Source: Nitrosovibrio sp. Nv17
GTDB taxonomy: Bacteria; Pseudomonadota; Gammaproteobacteria; Burkholderiales; Nitrosomonadaceae
NCBI RefSeq assembly: GCF_900119085.1
Contig: NZ_FPIQ01000011.1
Coordinates: 1-64,000 of the forward strand
Reading direction: 5' to 3'
DNA length: 64,000 nt
The position numbers and the translations under genes are program-made. Below are positions 1 to 64,000 of this stretch, one piece after another; the stretch's first letter is position 1, and every line of letters begins with the position of its first letter. The notes beneath the pieces are model-generated. The model was not told the DNA's origin. It was given only the letters and a program-made list of their open reading frames with translations, and searched no databases.

Positions 1-1
1 C

Positions 2-346
<345 letters not shown>

Positions 347-370
347 CCCCATACGATCGCACTGCCGGAA

Positions 371-408
371 CCGCTCTGCCTTCCTTGAAGACAGGGCGGT
401 TTCCTTCC
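371..408 (+). terminator. Probable intrinsic terminator after amoC
   Basis: CCGCTCTG at 371-378 pairs with CAGGGCGG at 392-399 (eight pairs, one of them G-U), followed by a short T/C-rich tract. It lies 25 bases after the amoC stop and before the convergent ftsK stop. Confidence 0.5.
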
Positions 409-440
409 CCTTCAAGAAGCAGAAAAACGCATCGCACCGT

Positions 441-2762
441 TCAGTCGCCGCGCGCAGGCACCAGCACTTCGCGATTGCCGTTGGATTGCATGGACGAGAC
501 GAGACCCGCCCGCTCCATTTCCTCGATGAGCCGCGCGGCACGGTTGTAGCCGATCCGAAGATGCCGCTGTACCAGCGAGATCGAGGCCCGACGGGTCTTG
601 AGCACCATCGTGACCGCTTCGTCGTACAGCGGATCGGCTTCGCCTTCGGAGGCCCCGCCCCCCTCGCCGTACCCGCCACCATTCTCTTCATCGATGGAAT
701 CGAGCACACCCTCCACATAGCGCGGCTCACCATGCTCCTTTAGATACTCGACCACGCGATGCACCTCCTGGTCGGCAACGAAGGCGCCGTGCACCCGCTG
801 CGGATAGCCGCTCCCGGGCGGCAAATAAAGCATATCCCCCTGTCCCAGCAGCGCCTCCGCTCCCATCTGGTCCAGAATGGTGCGGGAATCCACCTTGCTC
901 GACACCTGGAATGCCACCCGCGTCGGGATATTGGCCTTGATCAGCCCGGTGATCACGTCCACCGAGGGGCGTTGCGTGGCGAGCAGCAGGTGCACGCCCG
1001 CGGCGCGCGCCTTCTGCGCCAGTCGCGCGATGAGTTCCTCGACCTTCTTGCCCACCACCATCATCAAATCCGCCAACTCGTCTATGACCACGACGATCAA
1101 AGGCATCTCCTCCAGCAAATCAGGGGCGTCCGGCGTCAGGCTGAAGGGATTCTCCAGCGGCTTGCCTCCCCGGGCCGCTTCGCGCACCTTCTGGTTGTAT
1201 CCTCCCAGATTGCGCACACCCAGGGACGACATCAGCCGGTAGCGGCGCTCCATCTCCGCCACGCACCAGCGCAACGCGCCTGCAGCCTGCCGCATGTCGG
1301 TCACCACGGGTGCCAGCAGGTGCGGGATGCCCTCGTACACCGACAGTTCCAACATCTTCGGGTCCACCAGGATCAGCCGTACCTGCTCGGGCGTTGCCTT
1401 ATAGAGGAGGCTCAGAATCATGGCGTTGATCGCGACCGACTTGCCCGATCCCGTGGTCCCGGCCACCAGCACGTGCGGCATCCTTGCCAGATCCGCCACC
1501 ACGGGATGGCCGCCGATATCCTTGCCCAGCGCAATGGTCAACGGCGAGCCCATGCCTGAGTATGCCTGCGAACCCAGTATCTCCGACAAGCGCACCACCT
1601 GGCGACGGGAATTGGGAATCTCCAATCCCATGCTGGTCTTGCCGGGAATGGTCTCGACCACGCGTATGCTCACCACCGACAGGGAACGGGCCAAATCCTT
1701 GACCAGATTGAGAATCTGGCTGCCCTTCACCCCCACTGCAGGCTCGATCTCATAGCGGGTGATGACCGGGCCGGGGTATGCCGCCATGACCTTTACCTCG
1801 ACGCCGAAGTCGATCAGCTTGCGCTCGATCAAACGGGACGTGAATTCCAGCGTATCCGCCGGCAGCACCTCCATGTCACCGGGCGGCTCGTCCAGCAGGC
1901 GCAGCGGCGGCAGCGCCGAATCCGGCAGATCGACGAACAGGGGCACCTGCTTCTCCTTGATCACCCGCGAGGACCGAGGTATGACGGTAGTCGGCGGTTC
2001 GATGTGCAGGGGCGGGTGTTCGTGAAAGCGCTTCTTGTCGACCTCCACCCGTTCATCGCGCCGGCTTGCGGAGACCAGGCCCGCGCGCCGATCCTGCCAG
2101 TTTTCCCAGCAGCGTCCCGCCAGCAACCAGCCATCCTCGATCGCCGCACCCAGTTTTTCGGTGAAACGTATCCATGACAGGCCGGTGAACAGGCTGAAGC
2201 CGATCGCCATGAGCACCAGCAACGCCAGCGTCGCACCGGTGAACCCCAGCGTCTGGGACAGACCCTCACTGAGGGTCTGTCCCAGCAGGCCGCCCGGGGC
2301 CTGCGGTAGCTCAGCCTTCAGGGTATAGAGGCGCAACGCTTCGAAACCGCTGCTGGCGGCCAGCAGCAGCATGAAGCCTATCACCGAGATGAGCAACGGA
2401 CGGCGATCGAACACCCCCGTGGCGTCGATGCGATGATAGCTCCACACGGTCAGGCATAGAAAGAACAGCACCCACCACCAGGCGGTAACGCCGAACAGGT
2501 ACAGCAACAGATCCGCCAGCCAGGCACCGGCGGTGCCGCCGGGATTGCGTGGAAAACCGTCGCTGCTGTGAGACCAGCCAGGATCGGCGCGGTCATATCC
2601 GGACAATATCAGGACGAGATAGAGCACCACCCCCAGCAGAACGAGCCCCCAGGACTCGCGCAACAGCCTGACGATCCTCGAAGGCAACGGATTTGCGCCG
2701 GGTTTTTTTGCCATCGGCTTATTGACGAAACTCATGGTTGGCAGATGCCGGGAAGCGGGCAT
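441..2762 (-). CDS. ftsK: DNA translocase FtsK
   Basis: FtsK is the membrane-anchored ATP-driven translocase that clears chromosome ends through the closing septum and activates XerCD recombination at dif. The 773-codon frame has hydrophobic N-terminal segments (roughly residues 35-190), a shortened linker, the RecA-like motor with Walker A 'GTTGSGKS' at about 435-442 and Walker B 'LILVDPK' near 463, and a C-terminal winged-helix gamma domain ('[21 protein letters not shown]') that reads KOPS sites. The length fits the short-linker betaproteobacterial form. The start is uncertain: ATG codons at 2762, 2735 and 2714 are in frame and none has a clear Shine-Dalgarno. A TATAAT lies only about 17 bases upstream of the first, which favours one of the later starts. 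Confidence 0.96.
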
Positions 2763-2779
2763 GGGCGACGAATGGATTG

Positions 2780-2810
2780 ATTATATAGGCAATATCGACC
2801 ATGCAGGCAA
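2780..2810 (-). promoter_or_regulatory. Candidate sigma-70 promoter for ftsK
   Basis: On the minus strand TTGCCT (2810-2805) is followed by TATATAAT (2787-2780). The spacing is 17 bases to TATATA or 19 to the perfect TATAAT. Transcription would start near 2773, giving a 35-60 base leader if ftsK starts at 2735 or 2714. Confidence 0.45.
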
Positions 2811-2840
2811 ATCCCGCGGCAATCCTCTCCCTGAATACCG

Positions 2841-4130
2841 CTATCCGGCAGAAGCATCGGCCAGCCTTTCGTCCAGCAATTCGATCCAGTGGTCGACCGG
2901 CCGCGATGCGCCGCTGCGCAGGTGCATCATGCATCCTATGTTGGCAGTGGCGATACGCACGGGAGCGCCGGATTCCAATGCCTCCACCTTGTTTCTCAGC
3001 AATCGCTGCGACAATTCGGGTTGCAGGATGGAATAGGTACCTGCCGATCCGCAGCACAGATGAGCATCCGGCACGTGCGTCAACTCGAATCCTGCCTCGT
3101 CCAGAATTCTCTCCACCATGCCCCGAATCCGCAAGCCATGCTGCAGCGTGCAGGGGGAATGGAAGGCGAGCTTCGATGCGCGCACCCCGTCCCTGCGGCG
3201 TGCGAGTCGCGCCGCAAGAGGCCCCGCTTCCATGGCGAGCACTTCGCTGATGTCCCGGGACAGCTCGGAAATACGCGCCGCCCGGGCGGCATATGCCGGA
3301 TCATGGCGCAGAAGATGGCCGTACTCCTTCACCGTCACGCCGCATCCGCTGGCCGTCATGACGATGGCTTCGGCACCCCGCCCCATCCCTTCGCCGCCCT
3401 TCCGCTCCTCGCCGCTGACGTAGGGCCACCAGGCGTCCACATTGCGGCGCATGTGATCCAGCCCTTCGTGCTGGGCGTTGAGATGGTACGACACCGCGCC
3501 GCAGCATCCCGCGTCCGGCACCGTGATCAGCGAGATGCCCAGCCGGTCCAGCACCCGTGCCGCCGCCGCGTTGATGCCTGGTGCCAGCGTCGGCTGCACG
3601 CAGCCTTCCAGCACCAGCATCCGGCGGGCGTGGCGGGCGGGCGGCCAGTCCCCGGCGGCCCCCGGCGGTGGGGCGGGTACCGCGTCCTTGAGCCTGCCCG
3701 GCAGCAAGGGGCGCAGGGTCTGCCCCAGCTTGAACAGGGATGCGAACACACCCGCTTCGGGCAGGGTGCGGCGCAACGCATAACGTATCGCCCGCGCCGG
3801 CGCGCCACGCCCGACCTGCTGTTCCACGATGCCCCGGCCGATGTCCACAAGGCGCCCGTAGCGCACGCCGGAGGGGCAGGCCGTTTCACATGCGCGGCAG
3901 GTCAGGCATCGATCCAGGTGCAGTTGCGTCCTGTGCGTCACCGGCTCGCCCTCGAACATTTGCTTCATCAGGTAGATGCGTCCCCGCGGACTGTCGAGTT
4001 CGTCGCCCAGCAACTGGTAGGTGGGGCAGGTGGCAAGGCAGAAACCGCAGTGCACGCAGCTGCGCAGAATCTCGTCCGCCTCCCGTCCTTCCGGCGTATC
4101 CTTGATGAAATCGGCGAGCCTGGTTTGCAT
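2841..4130 (-). CDS. glcF: Glycolate oxidase iron-sulfur subunit GlcF
   Basis: GlcF is the Fe-S electron-transfer subunit of membrane-associated glycolate oxidase, passing electrons from the GlcD/GlcE flavoproteins towards the quinone pool. The 429-residue protein has two [4Fe-4S] motifs near the N-terminus (Cys25-28-31-35 in 'CVHCGFCLATCP' and Cys75-78-81-85 in 'CLTCRACETACP') and two CCG-type motifs ('DAGCCGAVSYH', 'HLCCGSAGTYS') typical of the cysteine-rich domain of the GlpC/GlcF family. It is the last gene of glxR-glcD-glcE-glcF and starts 28 bases after the glcE stop. Confidence 0.95.
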   Translation of the reverse strand: MQTRLADFIKDTPEGREADEILRSCVHCGFCLATCPTYQLLGDELDSPRGRIYLMKQMFEGEPVTHRTQLHLDRCLTCRACETACPSGVRYGRLVDIGRGIVEQQVGRGAPARAIRYALRRTLPEAGVFASLFKLGQTLRPLLPGRLKDAVPAPPPGAAGDWPPARHARRMLVLEGCVQPTLAPGINAAAARVLDRLGISLITVPDAGCCGAVSYHLNAQHEGLDHMRRNVDAWWPYVSGEERKGGEGMGRGAEAIVMTASGCGVTVKEYGHLLRHDPAYAARAARISELSRDISEVLAMEAGPLAARLARRRDGVRASKLAFHSPCTLQHGLRIRGMVERILDEAGFELTHVPDAHLCCGSAGTYSILQPELSQRLLRNKVEALESGAPVRIATANIGCMMHLRSGASRPVDHWIELLDERLADASAG

Positions 4131-4158
4131 GTCGTGCCTGAATGTGCCGTCTACTGGT

Positions 4159-5250
4159 CTAAAATTGAGGGTACAGCCTGCCCGGATTGAGTATTCCCGC
4201 CGGATCGAATCTCTGCTTCAGGCGCCTGTGGATGTCCATCATGGCCGGTTCTAGCGGATGAAACGCGTCCGCATGCGCTCCGGTACCGCGGAACCGGGTC
4301 GCATGCCCGCCCGCAGCAGCTGCGATGGCACGTACACCGAGCGCGTCGCTCCCGGTCTTGCCCCCCCCATCTCGCCACCACCGCAGCGCACCGCCCCATT
4401 CCAGCAGCTGTGGCCCCGGCAGTGACAGCGGCGGTAGCGTCGGCTTCACCGAAAGGCGCCAGAGGGTACCGCCGCCTCGAAAAAAAGCGTGCTTCTGCTC
4501 GCGTATCGACTCCCAGAATGCCGCGCCAGCAGCGATTTCGTCACCGCCCAGCTTCGTTCGCGCGGCACGTACGGCCGACTCGGCGCCCGACAGCCTCAGC
4601 GTCAACACTCCATCCCAGAAGCAGGTCGCCGAGACAGGCAGGGGCCTGCCCGCCCACTGGTTCATCCGACCGATCGCCTCGGCCTCCTGCATCTCCCAGC
4701 ACAAGGTGGTTTCCGCTGGCGGGAGCGGCAGCACCTTGAGGGAAACCTCCAGCAACAGTCCCAGCGTACCCATCGATCCCACCATCAGGCGCGAAATATC
4801 GTATCCCGCTACGTTCTTCATGACCCGCCCGCCGAAACGGAGGTCGTTTCCCCGGCCATCGAGCATGCGCACCCCCAGCACGAAGTCTCGCACCGCACCG
4901 GCGGACGCCCGGCGCGGACCCGACAATCCCGTTGCGACACAACCGCCCAGCGTCGCGGAAGGCCCGAAGTGGGGCGGCTCGAACGCCATCATCTGCCCAC
5001 AGGCACGCAGCTCGACCGAGAGATCCGCCAGACGGGTCCCTGCGCGCGCGGTGACCACCAGTTCGGTGGGCTCATACTCCACGATCCCCGCATGCCCTCC
5101 CGCCTCCAGCATGTGGGCATCAACCCCTGGAATACGGTTGCCGTAGAAGTCCTTGCTGCCTCCCCCGCGGATACGCAGCGGCGCTCCGCCATTTGCCGCA
5201 GTGCGGAGGACGTCCCTGAACTCGTCGATGAGATGCTGCACCTGCCCCAT
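4159..5250 (-). CDS. glcE: Glycolate oxidase FAD-binding subunit GlcE
   Basis: GlcE is the second FAD-domain subunit of glycolate oxidase, paralogous to GlcD but shorter. The chosen ATG at 5250 gives 363 residues, the usual size, and begins 'MGQVQHLIDEFRDVLRTAA'. A longer open frame reaches back into glcD but has no family similarity. The PCMH-type FAD domain is visible as 'LRIRGGGSKDFYG' and 'GPSATLGGCVATGLSGPRRA', and the C-terminus ends in the family's 'FDPAGILNPGRLYP'. It lies between glcD and glcF, with 35 and 28 base gaps, so it is probably co-transcribed. Confidence 0.93.
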   Translation of the reverse strand: MGQVQHLIDEFRDVLRTAANGGAPLRIRGGGSKDFYGNRIPGVDAHMLEAGGHAGIVEYEPTELVVTARAGTRLADLSVELRACGQMMAFEPPHFGPSATLGGCVATGLSGPRRASAGAVRDFVLGVRMLDGRGNDLRFGGRVMKNVAGYDISRLMVGSMGTLGLLLEVSLKVLPLPPAETTLCWEMQEAEAIGRMNQWAGRPLPVSATCFWDGVLTLRLSGAESAVRAARTKLGGDEIAAGAAFWESIREQKHAFFRGGGTLWRLSVKPTLPPLSLPGPQLLEWGGALRWWRDGGGKTGSDALGVRAIAAAAGGHATRFRGTGAHADAFHPLEPAMMDIHRRLKQRFDPAGILNPGRLYPQF

Positions 5251-5285
5251 GCCAGACCACGCAAAAAATTGAAAATGAACGACCC

Positions 5286-6740
5286 TCAGAACCTCGGCAG
5301 CCCCGGAAACCTGTCCGTGCCCCCGTGTACGTGCATCGCGCCGTGCTCGGCGCAGCGGCGCAGAGTGGGGACGGCCTTGCCGGGATTCAGCAGTGCATCC
5401 GGGTCGAAAGCTGCCTTGACCGCGTGGAACGCTTCCAGCTCCCCCGGCCCGAACTGGGCGCACATCTGGTCGATCTTTTCAATGCCCACGCCGTGCTCCC
5501 CGGTGATGGTACCCCCGACGCGCACGCACATCTCCAGGATCCTCGCGCCGAAGCGCTCGGTCCGCTCCAGTTCGCCGGGCCGGCTGGCGTCATAGAGGAT
5601 GAGCGGATGCAGGTTGCCGTCACCGGCGTGAAAGACATTCATGCAGCGCAGGCCGTATTCGGCGGAAAGCGCCTCGATTCCGCCCAGTACCTCCGCCAGC
5701 CGGTTGCGGGGAATGGTGCCATCCATGCAGTAGTAATCGGGAGAAATGCGTCCCGCCGCCGGAAATGCCGCCTTGCGGCCGGCCCAGAACCTGAGCCGCT
5801 CCGCCTCGCTGCCGGACAGCCTGACATCGACCGCGCCGCTCATCTGCATGATCCGCTCGACCCGGTGCATCTCGTCCTCGACCTCCTCCGCCGCGCCGTC
5901 CGCCTCGCACAGCAGGATCGCGGCGGCGGTGAGGTCGTAGCCGGCGTGCGCATAGGCTTCCACGGCGCGCGCAGCGACGCCGTCCATCATTTCCATCCCG
6001 GCCGGGATGATGCCCGCGCCGATCACGCTTGCCACCGCATCCGCCGCCTTGCGGATGTCGTCGAACGCAGCCATCGCCACCCGCGCGCATTCCGGCCGGG
6101 GAATGAGCTTCACCGTCACCTCGGTGACCACTCCCAGCATGCCTTCGCTGCCCGTCATGAGGGCCAGCAGATCGTAGCCGGGAGAATCAAGACACGCTCC
6201 GCCGACCTCCAGAATCGCGCCCGTCATGGTCAGCACCCGCAACCCGAGGATGTTGTGCACCGTGAGCCCATACTTCAGGCAGTGTACGCCCCCGGAATTC
6301 TCCGCCACGTTGCCGCCGATGGAGCAGGCGATCTGCGAGGAGGGATCCGGAGCATAGTGGAGGCCGTATGGCGCGACCGCCTCGCTGATGGCGAGATTGC
6401 GCACCCCTGGCTGCACGCGGGCGGTGCGCGCTATCGGATCCACTTCGAGAATGCGCTTCAGCCGGGCAAGCGACAGCAGTACCCCCTGCTCATGGGGCAG
6501 CGCCCCTCCCGACAGGCCGGTACCCGCGCCGCGCGCCACGACCGGAATCTTCCGTGCATGACAGATCCGGAGTACCGCCGCCACCTCCGCCTCATCCTGC
6601 GGCAATGCCACGGCCATGGGCAGCTGCCGGTACGCCGACAGTCCATCGCACTCGTAGGGCCTCAGATCCTCGATCTCATGCAGCACCGCGTCGCAGGGCA
6701 ACACCGCTCGCAGGCTGGCAACCAGCTCGGCAAGGCTCAT
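5286..6740 (-). CDS. glcD: Glycolate oxidase catalytic subunit GlcD
   Basis: GlcD is the catalytic FAD subunit that oxidises glycolate to glyoxylate. The protein has 484 residues. The FAD-binding PCMH motif 'GAGTGLSGGA' sits at residues 71-80, followed by 'DPSSQIACSIGGNVAENSGG'. The C-terminal FAD-oxidase domain includes 'HAGDGNLHPLI' and 'TGEHGVGIEK', both diagnostic of the GlcD/D-lactate dehydrogenase family. The operon context with glcE and glcF decides between glycolate and lactate. Its ATG overlaps the glxR stop by four bases (ATGA), so translation is coupled. In an autotroph its likely substrate is glycolate derived from RuBisCO oxygenation; that role is inferred. Confidence 0.96.
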   Translation of the reverse strand: MSLAELVASLRAVLPCDAVLHEIEDLRPYECDGLSAYRQLPMAVALPQDEAEVAAVLRICHARKIPVVARGAGTGLSGGALPHEQGVLLSLARLKRILEVDPIARTARVQPGVRNLAISEAVAPYGLHYAPDPSSQIACSIGGNVAENSGGVHCLKYGLTVHNILGLRVLTMTGAILEVGGACLDSPGYDLLALMTGSEGMLGVVTEVTVKLIPRPECARVAMAAFDDIRKAADAVASVIGAGIIPAGMEMMDGVAARAVEAYAHAGYDLTAAAILLCEADGAAEEVEDEMHRVERIMQMSGAVDVRLSGSEAERLRFWAGRKAAFPAAGRISPDYYCMDGTIPRNRLAEVLGGIEALSAEYGLRCMNVFHAGDGNLHPLILYDASRPGELERTERFGARILEMCVRVGGTITGEHGVGIEKIDQMCAQFGPGELEAFHAVKAAFDPDALLNPGKAVPTLRRCAEHGAMHVHGGTDRFPGLPRF

Positions 6741-7633
6741 GGCATCGGGGACGGCGTGCCGATTTCATGGCCTGCCTCCCTCTCCAGCGCCTTCACCAGC
6801 GCCGAGCTGTCCCACCCTCCGCCGCCACAGGCCATGCAGGCGTCGAGCAGCGCCTGGGTGGCGGCCGTGTTGGGAAGATTGAGACCCAGTGCGCGCGCGT
6901 CCGAAAGCGCGAGCGCGAGATCCTTGCGATGCAGTTCGATCCGGAAACCGGGATCGAACGCACGCCGGAGCATGCGCTCACCGTGCACCTCGAGGACGCG
7001 CGATGCGGCAAATCCCCCGAGCAGGGCCTCGCGCACGCGGGCAGGATCGACGCCTGCCCGGGAGGCAAACAGGAGCGCCTCGCCGACCGCCTCGATGGTG
7101 AGCACGACCACGATCTGGTTGGCAAGCTTGCAGGTCTGACCGGCACCGCAGTCGCCGATCCGGGTGATGCGGCTGCCCAGCAACGCCAGAATCGGCCTCA
7201 TCCGCTCGAACACTTCCGGTGGGGCACCTACCATGATGGTCAGGGTGGCGTTCCGTGCGCCGATGTCACCCCCCGATACCGGTGCATCGGCGTAACTGCA
7301 GCCGTACCGGCCGATTCTCGCCGCGAATTCCCGGGTCGCACCGGGCGAAACGGTGCTCATGTCCACCACCGTCTTGCCGGGACTCAGGCCATGCGCCACG
7401 CCCTCCTCGCCGAACAGCACGCGCTCCACATCCGCAGTGTCGGGCAGCATGGTCACGATCAGATCGGCGCGACGCGCCACCTCTACAGGCGAGGCGCAGG
7501 CCCGGCCGCCATGCAACAGCAGCGTCTCCGGCACGCCGCTGCGGCTATGCAGGAACAACGTGTGCCCGCCCGCGATGAGGTGTTCCGCCATGGGCCTGCC
7601 CATGGTGCCCAGCCCGATGAAGCCGATATCCAT
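6737..7633 (-). CDS. glxR: 2-hydroxy-3-oxopropionate (tartronate semialdehyde) reductase
   Basis: This enzyme reduces tartronate semialdehyde to D-glycerate with NAD(P)H. The 298-residue beta-hydroxyacid dehydrogenase has the N-terminal Rossmann motif 'GFIGLGTMG' (residues 4-12), the substrate motif 'DAPVSGG' (116-122) and the catalytic lysine K169 in 'GQTCKLANQ'. 3-hydroxyisobutyrate dehydrogenase is the main alternative on sequence alone; the glcDEF neighbours favour GlxR. It is the first gene of the operon and overlaps glcD by four bases. Glyoxylate carboligase, the step needed between GlcDEF and GlxR, is not in this window. Confidence 0.87.
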   Translation of the reverse strand: MDIGFIGLGTMGRPMAEHLIAGGHTLFLHSRSGVPETLLLHGGRACASPVEVARRADLIVTMLPDTADVERVLFGEEGVAHGLSPGKTVVDMSTVSPGATREFAARIGRYGCSYADAPVSGGDIGARNATLTIMVGAPPEVFERMRPILALLGSRITRIGDCGAGQTCKLANQIVVVLTIEAVGEALLFASRAGVDPARVREALLGGFAASRVLEVHGERMLRRAFDPGFRIELHRKDLALALSDARALGLNLPNTAATQALLDACMACGGGGWDSSALVKALEREAGHEIGTPSPMP

Positions 7634-7697
7634 CCCGTTTCGATCCCGTCAGCAGATTTTCTCACGCATCTCCGCCACGCCGGCAAATTTCGCCTGC

Positions 7698-7730
7698 GAT
7701 ACGGCGGCATGACCCGAAGTATGCCGTATC
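7698..7730. promoter_or_regulatory. Inverted repeat between divergent glxR and the reductase gene
   Basis: GATACGGC (7698-7705) and GCCGTATC (7723-7730) form perfect 8-base arms around 17 bases, 65 bases upstream of the glxR start. The position suits an operator for the glycolate operon, but no regulator gene is adjacent, so the role is only suggested. Confidence 0.35.
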
Positions 7731-7761
7731 GGACTTCGAAAACGCCAGTGGCGCACCGGAA

Positions 7762-7917
7762 ATGTCTTATCATTCGACTTTTTCAGGCGATCAGGCGTCC
7801 ATGGCGGATGCCGGTCATACCGACATGCCATTTCCCGGCGACGTCATATTCCATGACCTGCGCGGCGACCCGATCCAGGTCCCGCTGTTTTTCCGTTCCA
7901 GCAAGGCAGGGCATTGA
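7762..7917 (+). CDS. Possible small protein upstream of the rubredoxin-type reductase
   Basis: A 51-codon frame starting 'MSYHSTFSGD' runs to a TGA at 7915-7917 that overlaps the TTG start of the next gene (TTGA). Other possible starts are ATG 7801 (38 aa) and 7825. I recognise no family; it has no cysteines, so it is not a rubredoxin. Support is limited to the four-base coupling, a habit seen many times in this window, and its place directly upstream. No convincing Shine-Dalgarno is visible. It may simply be leader sequence. Confidence 0.3.
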   Translation: MSYHSTFSGDQASMADAGHTDMPFPGDVIFHDLRGDPIQVPLFFRSSKAGH

Positions 7918-9068
7918 ATCCGCACCCCATCGTCATCATCGGCAGCGGGCTTGCCGGGTATACCGCGGCCCGGGAGTTGCGCAGGCTCGACACCGGCATC
8001 CCGATGCAGATGATTTCCGCGGATCATGCCGGCTTCTATTCCAAACCCATGCTGTCGAATGCCCTGGCATCGGGCAGAACGCCTCAGGTCATTCTCAATG
8101 CCGACGCCGAGAAGATGGCCGGACAACTGAAGATGGACATTCGCCCGCACACCCGTGTCGTCGCCCTGCAGCCGGACGCGCACCGCATCGTCCTGCAGAG
8201 CGGCGACACGCTCCGCTACGGCCGGCTCGTGCTGGCGCTGGGCGCCGATCCGATCCGCCTGCCGCTGGAAGGAGACGGCGCCGACGCAATCCTGTCGGTC
8301 AACGATCTTGACGACTACCGGCGTCTGCACAACGCCTTGCAAGGAAAACGGGAGGTCGCCATCCTGGGCGCGGGACTGATCGGATGCGAATTTGCCAACG
8401 ACCTCGCGGCGGCGGGCTATCGAGTGCACCTGATCGATCTCGCAGCCCAGCCGCTGGGGCGACTCCTGCCCCCGCTCGGCGGAGCCTACCTGAGAAACCG
8501 GCTGGAGGCGATCGGCATCACCTTCCATCTGGAGACGACGGTGCGGCGCATGGAGCGTGCGGCCGAATGCCTGCTCCTGACACTCGACAACGGCACCGCG
8601 ATTCACGCGGATGTCGTCCTCTCCGCGATCGGCCTGCGGCCCCGTACCGCCCTGGCCCGAACGGCAGGGATCGAGGTGAACCGCGGCATCGTGGTGGACC
8701 GCTTCCTGCGGACCCGATACCCGGACGTCTACGCGCTTGGCGACTGCGCCGAGGTGGAAGGCAGGGTGCTGCCCTTCGTCATGCCCATCATGCACGCCGC
8801 ACGCGGACTGGCGGCAACGCTCGCGCACACCCCGACGCCGGTGCGGTATCCCGCCATGCCCGTGGTGGTCAAGACGCCCGCCTGCGCGGCGGTCGTTTCG
8901 CCTGCAGACGCGCACATCCCCGGAGAATGGTCGGTGGAGGAAGGCGGAGACGGCGTCAAGGCCCTGTTTCGCGACCTGGAGGACAGGCTGCTGGGATATG
9001 CGCTGCTGGGTGCAGCCACCGGCGAAAAGAACCAGTTGAGCGCACAACTCCCCCCCGTGATGGCGTGA
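7914..9068 (+). CDS. FAD-dependent NAD(P)H oxidoreductase, rubredoxin reductase type
   Basis: This is a 384-residue pyridine nucleotide-disulfide-type flavoprotein. It has the FAD motif 'GSGLAGYTA' near residues 10-18, the NAD(P)H motif 'GAGLIGCEF' at 152-160 and the second FAD motif 'YALGDCAEVEG' near 271. It lacks the CxxxxC redox disulfide of lipoamide dehydrogenases, matching rubredoxin-NAD+ reductases (AlkT/RubB). The best partner candidate is the rubredoxin encoded at 21021-21209. The only possible start near the conserved N-terminus is TTG 7914, preceded by the purine-rich 'AAGGCAGGG'. No ATG is in frame before the FAD motif. A nitrite reductase-like or other small-ferredoxin reductase remains possible. 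Confidence 0.82.
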   Translation: MNPHPIVIIGSGLAGYTAARELRRLDTGIPMQMISADHAGFYSKPMLSNALASGRTPQVILNADAEKMAGQLKMDIRPHTRVVALQPDAHRIVLQSGDTLRYGRLVLALGADPIRLPLEGDGADAILSVNDLDDYRRLHNALQGKREVAILGAGLIGCEFANDLAAAGYRVHLIDLAAQPLGRLLPPLGGAYLRNRLEAIGITFHLETTVRRMERAAECLLLTLDNGTAIHADVVLSAIGLRPRTALARTAGIEVNRGIVVDRFLRTRYPDVYALGDCAEVEGRVLPFVMPIMHAARGLAATLAHTPTPVRYPAMPVVVKTPACAAVVSPADAHIPGEWSVEEGGDGVKALFRDLEDRLLGYALLGAATGEKNQLSAQLPPVMA

Positions 9069-9180
9069 CGCGGAATCCCGCGCCCCATCTAGGAATTCCC
9101 ATGCGCTCCGCCGGGATTCGGCGAGAACGCTTTCGCCCTTGCCGGGTCTTATCAACAGGAGGAGCAAGCCCATCAAAAAA

Positions 9181-9209
9181 TTTACGATCCATCGAAAATT
9201 CTATATAAT
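9181..9209 (+). promoter_or_regulatory. Sigma-70 promoter for the secreted Gly/Tyr-rich protein
   Basis: TTTACG (9181-9186) and a perfect TATAAT (9204-9209) are separated by exactly 17 bases. They lie 42 bases upstream of the GTG at 9252, in an AT-richer island. Confidence 0.65.
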
Positions 9210-9251
9210 CGATTTGCTGGAATCCAGCATGCATGTGAATGGAGGTGTCAA

Positions 9252-9590
9252 GTGAAAACAATCTTTAAAAACAATATTTCTTACGGCCTTCTGTTTGTTG
9301 CATCGGCATCGATGCTCGGCGCGCCGGCATGGGCTCAAAGCAAGGCGGATATCCAGAGGCAATTCAACCAGGAAACGATTTCCCGGCCCTTCAGCGTTGC
9401 CGACGAAGCCACGCTCAATTCAGCGCTCGACGCCGCCACGAAAAGGGCGACGCCGACCAAGTCGCCCGGCTATCCCGGATCGAACATACCGATCCTCGGC
9501 GGATTCGGCTACTATGGACATTATGCCCGGCCGTATTATGGTGGATACTACGGCGGTTACTACAATCCGTACTACCGCGGCTGGTGGTAA
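9252..9590 (+). CDS. Small secreted Gly/Tyr-rich protein of unknown function
   Basis: The product has 112 residues. A signal peptide is evident: MKTIFKNN, a hydrophobic core, then 'GAPAWAQ' with cleavage probably after AWA. The mature part has a polar middle and ends in a Gly/Tyr/Pro-rich tail with repeated 'YYGGYY' units. The GTG start at 9252 is preceded by a strong Shine-Dalgarno GGAGGTG (9241-9247) and a good promoter, so it should be well expressed. It is followed by a strong hairpin and then a TraT-like lipoprotein gene. I do not recognise the family. Tyr/Gly-rich tails occur in surface and outer-membrane-associated proteins, which is as far as the evidence goes. Confidence 0.72.
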   Translation: MKTIFKNNISYGLLFVASASMLGAPAWAQSKADIQRQFNQETISRPFSVADEATLNSALDAATKRATPTKSPGYPGSNIPILGGFGYYGHYARPYYGGYYGGYYNPYYRGWW

Positions 9591-9595
9591 TCCCG

Positions 9596-9635
9596 CCGGC
9601 CGCCGCAAGTTCCGGCCGGAACTTGCGGCGGCCGG
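9596..9635 (+). terminator. Perfect 18-bp GC-rich hairpin between two envelope genes
   Basis: CCGGCCGCCGCAAGTTCC (9596-9613) pairs perfectly with 9618-9635 across a GGCC loop. It starts five bases after the upstream stop codon. No T-run follows, so it could act as a terminator, an attenuator or an mRNA 3' stabiliser. Confidence 0.6.
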
Positions 9636-9695
9636 GAATGCCGGTATTCCTGAAGACGTCGCCGAACATCAGCCATCAATAAAAGGGAGAAAAAA

Positions 9696-10463
9696 ATGAT
9701 TCACCCATACAGCAAGCGCACCCTGGCGCTGGCGGGGGCCATGGTGTTCGCCATGGTATTGAGCGGGTGTGCCGCAGTGCACACCTCGATCGCCAAGAAG
9801 GATCTGGACGTCCAGACCAAGATGAGCGATACCATCTTCCTCGACCCGGTCGAGCCCAGCAAGAAAACCATTTACCTCAACATCCGGAATACGTCCGACA
9901 AGACCAATTTCGACATCGCGGGCCCCGTTGCGCGGGTGCTGGAAGGCAAGGGCTACAAAATCCTGCAGGATCCGAAGAAAGCCCACTACTGGTTGCAGGT
10001 AAACGTCCTGAGCGTGGACAAGGCGAGCCCGACGGCGGCCGAGAGTGCCCTCAGGGCGGGCTACGGCGGTGCCACCCTCGCGGGTGCGGCGGTGGGCGCT
10101 GCGACCGGCGCCGCGCTAGGCGGCTGGGGCGGCGCGGGGATCGGCGGACTGGCGGGCGCAGCGGCCTTCGGCATCGCGGATACGATCGCGGGCGCGGCGG
10201 TGAAGGACGTGCTGTTCATGGCCATCACCGATGTCGAAATCGCGGAGCGCGCCGAGGATGGGGTCATCATCCGCCAGGACAACCAGCAGGACGCCAAGCA
10301 GGGGGTGGGCGGGTCGAGAAGGCAGACCTCCACCAAGGTCAGCGACATGAACAAGTACCGCACCCGAGTGGTCAGCACGGCCAACAAGGTCAACCTTCAG
10401 TACGAAGAGGCCGCGCCGGATCTGACCGCCGGGTTGACACGCTCGATCTCCGGGCTGTTCTGA
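9696..10463 (+). CDS. traT: TraT-family outer-membrane lipoprotein
   Basis: TraT is a surface-exposed lipoprotein known from F-like plasmids for surface exclusion and complement resistance; chromosomal homologues exist with unknown roles. The 255-residue protein has a lipobox 'LSGC' (Cys at about 25) and resembles plasmid TraT along its length: 'VQTKMSDTIFLDP', 'NTSDKTNFDI', a glycine/alanine-rich hydrophobic middle, 'MAITDVEIAER', and the 'YRTRVVSTANKVNLQYEEA' region. The start follows AAAGGGAGAAAAAA. No other transfer genes surround it, so it is probably a domesticated envelope protein. The function in this organism is unknown. Confidence 0.9.
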   Translation: MIHPYSKRTLALAGAMVFAMVLSGCAAVHTSIAKKDLDVQTKMSDTIFLDPVEPSKKTIYLNIRNTSDKTNFDIAGPVARVLEGKGYKILQDPKKAHYWLQVNVLSVDKASPTAAESALRAGYGGATLAGAAVGAATGAALGGWGGAGIGGLAGAAAFGIADTIAGAAVKDVLFMAITDVEIAERAEDGVIIRQDNQQDAKQGVGGSRRQTSTKVSDMNKYRTRVVSTANKVNLQYEEAAPDLTAGLTRSISGLF

Positions 10464-10485
10464 TCCTTCGCCGTTTCCAGGGACG

Positions 10486-10520
10486 ATGGCCTTGATCCGT
10501 TGCCTCGCGATCAGAGCCAT
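10486..10520 (+). terminator. Imperfect hairpin after traT
   Basis: ATGGCCTTGATC (10486-10497) pairs with GATCAGAGCCAT (10509-10520) except at two positions, followed by 'GTTCTCTATAC'. It is a weak terminator candidate 22 bases after the traT stop. Confidence 0.3.
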
Positions 10521-10634
10521 GTTCTCTATACACGTCTCCAGCATGCCGGCCCTTGGCATCCTCCCCGCAGCAGGCCGCCGATCCGGGTCCGCAGGTGGGG
10601 ACGACGCATATTCCCATGCAACCGATCGGAGCAT

Positions 10635-10979
10635 ATGATGAACGCACCCCTCTCCAGTGTGATTGCGGCCCTGGCCCTCTGCCTGTTTACCAGTGGCGGC
10701 TACGCGCAACACCCTCCCAAGGATGCGGCGGACAGCAAGAAGGGACTGGAGCGCATGAGCAAGGAACTCGGACTCAGCGCCGACCAGAGATCGAAGGTCG
10801 AGGCGCTGTTCGAGGCGGAAAGGAAGAAGGTGGAGGCCATCTTCGAGGAAGAGAAGCAGAAGCTGCAGCGCGTGCAGGAGGAAACCCGGGCAGGTCTCGA
10901 GAAGGTTCTGACACCCGAGCAGATGAAGAAGCTGGAGCAGAAGATGAAGGAAAGCGCGAAGGGTCAGCAGAAGAGATAG
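10635..10979 (+). CDS. Periplasmic Spy/CpxP-like LTxxQ-motif protein
   Basis: This 114-residue secreted helical protein has a signal peptide ending near 'GGYAQ'. The mature part is charged, with 'LGLSADQRSKVEALF', a long Lys/Glu-rich coiled segment, and 'LTPEQMKKLEQKM'. The two motifs resemble the LTxxQ repeats of the Spy/CpxP family of periplasmic chaperones and stress sensors. The start is one of two adjacent ATGs (10635, 10638) after CGGAGC. It is convergent with ubiD, 24 bases away. Membership of the LTxxQ family is likely; its role is not shown by context. Confidence 0.72.
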   Translation: MMNAPLSSVIAALALCLFTSGGYAQHPPKDAADSKKGLERMSKELGLSADQRSKVEALFEAERKKVEAIFEEEKQKLQRVQEETRAGLEKVLTPEQMKKLEQKMKESAKGQQKR

Positions 10980-11003
10980 AAGCGGGGAAGCGCTCCCTTC
11001 GCT

Positions 11004-12467
11004 TTACAGCCCGAGTTCCCCCCAGATTGCGTCCACCTTTGCCTTGACCGCCGCGTCCATCGCGATCGGCCTTCCCCACTCCCGGTTCGTCTCGCCGGGC
11101 CACTTGTTGGTCGCATCCAGGCCCATCTTTCCCCCCAGCCCGGACACCGGGCTGGCGAAATCGAGATAGTCGATGGGTGTGTTCTCCACGATCAGGGTGT
11201 CGCGCACGGGGTCGACACGGGTGGTAATGGCCCAGATGACCTCTTTCCAGTCGCGGATGTCGACGTCGTCGTCGGTGACAACGATGAACTTGGTGTACAT
11301 GAACTGCCGCAGGAAACTCCACACGCCGAACATGACCCGCTTGGCATGGCCCGCATACTGCTTCTTCATGCTGACCACCGCCATGCGGTAGGAGCAGCCT
11401 TCCGGGGGCAGGTAGAAGTCGACGATCTCCGTGAACTGCTTCTGCAGCAGAGGCACGAACACCTCGTTGAGCGCCACACCCAGGACGGCGGGTTCGTCCG
11501 GAGGCTTGCCCGTATAGGTGGAGTGATAGATCGGGTCGCGCCGCATGGTGATGCGCTCGACGGTGAACACCGGGAAGACCTCCTGTTCGTTGTAGTACCC
11601 GGTATGGTCGCCGAAAGGGCCTTCCAGCGCGGTCTCGCCGGGATGGATGTGGCCTTCGAGAACGATCTCGGCGCTGGCCGGAACCTGCAGGTCGTGGCTC
11701 AGGCACCTGACGATCTCCGTCTTCGCCCCGCGCAACAGGCCGGCAAACTGGTATTCGCTCAGGCTGTCCGGCACCGGCGTCACTGCGCCGAGCATGGTGG
11801 CCGGATCTGCTCCCAGCGCCACCGCCACGGGATAGGGCTGCCCCGGATGAGCGCCGCAGAAGTCGTGATAATCCAACGCGCCACCGCGATGGGCCAGCCA
11901 GCGCATGATGAGCTTGTCGCGACCGATGACCTGTTGCCGATAAATCCCGAGATTCTGCCGCGTCTTGTGCGGTCCGCGGGTGACGGTCAGCCCCCAGGTG
12001 ATCAGCGGTCCCACGTCTCCGGGCCAGCAGGTCTGGATCGGCAGCCTGCCCAGGTCCACGTCGCCCCCCTCCCACACGACCTCCTGGCAGGGTGCCTGCG
12101 TCAGCACCCTGGGCGCCATGTTGAGCACCTGCTTCAGCACGGGCAGCTTATCCCACGCGTCCCTCAGGCCCTTGAGCGGATCGGGTTCCTTCAGGTAGGC
12201 GAGCAACTTGCCCACCTCGCGCAGCGCTGCCACCGACGCCTGCCCCATCCCCATAGCCACGCGCCGCGGCGTGCCGAACAGGTTGCCGAGCACCGGAATG
12301 GCGTGGTGCCTGGGGTGCTCGAACAGGATCGCGGGGCCGCCCGTCTTCAGCACCCGGTCGCAGATCTCGGTCATCTCCAGATGGGGATCGACCTCCGCAG
12401 CGACCCGCTTCAACTCCCCCTGGCTTTCAAGTTGGGCGACAAAGTCGCGCAGATCCCTGTACTTCAC
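11004..12467 (-). CDS. ubiD: 4-hydroxy-3-polyprenylbenzoate decarboxylase UbiD
   Basis: UbiD removes the carboxyl group of polyprenyl-4-hydroxybenzoate in ubiquinone synthesis using prenylated FMN. A GTG start at 12467 gives 487 residues beginning (M)[19 protein letters not shown], the family's usual start and length. Typical segments are '[20 protein letters not shown]', '[20 protein letters not shown]' (conserved acidic residues) and '[20 protein letters not shown]'. The start overlaps the ubiA stop by four bases (GTGA). It is the third gene of ubiC-ubiA-ubiD. The UbiX flavin prenyltransferase that makes its cofactor is not in the window. Confidence 0.96.
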
Positions 12468-13336
12468 GGTATCGTACCCGTCAGATAGTCCAGCGCGATG
12501 CCGGCGAATACCGCCGCGCCCACCCAGTTGTTGTGCAGAAAGGCCCGGAAGCAGCGCTCCCGCTCGCGATTGCGGATCAGACGGTACTGGTAGGCTGCCA
12601 ATCCCGCCGCGAGCGCCAGCCCCGCGTAGTACGCGACCCCCAGCCCCCGGATCGAGCCCACGGCCACCATGATTCCCAGGAAAACGGCATGGCACGCCAT
12701 CACCCCCGCCACGTCGAAGCGTCCGAGGGTGATGGCGGACGTCCGGATGCCGATCCTGAGATCGTCCGCCTTGTCCACCATGGCGTACTCGGTATCGTAG
12801 GCGATCACCCACAGCAGATTGGCCGCCATCAGCATCCAGGCGAGAAACGGCACCGATCCCGTCAGCGCCGCAAAAGCCATGGGAATGCCGAAACCGAAGG
12901 CAACGCCCAGGTAAGCCTGCGGCATGGCGAAGAAGCGCTTGGTGTAGGGGTAGCTTGCGGCCAGGAACAGGGCACATGCCGAAAGCTCGAGTGTCAATCG
13001 GTTCAGCGGCAGGATCAGGATGAACGCGCACAGGCTCAGTCCCGCCGCCAGCAACAGCGCCTCGGTGGTGCCGACCGCGCCCACCGCCAGCGGCCGGGCG
13101 CGGGTGCGCTCGACGTGCCCGTCGAAGTCCCGATCGGCATAGTCGTTGATGATGCATCCGGCAGAGCGCATCAGCACCGTGCCCGCCAGGAATATCGCCA
13201 GTACACTCATGTCGGGCACGCCGTCGGCTGCAAGCCACAGTCCCCACAACGTCGGCCACAGCAGCAGCAGTATGCCGATGGGCTTGTCCAGCCGCATCAG
13301 CTTCTCGTAGTGTCCCAGGCGCTGCGCCAGCGTCAT
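12464..13336 (-). CDS. ubiA: 4-hydroxybenzoate polyprenyltransferase UbiA
   Basis: UbiA is the membrane prenyltransferase that joins the polyprenyl tail to 4-hydroxybenzoate. The 290-residue protein (ATG 13336, '[19 protein letters not shown]') has about eight hydrophobic helices and the Mg2+-diphosphate motif '[20 protein letters not shown]', followed later by '[12 protein letters not shown]', the second Asp-rich motif. The start overlaps the ubiC stop by four bases and the stop overlaps ubiD by four, so the three genes are translationally coupled. Confidence 0.96.
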
Positions 13337-13881
13337 GATGTCAGGCCCAGTATGGCGGGGAGAAATACTTCGGTGACGAGTATGGACTGTCCCCGCAGAG
13401 CGAACAGGGAGCGACGCGCCCACAGGCCCGAAGGGCGTACCACCAGCTCCCGGCAGGCGCGGTGGAAAAGCGGGTGGGCTGCGGTCAGCTTCCTGAACCG
13501 CAGCGGCGTACGCTCGATCACGGGATTGGAGAACAGCACCGTGCCGAGCGAACGGCTGCCGAGCCCGTGCAGCCTGCACCATGCGCCGCGAAGATCGCGC
13601 CTCGCCACTACCGAGTGCGCGAACACCACCGGCGTCTCGCCGCAGTAGAGGTAGACTTCCCGGATCAGCGCCAACTCGTTGCGGCGCAGGCGCATGACGT
13701 CACGTTCGTCCTCGCACGCCACGCCCAGCGACTGGAACACGGGCCTGACGTGAAAATCCCCGCGGCAGCGCTGCTGGATGAGCCGCGTGAGCGAGCCGCG
13801 GTTCTGCAACCAGCCGCGAGCGGCGGCAGAGCGCGGCAGGGGATCAGGATGCCAGCTGTACGGGAAGGCAGCATTCATCAA
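13333..13881 (-). CDS. ubiC: Chorismate pyruvate-lyase UbiC
   Basis: UbiC converts chorismate to 4-hydroxybenzoate plus pyruvate, the first committed step to ubiquinone. The product has 182 residues. Recognisable parts are '[18 protein letters not shown]', '[28 protein letters not shown]' with the conserved arginine and glutamate region, and '[18 protein letters not shown]'. It leads the ubiCAD unit. Chorismate drawn off here also matters for folate: the window carries a CADD-type enzyme that would not need chorismate. Confidence 0.93.
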
Positions 13882-13895
13882 GTCGAAAAAGATGA

Positions 13896-13910
13896 ATTAT
13901 GCCGCATAAT
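13896..13910. promoter_or_regulatory. Palindrome in the ubiC upstream region
   Basis: ATTATGC-C-GCATAAT is a perfect 7-1-7 inverted repeat 15 bases upstream of the ubiC start. The minus strand reads GCATAAT, which could serve as a -10 element, so promoter and operator may overlap here. Confidence 0.35.
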
Positions 13911-13988
13911 CCGGCACGACTGAATCCTCCCTCCCCTGATCGGCCGGGCAACACATCCCTTGAAGGCACCCCGGGCGTCCGTGCGGCG

Positions 13989-14657
13989 TCAGGATCGTCT
14001 CAGGCTGATGATCGGCCAGCCGCGCTGCTCCGCATGGCGCCTGAGCGTGGCGTCCGGATCCACGGCGACGGGATGGGTCACCTTCCCCATCAGCGGCAGG
14101 TCGTTCAGCGAATCGCTGTAGAACCAGCTCTCCAGGAACGAGAGCCAGGTCAGATTGTGGCGATCCAGCCAGGCTTCCAATCGTGCGATCTTCCCTTCCC
14201 GGAAGCAGGGCACACCGGATACCCGACCGGTGAACCCCTCCGCATCCTGCTCCGGCTCGGTGGCGATCAGGTGGGGAATGCCCAGCGCCTGGACGATGGG
14301 CGCGGTCACGAAACTGTTGGTGGCGGTGATGACGATGCACAGATCGCCGCCCAGGGCGTGCCCTTCGATCAGTTCGCGCGCACCAGGCGCGATCAGGGGC
14401 AGGGCCCGCTCTTCCATGAACGTGCGGCGCCAGTCCTCCAGTTGCGCACGAGGATGGCGCGACAGGGGCTTCAGTTGAAAATCCAGGAATTCGTGGATGT
14501 CGAGGGTGCCGGCCTTGTACTGCTCGTAGAATTCCACGTTGCGGGCCTCGTATACCTCCTGGTCGAGCACCCCTTGCTCGATCAGGAACTGCGCCCACTC
14601 GAAATCACTGTCTCCGGCCAGCAGCGTATTGTCTAGATCGAACAGGGCGAGCTTCAT
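13989..14657 (-). CDS. HAD-superfamily phosphatase, subfamily IB (SerB-like)
   Basis: The 222-residue HAD hydrolase begins at ATG 14657 with the catalytic motif 'FDLDNTLLAGDSDFEW' (nucleophile Asp8 or so, acid/base Asp two residues on). Motif II is in 'CIVITATNSF' and motifs III/IV in 'GVPCFREGKIARLEAW' and 'FYSDSLNDLPLM'. The helical cap is typical of subfamily IB, which includes phosphoserine and histidinol phosphatases; betaproteobacterial members next to hda are usually annotated as generic IB hydrolases. The start overlaps the hda stop by four bases. The substrate cannot be decided from sequence. Confidence 0.88.
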   Translation of the reverse strand: MKLALFDLDNTLLAGDSDFEWAQFLIEQGVLDQEVYEARNVEFYEQYKAGTLDIHEFLDFQLKPLSRHPRAQLEDWRRTFMEERALPLIAPGARELIEGHALGGDLCIVITATNSFVTAPIVQALGIPHLIATEPEQDAEGFTGRVSGVPCFREGKIARLEAWLDRHNLTWLSFLESWFYSDSLNDLPLMGKVTHPVAVDPDATLRRHAEQRGWPIISLRRS

Positions 14658-15337
14658 GAGGCCGCCTGCAGCCACTCCCGCAGCAGCGGAAGAGTGATTC
14701 GGCGCCTGCTCGCCAGCGAGTAGCGATCGAGCGCGTCCAGCGTCGCCACCAGGGCCGGCAGATCGCGCCGGCCATGGCGCAGCAGATAGTCGCATACTTC
14801 CTGCGGCACATCGAACCCGCGGCTGGCGGAGTGATTCTTCATGGCCTGTGCCTTTTCTTCATCGGTAAGTTCATGCACCTGGTATACCAGGCCCCATCCC
14901 AGGCGCGTCACCAGATCCTCGCGCATGACCAGCCGCAGCTGCGCAGGCGCAGCGGCGCCGCTCACCACGAGCAGCGTACGGCCTTCGTCACGAATGCAAT
15001 TATAGAGACCGAACAGATCGATCTGTGCAGCAGGGGGCAGACGTTCGACATCATCCACCAGAATGCAGTCGGGAACCGAATCCGCGAGGAACCGGGTATC
15101 CGTATCGCATGCAAAGTATTCCAGGCTCATGCCCCGGCCCGCGCAGGATGCGGCCGCCCCCTGCAACAGATGGCTCTTCCCGCATCCCGCCATGCCCCAC
15201 AGGTAGATGAAATGCTCCTGCTCCCGCCCCGCCAGGACGCCTTTCAGGGTCTGCATCACCTCGGCATTGCGTCCCACCACGAAATTCTCCAATGTGGGCG
15301 GTGGCGAAGGCACGATGTCCAGAGCCATTTGTTTCAT
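14654..15337 (-). CDS. hda: DnaA regulatory inactivator Hda
   Basis: Hda binds the DNA-loaded sliding clamp and stimulates hydrolysis of DnaA-bound ATP, limiting re-initiation. The 227-residue protein is a DnaA-like AAA+ ATPase with Walker A 'GMAGCGKS' at 48-55 and Walker B 'CILVDDVERL'. The start at 15337 keeps the N-terminal 'KQMALDI', which matches the position and pattern of the clamp-binding motif; a longer frame upstream has no similarity. It is divergent from purM and overlaps the HAD gene downstream. Confidence 0.92.
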   Translation of the reverse strand: MKQMALDIVPSPPPTLENFVVGRNAEVMQTLKGVLAGREQEHFIYLWGMAGCGKSHLLQGAAASCAGRGMSLEYFACDTDTRFLADSVPDCILVDDVERLPPAAQIDLFGLYNCIRDEGRTLLVVSGAAAPAQLRLVMREDLVTRLGWGLVYQVHELTDEEKAQAMKNHSASRGFDVPQEVCDYLLRHGRRDLPALVATLDALDRYSLASRRRITLPLLREWLQAAS

Positions 15338-15346
15338 CGGCAAACC

Positions 15347-15355
15347 TATATAATA
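15347..15355. promoter_or_regulatory. Shared -10 region of divergent hda and purM
   Basis: TATATAATA gives a perfect TATAAT on the plus strand (15349-15354) for purM and TATTAT on the minus strand (15355-15350), only 13 bases from the hda start. No good -35 element was found for either direction. Confidence 0.35.
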
Positions 15356-15446
15356 AAGACCGTACGAACCGGAATGCGTTCGCAACCCCATAACGTTGAA
15401 TCGACCCCGCCTTTTCACTTTATCCGCAACCGAGCGAGAACTCAAC

Positions 15447-16508
15447 TTGACCGCATTCCCTCCCGGAAATCCCGGCACCACTCGGCTCTCCTACCGCGAT
15501 GCCGGCGTGGACATCGAAGCGGGCGATCGTCTGGTGGAAAATATCAAGCCGCTGGCCAAGCGCACGCTGCGTCCCGGTGTGCTGGCCGGCATCGGCGGCT
15601 TCGGAGCCCTCTTCGAAATCTCCCGCCACTACCGCAATCCAGTGCTGGTATCCGGCACGGATGGCGTCGGCACCAAGCTGAAGCTGGCGTTCCAGTTGGA
15701 TCGACACGACCACATCGGCATGGACCTGGTGGCGATGAGTGTCAACGACATCCTGGTGCAGGGCGCCGAACCCCTGTTTTTCCTGGACTATTTTGCCTGC
15801 GGCAGGCTGGATGTGGATATCGCCACCCGGGTCGTCACCGGCATCGCGGCCGGATGCGAGCAAGCCGGCTGCGCCCTGATCGGTGGCGAAACCGCCGAAA
15901 TGCCGGATATGTACCCGGAAGGCGAGTACGATCTGGCGGGCTTTGCCGTGGGTGTGGTGGAAAAGGAACGCATCATCGACGGCACGGCGATCCAGGAAGG
16001 CGACGCGGTGCTCGGGCTCGCCTCCAGCGGCGCGCACTCCAACGGCTATTCGCTGATCCGCCGGATCATGGAAAAGAGTACCGCGAATCCACCCGCCGAT
16101 CTCGATGGCGTCCCGTTCCTGGACGCCATCATGGCGCCGACCCGCATCTACGCGAAGCCCGTCCTGGAATTGATGCGGCACCTGCCCATCAAGGGGCTGG
16201 CGCACATCACCGGTGGCGGCCTGACGGGAAACATTCCACGCATCCTGCCCGAACACGCACGTGCCGTGCTGTGGCGGCAGGCCTGGGAAGTCCCTCAGCT
16301 CTTCCGCTGGCTGCAGGCGCAGGGCAACGTGGCGGATGAAGAAATGCACCGGGTGTTCAACTGCGGTATCGGCATGATACTGGTCGTCGCTCCGGATCTG
16401 GCCGACATCGCCATAGGAATACTGCGAGCGCAGGGAGAGGACGTCCGGCAGGTCGGCACGATCCGCCGCCGCCATCCGGAAGAGGCCCGGGTGAGCATAG
16501 AACGCTGA
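15447..16508 (+). CDS. purM: Phosphoribosylformylglycinamidine cyclo-ligase PurM
   Basis: PurM (AIR synthetase) closes the imidazole ring in purine synthesis using ATP. The TTG at 15447 gives 353 residues and the family-like start (M)[21 protein letters not shown]. Another TTG at 15396 would add 17 residues without similarity. No ATG precedes the conserved '[10 protein letters not shown]'. Other motifs are 'GIGGFGALF', '[15 protein letters not shown]', '[14 protein letters not shown]' and '[15 protein letters not shown]'. purN follows after seven bases. Confidence 0.96.
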
Positions 16509-16515
16509 AGTTGCC

Positions 16516-17154
16516 ATGCCGTCCCTCGTGATTCTCATTTCCGGACGCGGCAGCAACATGCAGGCGCTGCTCGAGGCCCGGCTGCCGGCACGAATCGCCG
16601 CCGTCATCGGCAGCAGGCCGGATGCAGCGGGGCTGGAAATCGCCCGCAGGCACGAACTGGAAACAAAAGTGGTGGATCCGCGGTCATATCTGGACAGGGC
16701 GGCCTACGACGCCGCGCTGGCGGAAGCGATCGATGCCTGTGTTCCCGATCTGATCGTGCTCGCGGGATTCATGCGCATCCTGGGAACCGCCTTTGTCGAG
16801 CGCTACCAGGGGAAACTGATGAACGTCCACCCTTCTCTGCTGCCCGCCTTTCCCGGTCTGGACACGCACGCCAGAGCCCTCAGGGAAGGCGTGAGGATAC
16901 ATGGCTGCACGGTGCATTTCGTGACACCCGAGGTGGATCACGGACCCATCATCGCTCAGGCCGCGGTGCCGGTGTGGCCGGAGGACACGCCGGACACGCT
17001 GGCAGCACGGGTATTGCGCCAGGAACACCGGATATACCCGGAAGCGGTACGCTGGTTCCTGCAGGGCCGTCTGAGCATCGTCGACGGCCGCGTGCGGCTG
17101 GCGGGCGCCATGGCCACGGACGACACTTTGAATTCACCGGAATCCGCTACATGA
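16516..17154 (+). CDS. purN: Phosphoribosylglycinamide formyltransferase PurN
   Basis: PurN transfers a formyl group from 10-formyltetrahydrofolate to GAR. The 212-residue protein has 'LISGRGSNMQALL' near the N-terminus, the formyltransferase signature 'GKLMNVHPSLLPAFPGLDTH' with the catalytic Asn-His pair, and 'VHFVTPEVDHGPIIAQ' with the catalytic Asp. It is immediately downstream of purM, and its TGA overlaps the next start by four bases. Confidence 0.96.
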   Translation: MPSLVILISGRGSNMQALLEARLPARIAAVIGSRPDAAGLEIARRHELETKVVDPRSYLDRAAYDAALAEAIDACVPDLIVLAGFMRILGTAFVERYQGKLMNVHPSLLPAFPGLDTHARALREGVRIHGCTVHFVTPEVDHGPIIAQAAVPVWPEDTPDTLAARVLRQEHRIYPEAVRWFLQGRLSIVDGRVRLAGAMATDDTLNSPESAT

Positions 17155-17906
17155 AAACCGCCACCCTCGCCCTGTTGCTGGGACTCTCCTGTTTCGCGCC
17201 GCTCGCCTCGACCGCGGAATTTCCGGAGCGGGTCGATATCCGCTACTCGATCTCCTCCGGCAGCCTGGAAGGAGAGGTGAACAATACGCTGAGAATCCGG
17301 CATGAAAACGGGATACGCAGCTACGCCATCAGCAGCGAGGCGCGCGCCAAGGGCTTGCTGGTCCTGACGCAGCCCGATCCCATCCTGCTGGACAGCACCG
17401 GGCGCATCACGGAAGCGGGAATCCTGCGTCCCGGCCGGTTCTCCGATCGCCACGGCAGGAATATTCCGAAGGTGGCCATTTTCGACTGGGACAGGACGCT
17501 GCTGACCTTGCAGCACAAGCGTGGAGAAGAGAAGAAAACCCTCCCCACCGACATCCAGGATAAGCTGAGCCTGCCTTACAGCTTCATCTTTTCCCCACCG
17601 CCCGGCAAGATGCTGGAACTGCATGTCACCGACGGACGGCGGCTGGAATCGATGCGCTATGCGGTGGGCCGGGAAACCATCGACACGCCGATGGGCAGGC
17701 TGGAGACCTTCACGCTTACCCGGCTCACCGCGGCCGAGGGCGAACGCGACCGCAAGATCTGGCTTGCCATTGACCATCACATGCTTCCGGTGCGCATCGT
17801 CACTGAGGAAAAAATGGGTATTGTTACCGACCAGATGGTGACCCGGATCAGCTATGGGGAACCCGCCGCCGATCTGAGACAGGGGCGCCTCCAGGCGGCG
17901 CCTTGA
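17151..17906 (+). CDS. DUF3108-family secreted protein
   Basis: The 251-residue protein has a signal peptide (MKTATLALLLGLSCFAPLAS..A) and the DUF3108 beta-rich fold seen in proteins encoded after purN in many betaproteobacteria. Visible parts are 'VDIRYSISSGSLEGEV', 'YAISSEARAKGL', 'SLPYSFIFSPP' and 'WLAIDHHMLPVRIVTEEK'. The ATG overlaps the purN stop by four bases, so it is translationally coupled. The function of the family is unknown; a periplasmic or outer-membrane location is likely. Confidence 0.87.
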   Translation: MKTATLALLLGLSCFAPLASTAEFPERVDIRYSISSGSLEGEVNNTLRIRHENGIRSYAISSEARAKGLLVLTQPDPILLDSTGRITEAGILRPGRFSDRHGRNIPKVAIFDWDRTLLTLQHKRGEEKKTLPTDIQDKLSLPYSFIFSPPPGKMLELHVTDGRRLESMRYAVGRETIDTPMGRLETFTLTRLTAAEGERDRKIWLAIDHHMLPVRIVTEEKMGIVTDQMVTRISYGEPAADLRQGRLQAAP

Positions 17907-17946
17907 ACCCCTCAGTCCACGCCGTGCATGGCAGCCCTGCCATGCC

Positions 17947-19215
17947 GTGTCCATGCGCCTGACCCCGGTCCATCTGGAGATGGCCACCACCGCGCTGCGT
18001 GCCGTGCTGCCGCTGGAATACCCTGCCGACTCCACGTTGCGGCGCTTTTTTCGCGAACATCGGATGCTGGGAGGGAATGACCGGGAGTTTGCCGCAGAAA
18101 GCGTATTCGGCATCCTGCGTCACCGCAGGTTCCTCGACAGCCTGTGCGGCATACCCACTCCGCGGTCGCTGCTGCTCGCCTATCTCGCCCGATTCGGGCG
18201 CATGAATCTGCGTGAACTGCTGCCGCTCGTCAGCGAGGCCGAGGCCAAATGGCTGGCCCAGGTCAAGAAGGCCGATCCGGCGGCGCAGCCACTGGCGGTG
18301 CAGGCGGAGTTTCCAGACTGGCTGGTCGACCGGCTGCGCGGTTTCATGACGGATGACGACATCCTCGATCTGGGACGCTCGCTGCAACAGCCAGCACCAC
18401 TCGACCTGCGTGTCAACACGCTGCTTGCGGAGCGGAATGCGGTGCTCGCGCGATTCGCCGAAGAGGGCATCGCAGGTACAACCACTCCGTATTCGCCCGT
18501 CGGCATCCGTTTGGCCGGCAAGCCCGCACTCAACCGCCACGCGCTGTTCCTGGAGGGCAGTGTCGAGGTGCAGGACGAGGGCAGCCAGCTGCTGGGGTAC
18601 CTGCTCGCACCCGGGCGCCACGACATGGTGGTGGACTTCTGCGCCGGAGCGGGCGGAAAGGCCCTGATGCTGGGCGCGCTGATGCGCTCTCATGGGCGGA
18701 TCTATGCCTTTGATGTCTCCGCTAGGCGACTGGACAACCTGAAACCGCGTCTCAGGCGCTCGGGATTGTCGAATCTGCACCCCCAGCGCATCGCCAACGA
18801 AAACGATATCAAGGTAAAGCGCCTCGCCAGCAAGATCGATCGGGTACTGGTGGACGCTCCCTGCAGCGGGCTGGGAACGCTGCGTCGCAATCCGGACCTG
18901 AAATGGCGCCAGCTGCCGCCAGACATCGACGAACTGAAGTGCAAACAGGCGGCCATCCTGCGTTCCGCCGCAATCCTGCTCAAGCCGGGCGGCCGGCTGG
19001 TCTACGCCACCTGCAGCTTCCTGCCGGAGGAAAACCAGGAGATCGTGGAACGCTTCCTGGCCGATCATCCCGGATTCAGACGCCTGAACTGCGCAGAGAT
19101 CCTGCTGCGGCAAAAAATCCCGCTCGATACCGGCGTATACTTGCAATTGTCGCCCGGTTCCCACGGCACCGACGGCTTCTTCGCCGCCGCGATGGAGCGC
19201 GTGCCCGCATCCTAG
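17947..19215 (+). CDS. RsmB/NOP2/Sun-family RNA (cytosine-C5) methyltransferase
   Basis: This is an AdoMet-dependent RNA m5C methyltransferase of 422 residues. The C-terminal catalytic domain has motif I 'VVDFCAGAGGKALMLG', motif IV 'VLVDAPCSGLGTLRRNPDLKW' with one of the two cysteines, and 'LVYATCSFLPEENQEIV' with the other. The N-terminal part is a short helical region rather than the full NusB-like domain of E. coli RsmB, so the exact target (16S C967 or other) is unsettled. The GTG at 17947 or the ATG at 17953 may start it. Confidence 0.9.
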   Translation: MSMRLTPVHLEMATTALRAVLPLEYPADSTLRRFFREHRMLGGNDREFAAESVFGILRHRRFLDSLCGIPTPRSLLLAYLARFGRMNLRELLPLVSEAEAKWLAQVKKADPAAQPLAVQAEFPDWLVDRLRGFMTDDDILDLGRSLQQPAPLDLRVNTLLAERNAVLARFAEEGIAGTTTPYSPVGIRLAGKPALNRHALFLEGSVEVQDEGSQLLGYLLAPGRHDMVVDFCAGAGGKALMLGALMRSHGRIYAFDVSARRLDNLKPRLRRSGLSNLHPQRIANENDIKVKRLASKIDRVLVDAPCSGLGTLRRNPDLKWRQLPPDIDELKCKQAAILRSAAILLKPGGRLVYATCSFLPEENQEIVERFLADHPGFRRLNCAEILLRQKIPLDTGVYLQLSPGSHGTDGFFAAAMERVPAS

Positions 19216-19288
19216 CGGCCACCACGGCTTTGTGGCACCGGTTCCGCCCAGTACCCGGCCCCACGTGCCCGGCCTACCCGAACCGCCG

Positions 19289-20587
19289 ATGACGCCACCA
19301 CGCCCAGACATCCAGATCCACAGCCTGCTGTACAACCTGATCGACGACGCGCAGGAGGTCAGCGTCCTGTGGCAGCTTGCCGTCCTCCTGGCGAGCCTGG
19401 GACTGACGTGGCTGCTGCACAACCAGTTCAAGCGGCACCTGGTCCCGCAGACGCATCCCGACACCGGGCTCGCCATTGGCGCGGGCAGCCTGGGCCAGCT
19501 GCTGTTTCCCCTTTTGCTGCTCGCGCTCGTGATGACGGGCAAGGGTGCCCTCAATCACTGGTACTCCACCCACCTGCTCAACATCGCCATCCCGTTGCTG
19601 TTCGCGCTGGTGCTGGTGCGCGCCGCCGTCTACGTGCTGCGCCGCGTATTCTCGGGACAGGGCTGGCTGCGTCCCTGGGAGCATTTCATCGGCTGGACGG
19701 TATGGATCGCGCTGGTACTGCACGTCGTCGGCCTGCTCCCGGGCATCCTCGCCTTTCTCGACGACATCTCCTTCCACGTCGGCACGCAGCGCCTCTCGGT
19801 GCTGATGATCGCGCAGGGCATCCTGGCATTCACGGCCAGCATGCTGCTGGCCCTGTGGCTGGCCAGCACGTTCGAGACGCGCATCATGCTCGCCACCGCC
19901 CTGAACATGCATCATCGGGTGATCGTGTCGAAGATGATCCGTACCCTGCTGGTCTTCCTGGGAATACTGGTCGCGTTGCCCATGATCGGGGTGGATGTCA
20001 CGGTGCTGTCGGTATTCGGCGGCGCGCTCGGTGTCGGTCTGGGATTCGGCCTACAGAAGATCGCCAGCAACTACATCAGCGGCTTCATCATCCTTCTGGA
20101 CCGCTCCTTGAACATCGGCGACGTGGTGGCGGTAGACGGCCGCAAGGGCCAGGTCACCACGCTGACGACGCGCTACGTCGTGCTCAGGATGGACGACGGG
20201 ACGGAGGCCCTGATCCCCAACGATACTTTCGTCACCTCGACCGTCGTCAACCAGACCTATTCGGATCACCGCCTGCGGTTGCTCTTCCCGGTGCAGATCA
20301 GCTATTCGAGTCCGGTCGAAACGGCCATGGACCTCATGCTGGAGGCAGCACGGAAACGAAGCCAGATCCTGGCTCGCCCGGCACCGGAGGTGGCTCTCAA
20401 GGAATTCGCCGAGAGCGGCATCAATCTGGAATTGATCGTATGGGTGGAGGACCCGGAGGGCGGGATCCTCGCGCTACGCAACGACCTGAGTCTTGAACTC
20501 CTGTCGGAATTCAGGAAGCATGGCATCGAGATTCCTTTTCCGCAGCAGGAGGTGCGCCTCGTCCGCCCCGATGATGGGGAAGTCTGA
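19289..20587 (+). CDS. MscS-family mechanosensitive ion channel
   Basis: This inner-membrane osmotic release channel has 432 residues from ATG 19289; a longer frame to 19232 adds a Pro-rich stretch with no family character. Six or so hydrophobic helices precede the pore helix and MscS core 'GVGLGFGLQKIASNYISGF' and 'RSLNIGDVVAV'. The beta domain ('RYVVLRMDDGTEALIPNDTF') and alpha/beta domain follow. It is larger than E. coli MscS because of additional N-terminal helices. The conserved glycine/alanine packing of the pore helix is visible. Confidence 0.9.
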   Translation: MTPPRPDIQIHSLLYNLIDDAQEVSVLWQLAVLLASLGLTWLLHNQFKRHLVPQTHPDTGLAIGAGSLGQLLFPLLLLALVMTGKGALNHWYSTHLLNIAIPLLFALVLVRAAVYVLRRVFSGQGWLRPWEHFIGWTVWIALVLHVVGLLPGILAFLDDISFHVGTQRLSVLMIAQGILAFTASMLLALWLASTFETRIMLATALNMHHRVIVSKMIRTLLVFLGILVALPMIGVDVTVLSVFGGALGVGLGFGLQKIASNYISGFIILLDRSLNIGDVVAVDGRKGQVTTLTTRYVVLRMDDGTEALIPNDTFVTSTVVNQTYSDHRLRLLFPVQISYSSPVETAMDLMLEAARKRSQILARPAPEVALKEFAESGINLELIVWVEDPEGGILALRNDLSLELLSEFRKHGIEIPFPQQEVRLVRPDDGEV

Positions 20588-20625
20588 CGTGGCGTTCCTG
20601 GCATGCGCGCCGCATTGCCGGGCTT

Positions 20626-21015
20626 TCATCCTGTCTTTTTCTGGATGAACTCGATCTTGTACCCATCGGGATCCTCGACAAATGCAATCACCGTGGCACC
20701 ATGCTTCATCGGCCCGGCCTCGCGGGTCACCTTCCCACCGCGCCGCTTCACCTCCTCACACATGCCATAAGCATCCTCCACGCCTATGGCGACATGGCCG
20801 TATCCATCGCCCATGTCGTATTTTTCCACATCCCAGTTATAGGTCAGTTCGAGCACGCTGCCCTCGGCCTCGTCCTGGTAGCCGACGAACGCCAGGGTAA
20901 ACCTTCCCTCCGGATAGTCCTTGCGGCGCAACACCCGCATGCCCAGAACCTCCTCGTAGAAGGCGAGGGATTTCTCCAAGTCGCCGACGCGCAGCATTGT
21001 GTGCAGGATGCGCAT
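20626..21015 (-). CDS. gloA: Lactoylglutathione lyase (glyoxalase I)
   Basis: GloA converts the hemithioacetal of methylglyoxal and glutathione to S-lactoylglutathione. The 129-residue protein shows the typical start '[20 protein letters not shown]' with a metal-ligand His, '[27 protein letters not shown]' with Glu and His ligands, and '[14 protein letters not shown]' with the last Glu. It is a Ni-type short form by length. It begins six bases after the rubredoxin stop, so the two are probably co-transcribed. Confidence 0.95.
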
Positions 21016-21020
21016 CTAGT

Positions 21021-21209
21021 CTAGATCTGCACCAGTTCGAAATCGTCCTTGCGGGCGGCGCACTCCGGGCAGGTCCAGTTCATGGGCACGTCCTCCCAGC
21101 GCGTCCCAGGAGCGATGCCTTCCTGCGGATAGCCCTGTGCCTCGTCGTATATGAACCCGCAGATGAGGCACATATAGCAACGAAAGGCGCGGGTTTCTGT
21201 GGTGGTCAT
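21021..21209 (-). CDS. rubA: Rubredoxin
   Basis: This small iron-sulfur electron carrier has 62 residues with two Cys pairs, 'CYMCLICGFIYDEAQG' (iron ligands CxxC) and 'WTCPECAARKDDFEL'. The second motif is CPECA where many rubredoxins have CPDCG. The divergent arrangement with thiD and nearby hemL is common in betaproteobacteria. The likely reducing partner is the flavoprotein at 7914-9068. Confidence 0.94.
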   Translation of the reverse strand: MTTTETRAFRCYMCLICGFIYDEAQGYPQEGIAPGTRWEDVPMNWTCPECAARKDDFELVQI

Positions 21210-21227
21210 GATCGCGGCGATTTGGGT

Positions 21228-21242
21228 TAAAATGCCATTTTA
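21228..21242. promoter_or_regulatory. Overlapping divergent -10 elements for rubA and thiD
   Basis: TAAAAT-GCC-ATTTTA is a 6-3-6 inverted repeat midway between the two start codons. Each arm reads TAAAAT (one mismatch to TATAAT) on its own strand and would place a transcription start 12-20 bases before thiD or rubA. Simultaneous use by two polymerases looks impossible. Confidence 0.4.
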
Positions 21243-21254
21243 CGGTATTCGCCC

Positions 21255-22091
21255 ATGTCTCAGCCACCCCCCATCGTACTTTCCTTCGCTGCCAGCGATT
21301 CCAGCGGCGGCGCAGGCGCACAGGCGGACATCCTCACGCTTGCCAGCATGGGCTGCCATCCGCTGTCGGTCATCACCGCCATCACCATCCAGGATACCGC
21401 CGGGGTTGATCATGTCATGGCCCTGGATGCCGAATGGGTTGTCGACCAGGCGCGCGCGGTGCTTGAAGACATGCCGGTGCATGCCTTCAAGATCGGCATG
21501 CTGGGCAGCGTCGAAACCATCGCCGCCATCGCCGAGGTGATCTCGGACTACCCCGACATCCCGCTGGTGCTGGACCCGGTACTCGCCTCGGGCCGCGGCG
21601 ACGAACTCGCCAGCGGAAGCATGCGGGCCGCGATGTGCGAACTGCTGTTGCCGCAGGCGACCATCATCACGCCCAACAGCCTGGAGGCGCGGCAGCTGAC
21701 ACAGGGAGACGACGAGCACGACCTGCAGCATCTCGCCCAGTGCGCGGCCCGTCTTCTCCAGATGGGCTGCAAGTACGTGCTCATCACCGGAACCCATGAG
21801 AATACGCTGCAGGTGACCAATCATCTCTATGGCTGTGAAGGAGTCATTCGTTCGGATTCATGGTACCGGCTGGCGGATGCCTACCATGGATCGGGCTGTA
21901 CGCTTGCCTCGGCCATCGCTGCCACGCTGGCAAGCGGGCTGCCGATCGTCGAAAGCGTCTATGAAGCGCAGGCGTATACATGGCAGTCGCTGAAGGCGGG
22001 CTTCCGTCCCGGCATGGGGCAGTACCTGCCTGACCGTATGTTCTGGGCACGTAGTGAAGCCGGCGCTGTGCAGCGGACCGGAACCAAGTGA
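21255..22091 (+). CDS. thiD: Hydroxymethylpyrimidine/phosphomethylpyrimidine kinase ThiD
   Basis: ThiD phosphorylates HMP and HMP-P for thiamine synthesis. The ribokinase-fold protein has 278 residues. Seen are 'SFAASDSSGGAGAQADILT', 'PLVLDPVLASGRGDEL', 'ITPNSLEARQLT' and the anion-hole/catalytic 'YHGSGCTLASAIAATLA'. The Gly-Ser-Gly-Cys in place of GTG-C is common in the family. Its stop overlaps the GTG of thiE (GTGA). No TPP riboswitch was recognised in the 45-base upstream interval. Confidence 0.95.
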   Translation: MSQPPPIVLSFAASDSSGGAGAQADILTLASMGCHPLSVITAITIQDTAGVDHVMALDAEWVVDQARAVLEDMPVHAFKIGMLGSVETIAAIAEVISDYPDIPLVLDPVLASGRGDELASGSMRAAMCELLLPQATIITPNSLEARQLTQGDDEHDLQHLAQCAARLLQMGCKYVLITGTHENTLQVTNHLYGCEGVIRSDSWYRLADAYHGSGCTLASAIAATLASGLPIVESVYEAQAYTWQSLKAGFRPGMGQYLPDRMFWARSEAGAVQRTGTK

Positions 22092-22729
22092 ATCAGGCGG
22101 CAAGAGTAGCCGGGTTGTATGCCGTCACACCGGATACGACGGACACCTCCAGGCTGGCCGGAATGGCGCGGGAAGTGCTGGCCGGCGGCGCACGGCTGCT
22201 GCAGTATCGCAACAAGACGGCGGGCAAGGCCTTGCGGCAGGAACAGGCGCACGCGCTGGCGCAACTGTGCCGCGAGGCGGGAGTTCCCTTCATCGTCAAC
22301 GACCATCTCGATCTCGCGATGGAAACCGGTGCCGACGGCGTCCACCTTGGACGTCATGACGTATCCGTGGCTGAAGCGCGGTACAGGCTGGGCAGCGGCA
22401 GGATCGTCGGCGCCTCCTGCTACGACCAGCTGACGCTGGCCATCCAGGCTGAGCGCGCTGGCGCCGACTATATCGCCTTCGGGGCGATCTTCGCCTCGTC
22501 CACCAAGCCGGATGCGACGAACGCCCCCCTGGACTTGCTGACGCGGGCGCGGCGGGAATTGCGGATCGCCATCGTCGCCATAGGAGGCGTCACACCGGAC
22601 AATGCCGCGTCTCTGCTGGGCCTGGGGGTCGACGCCGTGGCGGCCTGCGATGCCCTGTTCGGCAGCGATGGCTGCCGCCAGGCGGCGGAACGCATGGCAC
22701 GATCGCTGAGCCCTCCGCAACCCGCGTGA
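22088..22729 (+). CDS. thiE: Thiamine-phosphate synthase ThiE
   Basis: ThiE couples HMP-PP and thiazole phosphate into thiamine phosphate. The 213-residue TIM barrel has 'LQYRNKTAGKALRQEQA', 'FIVNDHLDLAMETGADGVHLG', 'VGASCYDQLTLAIQAERAGADY' and 'FGAIFASSTKPDA'. The GTG start overlaps the thiD stop by four bases. hemL follows 98 bases later, a thiD-thiE-hemL order familiar in this group. Confidence 0.95.
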   Translation: MNQAARVAGLYAVTPDTTDTSRLAGMAREVLAGGARLLQYRNKTAGKALRQEQAHALAQLCREAGVPFIVNDHLDLAMETGADGVHLGRHDVSVAEARYRLGSGRIVGASCYDQLTLAIQAERAGADYIAFGAIFASSTKPDATNAPLDLLTRARRELRIAIVAIGGVTPDNAASLLGLGVDAVAACDALFGSDGCRQAAERMARSLSPPQPA

Positions 22730-22827
22730 ATTAGACCCGTCACCGGTCGCTTGCAAGCACCTGCTCCAGTTATGCAGACACGTGCACCATTCGCACCCCT
22801 TTCCCGCCACCATGGAATATCCATCCG

Positions 22828-24147
22828 ATGACCTCACGTAATCAGCAACTATTCGAACGCTCCCAACGCTACATTCCGGGCGGGGTGAACTCGCCGGTGC
22901 GCGCATTCAAGTCGGTGGGCGGTACCCCGGTCTTCTTCCGGAGAGGAGAAGGTGCCCATGTGTGGGATGCCGACGGCAAGCGCTACATCGACTACGTCGG
23001 CTCCTGGGGACCGCTGATCCTGGGACATGCCCATCCCGACGTCGTGCGGGCCGTCCAGACCGCGGCCCAGGACGGACTGACCTTTGGCGCCCCCACGCAG
23101 GCCGAACTGGAGCTCGCGGAACTGCTGTGCGCCCTGGTGCCATCCATGGAGCAGGTGAGGCTGGTAAGCTCGGGAACCGAAGCCACCATGAGCGCGATCC
23201 GCCTGGCGCGTGGATATACCGGCAGGAGTCGCATCGTCAAGTTCGAAGGGTGCTATCACGGCCACGACGATGCCCTGCTGGTCAAGGCGGGATCCGGCGC
23301 GCTGACCTTCGGCCACCCCAGCTCCGCTGGCGTGCCGGAGGCGACTACCTCGGGCACGGTGGTGCTGGACTACAACGACCTTGCAGGCGTACGGTGCGCA
23401 TTCGATCGATTCGGCGATGAGATCGCTGCCGTCATCGTCGAGCCCGTGGCAGGCAACATGAATCTGGTGATGCCCACCTCCGATTTCCTGCCCACCCTGC
23501 GCGAACTTTGCACGCTGCACGGCAGCGTGCTCATTCTCGATGAGGTCATGACCGGGTTCCGGGTCGGTCTGACATGCGCCCAGGGCCGGTACGGCATCCG
23601 GCCGGATATCACGACCCTCGGCAAGGTCATCGGAGGAGGCATGCCCATGGCTGCGTTCGGGGGCAGACGCGACATCATGCAATGCCTGGCCCCGCTCGGG
23701 CCGGTCTATCAGGCAGGCACCCTTTCCGGCAACCCCGTGGCAGTGGCCGCAGGATTGGCGACGCTGAAGCTGGTGCAGGCGCCCGGATTCTACGATAAGC
23801 TCGCTGCCCGCACCCTGCAGCTCGTGGAAGGCCTGGCGACGGCCGCTGCCAGGCATGGCACGGCCTTCTGCGCACAGTCGCTGGGAGGCATGTTCGGCCT
23901 CTACTTCCGGAGCGATTTACCGACCAGTTATGCTGAAATCATGGAATGTGACCGGGATGCGTTCAATCGCTTTTTCCACGCCATGCTGCAGGAGGGTGTC
24001 TACTTCGCGCCCTCCGCCTACGAGGCAGGATTCGTCTCGAGCACGCACGGCGAGGCCGAGATCGACGGCACGCTGGCGGCGGCCGAACGGGTATTCAGCG
24101 AACTGGGACAAAAAGTGACGCAGGAACGAGGATCAGCGCAGCCCTGA
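22828..24147 (+). CDS. hemL: Glutamate-1-semialdehyde 2,1-aminomutase HemL
   Basis: HemL is the PLP enzyme that turns glutamate-1-semialdehyde into 5-aminolevulinate, the second dedicated step of the C5 heme pathway begun by HemA (34-37 kb here). The 439-residue protein shows '[19 protein letters not shown]', '[16 protein letters not shown]', the PLP aspartate region '[11 protein letters not shown]' and the Schiff-base lysine in '[18 protein letters not shown]'. Its last 15 bases overlap the convergent cytochrome c4 gene. Confidence 0.97.
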
Positions 24148-24795
24148 GATGAATTCCGATACGCTTTCGATCTCAATCTCGCTCATGCGGGAAGCAATCA
24201 TGTGCATCTCGTTATTGGGATCCTTGGCACGCTCGGAGGCCCGGAAGGATCGCAACTGTGTCGCCACATATTCGGCATGCTGCCCGGCCAGGCGCGGATA
24301 GTGAGGCGGAATGCCGGCACCGTTGGGAGAGTGGCACCCGGCACAGGCGGGAAGGCCAGATTCCAGATTTCCGCCCCGATAGACCTTCTCTCCCTGCAAC
24401 GCCAGCGATTTGTCCTTGACTCCGGCAGGCCGCGCCGCCTGCTGGGCATAGTAGGCCCCCAGATTCCTCATGTCCTCCGCGGAGAGAGGCTCCACCATGA
24501 CGCTCATGACCGGGCTCTGACGAATCGCAGGCTTGTCGTCCTGCTGCTTGAAGCTCTCCAGCTGCCGGGTGATATACTCGGCATGCTGGCCAGCCAGGCT
24601 GGGATTCATCGGGATGACACTGTTCCCATCGGGACTGTGGCAGGCTGCGCACACCTGGGTGGCGATCTCCCTGCCCTTGGCCGCATCACCCCTGGTCTTG
24701 GAGGCAGAGGGCGCGGTATCGGCAGAAATGGAACTGGACAATACCAGTGCGACGAATGATAACATCAGATTCGAAACCGATTTCATGCCACGCAT
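24133..24795 (-). CDS. Diheme cytochrome c4
   Basis: This periplasmic electron carrier has 220 residues, a signal peptide (cleavage near 'SSSISADT') and two class I cytochrome c domains. The heme motifs are CAACH at residues 49-53 and CAGCH at 151-155, with candidate axial methionines in '[12 protein letters not shown]' and 'MHMIASRMS'. Repeated 'LAGQHAEY' segments in both halves are typical of c4. The first ATG (24795) has GGAGCGG ten bases ahead; a second is at 24786. It probably delivers electrons to a terminal oxidase. Confidence 0.92.
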
Positions 24796-24818
24796 CTCGA
24801 GCCGCTCCGCTGTCTAAT

Positions 24819-24830
24819 TGGTTATAACCA
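24819..24830. promoter_or_regulatory. Palindrome in the AT-rich divergent control region
   Basis: TGGTTATAACCA is a perfect 12-base palindrome, followed by an AT-rich stretch (24831-24855) between the divergent cytochrome c4 and SPOR-like genes. It could be an operator or part of a promoter. Confidence 0.3.
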
Positions 24831-24888
24831 TGTATATAACATTGTATTTTAACAAGGCGAGCGCGAGTTAACAATAAGTCGCCGGCTG

Positions 24889-25461
24889 ATGAAACCATTA
24901 TTTTTTCTGTTGCTGTTCTCCAATCTCGCTCTTGCATTCTACATCCGGTCGTCCGCATCCACCCCTGCAGCCGTGGAATCCGGGGAGCCTCCCGTGCGGC
25001 CAGTGTGCCTGGAATGGGGCGTATTCATCGAACCGGACCTGGGGCCTGTCAGAGCTGCGATCTCCCAGCAATCGCTGCGGGAGGCAATCGTCGCGAAAAC
25101 CGTGGATGAGATCACCGTCCATTGGATCCACATCCCGCCGCTGGGAAGCCGCGCACGTGCGAAAAAGAAGATGGGTGAACTCGACCGGCTGGGTGTCACC
25201 GGATACACGCACATAGATGATGAAAGCATATGGACCCATGCTATTTCCATGGGATATTTTCACACCGCGGAAGAGGCCCAGGATGCGATGGCGGCATACC
25301 GGCAAAGAGGCGTCAGGTCAGCCATCATCGCCACGCGCAGCATTGCACGCACGGCATTCGTCGCACAGGCCGCATCGGAAGAGACCATCCGCAGGCTTAC
25401 GCGGCTGGAACAGGAATTTCCGGACAGCAAACTGCAGCGGATCGCATGCCGCACACCGTAG
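24889..25461 (+). CDS. SPOR-domain-like membrane-anchored protein
   Basis: The 190-residue protein has an N-terminal hydrophobic segment (MKPLFFLLLFSNLALAFYI) that probably anchors it in the inner membrane, followed by a Pro/Glu-rich linker. A region from roughly 30 to 150 resembles the SPOR fold: 'CLEWGVFIEPDLGPVRAAI', 'VHWIHIPPLGSRARAKKKM' and 'ISMGYFHTAEEAQDAMAAYRQRGV'. SPOR domains bind denuded septal peptidoglycan, but the assignment here is by eye and the match is moderate. It is divergent from cytochrome c4, and its stop codon lies in a strong hairpin. Confidence 0.68.
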   Translation: MKPLFFLLLFSNLALAFYIRSSASTPAAVESGEPPVRPVCLEWGVFIEPDLGPVRAAISQQSLREAIVAKTVDEITVHWIHIPPLGSRARAKKKMGELDRLGVTGYTHIDDESIWTHAISMGYFHTAEEAQDAMAAYRQRGVRSAIIATRSIARTAFVAQAASEETIRRLTRLEQEFPDSKLQRIACRTP

Positions 25462-25486
25462 CGGCCGGCCCCGAGGCCGGCCGCTA
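25459..25486 (+). terminator. Perfect 12-bp hairpin over the stop codon
   Basis: TAGCGGCCGGCC (25459-25470) and GGCCGGCCGCTA (25475-25486) pair perfectly around CCGA. The stop codon TAG begins the stem. No T-run follows, so termination strength is uncertain. Confidence 0.5.
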
Positions 25487-25611
25487 TCGTGCAAGCCGGT
25501 ACGGCATGCCGACGGGGGAAGACATCGGCGATCTTGCAATGCCTCGCCGCAATCGCCATCATATGGCCTCTTCCCTCCGTCGCGCCGTAGAATGCCAACG
25601 ATAACGCTGCC

Positions 25612-26412
25612 ATGACCGTGTTCGTAAAATCGCCGCAGGATATCGACAGGATGCGCATTGCCGGCAGGCTTGCCTCCGAGGTGCTGGACTACATCACCCC
25701 TTTCGTGAAGCCGGGGATCACGACCAACGAGCTCGATGCGCTGTGCCACGACTACATGGTCAACGTGCAGCGTACCATCCCGGCTCCGCTCAACTACGCT
25801 CCACCCGGATACACGCCTTACCCGAAATCCATCTGCACGTCTGTCAACCATCAGGTATGCCACGGGATACCGGGGGAAAAGCGGCTGAAGGCAGGAGATA
25901 TCGTCAATATCGACGTCACCGTCATCAAGGATGGCTACCACGGCGACACCAGCCGGATGTACTGCGTGGGGGAGCCGGGCATCCAGGCCAGACGGCTGTG
26001 CGAGATCACCTATGAATCGATGTGGCGCGGGATCGAGGAGGTCAGAGCGGGCAAGCACCTGGGAGATATCGGCCATGCCATCCAGCGCTTTGCCGAAGGG
26101 CAGGGATGCAGCGTGGTCAGGGAATTCTGCGGCCACGGCATCGGCACGGCGTTCCACGAAGATCCGCAGGTGCTCCACTACGGACGCGCGCGCACCGGAC
26201 TGAGGCTAGAAGCGGGAATGATCTTCACGATAGAGCCGATGATCAATGCGGGAAAGGCGCCGGTGCGCCAGATGGCCGATGGCTGGACCATCGTGACCAA
26301 GGATCACAGCCTCTCGGCGCAGTGGGAACATACCGTCCTGGTCACCGAAGACGGATACGAGGTATTGACGCTATCCGATGGAGCCCCGCCAAAGCCGATA
26401 TTCCGCTCCTGA
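25612..26412 (+). CDS. map: Type I methionine aminopeptidase
   Basis: Map removes the N-terminal methionine from new proteins using a two-metal centre. The 266-residue protein has the metal ligands in 'VNIDVTVIKDGYHGDTSRM' (Asp, Asp), 'REFCGHGIGTAFHEDP' (His), 'FTIEPMIN' (Glu) and 'AQWEHTVLV' (Glu). The substrate-binding segment 'TSVNHQVCHGIP' is present. Possible -10 TAGAAT is at 25588-25593. glnD follows after five bases. Confidence 0.97.
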   Translation: MTVFVKSPQDIDRMRIAGRLASEVLDYITPFVKPGITTNELDALCHDYMVNVQRTIPAPLNYAPPGYTPYPKSICTSVNHQVCHGIPGEKRLKAGDIVNIDVTVIKDGYHGDTSRMYCVGEPGIQARRLCEITYESMWRGIEEVRAGKHLGDIGHAIQRFAEGQGCSVVREFCGHGIGTAFHEDPQVLHYGRARTGLRLEAGMIFTIEPMINAGKAPVRQMADGWTIVTKDHSLSAQWEHTVLVTEDGYEVLTLSDGAPPKPIFRS

Positions 26413-26417
26413 ACTCC

Positions 26418-29063
26418 ATGAAGCCTGCCCGAGCCGGCTCCTTGCGACGCCCTCTCGACGTCGAGGCGGGCAGGCAGGCCCTGATGGAGGGGCGGGAGTC
26501 GCTGCGCCAGCGCTACCGTCGCAGCGGAAACGGCGCAGCCCTGCTGCGCGACCACTGCCGGCTGGTGGACGGCATTCTGCGCCAGGCATGGCAGGACCTG
26601 TCCATGCCGGCATCCATCGCACTGCTGGCAGTAGGCGGCTATGGGCGCCGCCAGCTCTACCCCTGCTCCGATATCGATCTGCTGGTGCTGCTTCCCACCC
26701 GGCAGCGTGCCGACGCGGATGACGCACTCCGATCGCGCCTGGAGCACTGGGTCAGGATACTGTGGGACATGGGCCTGGACATCGGGCACGGCGTACGCAC
26801 ACTGGCCGAGTGCCGCGAAGACGCGGGGGGAGACATCACCGTGCAGACAAGTCTGCTGGAAGCACGTCAGCTCGCGGGGGCCCGGTCCCTGTACGCGGAA
26901 TTCACATCCCTCATGCAGGGGATGCTCGAACCGCGCGCATTCTTCATCGCCAAGCAACTGGAGCAGCAGCAGCGTCACGGCAGATATCACGATGCCACGC
27001 AGAATCTCGAACCCAACCTGAAGGAAGCGCCTGGGGGCCTGCGGGATCTGCAGAACATCCTGTGGATCGCGCGCGCGGCAAGGCTTGGCGCCTCCTGGCA
27101 GGAGCTCGCCAGGGGTGGCTTCGTCACGCAGCGAGAGGCACGCCTCGCCCGGCGGCACCAGTCGATCCTGCAGGACCTGCGGATCCGGCTGCACTACCTT
27201 GCGGGAAGGCGCGAGGACCGGCTGCTGTTCGACTACCAGGCCACGCTCGCCACCGAACTCGACATCGCCGATGCGCTGCCGCGCCGCGCCAGCGAACTGC
27301 TGATGCAGCGCTACTACCGTGCCGCCCGGATGGTGACACAGATCAACACCCTGCTGCTGCCGGCCTTGCGCACGCGCATCTTCCCCATCACGGACATTCC
27401 ACCAGTCATCCTCGATGCACGCTTCCAGCAGCGCGGCGAGTTGCTGGAGATCCGCGACGAAGGCGTATTCCGGCGGGATCCGGGTGCCATGCTGGAAAGC
27501 GTCCTGCTGCTGCAGCGGCACCCCCGGCTGCGGGCGCGCAGTCCGGCAATGCTGAGGGCGATGTGGCGCGCAGCCCCGCTCATCGACGCTTCATTCCGGC
27601 GCGATCCGCGCCATCGTGCCCTGTTCATGGATATCCTGCGCCAACCGCGCGGGCTGACACGCGAATTGCGGCTGTTGAACCGCTACGGCATCCTTGGCCG
27701 CTACATCCCGGCCTTCGGGCGCATCGTCGGCCAGATGCAGCACGACCTGTTCCACGTCTATACGGTGGACGAACATATTCTGATGGTGATCAGGAACCTG
27801 CGCCGCTTCATGGAGCCGGAATTCGCGCACGAGTTCCCGCTGTGCAGTCAGCTCATCGGCGAATTCGAGCGCCCCGAGGTGCTGTTCCTCGCCGGACTGT
27901 TTCACGACATCGCCAAGGGACGTAACGGCGACCATTCCCGGCTGGGCAGCGTCGACGCCGGGCGCTTCTGCAGCCGGCATGGCCTGTCGGCAGCGGATAC
28001 CGGGCTGGTGGCCTGGCTGGTGGAACATCATCTGGCCATGTCCATCACGGCCCAGAAGAAGGACATCTCGGATCCCGGAGTGATCGCGGATTTCGCTAGA
28101 CATGTCGACAGCAAGCGCCGCCTCGTGGCATTGTATCTGCTTACGGTCGCGGACATCCGAGGCACCAGCCCCAAGGTGTGGAACAGCTGGAAAGGCAAGT
28201 TGCTGGAGGATCTGCTATGGGCGACGCACCGGCACCTGAGCGGCGCACCCGATCATGAGTCCGACATGTCGGGCCACAAGGGCAGGGTACACGAACTGCT
28301 GGGTCGATGCGGCATTCCCGCCGACACACGCGAGCGCATCTGGTCCACCTTCGATCGCACCTACTGGTTGCTGCACGATGCCGAGGAAATCGTCTGGCAC
28401 ATGGCACACCTGAAACCCCATCTGATCCGGGCCGAGCCTGGAGCTATCGTGGTCAGGGCACGCATTGTCCCCAGGGACACGGGGATCGGGGTACTGGTCT
28501 ACGCTCCGGACCAGAAAGACCTGTTCGCCCGTATCTGCAGCTTTTTCGACAGCCAGGACTACAACATCGTCCAGGCGCGCATCCATACGACCCGCGACGG
28601 CCACGCGCTCGACAGCTTCCTGGTGCTGGATCCCTTCGATGCCATGGAACGCCAGCCCGACGCAACTCATGTTCTGGCATGCGAACTGGCGCTGCGTCTG
28701 GTACGGCAGTCGCCGCTCAAGCCTCCCCCGCAGGCACGCCTGAGCCGACACCTCAAGCATTTTCCGATCATGCCGGAGGTCGATATCGAGCCCGATGAAA
28801 ACGGCTCGTATCATATCCTGTCGATCGTGGCAGGAGATCAGCCGGGATTGCTGACGCGCATCGCCCTCGTCCTGGCCGACTGCGGCATCGATGTGCATGG
28901 CGCACGGATCAATACGCTGGGAGAGCGTGCCGAGGACGTGTTCCTGATCACCGGAGACGCGCTCCACGATACACCAGCCCTGCTGCGCCTCGAGACCGCG
29001 CTGCTGGCGGTACTGCAGACGCCCCAGGGCGCCACCCACACGAGCCTGCCCGTATCCCGCTGA
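26418..29063 (+). CDS. glnD: Bifunctional uridylyltransferase/uridylyl-removing enzyme GlnD
   Basis: GlnD senses glutamine and uridylylates or deuridylylates PII proteins, controlling nitrogen assimilation. From ATG 26418 it is 881 residues, the usual size. Domains in order are the nucleotidyltransferase ('VGGYGRRQLYPCSDIDLLVL'), a helical linker, the HD hydrolase ('LAGLFHDIAKGRNGDHSRLG') and two ACT domains ('VYAPDQKDLFARICSFF' and 'IVAGDQPGLLTRIALVLAD'). All key motifs are intact. In an ammonia oxidiser nitrogen control would have an unusual setting, since ammonia is both energy and nitrogen source. Confidence 0.97.
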   Translation: MKPARAGSLRRPLDVEAGRQALMEGRESLRQRYRRSGNGAALLRDHCRLVDGILRQAWQDLSMPASIALLAVGGYGRRQLYPCSDIDLLVLLPTRQRADADDALRSRLEHWVRILWDMGLDIGHGVRTLAECREDAGGDITVQTSLLEARQLAGARSLYAEFTSLMQGMLEPRAFFIAKQLEQQQRHGRYHDATQNLEPNLKEAPGGLRDLQNILWIARAARLGASWQELARGGFVTQREARLARRHQSILQDLRIRLHYLAGRREDRLLFDYQATLATELDIADALPRRASELLMQRYYRAARMVTQINTLLLPALRTRIFPITDIPPVILDARFQQRGELLEIRDEGVFRRDPGAMLESVLLLQRHPRLRARSPAMLRAMWRAAPLIDASFRRDPRHRALFMDILRQPRGLTRELRLLNRYGILGRYIPAFGRIVGQMQHDLFHVYTVDEHILMVIRNLRRFMEPEFAHEFPLCSQLIGEFERPEVLFLAGLFHDIAKGRNGDHSRLGSVDAGRFCSRHGLSAADTGLVAWLVEHHLAMSITAQKKDISDPGVIADFARHVDSKRRLVALYLLTVADIRGTSPKVWNSWKGKLLEDLLWATHRHLSGAPDHESDMSGHKGRVHELLGRCGIPADTRERIWSTFDRTYWLLHDAEEIVWHMAHLKPHLIRAEPGAIVVRARIVPRDTGIGVLVYAPDQKDLFARICSFFDSQDYNIVQARIHTTRDGHALDSFLVLDPFDAMERQPDATHVLACELALRLVRQSPLKPPPQARLSRHLKHFPIMPEVDIEPDENGSYHILSIVAGDQPGLLTRIALVLADCGIDVHGARINTLGERAEDVFLITGDALHDTPALLRLETALLAVLQTPQGATHTSLPVSR

Positions 29064-29125
29064 CCAGCACGGGGCTTTGCTTTACCCGGCGAAAGGCGGT
29101 CAGGCGTGCAGGCGCGGTACGCCCG

Positions 29126-31438
29126 TCATGCCGGCGAAGCCCCCGTTCCGGAATCGGAGGTACCGAGGCGGGCCCGAAGCGCACGCGCGGCATCCACCAT
29201 GCGCTCCAGCGCCGTGACCACCTCCGGCCAGTTGCGGGTCTTCAGGCCGCAGTCGGGATTGACCCACAACTGCCGGGGATCGATCACCTGGCAGGCCCTG
29301 TCGAGCAGTTCCAGCATCTCGCCGGTCTCGGGGATGCGCGGCGAGTGGATGTCGTATACGCCGGGCCCGATCTCGTTGGGATACTTGAACTGCCCGAATC
29401 CATCCAGCAGTTCCATGCGGGAGCGCGAGGTCTCGATGGTGATGACGTCGGCCTCCATGTCGGCGATCGCGGGAAGGATGTCGTTGAATTCGGAATAGCA
29501 CATGTGGGTATGTATCTGCGTATCGTCGCGCACACCGGAACTGGAGACGCGGAAGGCTCTCACCGCCCACTCCAGGTACGTGCTCCAGTCGGTTCTTTTA
29601 AGCGGCAGGCCCTCGCGGAACGCCGGCTCGTCGATCTGGATGATGCCAATACCGGCACGCTCGAGATCCACGACCTCGTCGCGTATGGCCAGCGCGAGTT
29701 GCAGCGCCGTGGCGGAGCGCGGCTGATCGTCGCGCACGAACGACCACATCAGCATGGTGATGGGTCCGGTCAGCATGCCCTTCACCGGCTTTTCGGTCAG
29801 GCTCTGCGCATATCGAATCCATTCCACCGTCATGGGTTCGGGACGATAGACGTCACCATACAGAATGGGGGGCTTGACGCAGCGGGAACCGTAACTCTGC
29901 ACCCAGCCGTTCTCGGTAAAGACATAACCATAGAGCTGCTCGCCGAAATACTCCACCATGTCATTGCGCTCGGCCTCTCCATGGACGAACACGTCCAGCC
30001 CGATCTCTTCCTGCTTGCCGATCGCCAGGCGAATCTCCGAGCGCATCGCTTCCAGATATTCCAGGTTCCCGATCTCGCCTTTCCTGAACGCGGCACGTGC
30101 CTGGCGAATCTCCGGCGTCTGCGGAAATGAGCCGATGGTGGTGGTGGGCAGGTCAGGCAGCCGGAAGCGCTGCTGCTGCTTCTCCCGCCGGATGGCAAAA
30201 GGGCTCGCGCGCCGGGCATCGTCCGGAGTGAGGCGCTGCAGGCGCGCCTGGGTGGCGGGATTGTGGATACGGGGAGACTCGCGACGCTCCCGCCTGGCCC
30301 CGTCGGCGGCGTCCAGCTCCGCCCGGATGGCATCCTCGCCCTGATTCAGGCCACGCCCGAGTATCGAGACTTCCCGCAGCTTCTGCACCGAGAAGGCAAG
30401 CCAGTCCCTGATCTCCGGCTCCAGGCGCGTCTCCAGGTCGAGGTCCACGGGACAATGCAGCAGCGAGCAGCTGGGCGCGACCCAGACCCGCCCGGCCAGC
30501 GACACCTGCGCGCGCACCAGCGTCGCCAGCACCTGCGAAAGATCGGCACGCCATACGTTGCGCCCGTCGATGACCCCCAGCGACAGCACCTTGTCGGCCG
30601 GATAGCCCTCCAGGAAGGCGTCTAGTTGATCTGGCGCCCTGCACAGGTCGATGTGCAGCCCTTCCACCGCGAGTTCCTTCAGGCGCCCGGCATGGGCACC
30701 GACGCCCTCGAAGTAGGTTGCAAGCAGCAGCTTCGGCCGGACGCTCCCCGTTTCGGAAAGCACGGCATAGGCCCGCTCCAGGCCCTCCAGCCAGTCGTCT
30801 TCCAGATCGAGCACCAGGCAGGGCTCGTCGATCTGTACCCATTCCACACCCAGGGCGGCGAGCCGGGCCAGGATGTCGCGGTAGACGGGCAGCACGGAAT
30901 CGAGCAGTCCTAGCCTGTCGAAACCGGGCTCGGTCTCCTTGCCGAGGTACAGGTAGGTCAGTGGGCCGATAAGCACCACCTTCGGCACGATACCCAGCGC
31001 CCTGGCTTCCGCCACCTCTTCGAAAAGCTGCTGGGATGCGATGCGGAACCGGGTATTCGCATCGAACTCGGGGACGATGTAGTGGTAGTTGGTGTCGAAC
31101 CACTTGGTCATCTCCATCGCCGGCTGGGCGGCGGTGCCGCGCGCCATGGCGAAGTACAGGCCCAGTCCGACCTCCTCCCCTCCTGCGCCGTAGCGCGCCG
31201 GCACGGCACCCAGCAGCGCCGTCATGTTCAGCATCTGGTCATAGAAGGCAAAATCGCCGACGGGAATCAGGTCGATTCCAGCTTCGCGCTGCACGCTCCA
31301 GTGGCGCTGGCGCAACGTGGCCGCCCTGTCCTTCAGTTCCTGCTCGTCGATATCACCGCGCCAGTGCGCTTCAAGCGCCTGTTTCAACTCGCGGCGTGCG
31401 CCGATGCGGGGAAAACCCAGATTATGTGTCAATGCCAT
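29126..31438 (-). CDS. metE: Cobalamin-independent methionine synthase MetE
   Basis: MetE transfers the methyl group of 5-methyltetrahydropteroyltriglutamate to homocysteine. From ATG 31438 (preceded by CGAGGAGC) it has 770 residues, the normal size, starting '[19 protein letters not shown]'. Zinc ligands are visible in '[10 protein letters not shown]' (His, Cys) and '[12 protein letters not shown]' (Cys), and the substrate Asp/Glu region is '[14 protein letters not shown]'. It is divergent from metR, with a MetR-type operator between them. Confidence 0.97.
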
Positions 31439-31561
31439 GATTGCTCCTCGTTTCCATGCGGGTGCGGCGTTGTGGAAAGCGGCCCAGCGGTCGTCGGGTT
31501 GCCGCCGGCGCACATTGTGTGGCAGACTAGACTATGAATCAAGTGAAACGTTCTGAAAAAA

Positions 31562-31580
31562 CTATGAATATCATTCATAG
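31562..31580. promoter_or_regulatory. MetR-binding site in the metE-metR intergenic region
   Basis: CTATGAATATCATTCATAG is an 8-3-8 inverted repeat containing TGAA-N5-TTCA, the MetR consensus form, two bases before the metR start. Further TGAA half-sites occur at about 31534-31556. The layout suggests metR autoregulation and metE activation by MetR with homocysteine. Confidence 0.75.
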
Positions 31581-31582
31581 CC

Positions 31583-32497
31583 ATGCTTGAGCTGCGCCAC
31601 CTGCGCACGATCTCGGCCTTGCACGAAACCGGCAGCGTATCGCGCGCCGCCAGGCGCGTGCACCTGACCCAATCCGCTCTGTCGCACCAAATCAGGGTAC
31701 TGCAGGCGTACTACGGCCTGCCCATGATCCAGCGCCGGGGCCAGTCCATCGAGTTGACGGATGCGGGCAGGCAGCTGGCGGCGCTGGCCGGAAAGGTACT
31801 GGAAGAAATCCAGGAAACCGAGCGGGATATCGCCCGCCTCTCGCAGCAGGCATGCGGAAGCCTGCGCATCGTGCTGGAGTGCCATACCTGTTTCGACTGG
31901 CTGATGCCGCTCATGGACGCCTTTCGGCGGAACTGGCCGGAGGTGGAATTGGATCTGGTGTCCGGGTTCCATGCCGACCCCCTCAAGCTGCTGGAGGATG
32001 GCTCCGCGGATGTGGTGATCGGCTCGGAACACGGGAGCAGGCGCGATATCGTGCATCACCCGCTGTTCCGTTTCGAAATCCTGGCGGTATTGGCGCCCGA
32101 GCATCCCCTGGGCGCGAAACGCAGCCTGCATGCCGCAGACTTCGCCGACACGACCCTGATCACCTATCCGGTGCCGGAAGATCGCATCGACCTGATCTCG
32201 AAGGTGCTGAAACCCGCAGGAATCCGGCTGCCACGACGCACGGCGGAACTGACGGTTGCAATTCTGCAGCTGGTGGCAAGCCGTCGCGGCATCGCCGCAC
32301 TGCCCAGCTGGGGCCTCAAGAACTACGTGGAGCACGACTACGTGATTGCGCGGCGTATCGGCACAAGCGGACTGTGGAGCGACCTGTACGCGTCGACTCC
32401 GAGCAAGACGTCGACCTGTCCCTACATGCGCGACTTTCTCAGTACCGCGCGAAGTACCTGCTTTGCCACGCTGGAGGGCATCGTCCCGTTGAAATGA
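31583..32497 (+). CDS. metR: LysR-type regulator MetR
   Basis: MetR activates metE and related genes with homocysteine as coeffector. The 304-residue LysR-type protein has the N-terminal winged HTH ('SVSRAARRVHLTQSALSHQIRVLQ') and a periplasmic-binding-like effector domain with 'LECHTCFDWLMPLMDAFR', characteristic of MetR. It is divergent from metE, and an operator abuts its start codon. The ATG at 31583 fits the conserved N-terminus 'MLELRHLRTISALHE'. Confidence 0.94.
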   Translation: MLELRHLRTISALHETGSVSRAARRVHLTQSALSHQIRVLQAYYGLPMIQRRGQSIELTDAGRQLAALAGKVLEEIQETERDIARLSQQACGSLRIVLECHTCFDWLMPLMDAFRRNWPEVELDLVSGFHADPLKLLEDGSADVVIGSEHGSRRDIVHHPLFRFEILAVLAPEHPLGAKRSLHAADFADTTLITYPVPEDRIDLISKVLKPAGIRLPRRTAELTVAILQLVASRRGIAALPSWGLKNYVEHDYVIARRIGTSGLWSDLYASTPSKTSTCPYMRDFLSTARSTCFATLEGIVPLK

Positions 32498-32502
32498 GGC
32501 GA

Positions 32503-32531
32503 CGCCCCGGCACGGCCAGGGTGACGGGGCG
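32503..32531. terminator. Hairpin between convergent metR and CADD-like gene
   Basis: CGCCCCG (32503-32509) pairs with CGGGGCG (32525-32531) across 15 bases, in the 88-base convergent interval. It could serve both directions; there is no T-tract. Confidence 0.4.
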
Positions 32532-32585
32532 ACAGGTGCTGCCGGGCCGGGCCCGGGAAGCGAAAAGGCCTCCCCGGCGCGCACC

Positions 32586-33332
32586 TCAGTGCAGGGTGAC
32601 GGGTACGTCTTCCTCGCAGGCCAGTTCTGCGCAATGGGTCTCGTAGATGCCATCCAGAAACCCCCACAGCGCGGCACATGCGCGCTCGGTCGCCGAGAGC
32701 ACCTGTGCCTCTTTCTCGGGTGTATCCACGAATCGCTCGATCAGCGCCCACTCTGCCGCGGAGTGGTGCACGTCCGCCTCCTGGTGCACCGTGAAAAATT
32801 CGTAGCCGGCGGGATCGTCCATTCCATAGAATCGTGACAATCCTTCTATCTTCACCGCAGCAATCGACGGCACCTGGGATTCGAAGGCGTACATCGCCGC
32901 CAGGCCAGCGTAGAACGGCTCGTTCAGGCAGATGTCACGATACGTCGACACCAGCCGCGCCGTTCCCGGGAGCACCGCAGCCTCCGCCAGGCTTCGGTCG
33001 CTCGATCCCAGGGACAATGCAAACGTCCGCCACAGCGCGGGATGATTCTTCTCGCCGTGCTCCTCGCTGATCAGGTTCTTGAGAACCTCCTGCCGCACGC
33101 TGATGTCCCCGCTGCGCGCTGCGCTGTGGTGGTGCGGCGTGTTGTAGTGCACCGCGCTCAGATAGGTCGGTTCCGCCAGGACATTATGGAAATATTGCTC
33201 CGCATAATGGCGCAGATGATCCCGGGTCAGCCTCCCCTCCGTCCATGCCACGTAAAAAGGATGCTTCAGAAGATGGCGGGCAGAGATGATGGCGTCTATC
33301 CTTTGCTTGAGCGATGTATCGTTGGTTGTCAT
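32586..33332 (-). CDS. CADD-family p-aminobenzoate synthase (self-sacrificing, TenA/PqqC fold)
   Basis: This 248-residue heme-oxygenase-like diiron protein resembles Chlamydia CADD and its Nitrosomonas europaea homologue, which supply p-aminobenzoate for folate without PabA/B/C. The tyrosine that CADD uses as its own substrate is Tyr27 ('HPFYVAW'), and the lysine equivalent to CADD Lys152 is Lys161 ('AAVKIEGL'). Metal ligands align as Glu90, His97, Glu151, His183, Asp187 and His190, with a nine-residue insertion (Thr65-Gly75 region) relative to CADD. Alignment is from memory. It stands alone as a single gene on the minus strand, with the divergent YqaA-type gene upstream. It is unlikely to be TenA or PqqC because those lack the paired catalytic Tyr/Lys. 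Confidence 0.88.
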   Translation of the reverse strand: MTTNDTSLKQRIDAIISARHLLKHPFYVAWTEGRLTRDHLRHYAEQYFHNVLAEPTYLSAVHYNTPHHHSAARSGDISVRQEVLKNLISEEHGEKNHPALWRTFALSLGSSDRSLAEAAVLPGTARLVSTYRDICLNEPFYAGLAAMYAFESQVPSIAAVKIEGLSRFYGMDDPAGYEFFTVHQEADVHHSAAEWALIERFVDTPEKEAQVLSATERACAALWGFLDGIYETHCAELACEEDVPVTLH

Positions 33333-33492
33333 GGTCTCCTCTCTCGGACAGGGATGGGTAATCAGGCATCATATCATCGCGAAATGATGCCGCCAAGTCA
33401 AATTCCTGCAGGTGCGCCCGCAGCGGGAGTATCTGGGGAAACCGCAGGATTAGAAGCTAAACTTGTGCTTTTTCCATTCCCCGATCACGCGC

Positions 33493-33915
33493 ATGGATGA
33501 GCGATTCAGCCTGATGGCACTGTTCATCAGCAGTTTTCTCGCCGCCACGCTGCTGCCGGGCGGTTCGGAAGCGGTACTGCTGGGAGTGCTGCACGCCTAT
33601 CCGGAACTGCACTGGCCCGCCCTGGGAATCGCATCGGTGGGCAATACCCTGGGCGGCATGAGTTCATACGTGATCGGGCGTCTGCTGCCCGATGAACAGG
33701 CGCTGCTCAAAAAATCCGGGGGCAGACCGCGGGGTCTGGATTGGGTGCGCCGCCATGGCAGCCCGATACTCCTGCTGTCGTGGGCGCCGCTCGTGGGCGA
33801 TCTGCTGTGTATCGCCGCGGGGTGGCTGCGAATCCACTGGATGAAGGCCGCAGTGTTCATGGCCGCCGGAAAACTCGCACGCTACTGGGCGATCGCGGCC
33901 GTCGCCAGCCCATGA
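33493..33915 (+). CDS. YqaA/DedA-type small membrane protein
   Basis: The 140-residue protein has several hydrophobic helices and the SNARE-associated (DedA-like) features 'ATLLPGGSEAVLLG', 'SVGNTLGGMSSYVIGRLLP' and 'WAPLVGDLLCIAAGWLRI'. These match the YqaA subfamily of putative lipid or small-molecule transporters. An ATG at 33493 is preferred; a TTG ten codons earlier adds nothing recognisable. It is convergent with grxD, 16 bases away. Confidence 0.85.
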   Translation: MDERFSLMALFISSFLAATLLPGGSEAVLLGVLHAYPELHWPALGIASVGNTLGGMSSYVIGRLLPDEQALLKKSGGRPRGLDWVRRHGSPILLLSWAPLVGDLLCIAAGWLRIHWMKAAVFMAAGKLARYWAIAAVASP

Positions 33916-33931
33916 CGGTCCGCTCCCGCCG

Positions 33932-34240
33932 CTATTCCTGCAACAGCTTCTGCAGTTCGCCGCTCTGATAGAGCTCGGTCAGAATATCGGCACCACCGAT
34001 GAACTCACCGTTGATGTAGAGTTGGGGAATGGTCGGCCAGCTCGAGTACTCCTTGATGCCCTGCCGTATTTCGGGCTCGGCGAGCACATCCACCGCTAAC
34101 AGATCATTCACCCCGCATGCGCTGAGCACCTTGACCGCGTGAGCGGAGAAGCCGCATTGCGGGGCCTGAGGCGTCCCCTTCATGTACAGCACGATGGGAT
34201 GGGTGGTCACTTGCTGCCTGATGGTTTCCTGTGTATTCAT
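33932..34240 (-). CDS. grxD: Monothiol glutaredoxin Grx4-type
   Basis: This 102-residue CGFS glutaredoxin carries or transfers [2Fe-2S] clusters. The active site is 'PQCGFSAHAVKVLSACGV', and the glutathione-binding parts are 'YMKGTP', 'WPTIPQLYINGEFIGGADIL'. It is last in the hemA-prfA-prmC-grxD run, separated from prmC by 126 bases, so it may have its own promoter. Confidence 0.95.
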   Translation of the reverse strand: MNTQETIRQQVTTHPIVLYMKGTPQAPQCGFSAHAVKVLSACGVNDLLAVDVLAEPEIRQGIKEYSSWPTIPQLYINGEFIGGADILTELYQSGELQKLLQE

Positions 34241-34366
34241 GTCTGCTCCTTGTCCGGTTGGTCGATCTGAGATCGGATGGATGAGAGGATGTTTTTCAAA
34301 AACGGCCTCACTCCAATCGATCTCTCATGCGGTGTACCTATTCCGAGACACCATTCTAGCAGCTTC

Positions 34367-35230
34367 TCAGGCAAACCTTCCAAGCCGCCCACCGCTGACC
34401 CGCGGGATGCCGGCCAGGTCCGGCCAGGAGCATACGTCGCCAAAACTTGCGCCATGCAGCAGTTCCCTGCAGGCTCCTGCCTGGTCGTAGCCGTGCTCCA
34501 GCAACAGCGTTCCGCCTTCCACCAAATGGCGGGCCGAGAGCCGGGAGATCCGGCGCAGACAGCCCAGGCCATCCGCACCGGCGCCCTGGGTGAGCGCCGC
34601 GCGCGGCTCGAAACGCAGATCGCCCCGGGCCAGATGGGGGTCGCCGTCGGCAACGTATGGAGGGTTGGAAACGATGAGATGGAAGCTCTCTCCCGCCACT
34701 CCCTCGAACCAGTCGCCCTGGAGAATGCGCACGTTGGCGACGGCAAGCCGGGCAGCATTCAGTCTGGCAACGACCAGGGCGTCGCTCGAAATATCTACCG
34801 CCGTCACCTCGGCGAGCGGGCGATGCCTGGCCAGGGTAAGTGCGATCGCGCCGCTGCCTGATCCCAGGTCGAGCACCTTGCAGGCACGCCCGGGGGGAAT
34901 CCGTTCCAGGGCAAGATCCACGAGCAACTCGGTTTCGGGTCGTGGAATGAGCACCGCAGGCGTGACCTGGAAGCGCAGGCCATAGAACTCACGCTCCCCC
35001 ACCAGGTAGGCCACCGGCTCGCCTCGGGCACGGCGCCGAACCAGCCGGCGCAGCCGCTGCGCCTGGCTTGCGGTCAGCTCATGCTCGGGATGGGCCGCAA
35101 GCCAGGCCGGTGCAACCCCCAGCACATTTTGCAGCAGCAGACGCGCATCGATCCCTTCGATGTCCCTGCAGGCCGCACGCAGCGCCTCCCCCAGTGTGAG
35201 GGATGCCACGGACGGGCGATCCTCGGGCAC
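34367..35230 (-). CDS. prmC: Release factor glutamine methyltransferase PrmC (HemK)
   Basis: PrmC methylates the GGQ glutamine of release factors. The 287-residue protein has a helical N-terminal domain and the Rossmann methyltransferase domain, with 'VLDLGSGSGAIALTLA' for AdoMet, 'VTAVDISSDAL', and the substrate motif 'IVSNPPYVADGDPHL'. It follows its substrate gene prfA by 13 bases, the standard arrangement. Confidence 0.96.
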   Translation of the reverse strand: MPEDRPSVASLTLGEALRAACRDIEGIDARLLLQNVLGVAPAWLAAHPEHELTASQAQRLRRLVRRRARGEPVAYLVGEREFYGLRFQVTPAVLIPRPETELLVDLALERIPPGRACKVLDLGSGSGAIALTLARHRPLAEVTAVDISSDALVVARLNAARLAVANVRILQGDWFEGVAGESFHLIVSNPPYVADGDPHLARGDLRFEPRAALTQGAGADGLGCLRRISRLSARHLVEGGTLLLEHGYDQAGACRELLHGASFGDVCSWPDLAGIPRVSGGRLGRFA

Positions 35231-35243
35231 GCAGTACCGGCCT

Positions 35244-36320
35244 CTACTCGCCCAGGGCCGCGAGCTGCTCCGCCTGATGCTCCGCCATCAGCGCGGCGCA
35301 CAACTCGTTCAGATCGCCGTCCATGATCTGCTCGATCTTGTAGAGCGTCAGGTTGATGCGGTGATCGGTGACGCGGCCCTGAGGAAAGTTGTAGGTGCGG
35401 ATGCGTTCCGCGCGGTCGCCGCTCCCGATCAGCGACTTGCGGGTAGCGGCCTGCTTGTTCCGCTGTTCCTGCATCTGCTTGTCGCGTATGCGCGCGGCCA
35501 GGACGCTCATCGCCTGTGCCTTGTTCTTGTGCTGCGAGCGTCCATCCTGGCATTCGACCACGATACCGGTGGGCAGATGGATCACGCGCACTGCCGAGTC
35601 GGTTTTGTTGATGTGCTGCCCGCCCGCTCCCGAAGCCCGGAAGGTGTCGATCCTGAGTTCCGTCGGATTGAGAACCACATCCATGACCTCATCCGCCTCG
35701 GGCATGATTGCCACCGTGCACGCCGAGGTATGGATGCGGCCCTGCGTCTCGGTGACGGGTACCCGCTGCACACGATGACCGCCGGATTCGAACTTGAGCC
35801 GGGAATAGGCACCCTGCCCGATGACCTTGGCGATGATCTCCTTGTAGCCGCCCGCCTCGGAGGGGCTCTGTGAAATGATCTCGACCTGCCAGTGCTGCAG
35901 TTCGGCAAAGCGTGCGTACATGCGGAACAGGTCGCCCGCGAACAGCGCGGATTCGTCCCCGCCGGTGCCGGCACGAATCTCCAGAAAGATGTTGCGCTCA
36001 TCGTTGGGATCTCGTGGCAGCAGGAGCTTCTGGAGTTCCGCCCCGATCTGGCCCAGCCGTTCCTTGCCTTCGCGGATCTCCGCATCGGCAAACTCGCGCA
36101 TTTCCGCATCGCCCCCCATCTCCTGTGCCGTGCGGATGTCGCGCTCGCTCTGCAGGTAGGCGCCATAGAGCTCGACCACCGGCGCGATCTCCGAGCGTTC
36201 GCGCGCGAGCCTGCGATAGCTGTCGAGGTCGGCAGTCACGGTCTCGCTGCTCAGGAGACGATTCAGTTCTTCCAGGCGCACGCTCAGATGCGTGAGCTTG
36301 GCGGCGATGCTCTTGTTCAT
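35244..36320 (-). CDS. prfA: Peptide chain release factor 1
   Basis: RF1 terminates translation at UAA and UAG. The protein has 358 residues. The GGQ motif is in '[17 protein letters not shown]', and the codon-recognition region follows '[20 protein letters not shown]'. The ATG overlaps the hemA stop by four bases, as in many proteobacteria, and prmC lies downstream. Confidence 0.97.
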
Positions 36321-37570
36321 TCCGGACGATGGAGGTGGTACAGGCGATTGATCAGGTCGACGAGATCGTCGCGCTCTTCGGCCACGGCGTGGTTGAGCGC
36401 ATAGGAGGGGAGGTGCAGAAACTTGTTGGTCAGCCCGTTGCTCAGGGATTCGAGGATCTTCTGGGGATCCTCCCCCCTGGCGAGCAGCTTTCGAGCGCGC
36501 TCCAGTTCATGGCGCCGGTACCGTTCGGCCTGGTCACGCAGCGCGCGGATGGTGGGAACCAGTTCGCGCGATTCCAGCCAGTGCATGAAATTGATGACGT
36601 TGGAGTCGATGATCGCCTCGGCCTGGGCAACTGCACCCTGCCGCGAATCCAATCCTTCCTTGATGATGTCGCCCAAGTCATCCACGGAATATAGAAACAC
36701 GTCGTCCAGTTCCGCCACTTCCGGCTCGACATCCCGCGGCACCGCCAGGTCCACCATGAAAATCGGACGATGCTTGCGCGCCTTGATGGCCCGCTCCACC
36801 ATACCCTTGCCCAATATCGGCAGCGTGCTCGCAGTACAGGTAACGACGATGTCATGCAGCGCCAGCTGTTCCGGGAGCTCGTTGAGAGTGATGGTCTGTG
36901 CGTTATAGCGATGCGCCAGGCTCTGCGCGCGCTCGGTCGTGCGATTCGCTACCGTGATGCGGTTGGGGTGACGTGCGGCAAAATGACTGGCACACAGCTC
37001 GATCATCTCCCCGGCACCGATGAACAGTACCCGCTGCTCGCCGATATCACCGAAAATCCGTTCCGCCAGCCGCGTGGCCGCCGCTGCCATGGAGACGGAG
37101 CTGGCGCCAATCTCGGTGGAACTGCGAACTTCCTTGGCAACGAAGAAGGTACGCTGGAACAGCTTGTGCAGCAGCATCCCCAGCGTGCCGGCATGCTCGG
37201 CGAATCGCACTGCGCTCTTCAGCTGGCCCAGGATTTGCGGCTCGCCCAGCACCATGGAATCCAGTCCGCTGGCCACACGGAAAGCATGCTTGACCGCCTT
37301 TTCCCGGGGCAGCTTATAGAGATAGGGCTCAAGCTCGCGTGCCTGCAGGTGATGGAAGTCCGCCAGCCAGCGGGTGGCCTCGTCGGGTTTCTCGGTGTTG
37401 CAATAGATCTCGGTACGGTTGCAGGTCGAGACGATGGCCGCCTCCCGCACCGGACGCTGGCCCACGAAATCACGCAGCGCGCCTTCCATCGCCTCTTCCG
37501 GAAACGAGACCTGCTCGCGCACATCCAGCGGCGCGGTCTGATGGTTGATGCCGAAAGCAAATAGCTGCAT
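36317..37570 (-). CDS. hemA: Glutamyl-tRNA reductase HemA
   Basis: HemA reduces glutamyl-tRNA to glutamate-1-semialdehyde, the entry to C5 heme synthesis. The 417-residue protein has the catalytic Cys in '[12 protein letters not shown]', '[18 protein letters not shown]', the NADPH domain '[14 protein letters not shown]' and the C-terminal dimerisation helix. hemL, hemC and hemD elsewhere in the window complete a large part of the pathway. A -10 TATAAT lies 43 bases upstream. Confidence 0.97.
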
Positions 37571-37612
37571 GGCGAGAATGACGTGGGCAACCAGTCAAGC
37601 GAAAATTCGTTG

Positions 37613-37618
37613 ATTATA
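37613..37618 (-). promoter_or_regulatory. -10 element for hemA
   Basis: The minus strand reads TATAAT at 37618-37613, giving a transcript leader of roughly 36 bases. No good -35 was found at 16-18 bases. The plus strand also reads TATAAT at 37615-37620. Confidence 0.45.
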
Positions 37619-37771
37619 ATATTCCAGGTTCCCGAACACCATTCCTTAGAAGGGTTTTGACAAGGAAGAGTTTCCGGTCCACTGAAAAAATATGGGGTTC
37701 ATCGAAGATTCCCGTGGGGGGCGGCACGGATTTGAGCGAAGAAGTGGCCGCGATATCCATATGTCGGGCAG

Positions 37772-37844
37772 GATGGGTGAAATGAGATGCAACCCATCAC
37801 GGCGTTCTCCGAAAAATGATGGGTTACCCTGTGCTCCACCCATC
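37772..37844. repeat. Tandem hairpin element with GATGGGT/ACCCATC arms
   Basis: GATGGGT (37772-37778) pairs with ACCCATC (37792-37798), and GATGGGT (37818-37824) pairs with ACCCATC (37838-37844). Two similar hairpins about 20 bases apart resemble the REP/BIME-like extragenic palindromes common in proteobacteria. A family needs more copies, and none other was seen in this window. Confidence 0.5.
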
Positions 37845-38140
37845 TGTTTCTATTGATTTGCTCCCCACTATTTCGCAACGAACCCGATATATGGGCACCC
37901 GGGACAGCTTCCCTTCCCGCCACCCTTTTCCTTCCGGTGTCCGGCATGCTGTCCACGACTCTTCTCGCGCGACGCCGTCACGATTGTTTACATGCAGCTC
38001 CGATGCGGGGTGGTGAGCGACGATAACCAATTGTTTAAAAATAAATATCTAGGCAGGCACGGAATCTGCTTGAATCCAGGGGCACCTTGGAACAGACGCC
38101 AACGCTCCACGTATCCACACCATAACCATAAATAAAGACA

Positions 38141-38160
38141 AGGCCGACGCCGATCGGCCT
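38141..38160. repeat. Short hairpin upstream of epsA
   Basis: AGGCCGA (38141-38147) pairs with TCGGCCT (38154-38160). Read on the minus strand it is followed by the T-rich TTGTCTTTATTTATGG, which resembles an intrinsic terminator for leftward transcription, although no leftward gene is recognised there. Confidence 0.3.
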
Positions 38161-38326
38161 GTCGCTCCCTGGACATGACGAAGAGACACGATCAGGCGGC
38201 AGCGGATTCCGACAATCCCCGATCGTACGGAAAGTGCCGTCGGGTAGCGGAAGAGCGGCGGCGGCCGAGCCGACCGGACATCTCCTCTGCCGGAACCGCC
38301 ACTCCGGCAGGCTGCCGGGACGCGGC

Positions 38327-39118
38327 GTGAACACCCGGGACGCGGGTCCGCTTTCCGCCTTGTCAGCGGAACATCTCAGCCGCTACTACCGCATCATCTC
38401 AGCGGCGATCGGCGTACACGGTTTTCCCGAATTGCTGTCATGGCTGCAGGGCGAGTTGCAGTACTACCTTCCGCACCAAAGACTGATCGTGGCATCGGGC
38501 GACTTCGCCTCGCACCGGATAGACCTGGAGGTCATTCCAGCCTTGCCGGGCGCTCCTTCCCGGCCCGCCGACCCACGTCCCCTCTCCACATTTCTGCAAA
38601 CCCTGCTCCATCGTTGGATCGAAGGCAAAAGGCTGCCGCTTACGCTGGACATCCTGGAAAGCGGGGTCCCCGATTCTCGATCCCCTGCAGACGCCCCCGA
38701 TTCAGCGGCGCGGATACTGCACGGCGGGCGCTGCCTGCTGATACATGGCATCACCGACAGGCGGTCGAATCGAGACAGTCTGTACGTGATGCTCGGTTCG
38801 AAAAGATATTCCCGGCCGGCGTTGAATGCCATGCAGGTGCTTCTTCCTTACCTGGACACGACCCTGCGCCGGGTGGCATCTCCGGTCCCATCGCATGTTC
38901 ACGATTCCACTTCAGGGGAGTGGGGACTCAGCCGACGCGAACAGGAGATCATGAAGTGGGTAAGGCTGGGCAAGACCAATCTCGAGATCGCCAGCATACT
39001 CGGCATCAGCGCCTTCACCGTCAAGAACCACATGCGCCGTATCTTCAAGACTCTCGGCGTGGCCAGCCGGGTGCAGGCCGCCATGAAAATGGCGCCCCCG
39101 GAAGAGCGGGGAGAATGA
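38327..39118 (+). CDS. epsA: EpsA-type LuxR-family regulator (PEP-CTERM/exopolysaccharide associated)
   Basis: This is a LuxR-type transcriptional regulator of 263 residues from the GTG at 38327. The N-terminal two thirds ('LSAEHLSRYYRIISAAIGVHG', 'LLSWLQGELQYYLPHQRLI') resembles the EpsA family found with exosortase/PEP-CTERM and exopolysaccharide loci in betaproteobacteria. The C-terminal HTH is 'LSRREQEIMKWVRLGKTNLE' followed by 'IASILGISAFTVKNHMRRIF'. The next gene encodes a PEP-CTERM protein, which supports the call. An upstream in-frame ATG (38234) adds 31 low-complexity residues and is less likely. Confidence 0.82.
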   Translation: MNTRDAGPLSALSAEHLSRYYRIISAAIGVHGFPELLSWLQGELQYYLPHQRLIVASGDFASHRIDLEVIPALPGAPSRPADPRPLSTFLQTLLHRWIEGKRLPLTLDILESGVPDSRSPADAPDSAARILHGGRCLLIHGITDRRSNRDSLYVMLGSKRYSRPALNAMQVLLPYLDTTLRRVASPVPSHVHDSTSGEWGLSRREQEIMKWVRLGKTNLEIASILGISAFTVKNHMRRIFKTLGVASRVQAAMKMAPPEERGE

Positions 39119-39317
39119 CCGGCGCAACGTTCGGATTGGGTTCAGACAACGGGATTCTGCTCATCGGTATAGCCCACCTTTCTCCCTCGGGTTTCATTAG
39201 GATAATCAAGGCTATACTTATAAAATGCCGGGCTTGCCAAGCCGTCGAAAGGGGGGATAGAGTACACTCTGTGCATCCGCACGATACAAAAACGAACCTT
39301 GATCGGGAGGGTACGAC

Positions 39318-39908
39318 ATGAAAGCGCTGCGCACGGGAATCTGCATGCTGGGCCTCGCCTTGGGGGCGGTGGACGCCTCCGCCGGTGATTTTTCATTCAC
39401 GGGCAACTTCGCTGACGACAATGAAGTACAGCCATTCACGTTCACGGTCGACGACGCGAGTGCCGTCATCATCCTGAGAACGTTGTCCTGGGGGGGCGGC
39501 ACAAGCGCCGGCGGAAGCGTCGTCTCAGCCGGCGGTTTCGATCCCATCATCACGGTATTCGATGCGCTGGACGGACAAGCGCTGTGGGAAAATGACGACG
39601 GCAACCCCCATACCGGCGATTCGGAACTCCGTATCCAGCTGTGGGAAGGCGATTATGTCGTCACGTTGACCCAGTACGACAACTACATCGGCGGCTTCTA
39701 TCTCTCGGATGGCTTCACCACGACCGGCACCGTCGGCTTCGATGGTCGCAGCCCGCACTGGGCGATCGACATCCTGAACGTTGCCCATGCCGCCAGCGGG
39801 GACTCCTATGTCGCCGCGATACCGGAACCGGAAACCTACGCCATGCTTCTCGCCGGCTTGGGACTGCTGGGATGGAAGCACCGCAGCGGGGCCCGCAAGC
39901 AAGTGTAG
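39318..39908 (+). CDS. PEP-CTERM sorting-domain protein
   Basis: This is a 196-residue exported protein with a signal peptide (MKALRTGICMLGLALGAVDASA) and a C-terminal exosortase signal: 'PEPETYAMLLAGLGLLGW' followed by a basic end 'KHRSGARK'. The body is beta-rich with 'FDPIITVFDALDGQALWEND', resembling DVUA0089-type repeats of surface proteins. ATG 39318 follows GGGAGGG. Exosortase would cleave it and release or anchor it at the surface; no exosortase gene is in the window. It is probably controlled by the adjacent EpsA, which is an inference from proximity. Confidence 0.92.
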   Translation: MKALRTGICMLGLALGAVDASAGDFSFTGNFADDNEVQPFTFTVDDASAVIILRTLSWGGGTSAGGSVVSAGGFDPIITVFDALDGQALWENDDGNPHTGDSELRIQLWEGDYVVTLTQYDNYIGGFYLSDGFTTTGTVGFDGRSPHWAIDILNVAHAASGDSYVAAIPEPETYAMLLAGLGLLGWKHRSGARKQV

Positions 39909-40302
39909 GCTCCGCTTCCGGCGAGCACCCTCTCTCCCCTCCCTAATCCGCTTCACTCTGCCAGGCCGGCCGGAGCACCACTGCTCGATGCCCAGGGCGG
40001 TCATCCGCGCTGTGTCGCGGACGCGCCCCCGGCAACCCGGCATTCGAGCGCTCGAACCCTTCCCGCCATCCGCAGTACAATTCCATTCCAAACCAGCCTT
40101 CCCACCCGACATCCATGCGGAGAGCCTCACCGGCCGGTGAGGGGGTCGCGCCGGCATGGGAGGCAGGAACTTTGAGTGCGGCACGTACCCAAAGGGGCAT
40201 GCACGCGTAAGAACGCCCTGATTGCAGGCATTCTGGCCGCGACAGCGGTCCCGCATGCCCCACCCTTTGCACGATCCCAGCCCAGGAGCGAAAGAAAAAC
40301 CG
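39909..40302. other. Intergenic region before the tol-pal run
   Basis: Nearly 400 bases without a supported gene. An 18-base perfect palindrome CCTCACCGGCCGGTGAGG lies at 40125-40142, and could act as a terminator hairpin for the PEP-CTERM gene or as an operator. TACAAT near 40075-40080 is a possible -10. The first tol-pal gene must be read from a promoter here, but I cannot place it with confidence. Confidence 0.5.
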
Positions 40303-40734
40303 ATGCAGCCAATGACTCAGCGATCCTCCAGCGCAACCTTCGCTCTGCCCGTACGAGCCTATTACCAGGATACCGATGCCGGCGGAGTGGTATATCATGC
40401 AACCTACCTCGACTTCTTGGAACGCGCCCGCTATGAGTGGCTGCGAGAACTTGGATTCGACGTGCATGTGCTGATCCGGACATACAAGGCGATTTTCATG
40501 ATACGCGCGCTCAGTATCGAGTACTTCAAACCGGCCCTGCTGGACGATCTGCTGCAGGTCACGGTGCAGCCCGAGGAACTCGGCAGAAGCCGCATCACGC
40601 TGTCGCAGCGAGTCCTGCGCGATGGAGTCATACTGGCGCAGGGCACAGTCCACGCAGTATGCGTGGGTGCCGACACGCTCAAGCCGATGAGCGTACCCCT
40701 GCCATTGCGCCAGAAACTGGGAGGCCTCCCGTGA
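40303..40734 (+). CDS. ybgC: Tol-Pal system-associated acyl-CoA thioesterase YbgC
   Basis: This is a hot-dog thioesterase of 143 residues, first gene of the tol-pal run. The active motif is 'YYQDTDAGGVVYHATYLDFLERARYEWLREL' in part: 'YQDTDAGGVVYHATY' with the catalytic Asp, followed by 'ERARYEWL'. ATG 40303 comes after AGGAGCGAAAG. It acts on acyl-CoA or acyl-ACP and may link lipid synthesis to the envelope. Its stop overlaps the GTG of tolQ by four bases. Confidence 0.94.
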   Translation: MQPMTQRSSSATFALPVRAYYQDTDAGGVVYHATYLDFLERARYEWLRELGFDVHVLIRTYKAIFMIRALSIEYFKPALLDDLLQVTVQPEELGRSRITLSQRVLRDGVILAQGTVHAVCVGADTLKPMSVPLPLRQKLGGLP

Positions 40735-41417
40735 GCGCCCAGGTTACGCAGGACATGTCGTTCCTGCACCTCGTCGGCAGTGCCAGCCTGCCGGTCCAGC
40801 TGGTGATGGCGCTGCTGCTGATAGTGTCGTTTCTGTCCTGGTGGGTCATCTTCCGCAAGCTGTTCGTCATCCGGCAGGCCATCCGGCAGAGCGACGAATT
40901 CGAAAGCGTGTTCTGGAAAGGCCCCGACCTCAATGCGCTCTTCCAGAGCGCCGCAGCGTCGCGCCATACCGCAGGGAGCATGGAGCGAATCTTCGAGGCG
41001 GGGTTTCGTGAATTCATCAAGCACAAGCGTCAGACGGGCATGGACATCGGCACCGTCATGGACGGCACTCGCCGGGCCATGCGTGCCACCTACCAGCGGG
41101 AGATGGACCACCTCGAGTCGCACCTGTCCTTTCTGGCGACGGTGGGCTCGGTGAGCCCCTACGTCGGCCTGTTCGGTACCGTGTGGGGCATCATGAATTC
41201 CTTCAGGGGCCTGTCCAACGTGACCCAGGCGACCATCGCCCATGTCGCTCCCGGTATCGCGGAGGCATTGATCGCGACCGCGATGGGGCTGTTCGCCGCG
41301 ATTCCCGCTGTCATTGCCTACAATAGATATGCAAATGACATGGATCGGCTGGCCACCCGCTTCGAAAGTTTCATGGAAGAGCTATCCAACGTGCTGCAGC
41401 GCCAGGCTAACGGCTAG
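40731..41417 (+). CDS. tolQ: Tol-Pal system protein TolQ
   Basis: TolQ is the ExbB/MotA-like inner-membrane proton channel subunit that energises outer-membrane constriction. From GTG 40731 it is 228 residues with three hydrophobic helices: 'LVMALLLIVSFLSWWVIFRKL' region in the N-terminal part, 'LSFLATVGSVSPYVGLFGTV' and 'IAEALIATAMGLFAAIPAVI'. The start overlaps the ybgC stop (GTGA), and tolR follows after 22 bases. Confidence 0.96.
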   Translation: MSAQVTQDMSFLHLVGSASLPVQLVMALLLIVSFLSWWVIFRKLFVIRQAIRQSDEFESVFWKGPDLNALFQSAAASRHTAGSMERIFEAGFREFIKHKRQTGMDIGTVMDGTRRAMRATYQREMDHLESHLSFLATVGSVSPYVGLFGTVWGIMNSFRGLSNVTQATIAHVAPGIAEALIATAMGLFAAIPAVIAYNRYANDMDRLATRFESFMEELSNVLQRQANG

Positions 41418-41439
41418 CGACGGGCCGGAGAGAAATGCG

Positions 41440-41859
41440 ATGACCCAGCACCGCGCCAGACGTCGCCTGATGAACGAGATCAACGTCGTGCCCTACATCG
41501 ACGTGATGCTGGTTCTGCTGGTGATCTTCATGATCACGGCGCCTCTCATCAGCCCCGGCCAGATCGAACTGCCGCAGATCGGCAAGTCGCTGGCCCCCCC
41601 GGTCGCTCCGCTGGAGGTGATCGTCGGGGCGGACGGCAGCCTGAAGCTGCGCGACCGTAGCGCCTCGGGCGACGCACGCGTCATCGGGCGCGAGGAACTG
41701 GCCGAGGCCGTCAAGCGCAAGCAGGCAGAAAATGCTGAGCAGGCGGTGGTGATCGCGGCCGACAGGAACGTGCGCTACGAGGAAGTGACGACCGTGATGG
41801 ACATCCTGCAGCGGCAACAGGTAAAAAAAGTGGGACTGCTGGCCCGACCGAAATCTTGA
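41440..41859 (+). CDS. tolR: Tol-Pal system protein TolR
   Basis: TolR is the ExbD-like partner of TolQ. The 139-residue protein has one N-terminal helix with the proton-path aspartate in 'VPYIDVMLVLLVIFMIT' and a periplasmic domain. ATG 41440 has CCGGAGAGA upstream. The protein would cycle with TolQ to energise TolA. Confidence 0.96.
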   Translation: MTQHRARRRLMNEINVVPYIDVMLVLLVIFMITAPLISPGQIELPQIGKSLAPPVAPLEVIVGADGSLKLRDRSASGDARVIGREELAEAVKRKQAENAEQAVVIAADRNVRYEEVTTVMDILQRQQVKKVGLLARPKS

Positions 41860-41873
41860 GGGAGGCCACGATA

Positions 41874-42644
41874 GTGCTGGAAACGTCCCGAAGCGGGGAG
41901 CCGGGCCGACTCCCGGCGGGATTGCTGGCATTAGGGGTACACATCGCCTTTCTTGCGCTCCTGGTGTTTGGCCTCCAATGGAAAACCCACGAGCCCGAAG
42001 CCGTGATGGTGGACTTGTGGAGCCAGCTGCCCCCGCTGGAGCGACCTGCAGCCCCGCCGCAGGCCCAGCCACCCGCTCCCCCGCCGGCCCGGGTGAAACC
42101 CCTTCCGCCACAGCCGCAAACGCCCGCCCCTTCCGTGCCGGATATCGCGCTCAAGGAGAAGACCGAGAAACCGAAGCCCGTGGAGAAGAAACCGCCGATA
42201 CTGGACAACCGGAAGGAAAAGGAATCGAAGGCGCAGAAGGAGAAGGAAAGAGAGCTGAAGGCACAGCAGGCCAGGCTGGATGCCGAAATAGCGCGACTCC
42301 AGCGCGAACATGAGAACAGCAGGCCGCTCCGGGAACAGGCGGCGATGCAATCACGCCTGGAAAACGAGGTCGCCGAATACAAGGCGCGAATCCTGGCCAA
42401 GATCAAGGGACACATCATCACCCCTGCGGATCTGCCTGGCAATCCGGTGGCGGAATTCGACGTCACCCTGCTGCCCGGGGGCGACATCCTGGATGTCAGG
42501 CTGCGCAGGAGCAGCGGCTTTGCCCAGTTCGATGAAGCGGTGGAGCGCGCCATCTTCCTGGCCAAGCCGCTCCCCCTGCCGCCCGATCCGGGACTGTTCC
42601 CGAGATTCCGCAACCTGAACCTGAAAGTGCACTACCAGGAGTAG
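41874..42644 (+). CDS. tolA: Tol-Pal system protein TolA
   Basis: TolA spans the periplasm between TolQR and TolB/Pal. The GTG at 41874 has a near-perfect Shine-Dalgarno GAGGGAGG (41858-41865), so it is preferred to a TTG at 41856 that would overlap tolR. The 256-residue protein has one helix ('ALGVHIAFLALLVFGL'), a Pro-rich linker, a Lys/Glu/Ala coiled segment and a TonB-type C-terminal domain ('VAEFDVTLLPGGDILDVRLR'). It is much shorter than E. coli TolA in domain II. Confidence 0.93.
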   Translation: MLETSRSGEPGRLPAGLLALGVHIAFLALLVFGLQWKTHEPEAVMVDLWSQLPPLERPAAPPQAQPPAPPPARVKPLPPQPQTPAPSVPDIALKEKTEKPKPVEKKPPILDNRKEKESKAQKEKERELKAQQARLDAEIARLQREHENSRPLREQAAMQSRLENEVAEYKARILAKIKGHIITPADLPGNPVAEFDVTLLPGGDILDVRLRRSSGFAQFDEAVERAIFLAKPLPLPPDPGLFPRFRNLNLKVHYQE

Positions 42645-42701
42645 CCGGCTCCGCTGCCTTCCGCCGCCGGGACGCCGGATGAAACATCCTGTCCACTAAG
42701 G

Positions 42702-42707
42702 TATAAT
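42702..42707 (+). promoter_or_regulatory. -10 element for tolB
   Basis: A perfect TATAAT lies 36 bases before ATG 42743. Transcription would start near 42714, on top of the upstream ATG 42713, which is why I prefer the later start. No clear -35 was seen. Confidence 0.45.
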
Positions 42708-42742
42708 TCACGATGTCGTCGCAAGCTTCCCAGGGGTTTTTC

Positions 42743-44047
42743 ATGCAGATGTCGTCGCCTGGACTTTCCCTCCGCATCGGTATCCTTGCGTGCTTTCTGT
42801 GGTTGACCGGAACTTCCGCTCACGCGGCGCTCGACATCGAGATCTTCGGCGGGGGCGCAACCCAGATCCCCGTTGCCATCGTCCCCTTCGCTGCGGAGGA
42901 GCGCCTGGAGCAGGGCGTCACGCCGATCGTGGCGGCCGACCTGCAGCGCAGCGGCCTGTTCAAGCTGGTCGACCCGGCCGGGCACGCGCCTCATGAACCC
43001 GTCGAAGTGGTCTATCCGGATTGGTCGGCACGCGGCACCAGCGCACTGGTCATCGGCAGCACGACGCTTGTTCCAGGCGGCCAGGTCGCCGTGCGCATGA
43101 CGCTGCTGGACGTCGCGAGGCAGACGCAGCTCGCCAGCTACGCCGAAACCGTCTCCATCGGTCAGATTCGAGCTGCCTCGCACCGCATCGCGGATCTGGT
43201 CTACGAGAAGCTGACCGGCGATGCCGGGGTGTTCAGCACCCGTATCGCCTACGTCGTGAAGGAAGGAAAAAAGTACTCGCTGCAGGTGGCGGATGCCGAC
43301 GGGTTCAATGCCCAGCCGGTCATCGAGTATACCGAGCCGATCATTTCGCCCACATGGTCGCCGGACGGCAGGCAGCTCGCCTACGTATCCTTCGAAAACA
43401 AGAAACCGGTGGTGTACGTGCAGACGCTCGCCACGCGTACGCGCAAGGCAGTAGCGAATTTCCGGGGCAGCAACAGTGCCCCGGCCTGGTCCCCGGACGG
43501 CCGGCGGCTGGCGGTGGTGCTTTCCCTGATGGGCGGCTCCCAGATTTTTCTGATCAATGCTGACGGCACAGGCCTGCAACGACTGACACAGAGTTCGGGC
43601 ATCGATACCGAGCCCAGCTTCTCTCCCGACGGCCAGTCGCTCATCTTCACCTCCGACCGCGGCGGCAGTCCCCAGATCTACCGCGTCCGCATCGGGGGAC
43701 AGGCTTCGGCGACGGCAGAACGGCTCACCTTCGAGGGTACCTACAACGTCAGCCCGGAATTCAGCCCGGACGGTCGCAGCTTCACGTACATCCATCGCAA
43801 CGGCGACCGGTTCAACGTCGCGATCCAGGATCTGGCGACCGGCCAGGTGAGGCTCCTGACGGACTCCAGGTTCGACGAGTCCCCGAGCTTCGCGCCCAAT
43901 GGTAAGATCATCCTCTACGCGACCGAGATAAGAGGCCGTGGTATATTATCCGCGGTATCGAGCGACGGCAGGGTCAAGCAGCAACTCTCGACCCAGGCTG
44001 GCGATGTCAGGGAACCGGCATGGGGACCTCTGCCCGGGGCGCGGTAA
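42743..44047 (+). CDS. tolB: Tol-Pal system protein TolB
   Basis: TolB is the periplasmic beta-propeller that binds Pal and TolA. The product is 434 residues from ATG 42743 (AGGGG ahead); an ATG at 42713 adds ten residues. A signal peptide ends near 'GTSAHAALDIEIFGGG'. The N-terminal domain is followed by propeller blades with repeated 'SWSPDG/SFSPDG' motifs, visible as 'PTWSPDGRQLAYVS', 'PAWSPDGRRLAV', 'PSFSPDGQSLIFTS' and 'PEFSPDGRSFTYI'. Confidence 0.96.
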   Translation: MQMSSPGLSLRIGILACFLWLTGTSAHAALDIEIFGGGATQIPVAIVPFAAEERLEQGVTPIVAADLQRSGLFKLVDPAGHAPHEPVEVVYPDWSARGTSALVIGSTTLVPGGQVAVRMTLLDVARQTQLASYAETVSIGQIRAASHRIADLVYEKLTGDAGVFSTRIAYVVKEGKKYSLQVADADGFNAQPVIEYTEPIISPTWSPDGRQLAYVSFENKKPVVYVQTLATRTRKAVANFRGSNSAPAWSPDGRRLAVVLSLMGGSQIFLINADGTGLQRLTQSSGIDTEPSFSPDGQSLIFTSDRGGSPQIYRVRIGGQASATAERLTFEGTYNVSPEFSPDGRSFTYIHRNGDRFNVAIQDLATGQVRLLTDSRFDESPSFAPNGKIILYATEIRGRGILSAVSSDGRVKQQLSTQAGDVREPAWGPLPGAR

Positions 44048-44080
44048 TCTTAGAACTTTCACACGTCCAATGACAAAGGA

Positions 44081-44602
44081 ATGAAAATGAAGAACGTACT
44101 CGGTTTCATGTTGATCAGCCTGCTGGCGGCATGCGCCAGCCAGACCACGCAACCCACCGCAGAAGTGGAAGACAGGTCCCCGGCCACCCCGTCCGCAACG
44201 GACGGCCGTTCTTCCACGGGGGAAGCCGCGCCCACCCTGAACCCGCTCACCGATCCCAGCAACATTCTGTCGACCCGCAGCATCTATTTCGATTTCGACA
44301 GCTACGTCGTCAAGGATGAGTACAGATCTCTGGTGCAGGCGCACGCCCAGTACCTCCGGGACAACACCGGCGCCAGGGTGCTGCTGCAGGGCAACACCGA
44401 CGAACGCGGCAGCCGCGAATACAATCTGGCGCTGGGCCAGCGCCGTGCCGACGCCGTCAGAAAGGCGCTGACGCTCCTGGGTGCACGCGAACCGCAGATC
44501 GAGTCTGTCAGCCTGGGAGAGGAAAAGCCCCGGGCAACAGGCCATGACGAATCGTCATGGGCCGAGAACCGCCGTACGGACATCCGCTACCAAGGCGAAT
44601 GA
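44081..44602 (+). CDS. pal: Peptidoglycan-associated lipoprotein Pal
   Basis: Pal is the outer-membrane lipoprotein that binds peptidoglycan and TolB. It has 173 residues with a lipobox 'LLAAC' near residue 19, a Ser/Thr/Pro-rich linker, then the OmpA-like domain with 'SIYFDFDSYVVKDEY', 'LLQGNTDERGSREYNLALGQ' and 'RRADAVRKAL'. Two ATGs are possible: 44081, and 44087, which has the better spacing from AAAGGA. It is translationally coupled to cpoB. Confidence 0.96.
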   Translation: MKMKNVLGFMLISLLAACASQTTQPTAEVEDRSPATPSATDGRSSTGEAAPTLNPLTDPSNILSTRSIYFDFDSYVVKDEYRSLVQAHAQYLRDNTGARVLLQGNTDERGSREYNLALGQRRADAVRKALTLLGAREPQIESVSLGEEKPRATGHDESSWAENRRTDIRYQGE

Positions 44603-45432
44603 GGGTGCGGCTGCGCGCTTTCTGGCTGTCGTGGCTGCTCGGCTGCGGCACTCTCCACGCCGGGCTGTTCGACGACGAGGAAGCGCGCAGACAGATCACG
44701 GCGCAGCAGGCCTCGATCGAGGCGCTCCGCAGCGAGGGGCGGGCGTTGGAGGTCCGCGCCGCCAAACTCGAGGAAGCGCTCAGCGGTCAATCCCTGCTGA
44801 GCCTGCACAACCAGATCGAATCCCTGAGGCTCGACATGAACCGGCTGCAGGGACAGATCGAGGTGCTGGTCAATGAGAGCCAGCTGACGCAGAAGCGGCA
44901 AAGGGATTTCTACGTCGACCTGGACAGCCGCCTTCGACGGCTGGAACAGCCTGACGGCCCGGTGGGGCCGGACGCCTCCGGCACACCGGAGACCGGGGCG
45001 GGAACCGATGCGCCAGCCGATCCCACTGCGGCCAATACCTCGTCCACCGATGGCGCGACAGCGGAAAACCGCGACTATGAAGCCGCCTACGATCTGTTCA
45101 GGAGCGGCCGGTACGACGACGCCATCGTCCGGTTCAGGGAATTCATCAAGGTTCATCCGGAATCCGGCCTCGTGCCGGGCGCGCATTACTGGATCGGCAA
45201 TGCCTACTATGCCAAGCGCGACTTCAGGAACGCCATCAACACCCAGGAGAAGCTGATCGCGGCCTTTCCAGCCAGCCCCAAGGCGCCCGACGCGATGCTC
45301 AACATCGCCAGCAGCCAGCAGGAGATCAACCACAAGACCGCTGCCAAGAAAACCCTGGAGAAGCTGATCGCCGCATATCCGGGCAGCGAAGCGGCGCAGA
45401 AAGCCAAGCAGCGGCTGGCCGATCGCAAGTAG
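44599..45432 (+). CDS. cpoB: Cell division coordinator CpoB (YbgF)
   Basis: CpoB coordinates peptidoglycan synthesis with Tol-driven outer-membrane constriction. It has 277 residues from ATG 44599, which overlaps the pal stop by four bases. A signal peptide ends near 'CGTLHAGLFDDEEA', an N-terminal coiled coil follows, then a Pro/Ala/Thr linker and TPR repeats ('YEAAYDLFRSGRYDDAIVRF', 'GAHYWIGNAYYAKRDFRNAI'). This completes the tol-pal set. Confidence 0.94.
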   Translation: MRVRLRAFWLSWLLGCGTLHAGLFDDEEARRQITAQQASIEALRSEGRALEVRAAKLEEALSGQSLLSLHNQIESLRLDMNRLQGQIEVLVNESQLTQKRQRDFYVDLDSRLRRLEQPDGPVGPDASGTPETGAGTDAPADPTAANTSSTDGATAENRDYEAAYDLFRSGRYDDAIVRFREFIKVHPESGLVPGAHYWIGNAYYAKRDFRNAINTQEKLIAAFPASPKAPDAMLNIASSQQEINHKTAAKKTLEKLIAAYPGSEAAQKAKQRLADRK

Positions 45433-45451
45433 CCACAACCGCTTGGGGACA

Positions 45452-46132
45452 ATGGCGCCCACTCCTCATCGGGTCATGTGCCGTGACGGCGATGCCACGC
45501 TGCGCGTCAACGAAATTTTCCATTCGCTGCAGGGAGAAACCAGCCGAGCCGGATTGCCGACGGTCTTCGTGCGCCTGACCGGTTGCCCGCTGCGATGCGA
45601 CTACTGCGATACCGGCTATGCGTTCCACGAGGGGCGCAACCTGACGCTCTCCGCCATCCTGGCCGCCGTCGCAGGCTATGCGCCGCGCTACGTGACGGTC
45701 ACCGGCGGCGAGCCGCTGGCGCAATCCGCGTGCCCGATGCTGCTCGGCCGGCTGTGCGATGCGGGATACTCGGTTTCACTTGAAACCAGCGGCGCACTCG
45801 ACATTTCCGGCGTGGATGCACGCGTGTCCAGGATCATGGACATCAAGACGCCCGGATCGGGCGAAGTCGAAAAAAACCGCTGGAGCAACCTCGACCACCT
45901 CACCGCACACGACGAGATCAAGTTCGTGCTAAGCGACGAGACGGATTATCGATGGGCCATGCGGATCTTGCGGAAGTACCGGCTGGACCTGATCTGCCCG
46001 CTCCTGCTCTCCCCTGTGCACGGCGCGCTCGATCCCGCCACCCTGGCCGCCTGGGTGCTGCGCGACCGCCTCCCGGTACGGGTCCAAATCCAACTCCACA
46101 AGCTGCTGTGGGGAGAGGGCCCCGGACGATGA
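45452..46132 (+). CDS. queE: 7-carboxy-7-deazaguanine synthase QueE
   Basis: QueE is a radical SAM enzyme that contracts carboxytetrahydropterin to 7-carboxy-7-deazaguanine for queuosine. About 226 residues. The cluster motif is '[10 protein letters not shown]' and the family's opening '[20 protein letters not shown]' and '[11 protein letters not shown]' are present. Start alternatives are ATG 45452 (after TTGGGGAC) and ATG 45476. It follows cpoB by 19 bases and precedes queC. Confidence 0.94.
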
Positions 46133-46169
46133 GCCGGGTGCACCGCAAGAAATTCGGGAAGCCTGGTGC

Positions 46170-46856
46170 ATGAACCCTGCCGTGGTGCTGCTGTCGGGGG
46201 GCCTGGATTCAGCCACTACCCTCGCCATCGCTCGCGATCTCGGTTACCGGTGCCATGCACTGAGCGTGGACTACGGACAGCGCCACGCAGCGGAGTTGCG
46301 GGCGGCGGCTTCGGTGGCGCGGCTCCTGGGTGCATGCGAGCACCGGACCGTCAAAGTCGACCTGGGAGCCTTCGGCGGCTCCGCGCTCACCGACGCGTCG
46401 ATCCCGCTCCCGCTTGCGGGGCTTCGGAACGGGATTCCCGCCACTTACGTTCCGGCGCGCAACACCATCATGCTGTCGCTGGCCCTGGCCTGGGCGGAGG
46501 TGCTGGGAAGCCGGGACATTCTCCTGGGCGTCAATGTCGTGGACTACTCGGGATATCCGGACTGCCGCCCCGAGTATGTGGCGGCTTACCAGCACCTCGC
46601 GAATCTGGCCACGCGGTCGGGGATCGAGGGTCGCAGACTCAGCATTCATGCACCGCTCATGCATCTCTCGAAGGCTGAAATCATCCGGCGTGGCTTGGCG
46701 CTGGGAGTGGACTACGCCCTGACGATTTCCTGCTACCAGGCGGACGAGACAGGCGCGGCCTGCGGCGCATGCGATGCCTGCCGCCTCCGCCGGGCCGGCT
46801 TCGCGGCGGCGCAGGTATCGGATCCCACGCGCTACCGGGCAGGAACGGCGACATGA
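46170..46856 (+). CDS. queC: 7-cyano-7-deazaguanine synthase QueC
   Basis: QueC makes preQ0 from CDG with ATP and ammonia. The 228-residue PP-loop protein has '[16 protein letters not shown]' and a C-terminal zinc site '[20 protein letters not shown]'. It is coupled to aat by a four-base overlap. Together with QueE it covers two consecutive steps; QueD and GTP cyclohydrolase are not in the window. Confidence 0.96.
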
Positions 46857-47551
46857 TTCCCTGGCTGTTCCCGGGTTCGGCGTTTCCCTCACCGGATACC
46901 GCGCTGGCGGAGCCCAACGGACTCCTGGCAGCGGGAGGCGACCTCTCTCCGCAACGGCTGCTCGCCGCCTATCGCCTGGGAATCTTTCCCTGGTTCAGCG
47001 AAGGCGAGCCGATCCTGTGGTGGAGCCCCGACCCCCGCATGGTGCTGTTCCCGGACGAGCTCAGGATCTCCCGCTCCCTGCGAAAGGCGCTGAAGCGGCA
47101 GGACTACGAAATCCGCATGGATGGGGCGTTTGAGGAAGTCATGCGCGCCTGCGCCGCGCCACGCAAGGGCCAGACCGGCACGTGGATCCATGATACCATG
47201 ATCGCAGCCTACGGCACCCTGCACGCGATGGGCATCGCGCATAGCGTCGAAGTCTGGATGGGCGGCGAACTGGTGGGAGGGCTGTACGGCGTTGTCCAGG
47301 GCAGTGTATTCTTCGGTGAATCGATGTTTTCCCGGACTGCGAACGCCTCCAAGATCGCCTTGGTGCATCTGGTGCGCCACCTGGAGCACCGGCACGTGCG
47401 CATGATCGACTGTCAGATGGCCACGCCGCACCTCGCTTCCCTCGGCGGCCGCGAAATTCCCCGGAAGGCATTTGGCCAGAAGCTGGAAGAATTGGTACAC
47501 TATCCTGGGCGAGTTGAAAAATGGTGCCTCGATCATGAGCCAGCTGAATGA
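46853..47551 (+). CDS. aat: Leucyl/phenylalanyl-tRNA--protein transferase Aat
   Basis: Aat adds Leu or Phe to N-terminal Lys/Arg residues, marking proteins for ClpAP. The 232-residue protein shows '[21 protein letters not shown]', '[20 protein letters not shown]', '[19 protein letters not shown]' and '[20 protein letters not shown]', all typical. The ATG overlaps the queC stop by four bases. The 3' end overlaps bpt by 17 bases. Confidence 0.96.
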
Positions 47552-48284
47552 CCTGCCTCTGTCGGTGTTGCAGTTCTATACCACTGCGTCATACCCGTGC
47601 AGCTACCTGCCGGAAAGACTGGCACGATCCCAGGTCGCCACACCCAGCCACCTGATCGACACGGATGTCTACGGCGAACTGGTGAAGGCCGGATTTCGCC
47701 GCAGTGGCGCCTTCACCTACCGACCCTACTGCGACAGCTGCCGCGCCTGCATTCCGGTGCGCATCGTCGTGGACGAACTGGTTCCCAAGCGCGCCCACCG
47801 TCGCTCGTGGAAACGACACCAGACACTGGTCGCAACGCAGCATGACCTGCACTACCATCCCGACCACTATGCGCTCTACCTGCGCTACCAGATGCGGCGC
47901 CACTACGGTGGTGGCATGGATCGGGACAGCCGCGAGCAATACCGCCACTTCCTGCTGCCCAGCAACGTCAACTCCAGCCTGATCGAGTTTCACGAAGCGC
48001 AGCAGCTACGCATGGTCAGCATCATCGACCGGCTGCCGGATGGTATTTCTTCGGTCTACACCTTCTTCGATCCGGATCTGCCGGGGGCCAGTTTCGGCAC
48101 CTACAATATCCTGTGGCAGGCGAAGCTGTGCCTTACGCTGGGACTTCCTTATCTCTACCTCGGCTACTGGATCAAGCAAAGCCGTAAAATGGCGTACAAG
48201 GCCAATTTCGGAGCCCTGCAGGGCCTGGTGGGCGGGCGCTGGGAACCCCTGTCCGCGCTGCAGGGCTGCAGCGGCTGCAAGTAG
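47535..48284 (+). CDS. bpt: Aspartate/glutamate leucyltransferase Bpt
   Basis: Bpt adds Leu to proteins with N-terminal Asp or Glu, the second arm of the bacterial N-degron pathway. The 249-residue protein has '[20 protein letters not shown]', '[20 protein letters not shown]' with the conserved cysteines, and '[18 protein letters not shown]'. The start at 47535 lies inside aat, so translation is probably coupled. Confidence 0.95.
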
Positions 48285-48322
48285 CAACTGGATCCAATAG
48301 GAAAGACCTCTGCCCTGCGGGC

Positions 48323-49255
48323 CTACCGCTGAATCCGCCGTATCCCCTCAGCCCGCTTCTCCAATACCGCCGCGCGATCGGCATGGCCGATATCCCGGTA
48401 CAGTTGCGCCAGATTCTCCAGGCCGGTGGCGACGTTTGGGTGATCCGATCCCCACGATTTCTCGGCAATGGCCAGCGCCCGCCTGAAGAGAGGCTCCGCA
48501 TGTTCAAACTTGCCCTGATCCCGGTATAGTCCCCCAAGATTGTTCAGGCTCATGGCCACGCGCGGATGATCCACCCCGAAGGCTTTCCGCGCAATGGAAA
48601 ATGCGCGCTTGTAGAGCGGCTCGGCCTGCGCGTAGCGCGCCTCGGCCTGATGGAGGCGCGCCAGATTGTTCAAACCGACGGCGACGTCGGGGTGGCGCGG
48701 CCCCAGAGCGTGCTCCAGAATCGCCAGCGCGCGCTCGAACAGCGGCTCGGCCAGGATGTACCGCCCCTGGGCAAAGTGCAGTTGACCCAGATTGCTCAGG
48801 CTGACGGCAACACTGGGGTGCTCGGGTCCCAGGAGCTTCTCGTCGATCGCCAGCGCGCGCTCCAGCAGCGGCTCCGCCTGCGCATACCGGCCTTGCTCCC
48901 GGTGCAGGGCGGCGAGATTGTTCAGGCTGGCAGCGGTTTCGGAACTTTCCGGTCCGACCGATTTCTCGAAAATCGCCAGTGCGCGCTCCAGTAGCGGCTC
49001 CGCCTGCGCATACCGGCCCTGAAGGCTGTACAGCATGGCCAGGCTGTTCAGGCTGGTGGCAACATCAGGATGATCGGAGGTCCGGGATTGTTCGGCCGCC
49101 TGCAGCGCCTTCCTCGCTGCTGAAACGGCCTGCACATACTCCCCCTCCCGATGCAGCCGCTCCACCTCGGCATGAAGCGCCTCCCATTCCACGGCATCGG
49201 CAGCGTAACTACCGCACGCCACGAAACCAAGGACGAGAAAAATCATCGAACGCAT
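48323..49255 (-). CDS. Secreted tetratricopeptide-repeat protein (kinesin light chain-like repeats)
   Basis: About 310 residues with a signal peptide from 49255 (MRSMIFLVLGFVACGSYA). The rest is five complete and one partial 42-residue TPR units of the form 'HPxVAxSLNNLAxLYxxQGRYAxAEPLxxRALAI', with each block in a 126-base period. Two adjacent blocks (around 48857 and 48983) are nearly identical in DNA over about 40 bases. TPR_12 arrays of this kind mediate protein binding; no enzymatic domain is attached. The neighbours (bpt, pyrD) give no clue. The ORF could extend to 49339 but that adds no signal-like sequence. Confidence 0.82.
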   Translation of the reverse strand: MRSMIFLVLGFVACGSYAADAVEWEALHAEVERLHREGEYVQAVSAARKALQAAEQSRTSDHPDVATSLNSLAMLYSLQGRYAQAEPLLERALAIFEKSVGPESSETAASLNNLAALHREQGRYAQAEPLLERALAIDEKLLGPEHPSVAVSLSNLGQLHFAQGRYILAEPLFERALAILEHALGPRHPDVAVGLNNLARLHQAEARYAQAEPLYKRAFSIARKAFGVDHPRVAMSLNNLGGLYRDQGKFEHAEPLFRRALAIAEKSWGSDHPNVATGLENLAQLYRDIGHADRAAVLEKRAEGIRRIQR

Positions 49256-49411
49256 GCCAACCCGGAAAATAAAGCCAGTGAAATCATGATACCACCCGGA
49301 AGGTGGAATGCGGGCCGATGCAATCATGGCGCCGGACATGCATCGACCCGCAAGTCCCGCGCATCGCAGTCAACCGCAAGCCTTCTCCCGGTTCCGGGTT
49401 AAAATGGGCCC

Positions 49412-50455
49412 ATGCTCTATACGCTCCTTCGTCCCTTGCTGTTCCAGCTCGACCCCGAAGTGGCCCACCGTCTCACCCTTGGCGCGCTCGATAGCCTTCG
49501 CCGGCTGGGCTTGACTGCGGGCGCACCGATCTCCTGCCCGCGACTCAGCGTGATGGGCCTGGATTTTCCCAACCCCGTAGGCCTGGCTGCCGGCCTGGAC
49601 AAGAACGGCGAATATCTGGATGCCCTGGCCTCGCTGGGCTTCGGCTTCATCGAGATCGGCACCGTCACTCCGCGGGCCCAGCCGGGGAACCCGCGGCCCC
49701 GCCTGTTCCGGCTGCCAGCGGCACGAGCCATCATCAATCGCATGGGATTCAACAACCATGGCGTCGACCGCCTCGTGGAAAACGTCGCACGTTCTGCCTA
49801 CCGCGGCGTCCTCGGGATCAATATCGGCAAGAATTTCGACACGCCGGTGGAACATGCCGCCGCCGACTATCTGGCCTGCCTGGAGAAGGTCTACCGCTGC
49901 GCCAGCTATGTCGCCATCAACGTCTCTTCCCCGAATACACCCGGGCTGCGCCAGCTGCAGGATGCCGCGGCGCTGGACCACCTGCTGGGACTGCTGAAGT
50001 CGAGGCAGGCGCGGCTTGCGGACGCACACGGCCGCTACACGCCCCTGGTGGTGAAAATCGCACCAGACCTCGAGCCGATGCACATCACCGCCATCGCGGC
50101 ACTGCTGATGAAGCACCAGATCGACGGTATCACCGCCACCAATACCACTCTTTCACGCACGGGAGTGGAGACGCTGCCGCATGCGGACGAACGGGGCGGC
50201 CTCAGCGGCGCGCCGCTGACGACTCGCGCCACCGCGGTCGTGCGCGCCTTGCATCAGGCGCTCCAGGGCGACATTCCCGTCATCGCCGCTGGCGGCATCA
50301 TGTGCGCAGCCGATGCACACGACAAGATCGAGGCGGGGGCAAGCCTGGTGCAGCTGTACAGCGGCCTGGTCTTCCGCGGCCCCGGCCTGGTGAAGGAAGT
50401 GGCACGCGCCGTGTGCACTCCGCGCGCAGCGGGTGTCGCCGACCCGAATCGATGA
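49412..50455 (+). CDS. pyrD: Dihydroorotate dehydrogenase (quinone), class 2
   Basis: PyrD oxidises dihydroorotate with quinone as acceptor at the inner membrane. The 347-residue protein has the class 2 N-terminal helix ('[21 protein letters not shown]'), '[20 protein letters not shown]', the catalytic Ser region '[17 protein letters not shown]', and FMN-phosphate-binding '[23 protein letters not shown]'. The stop overlaps the next ATG by four bases. Confidence 0.96.
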
Positions 50456-51144
50456 TGGATCGCAGCACGCTCGTTTCACGGATCGACGATATCCTGCCGC
50501 AGACGCAGTGCCGGCAGTGCGGCTTCCCCGGCTGCGAGCCCTATGCCGTGGCCATAGCGGAGGGCCGGGCCGGCATCGACCGCTGCCCGCCCGGCGGAGA
50601 ACAGGGAGTACGCAGGCTGGCGGCGCTTCTGGGCATCTCTCCGCCTCCGCTGGACACCCGCTACGGCATCACGAAACCCCGTATGGTGGCGCTCATCGAC
50701 GAGTCGGCCTGCATCGGCTGCACCCTCTGCACGCTGGCCTGCCCGGTGGATGCCATCGTGGGTGCGGCCCGGCAGATGCACACCGTGCTCGCTGCCGAGT
50801 GCACCGGCTGCGAACTGTGCATTCCGCCGTGTCCGATGGACTGCATCGCCATGCTGCCGCTGGAACCTGTGATCCCGCATGACGAGCGGCACGCCGCGGA
50901 TCACGCACGTGCACGCCATCACGCCAGGCTGCGCCGGCTCGAAGGCGACAGGTCGGCACAGGGGAAAAGCCCGGCGACGAGCGCCACCCAGGGAACCGCG
51001 GCAGCCGATGCCACCATCGGCGATACACGCGCCCTCAAGCGAGCCATCCTGCAGGCTGCGCTGGAGAAAGCAAGATCGGGCAAACCGGACACCTGCGCGT
51101 CGCAAACGTCTTCGCAAAGCCATGAGCCCAGCCGCTCTATATGA
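50452..51144 (+). CDS. RnfB-like ferredoxin without the other Rnf subunits
   Basis: The 230-residue iron-sulfur protein carries the RnfB cluster motif 'CRQCGFPGC' with a later Cys ('DRCPPGG') and two ferredoxin [4Fe-4S] motifs, '[12 protein letters not shown]' and '[12 protein letters not shown]'. The N-terminal membrane helix of true RnfB is absent, and rnfA, C, D, G and E are not nearby. The C-terminus is a long Ala/Arg-rich tail. It lies between pyrD and nth, a position shared by many betaproteobacteria; a reductant role in Fe-S maintenance of Nth is a guess. It overlaps nth by 23 bases. Confidence 0.88.
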
Positions 51145-51814
51145 GATCTTCAGCCGTCTCAAGGCTGCCAATCCCAAGCCCGCCACCGAGCTGGAGTACG
51201 GCTCGCCCTTCGAGCTGCTGGTCGCGGTGATGCTCTCCGCCCAAGCTACCGACAGGAGCGTGAATCAGGCCACCCGGGAATTGTTTCCCCTAGCCAATAC
51301 CCCGGAAAAGATCCTCTTCCTGGGCGAGGCGAGCCTGCGGGAAGCCATCAAGCGTATCGGGCTGTACAAGACCAAGGCAAAGAATATCCTGCTGACCTGT
51401 ACCCTGCTCATCGAACGCCACGGCGGCAGGGTGCCGCAGACGCGGGAGCAGCTGGAAGCACTGCCCGGTGTGGGACGCAAGACCGCAAACGTGGTATTGA
51501 ACACTGCATTCGGCCAACCCACCATCGCAGTGGATACCCATATCTTTCGCGTTTCCAACCGTACCGGCATTGCGCCCGGAAAAACCGTGCTGGAAGTCGA
51601 ACTGAAGCTGCTGGAACGCGTGCCGGAGGCATTCCGCCACGATGCCCACCACTGGCTGATCCTGCACGGCCGCTACGTGTGCGTGGCGAGGAAACCGAGG
51701 TGTTCGCTGTGCCTCATCCACGACCTGTGCGAGTATCCGCACAAGGGGCCGATGGCGGATCCGCCGGCCGGCTCATCGCGCGAATGGATGGCCGGAGACC
51801 TGGACGAGGTATAG
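51122..51814 (+). CDS. nth: Endonuclease III
   Basis: Nth excises oxidised pyrimidines and cuts the abasic site. The 230-residue protein has the HhH motif with catalytic Lys in '[14 protein letters not shown]', the catalytic Asp in '[14 protein letters not shown]', and the C-x6-C-x2-C-x5-C [4Fe-4S] cluster in '[19 protein letters not shown]'. The start lies inside the upstream rnfB-like gene, consistent with coupling. The next gene begins directly after its stop. Confidence 0.96.
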
Positions 51815-52246
51815 ATGTTCGATCCCACGAGAGCCCAGGCACGCCGTTTTTTCTTCGACACCTGGCGCAAGTACCAGCAGCGGGAAGTACTGTCCGCGAT
51901 GGAAGGCATGGCCTTGGACGTCATCCTGCTGCACCCCGAATACCATGCCCTGCTGGACGACATGGAGCGCTATCAGGACAAGGACTATCTGCCCGAAATG
52001 GGCGACACCAACCCCTTCCTGCACATGAGTATGCATCTCGCCATCAGGGAACAGCTGTCGATCGACCAGCCCGCGGGCATACATCAGCGCTTCGAGCGCC
52101 AACTGGCCCGCACTGGAGATGCGCACGCCGCCACGCATCGCGTCATGGAATGTCTGGCCGAGATGATCTGGCAGGCGCAACGCAGCCAGTCGTCGTTCGA
52201 CGCCGGGATCTACTTCGCGTGCCTGGACCGGGGAGGGGAGGAGTAG
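51815..52246 (+). CDS. DUF1841 family protein
   Basis: This 143-residue cytoplasmic protein matches the DUF1841 family: 'MFDPTRAQARRFFFDTWRKY', 'DVILLHPEYHALLDD', 'NPFLHMSMHLAIREQLSIDQP' and 'VMECLAEMIWQAQRS'. Function unknown. It starts one base after the nth stop and is followed by a hairpin, so it probably ends the pyrD-rnfB-nth operon. nth-DUF1841 adjacency is common in betaproteobacteria. Confidence 0.9.
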   Translation: MFDPTRAQARRFFFDTWRKYQQREVLSAMEGMALDVILLHPEYHALLDDMERYQDKDYLPEMGDTNPFLHMSMHLAIREQLSIDQPAGIHQRFERQLARTGDAHAATHRVMECLAEMIWQAQRSQSSFDAGIYFACLDRGGEE

Positions 52247-52276
52247 CGACGGCGCGACCTGGCACGCCGCCGCTGA

Positions 52277-52307
52277 CGGGTGCCCGGCGACAAGGGCAAG
52301 GCACCCG
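52277..52307. terminator. Bidirectional hairpin between DUF1841 and cytochrome genes
   Basis: CGGGTGCC (52277-52284) pairs with GGCACCCG (52300-52307) over a 15-base loop. It sits between convergent stops 31 and 14 bases away. There is no T-tract, so the terminator function is only likely. Confidence 0.5.
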
Positions 52308-52320
52308 GCGCAGCGTTTGC

Positions 52321-52647
52321 TCAGTACTTGGTTTGCAGGCCCGACTGGGTGGCGTAGTAGGCTGCCAGGTTCTCGATATCCTCCTGGCTCAGCGTCGCGG
52401 CCATGCCGGCCATGATGGGGTCCTTGCGCAGTCCAGACTTGTATTCGCTCAGGGATTTCTGGATGTAGCTTGCATGCTGCCCGGCAATTCTGGGAAAGGT
52501 CGGGGCCGGACTGTTCCCGTCGGCACCATGACAGGCGGCACAGATCTCGGCCGCCTTCTTCTTGCCGGCCTCGATGTCGCCAGCCATTCCCTGACCGGAA
52601 GCCAGGAGCACCGCGCCGCTCATTGCAGCGATCACATAATTTTTCAT
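52321..52647 (-). CDS. Small class I cytochrome c
   Basis: A 108-residue monoheme periplasmic cytochrome: signal peptide ending near 'GQGMAGDIEAGK', heme motif 'CAACHGADG', 'PRIAGQHASYIQKSLSEYKSG', and candidate axial Met in 'PIMAGMAATLSQEDIENL'. It resembles one half of cytochrome c4 and cytochrome c-553-type carriers. It follows a second, similar cytochrome by 27 bases on the same strand. Its redox partner is unknown. Confidence 0.9.
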   Translation of the reverse strand: MKNYVIAAMSGAVLLASGQGMAGDIEAGKKKAAEICAACHGADGNSPAPTFPRIAGQHASYIQKSLSEYKSGLRKDPIMAGMAATLSQEDIENLAAYYATQSGLQTKY

Positions 52648-52674
52648 GGGGCTCTTCCTTGCGTGACGAATCGG

Positions 52675-53004
52675 TTATTTCCCTGTACCGGCATAGTATG
52701 CCGCAAGATCCTCGATATCCTGATCGGATAGCGTGGCCGCGATACCCTTCATGCTGGGGTGGCTGCGGGCATCAGTCTTGTACGCCTGCAGCGCCTTGAC
52801 CAGGTACTCGGCGTGCTGGCCGCCGATGCGGGGAACATTGTATACCGAGGGATAGGAGGTTCTATAGCCTTCGATGCCATGACAGCCGATGCACATGGCG
52901 TTTTTCTGCTTGCCCGCGACCGGGTCGCCGGCCGCATGCGCGGTGCCAGCCAGTGCCAGAACCAAGCCCCATGCAAATATGTTCACTATTGCTGGTAATC
53001 TCAT
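52675..53004 (-). CDS. Small class I cytochrome c, upstream of a paralogue
   Basis: A 109-residue monoheme cytochrome: signal peptide ending near 'AGTAHAAGDPVAG', heme motif 'CIGCHGIEG', then 'VPRIGGQHAEYLVKALQAYK' and Met in 'PSMKGIAATLSDQDIEDL'. It is clearly related to the downstream gene, consistent with tandem duplication and divergence. ATG 53004 has GAGAGGG-type purines ahead and a good promoter 28-56 bases upstream, which probably drives both genes. Confidence 0.9.
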   Translation of the reverse strand: MRLPAIVNIFAWGLVLALAGTAHAAGDPVAGKQKNAMCIGCHGIEGYRTSYPSVYNVPRIGGQHAEYLVKALQAYKTDARSHPSMKGIAATLSDQDIEDLAAYYAGTGK

Positions 53005-53031
53005 AGAGCGCCCTCTTCAAATATAAATGCC

Positions 53032-53060
53032 ACTCTAAACGATGTACCATTTCTGGTCAA
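53032..53060 (-). promoter_or_regulatory. Sigma-70 promoter for the tandem cytochromes c
   Basis: On the minus strand TTGACC (53060-53055), 17 bases, then TAGAGT (53037-53032). This gives a transcript leader of about 20 bases before the ATG at 53004. Confidence 0.6.
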
Positions 53061-53090
53061 CGCTTCAAGCAGCAGGTGTATGGAAATCGA

Positions 53091-55019
53091 TTATTGATGC
53101 TCTCGAGTTGGAATCGGGTGCCTGGCTTCCAGCTCCTCCCATCGGGTGTAGTGGCTCAACAGCTCTGCCTCGATGATCGCCAAGCGTCCTTGCAGGGCCC
53201 GAACCTCATCCGGACAATCGCGGTAGATGGCCGAAGAACACAGCCTGCTTGCGATACCGGCCTGCTCGCGCTCCAATCCCTCTATTTTCGAGGGTAACTC
53301 ATCAAGTTCACGGCGCTCATTGTACCCCAATTTGACGTGAACGGCTGATTTTTGTGTCTCTCCAGCCGGGAGCGGGGGCGGTTTCCGGGATGGGCGCGCC
53401 GAGGGTGCCGCTTTCGTGAGCTCTCTTGCCCGAAACCAGTCCTCGTAACCGCCGACATACTCCCGCAGCAATCCGCCGCCCTCGAAGACGATTACCTGGG
53501 TCACCACGTTGTCGAGGAACTCCCGATCATGGCTCACCAAGAACAATGTGCCCGCATAACTCTGCAGCAAGGCCTCGAGCAATTCCAGCGTTTCGATATC
53601 CAGATCGTTGGTGGGTTCGTCCAGGATCAGCAGATTCGCCGGACGGGTGAAGAGGCGTGCCAGCAACAAGCGGTTGCGCTCCCCGCCGGACAATGATTTG
53701 ACCGGAGAGCGCGCCCGTGCCGGTGCGAACAGGAAGTCCTCAAGATAGCTGACGACGTGTTTCTTCGTCCCGTTGATCTCGACGAAATCCGACCCCTGGC
53801 TGATTGTCTCGATCAGTGTGGCTTCCTCGTCCAGCTGCTGGCGCAGCTGGTCGAAGTAGGCAACCGTCAGCCGGGCGCCTTGGCGCACGCTGCCGCGATC
53901 GGGCTGCAATTCGCCCAGGATCAGCCTGAGCAGGGTGGATTTTCCCGAACCATTCGGACCCAGCAATCCTACACGGTCGCCGCGCAGGATACGGCAGGAG
54001 AAGTCTTCGATGACGGGGCTGCCGCCATAGCCCGCGCTGACATGCTCCAGCTCGAGCACCATGCGCCCGGACTTCTCCCCCTCTTCGACGGCCAGACGGA
54101 GGGTTCCCGCCCGTTCACGGCGCGCGGCACGCGCCAGGCGCAACGTTTCCAGCCGTCGCAGCCGCCCTTCGTTGCGCGTGCGTCGTGCCTGAATCCCGGT
54201 ACGGATCCAGATCTCTTCCTGCGCCAGCACCTTGTCGGATTTCCGATGATGGGAGGCCTCGATTTCCAGCAGCTCCGCCTTCCTGCGCTGATATCCCGCA
54301 AAATTTTCTGAAAAAGAGATCAGATTGCCCCGATCAAGCTCTACGATACGGGTAGCGACGTTGTTCAGGAAACGCCGATCATGGGAAATGAACAGAATGC
54401 TTCCCACGAACTCCCGCAGCAGGCCTTCCAGCCATTCGATCGATACGACGTCCAGATGATTCGTAGGCTCATCCAGCAGCAGCACGTCGGGAGAAGCGAC
54501 GAGTGCGCGCGCCAGCGCCACCCGCTTGCGCTGTCCTCCGGAAAGCTGTCCGACCCGGGCATCGGCGGGCAGAGCCAGCCTGTCGATCACGGCCTCCACC
54601 CGGCCGTGGATGCGCCATCCATCCTCGATCTCCAATTCGGCCTGCAAATCCTGCAGGCGCACCAGCAGCACCTCTGCATCGCCTTCCCCATCGCTCAGCG
54701 CATGGGACACCCGGTGATAGTCGAGCAGCGTGCGACTGATTGCACCCAACCCCTTGGACACCTCCTGAAACACACTGAAGTCGGCGTCCAGTTCCGGTTC
54801 CTGCGCCACGCTGGCCACCTTCACCCCGGGAGCCTGCCAGATTCTTCCATCGTCGGGCTGGGCGTCTCCGGCCAGCAAATGCAGCAGGCTGGACTTGCCG
54901 CTGCCGTTCCTGCCGATCAACCCGATGCGCTCGCCCGCCTCGAGCTGCAAATCCACCCGGTCGAGCAGCGCGTGATGGCCGAAGGCAAGGCTTACCTGGT
55001 CAAGAACGAGGAGGGGCAT
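53091..55019 (-). CDS. uup: ABC-F family ATPase, Uup-type
   Basis: A cytoplasmic ABC-F protein acting on ribosomes or nucleic acid. The product is 642 residues from ATG 55019 with GAGG before it. It has two ATP-binding cassettes: Walker A 'GRNGSGKSSLLHLL' and 'GPNGSGKSTLLRLI', signatures 'LSGGQRKRVALARAL' and 'LSGGERNRLLLARLF', Walker B 'VLLLDEPTNHLD' and 'LLILDEPTNDLD'. A C-terminal basic, coiled-coil domain (after residue about 550, 'YNERRELDELPSKIEGLERE') is typical of Uup. No transmembrane domain. Confidence 0.93.
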   Translation of the reverse strand: MPLLVLDQVSLAFGHHALLDRVDLQLEAGERIGLIGRNGSGKSSLLHLLAGDAQPDDGRIWQAPGVKVASVAQEPELDADFSVFQEVSKGLGAISRTLLDYHRVSHALSDGEGDAEVLLVRLQDLQAELEIEDGWRIHGRVEAVIDRLALPADARVGQLSGGQRKRVALARALVASPDVLLLDEPTNHLDVVSIEWLEGLLREFVGSILFISHDRRFLNNVATRIVELDRGNLISFSENFAGYQRRKAELLEIEASHHRKSDKVLAQEEIWIRTGIQARRTRNEGRLRRLETLRLARAARRERAGTLRLAVEEGEKSGRMVLELEHVSAGYGGSPVIEDFSCRILRGDRVGLLGPNGSGKSTLLRLILGELQPDRGSVRQGARLTVAYFDQLRQQLDEEATLIETISQGSDFVEINGTKKHVVSYLEDFLFAPARARSPVKSLSGGERNRLLLARLFTRPANLLILDEPTNDLDIETLELLEALLQSYAGTLFLVSHDREFLDNVVTQVIVFEGGGLLREYVGGYEDWFRARELTKAAPSARPSRKPPPLPAGETQKSAVHVKLGYNERRELDELPSKIEGLEREQAGIASRLCSSAIYRDCPDEVRALQGRLAIIEAELLSHYTRWEELEARHPIPTREHQ

Positions 55020-55101
55020 GGCGCACGATACGACGTCGGCGGAAGGCAGGGATGGGGCGCAATTCTGCCACGTTCGGCCTGCCGTGGCAAAGCAGGGGCA
55101 A

Positions 55102-55557
55102 TCAAGAATCGGGCAGGGAGCTCTGCCAGGTGTCATCCCGCGGTCGTGCCCGCTGAATCGCCTGCAGCGCGTCACACCATCCTTCGCACGCATTGCGTCC
55201 GGGCTGATGCCGCCAGGTATTCAACCATCCCTTGCACCACGCGTAAAAACCGAAAAACCGGAGAATGCGCCGCCGCTGCGCCGCATCCGGACGGCGGACA
55301 CCGCAGATCAGCTTATCATCCGACATGCCCCGATCCGTCAGGATGACGGCTCCCCACGCCCGGACCCTGATCCGCATCCCGTAGGACAGCCGCGGGCCCA
55401 GCACCAGCGCATCCAGGAGATCTCCCTCGCGGCCCACATGGCTCGGAACCGAACCGTAATTGTAGGGACAGGGAAGCGGCGAGACGAAGTCCAGCTTGCC
55501 GGCGGGGCCACGCTTCAGGAAGCTGCCCCGCGGCACTTCGATCACCACCTCCACCAT
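55102..55557 (-). CDS. Divergent inorganic pyrophosphatase-like protein
   Basis: A type I soluble pyrophosphatase homologue of 151 residues from ATG 55557. Active-site pieces are recognisable: 'VVIEVPRGSFLKRG' (Glu20, Lys29 equivalents), 'CPYNYGSVP' (Tyr55), 'EGDLLDALVL' (Asp65, Asp70) and 'LTDRGMSDDKL' (Asp97, Asp102, Lys104). The arginine equivalent to E. coli Arg43 is not seen: the segment before 'CPYNYG' reads 'LDFVSPLP'. The C-terminal part is basic and aromatic and differs from the housekeeping enzyme. A longer frame (to 55671) overlaps corC but has no similarity. Whether it hydrolyses PPi is open. Confidence 0.8.
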   Translation of the reverse strand: MVEVVIEVPRGSFLKRGPAGKLDFVSPLPCPYNYGSVPSHVGREGDLLDALVLGPRLSYGMRIRVRAWGAVILTDRGMSDDKLICGVRRPDAAQRRRILRFFGFYAWCKGWLNTWRHQPGRNACEGWCDALQAIQRARPRDDTWQSSLPDS

Positions 55558-55651
55558 GGGAAACTCAGTGGAGGCCCGGGTGCCATTCACCCCGCCCTCC
55601 GTTTCCAGGCACGCGCGGGCATGTCGCCGGACTTCTGCCCCAGCCTCGATC

Positions 55652-56494
55652 TCAATCCGCCTGATTCTCATCCTCCTGATATCTCTCCACCAGCAACGTG
55701 TGCAGTCGGCGGCTATCGGCGCGTAGCACGACGAACCGGAAGCCGCCGATCACGACCGATTCTCCCCGCTTGGGAAGACGCCCGAATTGATGCAGTATCA
55801 GGCCCCCGATGGTGTCGTAGTCCGCGTCGCTCAACGCCGCTCCCAGCCTTTCGTTGAAATCGGGGATCTCGGTCACCGCCTTGACGCGGTAGCGGCCGCT
55901 GGAATTCGGCACGATGCTGTCCTCGGCTTCGTCGAAATCGTGCTCGTCCTCGATATCGCCGACGATCTGCTCCAGCACGTCCTCGATGGTGATCAGTCCC
56001 GCCACCCCGCCGTACTCGTCGACCACGATGGCAACATGATTGCGGCTGCTGCGGAAATCCCGCAACAGCACGTTGAGCCGTTTGGATTCGGGTATGAACA
56101 CCACGGGCCGCAGAATCTCGCGCATGTTCAGCGGCTCCTCTCCCGCATAGTAGCGCAGCAGGTCCTTCGCCAGCAGGATCCCGATCACGTTGTTCTTATC
56201 GCCCTCGACGACGGGAAAGCGGGAATGGGCGATCTCGATGATCGAGGGAATGAATTTCCCCGGGGGATCGTTGATGTCGATCGTGTCCATCTGCGAACGC
56301 GGCACCATGATGTCCCGGGCCTGCATTTCCGAAAGCTGGATCGTCCCCTCGATCATCCCCAGGGCATCGGCATCCAGCAGGTTGCGCCGGTAGGCGGCCT
56401 GCAGGAGCGCCGCAAGCCGTTCCCTGTCCCTCGGTTCCCCCAGCGCCACGGCACGGAGACGCTCCAGCCACGAGGGTTTGGGAGGATCATCCAT
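55652..56494 (-). CDS. corC: CBS-domain protein of the CorC/HlyC family
   Basis: Cytoplasmic CBS protein linked to Mg2+/Co2+ efflux. The 280-residue protein has two CBS domains ('ARDIMVPRSQMDTIDIND' and 'RSSRNHVAIVVDEYGGVAGL'), then the 'TIEDVLEQIVGDIEDEHDFDE' segment and a C-terminal CorC_HlyC domain ('YDTIGGLILHQFGRLPKRGE'). It lies in the usual miaB-phoH-ybeY-corC order, 23 bases after ybeY. Confidence 0.94.
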   Translation of the reverse strand: MDDPPKPSWLERLRAVALGEPRDRERLAALLQAAYRRNLLDADALGMIEGTIQLSEMQARDIMVPRSQMDTIDINDPPGKFIPSIIEIAHSRFPVVEGDKNNVIGILLAKDLLRYYAGEEPLNMREILRPVVFIPESKRLNVLLRDFRSSRNHVAIVVDEYGGVAGLITIEDVLEQIVGDIEDEHDFDEAEDSIVPNSSGRYRVKAVTEIPDFNERLGAALSDADYDTIGGLILHQFGRLPKRGESVVIGGFRFVVLRADSRRLHTLLVERYQEDENQAD

Positions 56495-56517
56495 GCCGGG
56501 AGGCCGATGAACCGGAT

Positions 56518-57006
56518 TCAGCGTACTTCTTCATAAGGGTGCCCGTACCCCAGCCCGGTGACGATCTCGACTTCCAGCCGTTCCATGATCCGCGCCTCGG
56601 CATCCTCTTCGTGATCGTAGCCCTGCAGATGGAGGATGCCGTGCACGGTGAGATGGGCGTAGTGCGCCATCGGATCCTTGCCCTGGCGACGGGCCTCCTC
56701 CGCTATCACCGGTGCGCACAGGACGATGTCCCCGCACAGGGGATGCGTGTCGTCATAGATGAAGGTCAGCACGTTGGTTGCGTGATCCCCCCCCCGGAAA
56801 TCGCGATTGAGCGCGTACCCCTCGGGGCGATCCACGACACGCAGCGCGACCTCGGCATCCCGCAGCAGTGCCGCCTCCACCCATGCGCGGAACTGCGCAC
56901 GAGTGGGGACGTCGTCCGCCAAGGTGGCGTACTGCGTCGCAAGCTTCAGGCGCACCTGGCGGGCATCCGGCTTGCGGTCGGGTTCGGCGCTACAACTGTT
57001 TTTCAT
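56518..57006 (-). CDS. ybeY: Endoribonuclease YbeY
   Basis: Metal-dependent RNase for 16S rRNA maturation and ribosome quality control. The product is 162 residues from ATG 57006, overlapping the phoH stop by 17 bases. The zinc motif is 'LTVHGILHLQGYDHEED' (three His), with 'FRGGDHATNVLTFIYDD' and 'GDIVLCAPVIAEEA' conserved. Standard partner of PhoH. Confidence 0.94.
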   Translation of the reverse strand: MKNSCSAEPDRKPDARQVRLKLATQYATLADDVPTRAQFRAWVEAALLRDAEVALRVVDRPEGYALNRDFRGGDHATNVLTFIYDDTHPLCGDIVLCAPVIAEEARRQGKDPMAHYAHLTVHGILHLQGYDHEEDAEARIMERLEVEIVTGLGYGHPYEEVR

Positions 57007-57964
57007 GTTGCGCGTATGCATTGACGATGCTCTGCACCAGGGGGTGGCGCACCACATCATCGGCTCCGAAGTGGGAGAAGGCGATACCGCGCACCTTGCC
57101 GAGGATCCGCTCGGCGTCCACCAGCCCGCTTTTCTGATGCCGGGCCAGGTCGATCTGGGTGACGTCGCCCGTCACCACCGCCTTGGAACCAAATCCGATC
57201 CGGGTGAGGAACATCTTCATCTGTTCCGGCGTCGTATTCTGGGCCTCGTCGAGAATGATGAACGACTTGTTCAGCGTGCGCCCGCGCATGAAGGCGAGCG
57301 GCGCAATCTCGATCGTGCTGCGCTCGAACTGCTTGCTGGTTCTGTCCAGTCCCATCAGATCGTAAAGTGCGTCATAAAGTGGACGCAGATAGGGGTCCAC
57401 CTTCTGCACCAGGTCCCCCGGGAGGAAGCCCAGGCGCTCGCCCGCTTCCACTGCTGGACGCACCAGGATGATGCGCGCCACCATGTCGCGCTCGAGCGCA
57501 TCGACTGCGCTCGCCACGGCGAGATAGGTCTTGCCGGTGCCCGCCGGGCCGATGGCGAACGTGATGTCGTGCTGCTGGATGTGCTGCAGGTATTCCACCT
57601 GCCGGGGCGTGCGGCCGCGCAGGTCGCCGCGTCGGGTCAGCAGTGCCGGCATGACCGGCGCCTTTTCATCGGTATCGGCTGCCGGCTTCACCGCATGGGC
57701 GTTCAGCGCCTCGATCAGGCCCAGCTGGATCTGCTCGATATCGAGGTGCTGCTGCGCCTGGTCGTAGAAATTCTGCAGCATCTCCGCTGCCAGCCGGCTC
57801 CTCGCGGGCTGGCCTCGCACGGCGAACCGTTCTCCCCGGCGCGCGATGACGACGTCTAGGGCCGTCTCGATCTGTTTGAGATTCTCGTCGAGGACACCGC
57901 ACAGATTGGCGAGGCGCTGATTGTCGGCCGGAGAAAACGAAATTTCGACGGGCTGGAGCTTCAA
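56990..57964 (-). CDS. PhoH-like ATPase (YbeZ)
   Basis: A cytoplasmic P-loop ATPase of 324 residues: Walker A 'GPAGTGKTYLAVASAVDAL', Walker B 'FIILDEAQNTTPEQMKMFL', and 'TGDVTQIDLARHQKSGL'. Likely RNA helicase or chaperone activity with YbeY. It is encoded between miaB (96 bases upstream) and ybeY. Confidence 0.95.
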   Translation of the reverse strand: MKLQPVEISFSPADNQRLANLCGVLDENLKQIETALDVVIARRGERFAVRGQPARSRLAAEMLQNFYDQAQQHLDIEQIQLGLIEALNAHAVKPAADTDEKAPVMPALLTRRGDLRGRTPRQVEYLQHIQQHDITFAIGPAGTGKTYLAVASAVDALERDMVARIILVRPAVEAGERLGFLPGDLVQKVDPYLRPLYDALYDLMGLDRTSKQFERSTIEIAPLAFMRGRTLNKSFIILDEAQNTTPEQMKMFLTRIGFGSKAVVTGDVTQIDLARHQKSGLVDAERILGKVRGIAFSHFGADDVVRHPLVQSIVNAYAQHEKQL

Positions 57965-58060
57965 GATTCAATCCGACGAATACGGGTATGCAATTCTCGC
58001 AATGACGGGAACGCATTGCAAGGAGGCATTCCGGCCGGCGCCACATCGCCGTTCCCGCGA

Positions 58061-59410
58061 TCAAGCATCGCCGCGATCCCTCGCGATCTCTCCACGCAGC
58101 GAATGGGACAACGCCGCGGTGATGCGTACCCGGACGAAATTTCCGACATCTGCGGGATTGCCGGGAAAATTGACCATGCGGTTGTTGTCGGTGCGACCGC
58201 AAAACTCATCCTTGTTCTTCCTTGAAGAGCCTTCCACCAGCACCCGCTGCAGCGATCCGACCATGCCCTGACTGATGGCCTGCGCCTGCCGCGCGATTCC
58301 TTCCTGCAACCGTCGCAGACGTTCCAGCTTGACGTCGTGGGGGGTGTCGTCGGGCAGGTCCGCGGCGGGCGTGCCGGGCCGCGGACTGTAGATGAAACTG
58401 AAGGAATCATCGAAGCCGATGCTTTCGACCAGTCTCATGGTCGCCTCGAAGTCGGCCTCGGTCTCGCCGGGAAAACCCACGATGAAGTCGGAAGTGAGAC
58501 AGATGTCAGGACGTGCGGCACGCAGCCTCCGGACCATGGACTTATACTCCAGCGCAGTATAGCCGCGTTTCATCGCCAGCAGCACCCGATCCGATCCCGA
58601 CTGCACCGGCAGATGCAGGTGGCTCACCAGCTTGGGCAGCAACCGGTAGGCTTCGATCAGCCGCTGGGTGACTTCCCGCGGATGAGATGTGGTGTAGCGT
58701 ATACGCTCGATCCCGGGAATATCGCTGATGCATTCCAACAGCAGCGCCAGGTCCGCGATCCCGCGCTGCCCCGCATGTTCCATGGTCCCGCGGTATGCGT
58801 TCACGTTCTGCCCCAGCAGCGTCACTTCCCTGATGCCACGGTCCGCCAACCTCACCACCTCCACCAACACGTCCTCCAGCGGCCGCGACATTTCCTCCCC
58901 CCGTGTATACGGCACCACACAGAAGCTGCAGTACTTGCTGCAGCCCTCCATGATCGAAAGAAACGCAGTGGCGCCTTCCGAACGTGGCAGCGGCAGGTGA
59001 TCGAATTTCTCTATTTCGGGAAACGAGATGTCCACCTGCGGCAGGCCGGTGGCATGGCGCGCCGAAATCAGCTGCGGCAGGCGATGCAGGGTTTGCGGGC
59101 CGAAGACCAGATCCACGTACGGTGCCCGCCTCACGATCTCGGCGCCCTCCTGGCTGGCCACGCATCCGGCCACACCGATGAGCAATGCAGGATTGGTCCG
59201 CTTCAGGTGCCGCACCCGTCCCAGATCGTGGAATACCTTCTCCTGGGCCTTTTCTCGAACCGAACAGGTGTTGAACAATATGATATCCGCATCACCTGGC
59301 TCGTCGGTCTTCTCGGTGCCGTGCGCAGCGTGCAGCACATCCGCCATCTTGTCCGAGTCGTACTCGTTCATCTGGCAGCCAAAGGTCTTGATGTAGAGCT
59401 TTTTCACCAT
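58061..59410 (-). CDS. miaB: tRNA-2-methylthio-N6-dimethylallyladenosine synthase MiaB
   Basis: Radical SAM methylthiotransferase acting at A37 of tRNAs. The product is 449 residues from ATG 59410. The N-terminal UPF0004 domain carries the second cluster cysteines ('[15 protein letters not shown]', '[15 protein letters not shown]', '[10 protein letters not shown]'). The radical SAM cluster is '[20 protein letters not shown]', and a TRAM domain ends the protein. Another ATG lies 15 bases upstream (59425). It heads the miaB-phoH-ybeY-corC run. Confidence 0.96.
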
Positions 59411-59514
59411 GTGCGCATTCGCCATTCCCGCCACGCCCCCGAATCCGCCGGGGAACGGCTCCCCCGCGAGTGCGTCGGAACCATCGCCATGCAACCGAAT
59501 GCGGGCATCATGAA

Positions 59515-62325
59515 TCAACCACTGTTTCTCAGGCCGGCAGCCACGCCGTTGATGGTCAGCTGGATGGCGCGCTTGACCGCATCGTCGGTGTCCCCCGAGC
59601 GATATCTGCGCAGCAGTTCCACCTGCAGGTGGTTGAGGGGATCGATGTAGGGCGTGCGGTTGCGAATGCTGCGCGCCAGGGTCGGGTTGTCCTGCAGCAG
59701 CTCCGTATGTCCCGTCACCGCGAACAGCCACTTCACGCTGCGATTCCATTCCGACTGGATACGCCCGAAAATCGACTCGCGCAGCGCCGCGTCACCCACC
59801 AGTTCGGCATAGCGCGAAGCGATGCCCATGTCCGTCTTCGCCAGGACCATGTCCATGTTGGAAAGCAGTGTCTGCATGAACGGCCAGGCCCGGTGCATCT
59901 CCTGCAGGAATTCCAGTCCTTTGTCGGCTCCGCCTTCCCGCCGCAGGTACGCCTCGATCGCCGTACCGAACCCGTACCAGCCTGGAATCGCGGCACGATT
60001 GACGCTCCAGCTGAATACCCAGGGAATGGCTCGCAGATCCTCTATCCTGTCGGACTGCACGCGCGACGGCGGGCGGCTGCCGATATTGAGGCCGGCGATC
60101 TCGCGGATGGGGGTGGATTCCTGAAAGTAGCGCTTGAATCCCGGGGTCTCATAGACCAGATCGCGGTACGCGGTGTAGGCGTCGAGCGCCAGCGCCTCCA
60201 TCACCGGATAGTATTCGGCGGCGCGCGCGCCCAAGGCATCGTGGCTCAGCAGCGTGGCTTCCATCGTGGCGGCGACCAGGGTTTCGAGATTGCGCCGGCC
60301 GATCTCGGGATCGGCATACTTGCTGCCGATGACCTCGCCCTGTTCGGTAATGCGGATCTGGCCATTGACGCTCCCCGGCGGTTGCGCCAGTATCGCCTGG
60401 TAGCTCGGCCCGCCGCCGCGCCCGACGGTGCCGCCGCGCCCATGGAACAAGCGCAGTTCCACCTCATGCTTGGCGAACACCTTGGTCAACTCGGTTTCAG
60501 CCTTGTAGAGCTCCCAGTTGGCGGCCAGGAAACCGCCATCCTTGTTGCTGTCGGAATAGCCCAGCATCACCTCCTGCACGTTGCCACGCGAATCCAGGAG
60601 CCGGCGATAGCCAGGCAGGGAGAACAACGCATCCATGATGCCGCCGCAGTGACGCAGATCCGAAATGGTCTCGAACAGCGGGATGATGTTGACGTGCAGG
60701 CGGGGCGTGTGCCCGGCCTGCAGCAACCCCACTTCCTTCAGGAGCAGGGCCGCTTCAAGCATGTCGGAAACGCCGTCGGTCTTCGAAATGATGTAGTTCG
60801 GCAGCGCAGCGCGCCCGAAGCGCCGCTGCACTTCGGCTGCCATCTGCAGGATGTGCAGTTCGCCCTGCACCAGGGTCGAATACTCCAGATACGGCGAGCG
60901 CAGCAACCGGGGACTCTCGATCTCATCCTGCAACCATCGAATACGCTCCTGCTCGGCCAGGCTGGAATACCCTGCCCGCCGGGCTCCGGACTCGAACAGT
61001 TCAGCCACGACCCGCTCGTGAACATTGCTGTGCTGGCGCATGTCGAGCGGAGCCAGATGGAACCCGAATACTTCGGCTGCACGCCTGAGGTGGCGCAGTT
61101 CCCCACGTGCCAGCAGATCCGATTTGTGCCGCTTCAGGGAATTGATGACGATGTCCAGATCCCGGATGAAATCTCCACTGTCTGCGTAAGGCTCGGCCGG
61201 GCCGACCGAGCGTCTTTGACGAACCGCATGACCAAGTTCCTGACTGGTCGCGGCGAGACGCGCGTAGACGCCGATCAGCGCGCGCCGGTACGGTTCATCG
61301 AGCCGGCTGGACGCACGATCCGGGGAAATCCTGGACAACTCCGCCAGTTCTTCGCCGACATCGACAAGGTGCTGCGTCAGGCTGAGGCGGCGGCCGATGC
61401 GGTGCACCTCACCCATATAATGATCCAGCGCCAGCGCCGATTGGCGTTCGGCCGCATGCAGCATGACTTCGTGAGTGACATAGGGATTGCCGTCGCGATC
61501 CCCTCCGATCCAGCTGCCGACGCGCAGGAACGGCGGAATATGGGGTACGCCGGGGCCCATCCGGCGTTCCAGGAGATCCTCGATTTCCGCATACAGGCGC
61601 GACACCTCGGTAAAGAAGGTATAGCGATAATAGGCCAGGCCATTCTTGATCTCGTCGTACACCGACAAACGCTCCGGCCGCAACATGCGGGTCTGCCATA
61701 GTATCTGGATGGCGCAGCGCAATTCTTCCTCGTTGTGGCGCAACTCTTCCGGCGTCAGCAGTACGCGGTCCCGCTGATCCAGCAGGTGCGCGATGGACAG
61801 CTGGCAATCCAATATGCTCCTGCGTTGCACTTCCGTGGGGTGAGCGGTCAGGACCGGGGAAACGACCGCCTTGGCGAAGAAGCCGGCGAGTGCGGCGGCA
61901 CCGTCTTCGCCATCCAGCACCCGATCCAGCGCCTGCGCCAGGCTGCCCGCCTGAGGGGAGGATCTCGCGCGAAGATGGGTACGGCGCCGGCGGTTGTGAT
62001 GCATGTCCTCGGCAATGTTGGAAAGCTGGGAAAAATGGCTGAACGCACGCACGACTGCCACCGTGGCCTTGCTGCTGAGCTGATTGAGTATCTCGTCCAG
62101 CTTCTGCCGCGCACTGGGATCCTGGTCACGCCGGAAACGCACCGCCGTCTGACGGATATTCTCGACCAGATCGAATGTGGCCTCGCCCTCCTGCTCACGC
62201 AGGGTATCGCCGAGGATTCGTCCCAGCAGACGAATATCTTCCCTCAGAGGATTATCCTTTCCCGAATCGTCCGGATCGTGCGCGTGATTGCCATCAATGT
62301 CGTACCGGGCAGGAAGGGACTCCAT
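59515..62325 (-). CDS. ppc: Phosphoenolpyruvate carboxylase
   Basis: PEP carboxylase makes oxaloacetate from PEP and bicarbonate, refilling the TCA cycle. The 936-residue protein has '[18 protein letters not shown]' with the catalytic His, '[18 protein letters not shown]', '[16 protein letters not shown]' and '[20 protein letters not shown]', plus '[17 protein letters not shown]'. Slightly longer than E. coli Ppc because of an N-terminal extension; ATG 62325 is assumed. It is divergent from hemC. In an obligate autotroph it would be an important anaplerotic enzyme (inference). Confidence 0.95.
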
Positions 62326-62388
62326 GCTTCAGTAGCGTCCGGACACGGAACCCGCTCCGGACGTCGGGGTCCGGGTTTGCGGGCGGCG

Positions 62389-62397
62389 TGCTAGAAT
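62389..62397 (+). promoter_or_regulatory. Extended -10 promoter for hemC
   Basis: TGC-TAGAAT is an extended -10 (TGn followed by a hexamer with one mismatch to TATAAT), 43 bases before the ATG at 62440. No strong -35 is present, which suits an extended -10 promoter. Confidence 0.45.
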
Positions 62398-62439
62398 GGA
62401 GATTGGAGATGATTTCGTAACTGATTGTACCAACTGATA

Positions 62440-63405
62440 ATGCCCCATACATCTGGCCTCGATAAAATCGTGATCGCCACACGGGAAAGCGCGCTGGCGT
62501 TATGGCAGGCACACTTCATCCGTGGACGGCTGTCCGAATTATACCCACAAACCGAGTTCAGCATATCCGGCATGACTACGCAGGGCGACCGGATACTCGA
62601 CAAATCCCTCTCCAAGATCGGCGGCAAGGGACTGTTCATCAAGGAACTGGAACAGGCCCTGGAATCCGGTCACGCAGACATCGCGGTACACTCCATGAAG
62701 GACGTGCCCATGGAGATGCCGCAGGGGTTCGTGCTGGCTGCCATCGTGGAACGTGAGGATCCGCGGGATGCCTTGGTATCCAACCGGTACCGCGATCTTC
62801 AGGAGCTGCCTGAGGGAGCGGTGGTGGGAACGTCCAGCCTGAGGCGCGAGAGCCAACTGCGCGCGCGCTTCCCGCATCTGCGGGTGGAACCCCTGCGCGG
62901 CAACGTGCTGACGCGCCTGCGCAAGCTGGACGAGGGACAGTTCGCGGCGATCATTCTGGCCGCGGCGGGACTCAAGCGTCTGGGATTGGGCGAGCGCATC
63001 ACTGCAGTGCTGAGCCCTGAGTCGAGCCTGCCGGCGGTGGGGCAGGGCGCGCTGGGAATCGAATGCCGGGCCGATCGGCCGGACCTGCTCGAACTCATGC
63101 AGCCGCTGCACCACCCCGACACGGCTCGGTGCGTGGAAGCAGAGCGGGCCATGGGCCGGGCGCTGGGCGGCAACTGCCAGGTGCCGCTGGGAGGATACGC
63201 TGAAATCCGCGAGGGTATATTGCGGCTGCGCGGATTCGTCGCCAGCCCGGACGGCATCCACATGGTCAGAGATGAAGTGAAAGGTGAGCCCGGGGCGGGT
63301 GCGGACATTGGTGCGCGGCTGGCGGACGCCCTCAAGGAACGTGGCGCAGCGGAGATTCTGGCGGCGCTGGATCCAGCCGCGACGGCACCCGCAAGCCCTT
63401 CGTGA
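62440..63405 (+). CDS. hemC: Hydroxymethylbilane synthase (porphobilinogen deaminase)
   Basis: HemC polymerises four porphobilinogens. The product is 321 residues from ATG 62440 ('[22 protein letters not shown]'; a TTG at 62425 is in frame but less likely). Typical segments are '[21 protein letters not shown]', '[15 protein letters not shown]', '[16 protein letters not shown]' and the dipyrromethane Cys in '[14 protein letters not shown]'. hemD overlaps its stop by four bases. Confidence 0.96.
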
Positions 63406-64000
63406 ACGGAGCTCTGGCCGGGATCGGCATCCTGGTCACGCGTCCCGTGCGCCAGGCAGAGGATCTTGCTGCCGCCATACGTTCCGTAGGCGGCAAGCCC
63501 TTCCTGCTTCCCGTGCTGGAGATACTCGCCGTGGAGGATACACCCCTGCTGTCGAGCCTGATCGGCCGTGTGGAGGAATTCGACATCGCCATATTCGTCA
63601 GCCCCAATGCCGTCGCCGGGGCACGGCGCCTGATGGGAAAGAAATGGCCTCCCTCGCGCCCCGGGTTCGTGGCGGTCGGACAAGGCACCGCCCGGGCGCT
63701 GCGGGAAGCGGGTATCCATGATCCGGTCGTTCCCGCTGCAGGCTTCGACAGCGAAGCATTGCTCGATCTGCCGCTGCTGCAGGCAGTCCGAGGCAGACGC
63801 GTGATCGTTTTCCGGGGAAACGGCGGACGTGAACTACTGGGAACAGCCTTGCGCGCACGCGGCGCCCTGCTGGAATACGCCGAATGCTATCGCCGCGCCC
63901 GGCCCGCCTCCGACGCGAACTCGCCGCTGCACGGGTCGGCGCGAGAAGAGATCGGGGCCATCGTCGTCACCAGCAGCGAGGGATTGCGCAACCTGTGCGA
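63402..64000 (+). CDS. hemD: Uroporphyrinogen-III synthase HemD, N-terminal part (cut by window end)
   Basis: HemD closes hydroxymethylbilane with inversion of ring D. From the GTG at 63402 (GTGA overlap with hemC) the frame stays open to the window end, about 199 codons. Visible parts are '[20 protein letters not shown]', '[19 protein letters not shown]', '[16 protein letters not shown]' and '[13 protein letters not shown]', all fitting the bilobed family. The C-terminus is missing. Confidence 0.9.

Follow-up and report, generated by a model that had tools for sequence, protein, structure and literature searches.

The window, a 64,000-nucleotide stretch of the Nitrosovibrio sp. Nv17 genome, contains a gene whose product is, judged from its sequence, almost certainly the Nitrosospira-lineage ortholog of NePabS and CADD, a self-sacrificing synthase of p-aminobenzoate (pABA). 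The gene occupies positions 32586-33332 of the minus strand and encodes 248 amino acids. The initial annotation had placed the protein here without naming its strand: on the minus strand the frame is intact, with 248 codons from ATG to stop, while the plus strand contains a stop in the same register. The protein matches the CADD family model TIGR04305 at 284.9 bits (3.7e-85; curated cut-off 200 bits) and the Pfam families Haem_oxygenas_2 (1.8e-34) and TENA_THI-4 (1.8e-19). Its nearest solved chains are 9pj4_A, a "4-aminobenzoate synthase" (1.1e-126), and those of CT610/CADD, 1rcw_A (2.4e-46) and 8va9_A (6.8e-46). The family scores lie far beyond chance. Compared with the N. europaea ATCC 25978 protein (locus L155), 175 of 246 aligned positions are identical (71.1%). 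Directly before the ATG there is a GA-rich ribosome-binding-like stretch, gagagaggagacc, and farther upstream two overlapping sigma-70-like matches; this putative upstream region (33333-33401, minus strand) is drawn from consensus matches only. The window was also scanned for known RNA elements, and their presence was rejected, as no Rfam family matched at gathering scores.

The residues on which the chemistry would depend are conserved. Alignments, counted from the ATG at 33332, identify Tyr27 (codon 33252-33254, minus strand) as the predicted sacrificial tyrosine, corresponding to Tyr25 of NePabS and Tyr27 of CADD, and Lys161 (codon 32850-32852, minus strand) as the predicted amine donor, corresponding to Lys159 of NePabS and Lys152 of CADD. 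Glu90, His97, Glu151, His183, Asp187 and His190 align with both proteins, at the residues that we take to be the six metal ligands of CADD. In the pairwise alignment, all 15 positions checked are the same in the window and N. europaea proteins: Y27/Y25, Y43/Y41, Y47/Y45, W101/W99, F150/F148, F179/F177, K161/K159, the six ligands and two further Glu. The remaining residues probed in PMC11965152 agree as well. According to PMC11965152, the CADD-type metal site consists of three His and three carboxylates, Tyr41 of NePabS is essential, and both carboxylate oxygens of the NePabS product come from O2. The same source attributes the Fe/Fe preference of NePabS to the Phe pair F148/F177, and describes CADD as having Tyr141/Tyr170 at these positions and a Mn/Fe cofactor. 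Because the window protein has Phe at both positions (Phe150 and Phe179), its cofactor is predicted to be Fe/Fe, in contrast to the Mn/Fe of Chlamydia.

There is a detailed precedent for how the protein might work: NePabS, 71% identical, has been shown to synthesize pABA by sacrificing Tyr25 and Lys159, with a preference for Fe (PMC11965152), and by analogy the window protein very probably does the same in its host. The dimetal site formed by the six ligands, predicted to be Fe/Fe, would activate O2, and a radical would be passed via aromatic residues, of which Tyr47 and Trp101 are candidates, to Tyr27. The Tyr27 side chain would then be cleaved off the backbone, leaving Gly behind, and would become pABA with nitrogen supplied by the Lys161 side chain. 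Each protein would yield at most one pABA, which FolP would use for folate; the in vitro yield of NePabS is below 0.1 pABA per monomer (PMC11965152).

The predicted structure agrees with this assignment. The AlphaFold2 model of the window protein has a mean pLDDT of 89.4, and the top Foldseek matches in the PDB are the CADD entries 8vag, 1rcw and 8va9 (rmsd 1.3-2.6 A, 37% identity), followed by PqqC, UndA, BesC, TenA and others at 11-21% identity; 9pj4 is not among the best 50 PDB matches listed. Against 8va9 and 8vag the rmsd is 1.3-1.4 A and the TM score 0.94-0.95 by target length, values that describe a model and no solved structure. The modelled protein has a heme-oxygenase-like fold that superposes on CADD, at 1.3 A for the closest overlay. 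Thus the family cut-off, the residue alignment and the fold all agree with the earlier claim of a CADD-type synthase keeping Tyr27, Lys161 and six metal ligands. Over residues 61-100 the pLDDT, taken by tens, is 73, 62, 74 and 78, and because this low-confidence stretch extends to residue 100, Glu90 and His97 are placed with less certainty than the remainder of the model.

Within that stretch falls an insertion of nine residues after His62 relative to CADD, which the alignment bears out as first described. The approximately nine inserted codons (63-71; 33120-33146, minus strand; the gap edges depend on the aligner) are modelled as a loop of low confidence (pLDDT 73 over residues 61-70, 62 over 71-80), so that structure prediction places the insertion but in an uncertain region. 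The initial annotation had called it distinctive, which does not hold: the insertion is present in every CADD-type copy of at least 180 aa from the family and in two genomes of another family, and PMC11965152 describes for NePabS a disordered loop of ~10 residues, absent from CADD and proposed as the site for an activating factor. Since it is shared by relatives and already published for NePabS, the loop is neither new nor special to the window protein, and the idea of a private feature was rejected.

How far does the fold itself speak for the chemistry? A PqqC-/TenA-like enzyme, or another heme-oxygenase-like oxidase whose substrate is a separate molecule, would belong to the same superfamily, and could point to the TENA_THI-4 match (1.8e-19) and to a PqqC score of 47.3 bits. 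A survey of 170 related open frames of at least 180 aa, in which the window protein appears twice and several genes are repeated, contains 27 frames from other heme-oxygenase-like groups in which Tyr27 and Lys161 are both missing; the chemistry is thus not proved by the fold. However, the window protein falls far short of the PqqC cut-off (240) and likewise of the curated BesC cut-off, while it passes that of CADD, and it keeps the sacrificial residues and all ligands, unlike the look-alike groups. On the family scores a PqqC/TenA identity was rejected, and we consider an oxidase of this kind very improbable. A self-sacrificing pABA synthase remains the preferred reading, and 136 of the 170 frames share with it the loop and all 13 of the residues compared.

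The other frames in the survey are few. Two of them, representing one G153 gene fetched twice, have Leu at 150, one is truncated, and four, from the same phylum outside the order, are loopless with Tyr150/Phe179. Phe150 accompanies the loop in the loop-bearing frames (with Leu in the one gene), an association between loop and Phe pair that is confounded by ancestry. The Leu for Phe at 150, beside the metal site, occurs in one of the two CADD copies of G153 (L078, 5736-6479), and the metal preference of this copy would not be predictable from the variants described in the NePabS paper. Another group (L009, L010 and L172-L175) scores ~95-101 bits on the CADD model and keeps the six ligands, with Ser at Tyr27 and Gln or Thr at Lys161; it is probably a different dimetal oxidase.

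To place the enzyme in its pathway, we considered the whole genome, 2.84 Mb in 56 contigs and 99.83% complete, which has one CADD gene and a folP over cut-off. Its single pabB-family match is TrpE, which scores 564.3 bits on TIGR00564 (cut-off 517.7) and, on the pabB models, 288.6-290.1 bits, below the cut-off of 328.4. Of the two Aminotran_4 proteins, which both stay far under the pabC cut-offs, one is IlvE (over its own cut-off). The other is D-amino-acid-transaminase-like and reaches none of the curated cut-offs (its best match is PRK06680, 270 vs 320), and a possible lyase activity in it casts a small doubt on the missing pabC. The search for pabA, pabB and pabC proposed at the outset thus found a TrpG/PabA-type glutaminase (one over cut-off among four matches), and profile searches of the 99.83%-complete genome found neither a separate pabB nor a gene recognised as pabC. 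A classical pabABC was rejected for this genome, where the sole PabB-like protein is TrpE and no protein is assigned as PabC. Because there is no separate pabB and no recognised pabC while folP is kept, the CADD-type enzyme is very probably the only pABA source of the genome, where it would stand in for the absent pabB and pabC.

A different balance can be imagined, in which the enzyme makes pABA as a supplement only, and TrpE, TrpG and the D-amino-acid-transaminase-like protein together provide the classical route. The glutaminase is present, the transaminase-like protein has no firm classification, and a bifunctional TrpE may conceivably act for PabB. Yet no separate PabB exists beside the protein that exceeds the TrpE cut-off, 97 of the 100 genomes from the family have a CADD match, and ne1434 complements an E. 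coli delta-pabABC strain, as reported in the Introduction of PMC11965152. We accordingly give a merely supplementary role little credence, and continue to regard the CADD-type enzyme as very probably the only source.

Across the family, 94 of 100 genomes have a CADD gene that exceeds the cut-off, three more have CADD pieces only and three have no match, which supports the CADD route as the usual pABA route in the family. No family genome has pabB over cut-off (a single match occurs in each of 98) or pabC over cut-off (0/100). These cut-offs are strict, being passed by only 4 of 14 control genomes for pabB and 1 of 14 for pabC, so that the two zero counts alone do not prove absence; for the window's genome the absence claim therefore rests on the identity of each individual match, while for the other family genomes the single pabB matches enter as counts. 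In an order-level sample, 7 of 150 genomes exceed the CADD cut-off, including all 5 sampled from the family; the remaining two (G040 and G085; loci L085 and L086) belong to another family, carry loop-bearing CADD and have no pabB/trpE-like match at E 0.001. At L085, metK follows the CADD gene on the opposite strand. In a wider search of 398 genomes, 4 that belong to the same phylum and lie outside the order exceed the cut-off.

Two broader claims of the initial annotation need qualification. It had proposed folate synthesis independent of chorismate in a genome that still uses chorismate through ubiC. The chorismate lyase gene ubiC is present in the window (13333-13881, minus strand; Chor_lyase 1.5e-27), but tyrosine itself is made from chorismate, so the independence is stated too strongly and holds for the direct route only. 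It had also taken the family, known to it from Chlamydia and N. europaea, as support for assignment to the ammonia oxidisers. The family is wider, and occurs also in Wolbachia, Rickettsia, Chloroflexi and Sphingomonas (PMC11965152), which makes CADD membership alone weak evidence; better evidence comes from amo gene pieces at two contig ends of the genome (contigs C40 and C8; loci L176 and L177), which support an ammonia oxidiser. The position of these pieces at contig ends fits several near-identical amo copies collapsed in assembly.

The gene order in the window is hemA-prfA-prmC-grxD (minus), a VTT-domain-like gene (plus), the CADD-type gene (minus), metR (plus) and metE (minus). Here hemA and prfA were assigned by family search on a relative's locus (L068) and read by eye in the window, and the VTT-domain-like gene has a Pfam match under its cut-off. 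The convergent neighbour is a metR-like LysR regulator (31583-32497, plus strand), with PRK15421 MetR as its best match at 221.3 bits (cut-off 382 not reached), and metE encodes a B12-independent methionine synthase (29126-31513, minus strand; TIGR01371 1088.9 bits, cut-off 929.95). We surveyed the neighbours in 80 related loci, the best of 171; these are counts of loci, to which a few genomes contribute twice. The CADD-type gene has metE or metR nearby in 58 and glyA in 9, and among the 64 loci that extend 3 kb or more to either side of it, 49 have metE or metR and 15 have neither. At the N. europaea locus (L155), glyA, CADD, metR and metE stand in a row. MetE and GlyA are folate users, so the linkage fits a function in pABA supply.

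The same frequencies (58/80, 49/64 and, for glyA, 9/80) could instead reflect a second role of the protein in methionine or one-carbon metabolism, and CADD is said to moonlight in Chlamydia. But pABA supply to folate-using MetE and GlyA is enough to account for the linkage, both met genes are missing from 15 of the 64 assessable loci, and the window gene and metR are convergent and share no operon. A second role thus seems very improbable, and pABA supply is the explanation that we favor. In G232, a Dsr1-like anti-phage sirtuin frame (L075, 3-1628) lies a few kb from a CADD gene; it scores 704.9 bits (cut-off 1400) on the C-terminal part of the model, the frame being cut by the locus end.

Two CADD matches over cut-off occur in 8 of 100 family genomes, with an internal stop in one of the 16 matches. 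In G179, G181 and G189 (loci L068, L069 and L070), all three from the same genus as the window, the two copies are direct repeats flanking metR-metE, at 6029-6772 and 10243-10980 in L068. Nitrosospira sp. Nl5 is a named two-copy strain (L090). The core common to both repeats spans 695-775 bases and is 99.6-100% identical, and over the whole gene, with starts roughly set and the second G181 copy as cut beginning without ATG, identity is 96.9-99.5% within a genome and 82-92% between the three genomes. Each pair forms sisters in the tree, a pattern that either repeated duplication in place or an old duplication with gene conversion would explain. In G232 and G153, however, the copies lie on separate contigs, are not sisters (protein identity 210/238 and 221/240, respectively), and so argue against a general rule of sister twin copies. 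In G222 (L071, 4005-7589), a genome of the same family, both CADD copies stand to the same side of metE and enclose a full-length metR, and fragments resembling metR separate metE from the nearer copy; the arrangement looks like a duplicated CADD-metR unit in which one metR has decayed.

The window itself has only the one copy: beyond the gene, tblastn gave only weak matches (E 0.18 or worse), and a remnant second copy beside metE was rejected on these values. Past metE, the window has a gene (26022-29063) that shares ~70% identity with the one following the second copy in the relatives, which makes the locus otherwise like the twin-copy loci. In the tree the branch of the window CADD gene is long and adjoins the G179 pair (support 0.91), so a second copy may have been lost. 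As each enzyme molecule works once, pABA output is expected to follow protein copy number. One could therefore speculate that the near-identical repeats around metR-metE, homogenised by gene conversion, raise pABA supply by dosage and tie it to a major folate user, with the window as the single-copy form; we hold this to be unlikely, if conceivable.

The window gene is the expected ortholog, in the Nitrosospira lineage, of a biochemically characterised enzyme. Its interest is that a published chemistry, in which an enzyme spends itself to make a vitamin precursor, is extended to an ammonia oxidiser of this lineage; that chemistry was already shown in N. europaea and the new details are minor. 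The metR-metE linkage and the twin copies together offer a testable idea on how enough of a one-turnover enzyme might be supplied. A search of the open-licence PMC literature gave no paper on CADD with pABA and Nitrosospira; among the matches listed, the NePabS paper alone combines pABA synthase with Nitrosomonas, without "metE", and it is the only one for NE1434 or pabABC with Nitrosomonas. As the literature covered is open-licence PMC only, we claim no novelty for the linkage or the twin copies.

It is instructive to compare the window protein with the known systems. PqqC, BesC and UndA share the heme-oxygenase-like superfamily and fold, but are only 16-21% identical and act on separate substrates. 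The closest solved chain, 9pj4_A (E 1.1e-126), shares the loop and key residues and by eye is closer to locus L005 than to the N. europaea protein; its code is not found in the available part of the review PMC13108848. CADD (CT610) of C. trachomatis has the same fold (1.3 A to 8va9), Tyr27, the Lys152 counterpart and six ligands, but differs in its 37% identity in structural alignment, in lacking the nine-residue insertion, and in having Tyr141/Tyr170 and Mn/Fe where the window protein has Phe150/Phe179 and a predicted Fe/Fe site. CT610 has been connected with folate genes and did not substitute for folE (PMC1971073, which in the part available mentions neither Nitrosomonas nor metE). The nearest likeness is to NePabS (NE1434) of N. 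europaea: 71% identity, the same sacrificial Tyr and Lys, the same ligands, counterparts of Tyr41, Tyr45 and Trp99, the F148/F177 pair and the extra loop. Both loci have metR-metE beside the gene, and they differ on the other side, where N. europaea has glyA and the window has the VTT-domain-like gene and the grxD/prmC/prfA/hemA block.
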